A DNA stretch of 10,136 nucleotides. It comes from Acidobacteriota bacterium. GTDB lineage: Bacteria; Acidobacteriota; Aminicenantia; Aminicenantales; Saccharicenantaceae. The notes beneath the pieces are model-generated. The model made no database searches. It was not told the origin of the DNA and was given only the letters and a program-made list of their open reading frames with translations. Where the stretch lies: positions 1 through 10,136 of the forward strand of contig DMVN01000187.1 of NCBI GenBank assembly GCA_003476685.1, given 5' to 3'. How positions within the stretch are numbered: the stretch's first letter is position 1; every line of letters begins with the position of its first letter. The position numbers and the translations under genes are program-made. Positions 1 to 10,136 of the stretch are shown in pieces.

Positions 1-1388
1 ATAATACACCGGAGGGTAAACTAGCATATTCCAAAGGCGCTCCAGAAACAATTCTCAATTCCTGTTCACATATTATGATTGGCGGCACCGTAAAAACTAT
101 TACAGAAAATGATAAAAGTGCCATCCAGGAAACATCCCGACAAATGGCAGGTAATGCGCTACGCGTATTAGGGCTTGCCTACTATCCTATTACCGGTAAT
201 TTATGCTGTAAAGAAGATGTAGAAAAACAAATGGTGTTCCTCGGACTGGCTGGCATGATTGACCCACCGCGTAAAGAAGCAAAAGACGCTATTAAGCTAT
301 GTCATAGCGCTGGTATTAAGACAGTGATGATTACCGGTGACCATAAAATTACAGCCACGGCAGTTGCCAGGGAACTTGGCATACTCCAGAATAATGTCGT
401 CATAACCGGAGCTGACCTAGATGCCATGAGTGATGAAGAATTCAGTCAGAAAGTAGAAAGTATTGATGTTTACGCTCGTGTATCACCCGCCCATAAACTG
501 CGCGTGGTTGATGCTTTTGACAAAAAAGGGCATATCGTCGCCATGACCGGTGATGGCGTCAATGATGCCCCTGCTCTCAAGAAAGCACATATTGGTATCG
601 CTATGGGTATCACCGGTACTGATGTCACCAAGGAAGCCGCCGCAATGGTACTGACTAACGATAACTTTGTCTCGATAGTAGGTGCCGTGGAAGAAGGAAG
701 AGGCATATTCCAGAATATAAAGAAGTTCCTCCTCTACCTGCTTTCTGCTAACGTAGGCGAGGTATTAATTATGTTTGTTGCCGGTGTGCTGGCTATGCCT
801 CTTCCCCTGTTAGCAATTCATTTGCTCTGGATAAATCTGACTACGGACGGATTACCCGCCCTAGCTCTATCTGTTGACCCGGCCGACCCCGATATCATGG
901 AACAACCTCCGCGTGATCCCGGATCCAGTATTTTTTCGCGACGGCTGATAACCCTGATTGCGGCACGCGGTGTTGTGATGGCAGTAGTAATGATAGCCTT
1001 GTTTACCTGGAAACTAACTTCTAATGGCGCTTCTATACGGGATACGGGAAACGTACTTATTCCCGAGGCCCAGACCATGATATTTTGCACTATCGTGTTG
1101 AATGAGCTTGTCAGTGTCTTTGCCTGCCGCTCCGAAATCCACAGTATCTTTAGAATAGGATTCTTCACTAATAAGTGGTTAATCATAGCGACGTTATCAT
1201 CCCTGGCTCTATTCTTGGTTATACTATACATACCGGCATTACAGAGCTTGTTCCATGTCGTTCCCATGCAGCTAATTGACTGGGCCGTGATTATCCCCGT
1301 ATCGCTCTCCGATTTTATTACCATAGAAGTTGTAAAATGGATCTACCGTATTAAGGACCGTAATCATAAGAACATAGCTGCAACATAA
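1..1388 (+). CDS. P2-type cation-transporting P-type ATPase, C-terminal part (Ca2+-ATPase-like), 5' truncated by window edge
   Basis: ATP-driven membrane cation pump; the visible part runs from the nucleotide-binding domain to the last membrane helices. The frame is open to the left edge (first full codon at 3), so the ATG at 75 is internal. Motifs seen: KGAPE of the N domain (33-47), DPPR (261-272), TGDH (333-344) and the P-domain hinge TGDGVNDAP (546-572). The DKTGT phosphorylation site, actuator domain and M1-M4 lie outside. In M5 the NVGE motif (Asn 750-752, Glu 759-761) and in M6 the NLTTD motif (Asn 834-836, second Thr 843-845, Asp 846-848) match SERCA residues N768, E771, N796, T799 and D800. 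A Glu in the M8-like segment fits E908. Calcium transport is therefore the best guess; Mn2+ or another cation is possible. It ends TAA at 1386-1388 and converges on the methyltransferase. It belongs to the low-GC arm. Confidence 0.93.
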   Translation, partial: NTPEGKLAYSKGAPETILNSCSHIMIGGTVKTITENDKSAIQETSRQMAGNALRVLGLAYYPITGNLCCKEDVEKQMVFLGLAGMIDPPRKEAKDAIKLCHSAGIKTVMITGDHKITATAVARELGILQNNVVITGADLDAMSDEEFSQKVESIDVYARVSPAHKLRVVDAFDKKGHIVAMTGDGVNDAPALKKAHIGIAMGITGTDVTKEAAAMVLTNDNFVSIVGAVEEGRGIFQNIKKFLLYLLSANVGEVLIMFVAGVLAMPLPLLAIHLLWINLTTDGLPALALSVDPADPDIMEQPPRDPGSSIFSRRLITLIAARGVVMAVVMIALFTWKLTSNGASIRDTGNVLIPEAQTMIFCTIVLNELVSVFACRSEIHSIFRIGFFTNKWLIIATLSSLALFLVILYIPALQSLFHVVPMQLIDWAVIIPVSLSDFITIEVVKWIYRIKDRNHKNIAAT

Positions 1389-1490
1389 TATCAGAATAAA
1401 CCCGGGCACTAAAATTTTGACCTGTTTTGAGATATACCGGCGAAGATAAAGTACTTCTGCGGTCTCTGCAGGGGAAATATAAATACTCCC
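1389..1490. other. Convergent intergenic gap, no gene
   Basis: About 100 bases lie between the stops of the P-type ATPase (+) and the methyltransferase (-). Short palindromes such as CCCGGG, AAGTACTT and CTGCAG are present, but there is no GC-rich hairpin followed by a T run on either strand, so I do not call an intrinsic terminator. Confidence 0.5.
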
Positions 1491-2087
1491 TTATCCGGAT
1501 TTAGCAAACTGTAACGTATAGCTCAAAAAGTTACCTCTTGAACGTACTAATCTGTATCCTGCTCGTTCACATTGCCGGCGCGTTGTCTTTCGCAAAGGAT
1601 AGTCAGTATCTATCACGAATTCACTTATGGCCAGTACACCCTCTCTTTTAAGAACACGATGTATCTCCTTCAAAGCTCTTGCTGCATCTGGTATCTCTTG
1701 CAGAACATCAACCAGGAATACGGCATCGAAGAAATCTTGTTCAAAGGGTAATTCATAAGCACTTGCCACGCATGTTTCAATATTATTAATCTTTTTGTTT
1801 TCTTCCTTCTCCAGTTTACGCATGAGCTTTTGTATCATTAACGGCTGAATGTCCATAGCATATAGTCTTCCCTCTTCGCCAATAACCCGCGCTATATCCA
1901 GAGTGCACGATCCTGAACCACAGCCCAATTCCAGAACTTTCATCCCGTTTTTTATTCCTGACCTTAATATCATCTTCGCCGGCGGCTGTAACCAGCGCCT
2001 GAGATTTGAATCTAAAAAGTATGTTATGAAAACGGGGACAGGAAACTTATGTATTTTCTTAATAATACGGGGAATGATAATAACCAC
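1491..2087 (-). CDS. Class I SAM-dependent methyltransferase (UbiE/Methyltransf_11-like), probably membrane anchored
   Basis: Transfers a methyl group from S-adenosylmethionine; the substrate cannot be told from sequence. With the GTG start at 2087 the product is 198 aa. The glycine-rich SAM motif LELGCGSG is at about residues 52-59, the acidic end of strand 2 (AMDIQP) at 77-82, a motif II-like DAVFLVDVL at 121-129, then the HRVLKREG segment typical of UbiE-like enzymes at 143-150. The start is uncertain. In-frame codons upstream of the GTG continue a hydrophobic stretch (VLYFFVILAV) that would make a transmembrane helix before the basic IPRIIKK. An AGGAG ribosome-binding-like sequence sits at 2125-2121, but no ATG, GTG or TTG lies just after it. 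The real protein may be about 10 residues longer with a non-standard start, or the sequence may have an error. It lies 163 bases downstream of the hydrolase on the same strand. Confidence 0.85.
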   Translation of the reverse strand: MVIIIPRIIKKIHKFPVPVFITYFLDSNLRRWLQPPAKMILRSGIKNGMKVLELGCGSGSCTLDIARVIGEEGRLYAMDIQPLMIQKLMRKLEKEENKKINNIETCVASAYELPFEQDFFDAVFLVDVLQEIPDAARALKEIHRVLKREGVLAISEFVIDTDYPLRKTTRRQCERAGYRLVRSRGNFLSYTLQFAKSG

Positions 2088-2250
2088 TGCCAGAATAACG
2101 AAAAAATATAAAACCGTACTCTCCTATCCTCAGTAATGCGGTACTGTCAATATTAACTCGATAGTGTTTTTACAAATTCTGCTAATATTTACCATCAGGG
2201 CCATTTATTTCCAGGATACCCCTCCAAATTCAGCGTTCTTATGACGAATT
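2088..2250. other. Intergenic gap between hydrolase and methyltransferase
   Basis: AT-rich spacer on the transcribed (-) strand. It holds a TTGACA-like box at 2150-2145 without a good -10 at normal distance, a 25-codon open frame at 2204-2130, and an AGGAG at 2125-2121 that probably serves the methyltransferase. No clear terminator is visible after the hydrolase. Confidence 0.4.
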
Positions 2251-2991
2251 TTACAGGTAACAGTCAAACCAGTCCCGGCTAATCTGCATAATTTGCTCAC
2301 AATAACAAGGGTCAGTAAAAGAATGGTCAGCGCCCTCCATGATTTCCAGTTTCTTCAATCCGGTAACACGGGCATATATGGCACGGGCGTTTTCCAGAGG
2401 CACCACTTCATCATTACCACCATGAAAAATGAGCAGGGGCTGTTTCATTAATGATACTTGATGAAGAACATCATGCTGTTGCAAATCTGCGAAGAAACCT
2501 GTGCCCAGTTTGTTCCCTGAAGGAAGCTGCACATAGCCTTGCTCTTTGATACTTGCCCATGCTTCACGGGGTGGCTGGGGAAATTCATAAGGTGCTGCTA
2601 GAGTTACGACTACTTTAACACGCGTATCCGATACTGCGAGAACAATAGTAGCACCAAAACTGGAACCGATGACAGCGATACGCTCACTGTTAATATCCGC
2701 CTTCTGTAGATAAGTTAGTGCTGCCTGATAATCTTTTATTCTTGCCGTAAGCGTAGTATCTTCGAATTTGCCTTCACTTTTTGTCTCACCTTCACCACAT
2801 CCCCGGTAGTTAAAGCGTAGTGTCGCAAATCCCAGGCTAGAGAACCACGGGACAAAAAGCTGCCATTTATTGCCATTCATTGAACTCTCAAAACCATGTG
2901 ACAGCAGTACACAAGGCGCACTCTTGCCAGGTGACTGAAATTTGCCTTTTATTACCTGCCCTTCACTGTGGAATTCAATCAATTGTTCCAT
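2251..2991 (-). CDS. Alpha/beta hydrolase (serine hydrolase, dienelactone hydrolase/acyl-peptidase-like)
   Basis: Cytoplasmic serine hydrolase of 246 aa; no signal peptide is seen and the physiological ester or amide substrate is unknown. The oxyanion-hole HGF motif is at residues 32-34 and the NYRGCGEG segment at 61-68. The nucleophile elbow GSSFG is at 109-113 with Ser111. The acid is likely Asp194 in GGNDEVVP, and the base His223 in GADHSF, completing the triad in the usual order. Length and layout fit a compact single-domain family with a short lid around residues 135-175. The ATG at 2991 has a strong AAGGAG at 3006-3001 with nine bases of spacing. The mutS stop is only 18 bases upstream, so the two are probably co-transcribed in this arm. 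It belongs to the low-GC arm. Confidence 0.92.
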   Translation of the reverse strand: MEQLIEFHSEGQVIKGKFQSPGKSAPCVLLSHGFESSMNGNKWQLFVPWFSSLGFATLRFNYRGCGEGETKSEGKFEDTTLTARIKDYQAALTYLQKADINSERIAVIGSSFGATIVLAVSDTRVKVVVTLAAPYEFPQPPREAWASIKEQGYVQLPSGNKLGTGFFADLQQHDVLHQVSLMKQPLLIFHGGNDEVVPLENARAIYARVTGLKKLEIMEGADHSFTDPCYCEQIMQISRDWFDCYL

Positions 2992-3000
2992 ATCACATTA

Positions 3001-3006
3001 CTCCTT
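3001..3006 (-). promoter_or_regulatory. Ribosome binding site of the alpha/beta hydrolase
   Basis: AAGGAG on the - strand, nine bases before the ATG at 2991, directly downstream of the mutS stop. It fixes the hydrolase start. Confidence 0.75.
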
Positions 3007-3009
3007 AAA

Positions 3010-5625
3010 TTATGCCTGTGTCTTACCGTCTTTCTGCACTTTTTTCTGCAATTCGTAGAGCTTGGTAATTGCTTCCAGCGGTGTTAAAGCATCAATTTCC
3101 AGAGTGGAAATCTCATCAGCCAGCAGGGAATTCGCTGCCCACAAGGATAATTGAGGAGTAATTTTACTGATAGATTGCTGCTTACTTCTCCCAGCGGAGT
3201 GGTTCCCATTCTCAAAAGCTGCCAGTACTTCTTGCGCACGATTAATTACGGATCGCGGGAGGCCTGCCAGTTGCGCCACATGAATACCATAGCTCCGGTC
3301 GGCGCCACCAGGCACTATCTTACGTAAAAAAATTACCTCTTTATCTTTTTCTAATACTGCCACATTAAAATTCTTTACTCTGGGAAGAGAGTCTGCCAGT
3401 TCTACTAATTCATGATAATGCGTGGCAAAAAGAGTTTTTGCTCCTAAGCGGGGATTATTATGAATATATTCCGCAACGGCACGTGCGATAGAAATACCGT
3501 CATAGGTGCTGGTACCGCGGCCAATCTCATCGAGGATAATCAGTGACCGCGGGCTGGAATTATTTAAAATATTGGCAGTTTCCACCATCTCCACCATGAA
3601 GGTCGACTGGCCGGCGGTCAAAAAATCCATGGCCCCGACTCTGGTGAAAATCCGGTCCACCAGCCCGATCCTGGCCTGCCTGGCCGGGACGAAAGAACCC
3701 ATCTGGGCCAGCAAGCAGATCAGAGCCACCTGTCTGAGGTAGGTGGACTTGCCGCCCATGTTGGGTCCGGTAATTATCAGGATCTGGTTTTCGTTACGGT
3801 CCAGGTAGGTATCGTTGGGAATGAATGGTTCGCCCTGCACCACTTCTATCACCGGGTGCCTCCCGTCAGCAATAGCCAGGATATCGCTCTCCTCCACCTC
3901 CGGCCGGGTGTAATTCCTCTGGTGGGCTAGCTCGGCCAGAGACAGGAGCACGTCCAGCAGAGCCAGGTTCTGGGCCATCTGCTGCAGGCGGGAAACCTGC
4001 TGGCTGACTTCCTCCCGCACCTGCAGGAAAAGCTCGTATTCCAGCTCGTTACTCCGGGCTTCGGCCCCGAGCACCCGTTCTTCATATTCTTTCAATTCCG
4101 GGGTGATGAACCTTTCGCTGTTGACCAGGGTTTGCTTGCGCTGGTAATCAGCCGGCACCAGGGACAGGTTGGGCCTGGTCACTTCAATGTAGTAGCCAAA
4201 AACCTTATTGTACCTGACCTTAAGCGAGGAGATGCCAGTTCTCTCCCGTTCCCTTCTTTCAATCTGGGCGATGAAAGTCTTACCGGAATGACTGATTTTT
4301 CTCAGTTCATCCAGCTCCTGGTGGAAGCCGGCTTTGATCAGGCCGCCTTCCTGAAGGAGAACGGCCGGTTCATCCAGGATGGCCCGGTCGATTAACCCGG
4401 CCACATCCTGCAGGTTGTCCCAGGAAGACTTTATTTGCTCGAAATTTTCGGCCCGGAAATCCTTAAGCTGGCTTTCAATCTCGGGCAGGGGCCACAGGGA
4501 TTTTTTCAGGGCCACCAGGTCCCGGGGGCTGGCCGCCGCCAGCGAAATCCTGGTGGTCAGCTTCTCCAGGTCGAGAATCTGGCGCAGCTGTTTTCTGATT
4601 TCCTGCCTGACGATGGGCTTCTTTAAGGCTTCCTCCACCGCTTCCTGCCGCCGCCTGATTTCCTGACACTCCAGCAGCGGGTGCAACAGCCAGTTCTTTA
4701 GCAATCTGGCGCCGGGAGCGGTCAGGGTAAAATCAATCACCCCCAGCAGGGATTCGGCCACCTGCCCGGTGCGCAGATTCTTGACCAGTTCCAGGTTGCG
4801 CACGGCGATGGCGTCCAGGACCATGGTCAGGCCCGAAGTCTGATAGGACATCTTCCTGATATAGCCGGCCGTTTCCCGCCTGTTCTTCTTCAGGTAATAA
4901 AGAAGAGCCCCGGCAGCGGACACCGCCAGCGGTCGGCCCTGCAGTCCGAAACCCTCCAGTGAAGCTACCCGAAAATGCTCGAGAAGCAGGCTTGAAGCCT
5001 GCGAGTAATCAAAAGACCAGGGCTCAACCTGGCTGAGGGCCAGGTCGGCCAGGTCGGTCGAGGCCAGCAGACCTTTTATGACCGGTTCCTGGCCTTCGGG
5101 ACAGATTATTTCTTTCGGCCCGAGGCGGAATATCTCGTCCAGCAGAGCCTTGCGGCTGGCCTCCTCCCCATCCATAGCTATTATCTTGCCGGAGAGGAGG
5201 TCAGTGCTGGCTGCGCCCCAGCGGCCGTCGGTCAGAATCAGGCTCAGGACACCGAAGCTTTCGGCCCGGTCCTCGCCCTCAATTTCCACTGCCGTCCCGG
5301 GAGTGAGCACCTTGATAACTTCTCGCCTGACCACGCCCCTGGCCTGTCTCGGGTCTTCCACCTGCTCGCAGATGGCCACTTTGTAACCGGCTTTCAGCAG
5401 CCGGGCCAGGTAAGAATTCACCGAGTGATAGGGCACGCCGCACATCGGGACATTCTGACGGGAGGTCAGGGCGATACCCAGCAGGGCCGAGCCCAGGTGG
5501 GCATCCTCAAAAAACATTTCATAAAAATCGCCTAGCCGGAAAAAGAGCAGGCAATCCCGGTGCTGGGCTTTAATCCGGTGATACTGCTCCATCATCGGGG
5601 TCAGGGTATCGTCTTTTCTGTTCAT
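3010..5625 (-). CDS. mutS: DNA mismatch repair protein MutS (possibly a hybrid of two mutS genes)
   Basis: Recognises base mismatches and small loops in DNA and, with ATP, recruits MutL. With the ATG at 5625 the product is 871 aa, usual for MutS1. The N-terminus reads DTLTPMMEQY like other MutS proteins. The mismatch-reading Phe-x-Glu is F34 and E36 in GDFYEMF. Connector, lever and clamp regions follow; then Walker A GPNMGGKST at about 620-628, STFMVEM at 674-680, Walker B LIILDEIGRGTS at about 695-706 and the ATHYHEL histidine loop at 734-740. The frame is open to 5712, but those 29 extra codons are not MutS-like and cover the divergent promoter region. Base composition jumps from about 58% to 42% GC at 3581-3604 (residues about 675-682). 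The first three quarters therefore match the right arm and the last quarter the left arm. Confidence 0.95.
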   Translation of the reverse strand: MNRKDDTLTPMMEQYHRIKAQHRDCLLFFRLGDFYEMFFEDAHLGSALLGIALTSRQNVPMCGVPYHSVNSYLARLLKAGYKVAICEQVEDPRQARGVVRREVIKVLTPGTAVEIEGEDRAESFGVLSLILTDGRWGAASTDLLSGKIIAMDGEEASRKALLDEIFRLGPKEIICPEGQEPVIKGLLASTDLADLALSQVEPWSFDYSQASSLLLEHFRVASLEGFGLQGRPLAVSAAGALLYYLKKNRRETAGYIRKMSYQTSGLTMVLDAIAVRNLELVKNLRTGQVAESLLGVIDFTLTAPGARLLKNWLLHPLLECQEIRRRQEAVEEALKKPIVRQEIRKQLRQILDLEKLTTRISLAAASPRDLVALKKSLWPLPEIESQLKDFRAENFEQIKSSWDNLQDVAGLIDRAILDEPAVLLQEGGLIKAGFHQELDELRKISHSGKTFIAQIERRERERTGISSLKVRYNKVFGYYIEVTRPNLSLVPADYQRKQTLVNSERFITPELKEYEERVLGAEARSNELEYELFLQVREEVSQQVSRLQQMAQNLALLDVLLSLAELAHQRNYTRPEVEESDILAIADGRHPVIEVVQGEPFIPNDTYLDRNENQILIITGPNMGGKSTYLRQVALICLLAQMGSFVPARQARIGLVDRIFTRVGAMDFLTAGQSTFMVEMVETANILNNSSPRSLIILDEIGRGTSTYDGISIARAVAEYIHNNPRLGAKTLFATHYHELVELADSLPRVKNFNVAVLEKDKEVIFLRKIVPGGADRSYGIHVAQLAGLPRSVINRAQEVLAAFENGNHSAGRSKQQSISKITPQLSLWAANSLLADEISTLEIDALTPLEAITKLYELQKKVQKDGKTQA
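3581..3604. other. mutS: Compositional breakpoint inside mutS (probable contig chimera or recombination junction)
   Basis: Left of this site codons are AT-leaning (bases 3301-3600: 127/300 G+C). Right of it they are GC-rich (3601-3900: 175/300). The site holds a near-perfect 9-base tandem, TCCACCATC then TCCACCATG (3581-3598), encoding MVEMVE on the - strand. This is one of the most conserved stretches of MutS, so an identical short sequence in two unrelated mutS genes is plausible. The frame and domain order are undisturbed. Confidence 0.7.
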
Positions 5626-5652
5626 GGGATTGGTTTGTAACCTATAAACTAT

Positions 5653-5658
5653 ATTATA
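5653..5658 (-). promoter_or_regulatory. Candidate -10 box for mutS
   Basis: A perfect TATAAT reads on the - strand 27 bases before the mutS ATG at 5625. At 17-base spacing the upstream hexamer (GCGGTT) is poor. A TTGCAA lies only 13 bases upstream. The call therefore rests on the -10 and its position alone. Confidence 0.4.
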
Positions 5659-5705
5659 TCCGGTCTTTAATTTGCAACCGCTCCCGGCCTCTTCCTCCAT
5701 TTGAT

Positions 5706-5734
5706 TTGACAATCGGGGCCATAAGTTTTAGTAT
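5706..5734 (+). promoter_or_regulatory. Sigma-70-type promoter of pgsA
   Basis: A consensus -35 TTGACA (5706-5711) is followed, after exactly 17 bases, by TAGTAT (5729-5734; four of six match TATAAT). Transcription would begin near 5741, giving a leader of about 30 bases before the pgsA ATG at 5770. Confidence 0.65.
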
Positions 5735-5769
5735 TAAAAACTGATAATTTACTGGAATTAATAATTAGT

Positions 5770-6318
5770 ATGAATGCACCGACTGTCCTGACCATAATCA
5801 GAATGCTGGCCATCCCGGGATTGGTAGCTGTAATGCTTACTCCTTTTCCCGGTCATGAAGTGGTGGCCTTTGCCGTGTTCGTGCTGGCCTGCCTGACCGA
5901 TATGCTGGACGGCTTCTGGGCCAGGAGAAAAAAGCAGGAAACGGTTCTCGGGTCATTGCTCGACCCGCTGGCCGACAAGCTGCTTATCGCCTCAGCTCTC
6001 ATTTGCCTGGTGGAAGGCGGGGTGGTGGCGGCCTGGATGGCCATCATCATCGTCGGACGGGAGCTGGCTGTAACCGGTTTCCGGGCTATTGCCGCTTCCC
6101 GCGGTTTTCACATTCCCGCTTCTGGCTGGGGAAAGCTCAAGATGATTTTCGAGACGGTAATCGTGGCCATCCTGATTCTCGGACAGACCCACCTGGGCCT
6201 GCTCTACCGCCTGGCCCATAATTACGGTTTATGGCTGGTGGTGATTATTGCCCTGGCTTCAGCCCTGGAATATTTCATCCGCTTTGGACCGCAGGTAATA
6301 AAAGAGACTTCAGCCTGA
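5770..6318 (+). CDS. pgsA: CDP-diacylglycerol-glycerol-3-phosphate 3-phosphatidyltransferase (phosphatidylglycerophosphate synthase)
   Basis: Inner-membrane enzyme that joins CDP-diacylglycerol and glycerol-3-phosphate to give phosphatidylglycerophosphate and CMP, the committed step to phosphatidylglycerol and cardiolipin. The 182 aa length is normal. The CDP-alcohol phosphotransferase signature D-x2-D-G-x2-A-R-x8-G-x3-D-x3-D is complete: D44, D47, G48, A51, R52, G61, D65 and D69. A GRE follows at 96-98 and a GKLKM at 121-125, both usual in PgsA. Several hydrophobic helices are visible (about 6-24, 30-46, 70-95, 127-140, 152-170). The N-terminus MNAPTVLTIIR is typical, supporting the ATG at 5770, although the ribosome-binding site is weak. 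It is divergent from mutS and its last 9 bases overlap the end of fabD. Related phosphatidyltransferases share the signature, but size and flanking motifs favour PgsA. Confidence 0.93.
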   Translation: MNAPTVLTIIRMLAIPGLVAVMLTPFPGHEVVAFAVFVLACLTDMLDGFWARRKKQETVLGSLLDPLADKLLIASALICLVEGGVVAAWMAIIIVGRELAVTGFRAIAASRGFHIPASGWGKLKMIFETVIVAILILGQTHLGLLYRLAHNYGLWLVVIIALASALEYFIRFGPQVIKETSA

Positions 6319-7233
6319 AATTGCCTGGCGGCAGCTTTCCAGCGAGTTCATATCTTCCACATTGAACAAACTCGGGGCTTCAGCCCACGGCCGGGAAATT
6401 CTTTTCAAAAGACCCGTCAGGACTTTGCCCGGACCCAGTTCCACTGCCTGCCTAACCCCCAGTTCCCGCAGGCGCTGCATGGCTGGATACCAGAGAACCG
6501 GGCTGAAGACCTGGCGGTAGAGCAATTCCCTGGCCTCCTCCCCGGAACTTATTTCGCGGGTGGTAACGTTGGAGATTACGGGAAAGGCCGGGTCGCGAAA
6601 ATTGATCTTTTCCAGGTCGGCCCTGAGTTTTTCGGCCGCGGGCTTCATCAAGCTGGTGTGGAAGGGGCCACTCACCTGAAGCAGCACCGAACGCGGCGCT
6701 TTCAAAACGGCCAGGGCTTCTTCCACAGCTTCTTTTTCTCCGGCAATGACAACCTGGTCCTCGGCGTTCCAGTTAGCCACCTGGACCAGGCCGGAGCTGA
6801 CCGCCTTCAAACCCTCCTCCACTTTTTGATAATCGAGGCCAAGGACGGCGGCCATAGTCCCCTGCCCCGGCGGCACGGCTTCCATCATGTAGCGGCCGCG
6901 GTTATGGACCAGTTTTACTGCTTCGGCAAAATCAAGACTCCCGGCGGCCACCAGGGCTGAGTATTCACCAAGACTGTGGCCGGCCGCCAGGTCCGGTTTT
7001 ATTCGGAGCAGGCGAAAGGCTATATAGCTGACCGTAAGCAGGGCTGGCTGAGCCCGGCTGGTCAGACGCAACTCCTCTTCGGGACCCTCCAGGCACAGGC
7101 GGGAAAGGCTGAAACCCAGCGCTTCATCAGCCAGGTTGAAAATCTCCCTGGCTTCCTGGCTGCGTTCAAAAAAATCCCGGCCCATTCCCACCGCCTGCGA
7201 ACCCTGACCTGGAAAAAGGAAAATTCTGCTCAT
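6310..7233 (-). CDS. fabD: Malonyl-CoA:ACP transacylase FabD
   Basis: Cytoplasmic enzyme that moves malonyl from CoA to acyl carrier protein, feeding fatty acid elongation. The product is 307 aa, the usual size. Seen: FPGQGSQ at 7-13, nucleophile elbow GHSLGE at 85-90 with Ser87, Arg112 in the NRGRYMMEAV segment (counterpart of E. coli R117), the catalytic His192 in GPFHTSLM, and ELGPGKVLTGLLKR near the C-terminus. The start is the ATG at 7233: the protein begins MSRIFLFPGQG as expected and AAAGGA (7245-7240) lies six bases upstream. The frame is open further upstream, but that part overlaps the preceding gene and is not FabD-like. The SurA-like gene ends 11 bases before the start, so fabD is the last visible gene of the envelope operon. 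It converges on pgsA with a 9-base overlap. Confidence 0.96.
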   Translation of the reverse strand: MSRIFLFPGQGSQAVGMGRDFFERSQEAREIFNLADEALGFSLSRLCLEGPEEELRLTSRAQPALLTVSYIAFRLLRIKPDLAAGHSLGEYSALVAAGSLDFAEAVKLVHNRGRYMMEAVPPGQGTMAAVLGLDYQKVEEGLKAVSSGLVQVANWNAEDQVVIAGEKEAVEEALAVLKAPRSVLLQVSGPFHTSLMKPAAEKLRADLEKINFRDPAFPVISNVTTREISSGEEARELLYRQVFSPVLWYPAMQRLRELGVRQAVELGPGKVLTGLLKRISRPWAEAPSLFNVEDMNSLESCRQAISG

Positions 7234-7239
7234 AGCTTT

Positions 7240-7245
7240 TCCTTT
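7240..7245 (-). promoter_or_regulatory. Ribosome binding site of fabD
   Basis: AAAGGA on the - strand, six bases before the ATG at 7233. It decides the fabD start against longer upstream options and touches the stop codon of the SurA-like gene. Confidence 0.6.
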
Positions 7246-7922
7246 CATCTGATTTTTTTCAGGCATTCGGGAAAAATTGCTATTTCGGCCCTCTGCCTGA
7301 GTTCCCGGGTCCATTCTTTAACCCGTTCCTCTCGCAGTTTATTCTGAAGCCTGGCTTCAATTTCATCCAGAACGATTACCAGCTCGGCCGGGCTCTGACC
7401 GGCAGCTTTTTGTTCGGGCAGGTAGACCTGCTGGTAATAATCCTCTATTTCTTTCAGTGAAACATAAAGCCTCTGGTTGAACCTGGTGCCTATGACCTTC
7501 TCAAAAAGAATCTTATCCTGAAGGTATCCGGTCAAGTCTTCCGGCTTCAGACCCAGGGCCTGGCACCGGCTGTCAAACGCCTCCGCTCCCAGCCTGGTCT
7601 TCAGGCGCTCCAGTTCAGCTTCAACTTCTTCCGAAGTTACCTGGAGTTGCTCGCGGGTCAATCTCAGGACCAGCAGAACATCGATATACTTTTCCAGCCT
7701 GTCTTCGGCCGCCAGTGCTTCGTTGTTCATTCCGGGCAGCAGGTTAAAAGCTTTCAAGACCTCCAGGTCAAACCAGGTTACCGGGATGTTATCCACGCTG
7801 GCCACCAGGCAATTGAGCAGTTCCTGCCCGCTGCCCGGGGTAATAACCATAAATAACAGCAGTGCCAGCAGTCCGACCAGCCGGGCGCCATAAATCTTTT
7901 CTCTGGTAGCTTTATTAAACAT
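7245..7922 (-). CDS. SurA N-terminal-domain-like periplasmic protein without a prolyl isomerase domain
   Basis: Probable exported chaperone-like protein of 225 aa. A basic N-terminus (NKATREK) is followed by a hydrophobic stretch at about 15-28, then PGSGQ, consistent with a signal peptide or a single membrane anchor. The mature part starts with a short strand-like LVASVDNIPVTWFDLEVLKAF (about 39-59), as in SurA_N/PpiC-type proteins (VAxVxxxxITxxDL). A charged helical region with ExE-rich segments follows at about 72-215. No parvulin domain is present: the protein ends where one would begin. The family assignment is by pattern and is moderate. The ATG at 7922 has AGG (7933-7931) eight bases upstream, overlapping the stop of the Omp85 gene. 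Position directly after an Omp85 gene suggests a role in delivering or folding outer-membrane proteins; that role is inference. Confidence 0.7.
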   Translation of the reverse strand: MFNKATREKIYGARLVGLLALLLFMVITPGSGQELLNCLVASVDNIPVTWFDLEVLKAFNLLPGMNNEALAAEDRLEKYIDVLLVLRLTREQLQVTSEEVEAELERLKTRLGAEAFDSRCQALGLKPEDLTGYLQDKILFEKVIGTRFNQRLYVSLKEIEDYYQQVYLPEQKAAGQSPAELVIVLDEIEARLQNKLREERVKEWTRELRQRAEIAIFPECLKKIR

Positions 7923-7931
7923 CGATTCAAC

Positions 7932-10136
7932 CTAAAACATGTTGCCTATGGTCAGGAAGAAGCCGGGTTTCCATTTGTTGCCCGGCGGATTGAGATTCCA
8001 GCCAACATCAAACCTGATTGGACCGAGAGGGGTTCGGTAGCGCAAACCAAGCCCGGCCGCCTGGCTTAGCTTGAGAAAATTGAAATCCCGGATTTCGGGA
8101 AAGACCTGGCCGACGTCATAAAAAATCGCCCCGTAGAGGTTGGGCAACTTCTTCAGCAGCAAAAACCGGGCTTCCATGTTCAGCAGGAATATGGACCGTC
8201 CGCCAACCGGCAGACCTGATTCGGGGTCTTTCGGACCGAGCATTTCAAAGGCCTCTCCCCGGAAGGAATTGCTGCCCCCGGCAAAAAATCTTTCCGGGAT
8301 GGGAACGGTGCCCGAGGCCAGGCCGAACCTGAGGGTGGTATTGAAATTGATACCGGGAGCCAGCGGGTAGAAGTACAGAAACTTGGCAAACAACTTGAGG
8401 AAATTGGATTCGGTTTCCAGCAGGGGGTAAGCCCTTTCCAGGGCCAGGCTGAAGAAATAGCCGCTGGAGGGATTGAAGGTGTCATTCCGCCGGTCCTGGA
8501 TAAATGTGGCCGAACCGTAGGCAATGGAATAAGGCAAACGTTCCCTCTCCACTTCCGATTCTTCGATCTGCAGGTTGGTAAGCTTGGTCCTTAAAGCTCC
8601 GGCGGCCAGCAACAGGGAAAAACCGGCCGGCAGATTTCTCATGGTGGACAGAGTCAAGCCTCGCCTTTCATAGCTGAAGCTGGTCCGGTCTTCTTTTTCC
8701 AGGTAACCGCTGAAATAGGTTCTCATCCTCAGACCGAGGAAATGCGGCTGCTGCCAGGTGGCCACCAGCCTTTTCTCCACCAAACTGAGCTGGCCAACCA
8801 GGCTAAACTGTGAAGCATTGCCCAGCAGGTTATACCTTATGTACTCGGCTGTTATTCTTGGCCTGAGTTCGTTTTCCCAGAGGGCCAGGGACCGGGCTTC
8901 CTCCCTGGTTTCAATACCCAGTCCCAGCCCGGCAAAATTCTGTTCCCCTTCCCTGACCTGGATCGACAGATTCATGGAATTGTCGGCCGCCGGGAGCTCT
9001 TCCAGTTTAATTTCTGAAAACACTCCCAGTCTGTCCAGTCCCCGCTTGGTCTCCAGCAAACGGTTATATTCAGCCCAGTCTCCGGGGCGCAGCCGAACTT
9101 CTCGCAGGATGATATTCTTGTGGGTCAGGTGGTTACCGGTGATGAAAATATTGCCTACCTGGAACCGCCGGCCTTCGTTAACTCTGATGACCACGTCCAG
9201 GTTGTTTTCGCGGTCCGGAGTGGCCTCGACCTCCAGCTGGGTGCCCCGGAAGCCCCGGTTGAGGTAGAGCTGATTTATCTTTTCCAGGTCCCTCTGCATC
9301 CGCGGCTTGTAATAAGGCTGGCCAGGACGGGTATCCAGCAAACGGAACATCTCTTCCACTGGCAGGACGGCCGCTCCCTGGATTTCCAGGCTCCGAACCA
9401 TCTGCCTGGGCCCTTCTTCAATAAAATAAACCGGCCGGGCTGAATTATCCTTGCGGCTGAAATTCAGGGTCACCCGGGTCTGGGGGAAACCCTGTTCAGC
9501 ATAAAACAACCTGATTTTTTCGGGCAGGTCGTAGACCTCCTGTCCGTCGAGATAGGGAAAGAAGAGGAATTTTTCCCCTATTCCCAGGTTCTTCTTGATT
9601 TCCCTGTGGCTGAAGGTTTTATTGCCCCGAAACTCAATCTCTTTTATCTCCAGCTTCGGCCCCTGGTGCACTTCGTAAATAACCAGGAGTTCATTTCCTT
9701 CACGTTTGAGGCGAGGCCGGACTGTGGCCAGCAGATAGCCCCGTTTTCTTAATTGCTTCAGGAGCAGAGCCTCTCCCTCGGACAGGGCCCACTCTTCAAA
9801 AACTTTCTGTTCCCAGACCGGCTGCACTATTTTCGGAGATAGGTTGGTCCCGAGCAGCCGGACTGAAATCTTAACCGACGGGTTCAGGCTGATAACCAGG
9901 TCGACCGTACCCTTCTGCTGGTCCACCTCTTCCCGGGCCAGTTTGACTTCAGCCCAGTTATATCCGAGTTTGTTATAGGCACGCCGGATGCGAGCCAGGG
10001 CTGCCTCCAGCTTTCTCGGCACATAATAATCGCCGCTCTTCAAGCCGAGCAATCCCTGCAATTTATCTTCGGCGATTAAGTTCTGACCTTCGAACACAAT
10101 TTGGCGGATGGCCAGGCGTCTCCAGCCCGGGAGCCG
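7932..10136 (-). CDS. Omp85-family outer-membrane protein (BamA/TamA-like) with five or more POTRA domains, N-terminus outside the window
   Basis: Outer-membrane beta-barrel that inserts or translocates other outer-membrane proteins. The frame is open through the right edge, and the residues upstream of the GTG at 10097 (LAIRQIVFEGQN) complete a POTRA strand, so that GTG is internal. Counting from it, POTRA-like units end near residues 72, 147, 229, 309 and 385. Each starts with an I/V-x-I/V...G-N/T strand (EIEFRGNKTF, NIFITGNHLT) and closes with a V-x-EG-like strand. The barrel covers about 388-721, near 330 residues, enough for 16 strands. It carries the Omp85 hallmark RFFAGGSNSFRGE at 603-615 and ends in TPLGPIRFDVGW and a terminal Phe, as outer-membrane barrels do. 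BamA versus TamA cannot be decided without the missing N-terminus and upstream genes. The stop TAG is 9 bases before the SurA-like start, indicating one operon. Confidence 0.93.
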   Translation of the reverse strand, partial: RLPGWRRLAIRQIVFEGQNLIAEDKLQGLLGLKSGDYYVPRKLEAALARIRRAYNKLGYNWAEVKLAREEVDQQKGTVDLVISLNPSVKISVRLLGTNLSPKIVQPVWEQKVFEEWALSEGEALLLKQLRKRGYLLATVRPRLKREGNELLVIYEVHQGPKLEIKEIEFRGNKTFSHREIKKNLGIGEKFLFFPYLDGQEVYDLPEKIRLFYAEQGFPQTRVTLNFSRKDNSARPVYFIEEGPRQMVRSLEIQGAAVLPVEEMFRLLDTRPGQPYYKPRMQRDLEKINQLYLNRGFRGTQLEVEATPDRENNLDVVIRVNEGRRFQVGNIFITGNHLTHKNIILREVRLRPGDWAEYNRLLETKRGLDRLGVFSEIKLEELPAADNSMNLSIQVREGEQNFAGLGLGIETREEARSLALWENELRPRITAEYIRYNLLGNASQFSLVGQLSLVEKRLVATWQQPHFLGLRMRTYFSGYLEKEDRTSFSYERRGLTLSTMRNLPAGFSLLLAAGALRTKLTNLQIEESEVERERLPYSIAYGSATFIQDRRNDTFNPSSGYFFSLALERAYPLLETESNFLKLFAKFLYFYPLAPGINFNTTLRFGLASGTVPIPERFFAGGSNSFRGEAFEMLGPKDPESGLPVGGRSIFLLNMEARFLLLKKLPNLYGAIFYDVGQVFPEIRDFNFLKLSQAAGLGLRYRTPLGPIRFDVGWNLNPPGNKWKPGFFLTIGNMF

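What the first reader, a model, noticed from the sequence alone, without database searches (positions are those of the whole stretch)
3301..3900. mutS looks like a join of two different genomes
G+C jumps from 127/300 (3301-3600) to 175/300 (3601-3900), with the change at about 3581-3604. The shift persists across all genes on each side, not just mutS. The junction lies in the highly conserved STFMVEMVET stretch, where two unrelated mutS genes could share an identical run of 20 or so bases, and it contains a 9-base tandem. The frame is kept, so gene calling alone would not reveal it. The right arm encodes an Omp85 protein (diderm), while the left arm looks like a different, possibly Chloroflexota-type, genome. 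Most likely a metagenome assembly chimera; homologous replacement of the mutS 3' end with its downstream genes is the biological alternative.
Basis: partly seen in the sequence, partly recalled or inferred. Interest (0 to 1): 0.75.

Follow-up and report, generated by a model that had tools for sequence, protein, structure and literature searches.

The report
Assembly chimera inside a mutS gene
This stretch of DNA is very probably two unrelated bacteria joined by mistake inside one conserved DNA-repair gene during computer assembly, so the hybrid gene should be treated as an artefact and not as biology.

Summary
Right of about 3604 the contig is Candidatus Saccharicenans: collinear with same-genus genome G002 at 90-93% DNA identity, MutS N part 96%. 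Left of about 3577 it is Dehalococcoidia (Chloroflexota): the last 198 MutS residues are 194/198 identical to P0001, otherwise an ordinary Dehalococcoidia-type MutS. The next gene adjoins mutS in Dehalococcoidia genome G061, and the two beyond it are neighbours there. Saccharicenans genomes searched hold no close copy of the left-arm genes. Trees of the two MutS parts put the window in different phyla.

The switch lies on a 26-base string (3578-3603) found unchanged in 3 of 7 Saccharicenans mutS genes and 3 of 21 Dehalococcoidia loci; 23 of the 24 places where G002's mutS shares a 25-base word with those 21 loci are here. A short-k-mer assembler would join genomes there. The native continuation (about 8.6 kb in G002) was not found in the bin, while contig C211 carries its far side.

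Real cross-phylum recombination is not excluded without reads, but is very unlikely. Low interest; useful as a contamination flag.

The parts
1..3577 (.). Left arm, of Dehalococcoidia (Chloroflexota) origin; it runs to the contig end
   Evidence: Window base 1 is base 1 of contig C16. 71% DNA identity to Dehalococcoidia genome G061 in two blocks, 1-2082 and 2266-3675 (the second block runs on into conserved mutS past the switch). Tetranucleotide distance to the pooled bin 0.462, against at most 0.263 for 101 windows of the same length from 35 sampled contigs, and 0.163 to the G061 locus
3..1388 (+). Cation-transporting P-type ATPase, 3' part (5' end cut by the contig end)
   Evidence: PF00689 and PF00702; 78% identical in G061, 46-51% in 16 Saccharicenans genomes
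1491..2087 (-). Class I methyltransferase, convergent with the ATPase gene
   Evidence: PF13847 and others; about 70% in G061 beside its ATPase gene, there in two pieces two bases apart, so that copy may be frameshifted; at most 37% in Saccharicenans
2251..2991 (-). Alpha/beta hydrolase, directly downstream of mutS
   Evidence: PF12146; 66% and directly downstream of mutS in G061
3010..3577 (-). mutS 3' part, Dehalococcoidia origin
   Evidence: 194 of 198 residues from STFMVEMVET on identical to P0001; 65-82% to 21 Dehalococcoidia loci; 45-52% to 15 of 16 same-genus loci and 63% over only 128 residues in the other
3578..3603 (-). Switch zone: 26 bases found unchanged in natural mutS genes of both groups
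   Evidence: In 3 of 7 Saccharicenans mutS genes, 3 of 21 Dehalococcoidia loci, 0 of 79 other mutS loci
3604..5712 (-). mutS 5' part, Saccharicenans origin; the open frame starts at 5712, the gene probably at 5625 (871 residues in all)
   Evidence: 71-96% to 16 same-genus loci, 42-47% to 21 Dehalococcoidia loci; start by comparison with P0121
3604..10136 (.). Right arm, Candidatus Saccharicenans, native to the bin: mutS 5' part, CDP-alcohol phosphatidyltransferase (5770-6318 +), FabD-type acyltransferase (6310-7314 -), protein without Pfam match (7245-7922 -), Omp85 (7932-10136 -)
   Evidence: 90% DNA identity and collinear with G002, C16 going on at 93% beyond the window; the same gene order in the 8 same-genus loci compared; Pfam

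Best explanation
Contig C16 is a metagenome-assembly chimera. An assembler walking a short-k-mer graph left the Saccharicenans mutS gene at a word of about 26 bases (3578-3603, coding the STFMVEMVET stretch) that is identical in a co-occurring Dehalococcoidia mutS, and continued into that genome for 3.6 kb until the contig ended. Shown: two phylogenetic origins, the place of the switch, the shared 26-mer in natural genes of both groups, non-hybrid relatives on both sides, and failure to find the native continuation in the bin. Inferred: the assembler step itself, and that both organisms were in the sample.
For: Two-part trees with 41 hand-picked rows each: the N part joins G002 and P0121 (100/99) inside Saccharicenans (100/99), the C part joins P0001 (99/97) and then G061 and P0002 (100/99). 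P0001 is 76% identical to P0002 along its whole length, so it is an ordinary Dehalococcoidia-type MutS that ends in the window's C part. Left-arm gene order is that of G061 in two blocks. At k=25, 23 of 24 positions of G002's mutS that share a word with any of 21 Dehalococcoidia loci lie within 25 bases of the switch, at k=26 22 of 22. The native DNA from C211's end (G002:C34:72,222) to the switch was not found in the bin. Of the 4 listed records that match one part at 90% or more (P0001, P0121, P0122, P0123), none has the other part. [quoted passage not shown]
Against: No reads, so no coverage test. The DNA of the true Dehalococcoidia parent could not be read, and G061, its nearest readable relative, shares at most 10 bases with the 70 bases around the switch, so the 26-mer in the parent is inferred from more distant members. 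Homologous recombination would also favour an identical run. With 79 mutS loci of other groups G002 shares 25-base words at 27 positions, the commonest near the gene start, so the switch is the hot spot for Dehalococcoidia and not for every group. Other Dehalococcoidia DNA was not seen in the bin sample, so co-binning of that genome is not shown.
Confidence: 0.95

Rival explanations
1. Real homologous replacement: a Saccharicenans cell took up Dehalococcoidia DNA, and recombination at the conserved mutS codons replaced the mutS 3' end and the genes after it, giving a hybrid MutS.
For: The frame is kept, and the hybrid has the five MutS domains. The identical run could serve as a crossover point. 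The foreign arm is only 2% off P0001 in its MutS part, as a recent transfer would be.
Against: Outside the hinge the gene parts are about 50% identical in protein. No second crossover is seen, as the foreign arm runs to the contig end. None of 16 same-genus mutS loci carries it and no other listed record joins the two parts. Composition of the arm is that of G061 and not of the bin.
Confidence: 0.04
2. One genome with natural variation in G+C, mutS being vertically inherited throughout.
For: G+C does vary inside other contigs of the bin (change-point gains up to 21.3).
Against: The two parts of MutS and the genes on each side have nearest relatives in different phyla.
Confidence: 0.005
3. A second join also lies inside the left arm, at about 2083-2265, so that the contig holds three pieces.
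For: In G061 the ATPase-methyltransferase pair is on contig C25 and the hydrolase-mutS pair on C72, with other DNA next to each pair; 2083-2265 matches neither.
Against: G061 is only 71% identical in DNA, so gene order may simply differ; third-position G+C is alike on both sides (0.39 and 0.39).
Confidence: 0.15

Closest known systems
Inter-genome chimeric contig of de Bruijn graph metagenome assembly (described in PMC4496567 and PMC8171044, both seen as passages)
   Same: Two genomes meet at an exact word both share, inside a conserved gene, and the frame survives because the word is homologous.
   Different: Nothing observed differs; the read evidence that would prove it is missing.
MutS of Candidatus Saccharicenans (P0121; G002)
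   Same: 96% identical from residue 26 to 700, with the same upstream neighbours.
   Different: Its last 190-odd residues are about 51% identical to those of the window.
MutS of Dehalococcoidia (P0001; G061)
   Same: The last 198 residues are 98% identical in P0001 and the last 190-odd 82% in G061; in G061 the same hydrolase gene follows.
   Different: The N part is 42-47% identical in 21 Dehalococcoidia loci.

Membership tests
Assembly chimera | The two sides have nearest relatives in different lineages, and the same switch is absent from relatives | tested here: met
   none of 16 same-genus mutS loci and none of the listed best 120 rows of each of two protein searches joins the parts
Assembly chimera | The switch lies on a word that both source genomes share exactly | tested here: inconclusive
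   26-mer present in members of both groups and in G002 (38-base run), but the true Dehalococcoidia parent's DNA was not readable and G061 lacks it
Assembly chimera | Read pairs do not support the junction, or coverage differs between the arms | not testable with these tools
   No reads or coverage available
Horizontal transfer by homologous recombination | Foreign segment flanked on both sides by native sequence, or seen in more than one independent genome | tested here: not met
   The foreign arm runs to the contig end, so the second side cannot be seen; no second genome found
MutS (mismatch repair protein) | MutS domains I to V in one open frame | tested here: met
   PF01624, PF05188, PF05192, PF05190, PF00488, but as a hybrid of two genes

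The most novel reading that the evidence does not exclude
A genuine, recent recombination between phyla produced a working hybrid MutS: Acidobacteriota mismatch-binding and clamp domains with the C-terminal ATPase part of a Chloroflexota MutS, together with three foreign neighbour genes.
Probability: 0.03. Interest if true: 0.8.

Novelty: not a real feature. Interest (0 to 1): 0.1.

Why it matters
It shows how a chimera can pass gene calling, domain annotation and contamination estimates when the join falls in frame in a conserved codon run of a common marker gene: the hybrid scores all five MutS domains and the bin is rated 1.21% contaminated. Anyone using MutS of this bin for phylogeny, or claiming cross-phylum transfer of the left-arm genes, would be misled. 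The shared-word map is a simple test for a suspected join: does it fall on the one exact word that both lineages share?

Tried and rejected
Considered and rejected: natural G+C variation in one genome; transfer of the whole mutS gene (the N part tracks the host genus); a second mutS copy in the bin (one match only).

Led nowhere: BLAST of the left arm against 39 sampled stretches of the bin (4 of them all N) gave one 66% hit, in C90, which is the bin's own ATPase gene, so no second piece of the Dehalococcoidia genome was seen; that is a sample and not the whole bin. The search for the native continuation scored 40 of 119 first-look candidates. The hybrid MutS of the window itself did not appear in the listings, although the hydrolase did (P0241, on a contig of 14,684 bases); I cannot say why, so the absence of other hybrids rests on the best 120 rows listed of 7,999 and 7,996 scored. 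The 21 Dehalococcoidia loci are the 20 best-scoring loci plus L058, not a random draw. The trees used 12 of the 16 same-genus loci; L029, L031, L032 and L034 were left out beforehand (L031 has a deletion; L029, L032 and L034 carry stops inside, as does L036, which was kept). The paper search on MutS mosaics was seen as a listing only and gave no cross-phylum hybrid.

Papers: PMC4496567 and PMC8171044 were seen as passages; the others as search listings only.

Full report
Observation. The step separates 0.438 from 0.554 and is carried mostly by third codon positions: 0.39-0.44 in the four left-arm pieces against 0.60-0.72 in the five right-arm pieces. A single-change model gains 67.4 log units on contig C16, against at most 21.3 for 19 other stretches of 5 kb or more from the bin. 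G+C alone leaves the place open between 3470 and 3584; comparison with relatives puts it at 3578-3603.

Setting. The window is bases 1-10136 of contig C16 (14,684 bases) of a bin of 1.93 Mb in 262 contigs, 79.8% complete and 1.2% contaminated. Same-genus genome G007 has a mutS contig of 19,641 bases, the length given for P0122, which NCBI names Candidatus Saccharicenans sp.; the host genus is therefore taken to be Saccharicenans. That this lies in Acidobacteriota, class Aminicenantia, is partly my own knowledge; hits named Aminicenantes, Aminicenantales and Acidobacteriota bacterium fit it.

Right arm. The window is collinear with G002 at 90% DNA identity up to 10136, and C16 goes on at 93% (that alignment starts at 3349, inside the conserved codons left of the switch). 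MutS N part, CDP-alcohol phosphatidyltransferase, FabD-type acyltransferase, a protein without Pfam match, and Omp85 stand in the same order in the 8 same-genus loci compared. The N part of MutS is 71-96% identical in 16 same-genus loci and 42-47% in 21 Dehalococcoidia loci.

Left arm. MutS from STFMVEMVET to the end is identical to P0001 at 194 of 198 residues. P0001 is 76% identical to P0002 along its whole length, and P0002 is nearly identical to the G061 protein. G061 was drawn from the class of G040, the genome of locus L058, whose record title reads Dehalococcoidia bacterium. In G061 the gene directly after mutS is the window's hydrolase (66%), and methyltransferase (about 70%, in two pieces) and ATPase (78%) are convergent neighbours as in the window. 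In DNA the left arm is 71% identical to G061 in two blocks, 1-2082 and 2266-3675, on different G061 contigs.

Left-arm genes in Saccharicenans. Hydrolase: of 9 other genomes searched, 8 have hits, all of 23-26%, and G002 has none. Methyltransferase: of 18 other genomes 16 have hits, none above 37%. ATPase: all 18 have hits, 46-51% in the 16 whose best hit covers most of the query. The bin has its own, different ATPase gene at the end of contig C90 (55% over residues 7-255).

Two-part phylogeny. The same 41 hand-picked rows were used for both parts. The N part puts the window with G002 and P0121 (100/99) within Saccharicenans (15 rows, 100/99). The C part puts it with P0001 (99/97), then with G061 and P0002 (100/99), within the Dehalococcoidia rows (13 rows, 94/86, just under the tool's star threshold).

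Composition. The left arm's tetranucleotide distance to the pooled bin is 0.462; 101 windows of the same length from 35 sampled contigs reach at most 0.263; right-arm windows lie at 0.158-0.225; the left arm is 0.163 from the G061 locus. Its G+C of 0.438 lies below the lowest of the 101 windows, 0.470.

The hinge. The 26 bases at 3578-3603 occur unchanged in mutS of G002, G014 and G015 (3 of 7 Saccharicenans genes tested), in 3 of 21 Dehalococcoidia loci (L178, L185, L190) and in 0 of 79 other mutS loci. At k=25, 24 positions of G002's mutS share a word with any of the 21 loci, and 23 of them lie within 25 bases of the switch; at k=26 it is 22 of 22. With other Saccharicenans genes as reference it is 24 of 29 (G014), 35 of 35 (G015) and 10 of 12 (G010) at k=25. 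Against the 79 loci of other groups, shared words are spread elsewhere as well (27 positions at k=25 for G002, the commonest near the gene start), so the hot spot is specific to this pair of groups. Against the reading: G061 shares at most 10 bases with the 70 bases around the switch, and the DNA of the true parent could not be read.

Missing native side. The last 9.46 kb of the bin's contig C211 are collinear with G002:C34 at 92%, and C211 ends at the equivalent of C34:72,222. In G002 mutS ends at C34:80,247, 8.0 kb further on; the part up to the switch is about 8.6 kb. A search of the bin with this stretch found only short matches of 68-78% besides C211's end. So the native continuation seems unassembled or unbinned, and the Dehalococcoidia arm stands in its place.

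Chimera or biology. A real exchange would need recombination between genes about 50% identical in protein, resting on tens of identical bases, and a second crossover that is not seen. The 4 listed records that match one part at 90% or more (P0001, P0121, P0122, P0123) all lack the other part. [quoted passage not shown] a benchmark reports about 60% to 87% chimeric contigs among the 500 longest for several assemblers on one test set (PMC8171044, passages). I put the artefact at 0.95. Read mapping would settle it.

Verdict.

Noticed in passing
L132 near 7837 (G007:C22); proteins P0122 and P0123: Two Saccharicenans MutS records (840 residues, from different sources, differing at several residues) share an in-frame loss of 38 residues, window residues 692-729, which takes away STFMVEMVET and the stretch before GRGTST that I recall as Walker B. 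In relatives the ends of the lost piece bear a short repeat (about GGTCGGG). A natural mutS deletion (possible mutator) or a shared assembly fault.
   Followed up: partly
window 2083-2265: Gene order compared with Dehalococcoidia genome G061 breaks here: ATPase-methyltransferase and hydrolase-mutS lie on different G061 contigs, and 2083-2265 matches neither. A rearrangement or a further join.
   Followed up: partly
L206 (G020:C169:15000-19935): In a same-family genome the contig ends inside mutS at window residue 686, some 50 bases before the switch zone; perhaps another assembly break at these conserved codons.
   Followed up: no
window 7245-7314: The FabD-type ORF and the ORF upstream of it overlap by 70 bases on the same strand; the FabD start is probably further in.
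   Followed up: no
L161 (G000:C90), 6294-7049: The bin's own cation ATPase gene, 55% identical to the left-arm one over residues 7-255, is cut by the contig end.
   Followed up: no
L007, L014, L153, L167 (G000 contigs C5, C20, C7, C220): 4 of the 39 other contigs fetched from the bin read entirely as N.
   Followed up: no
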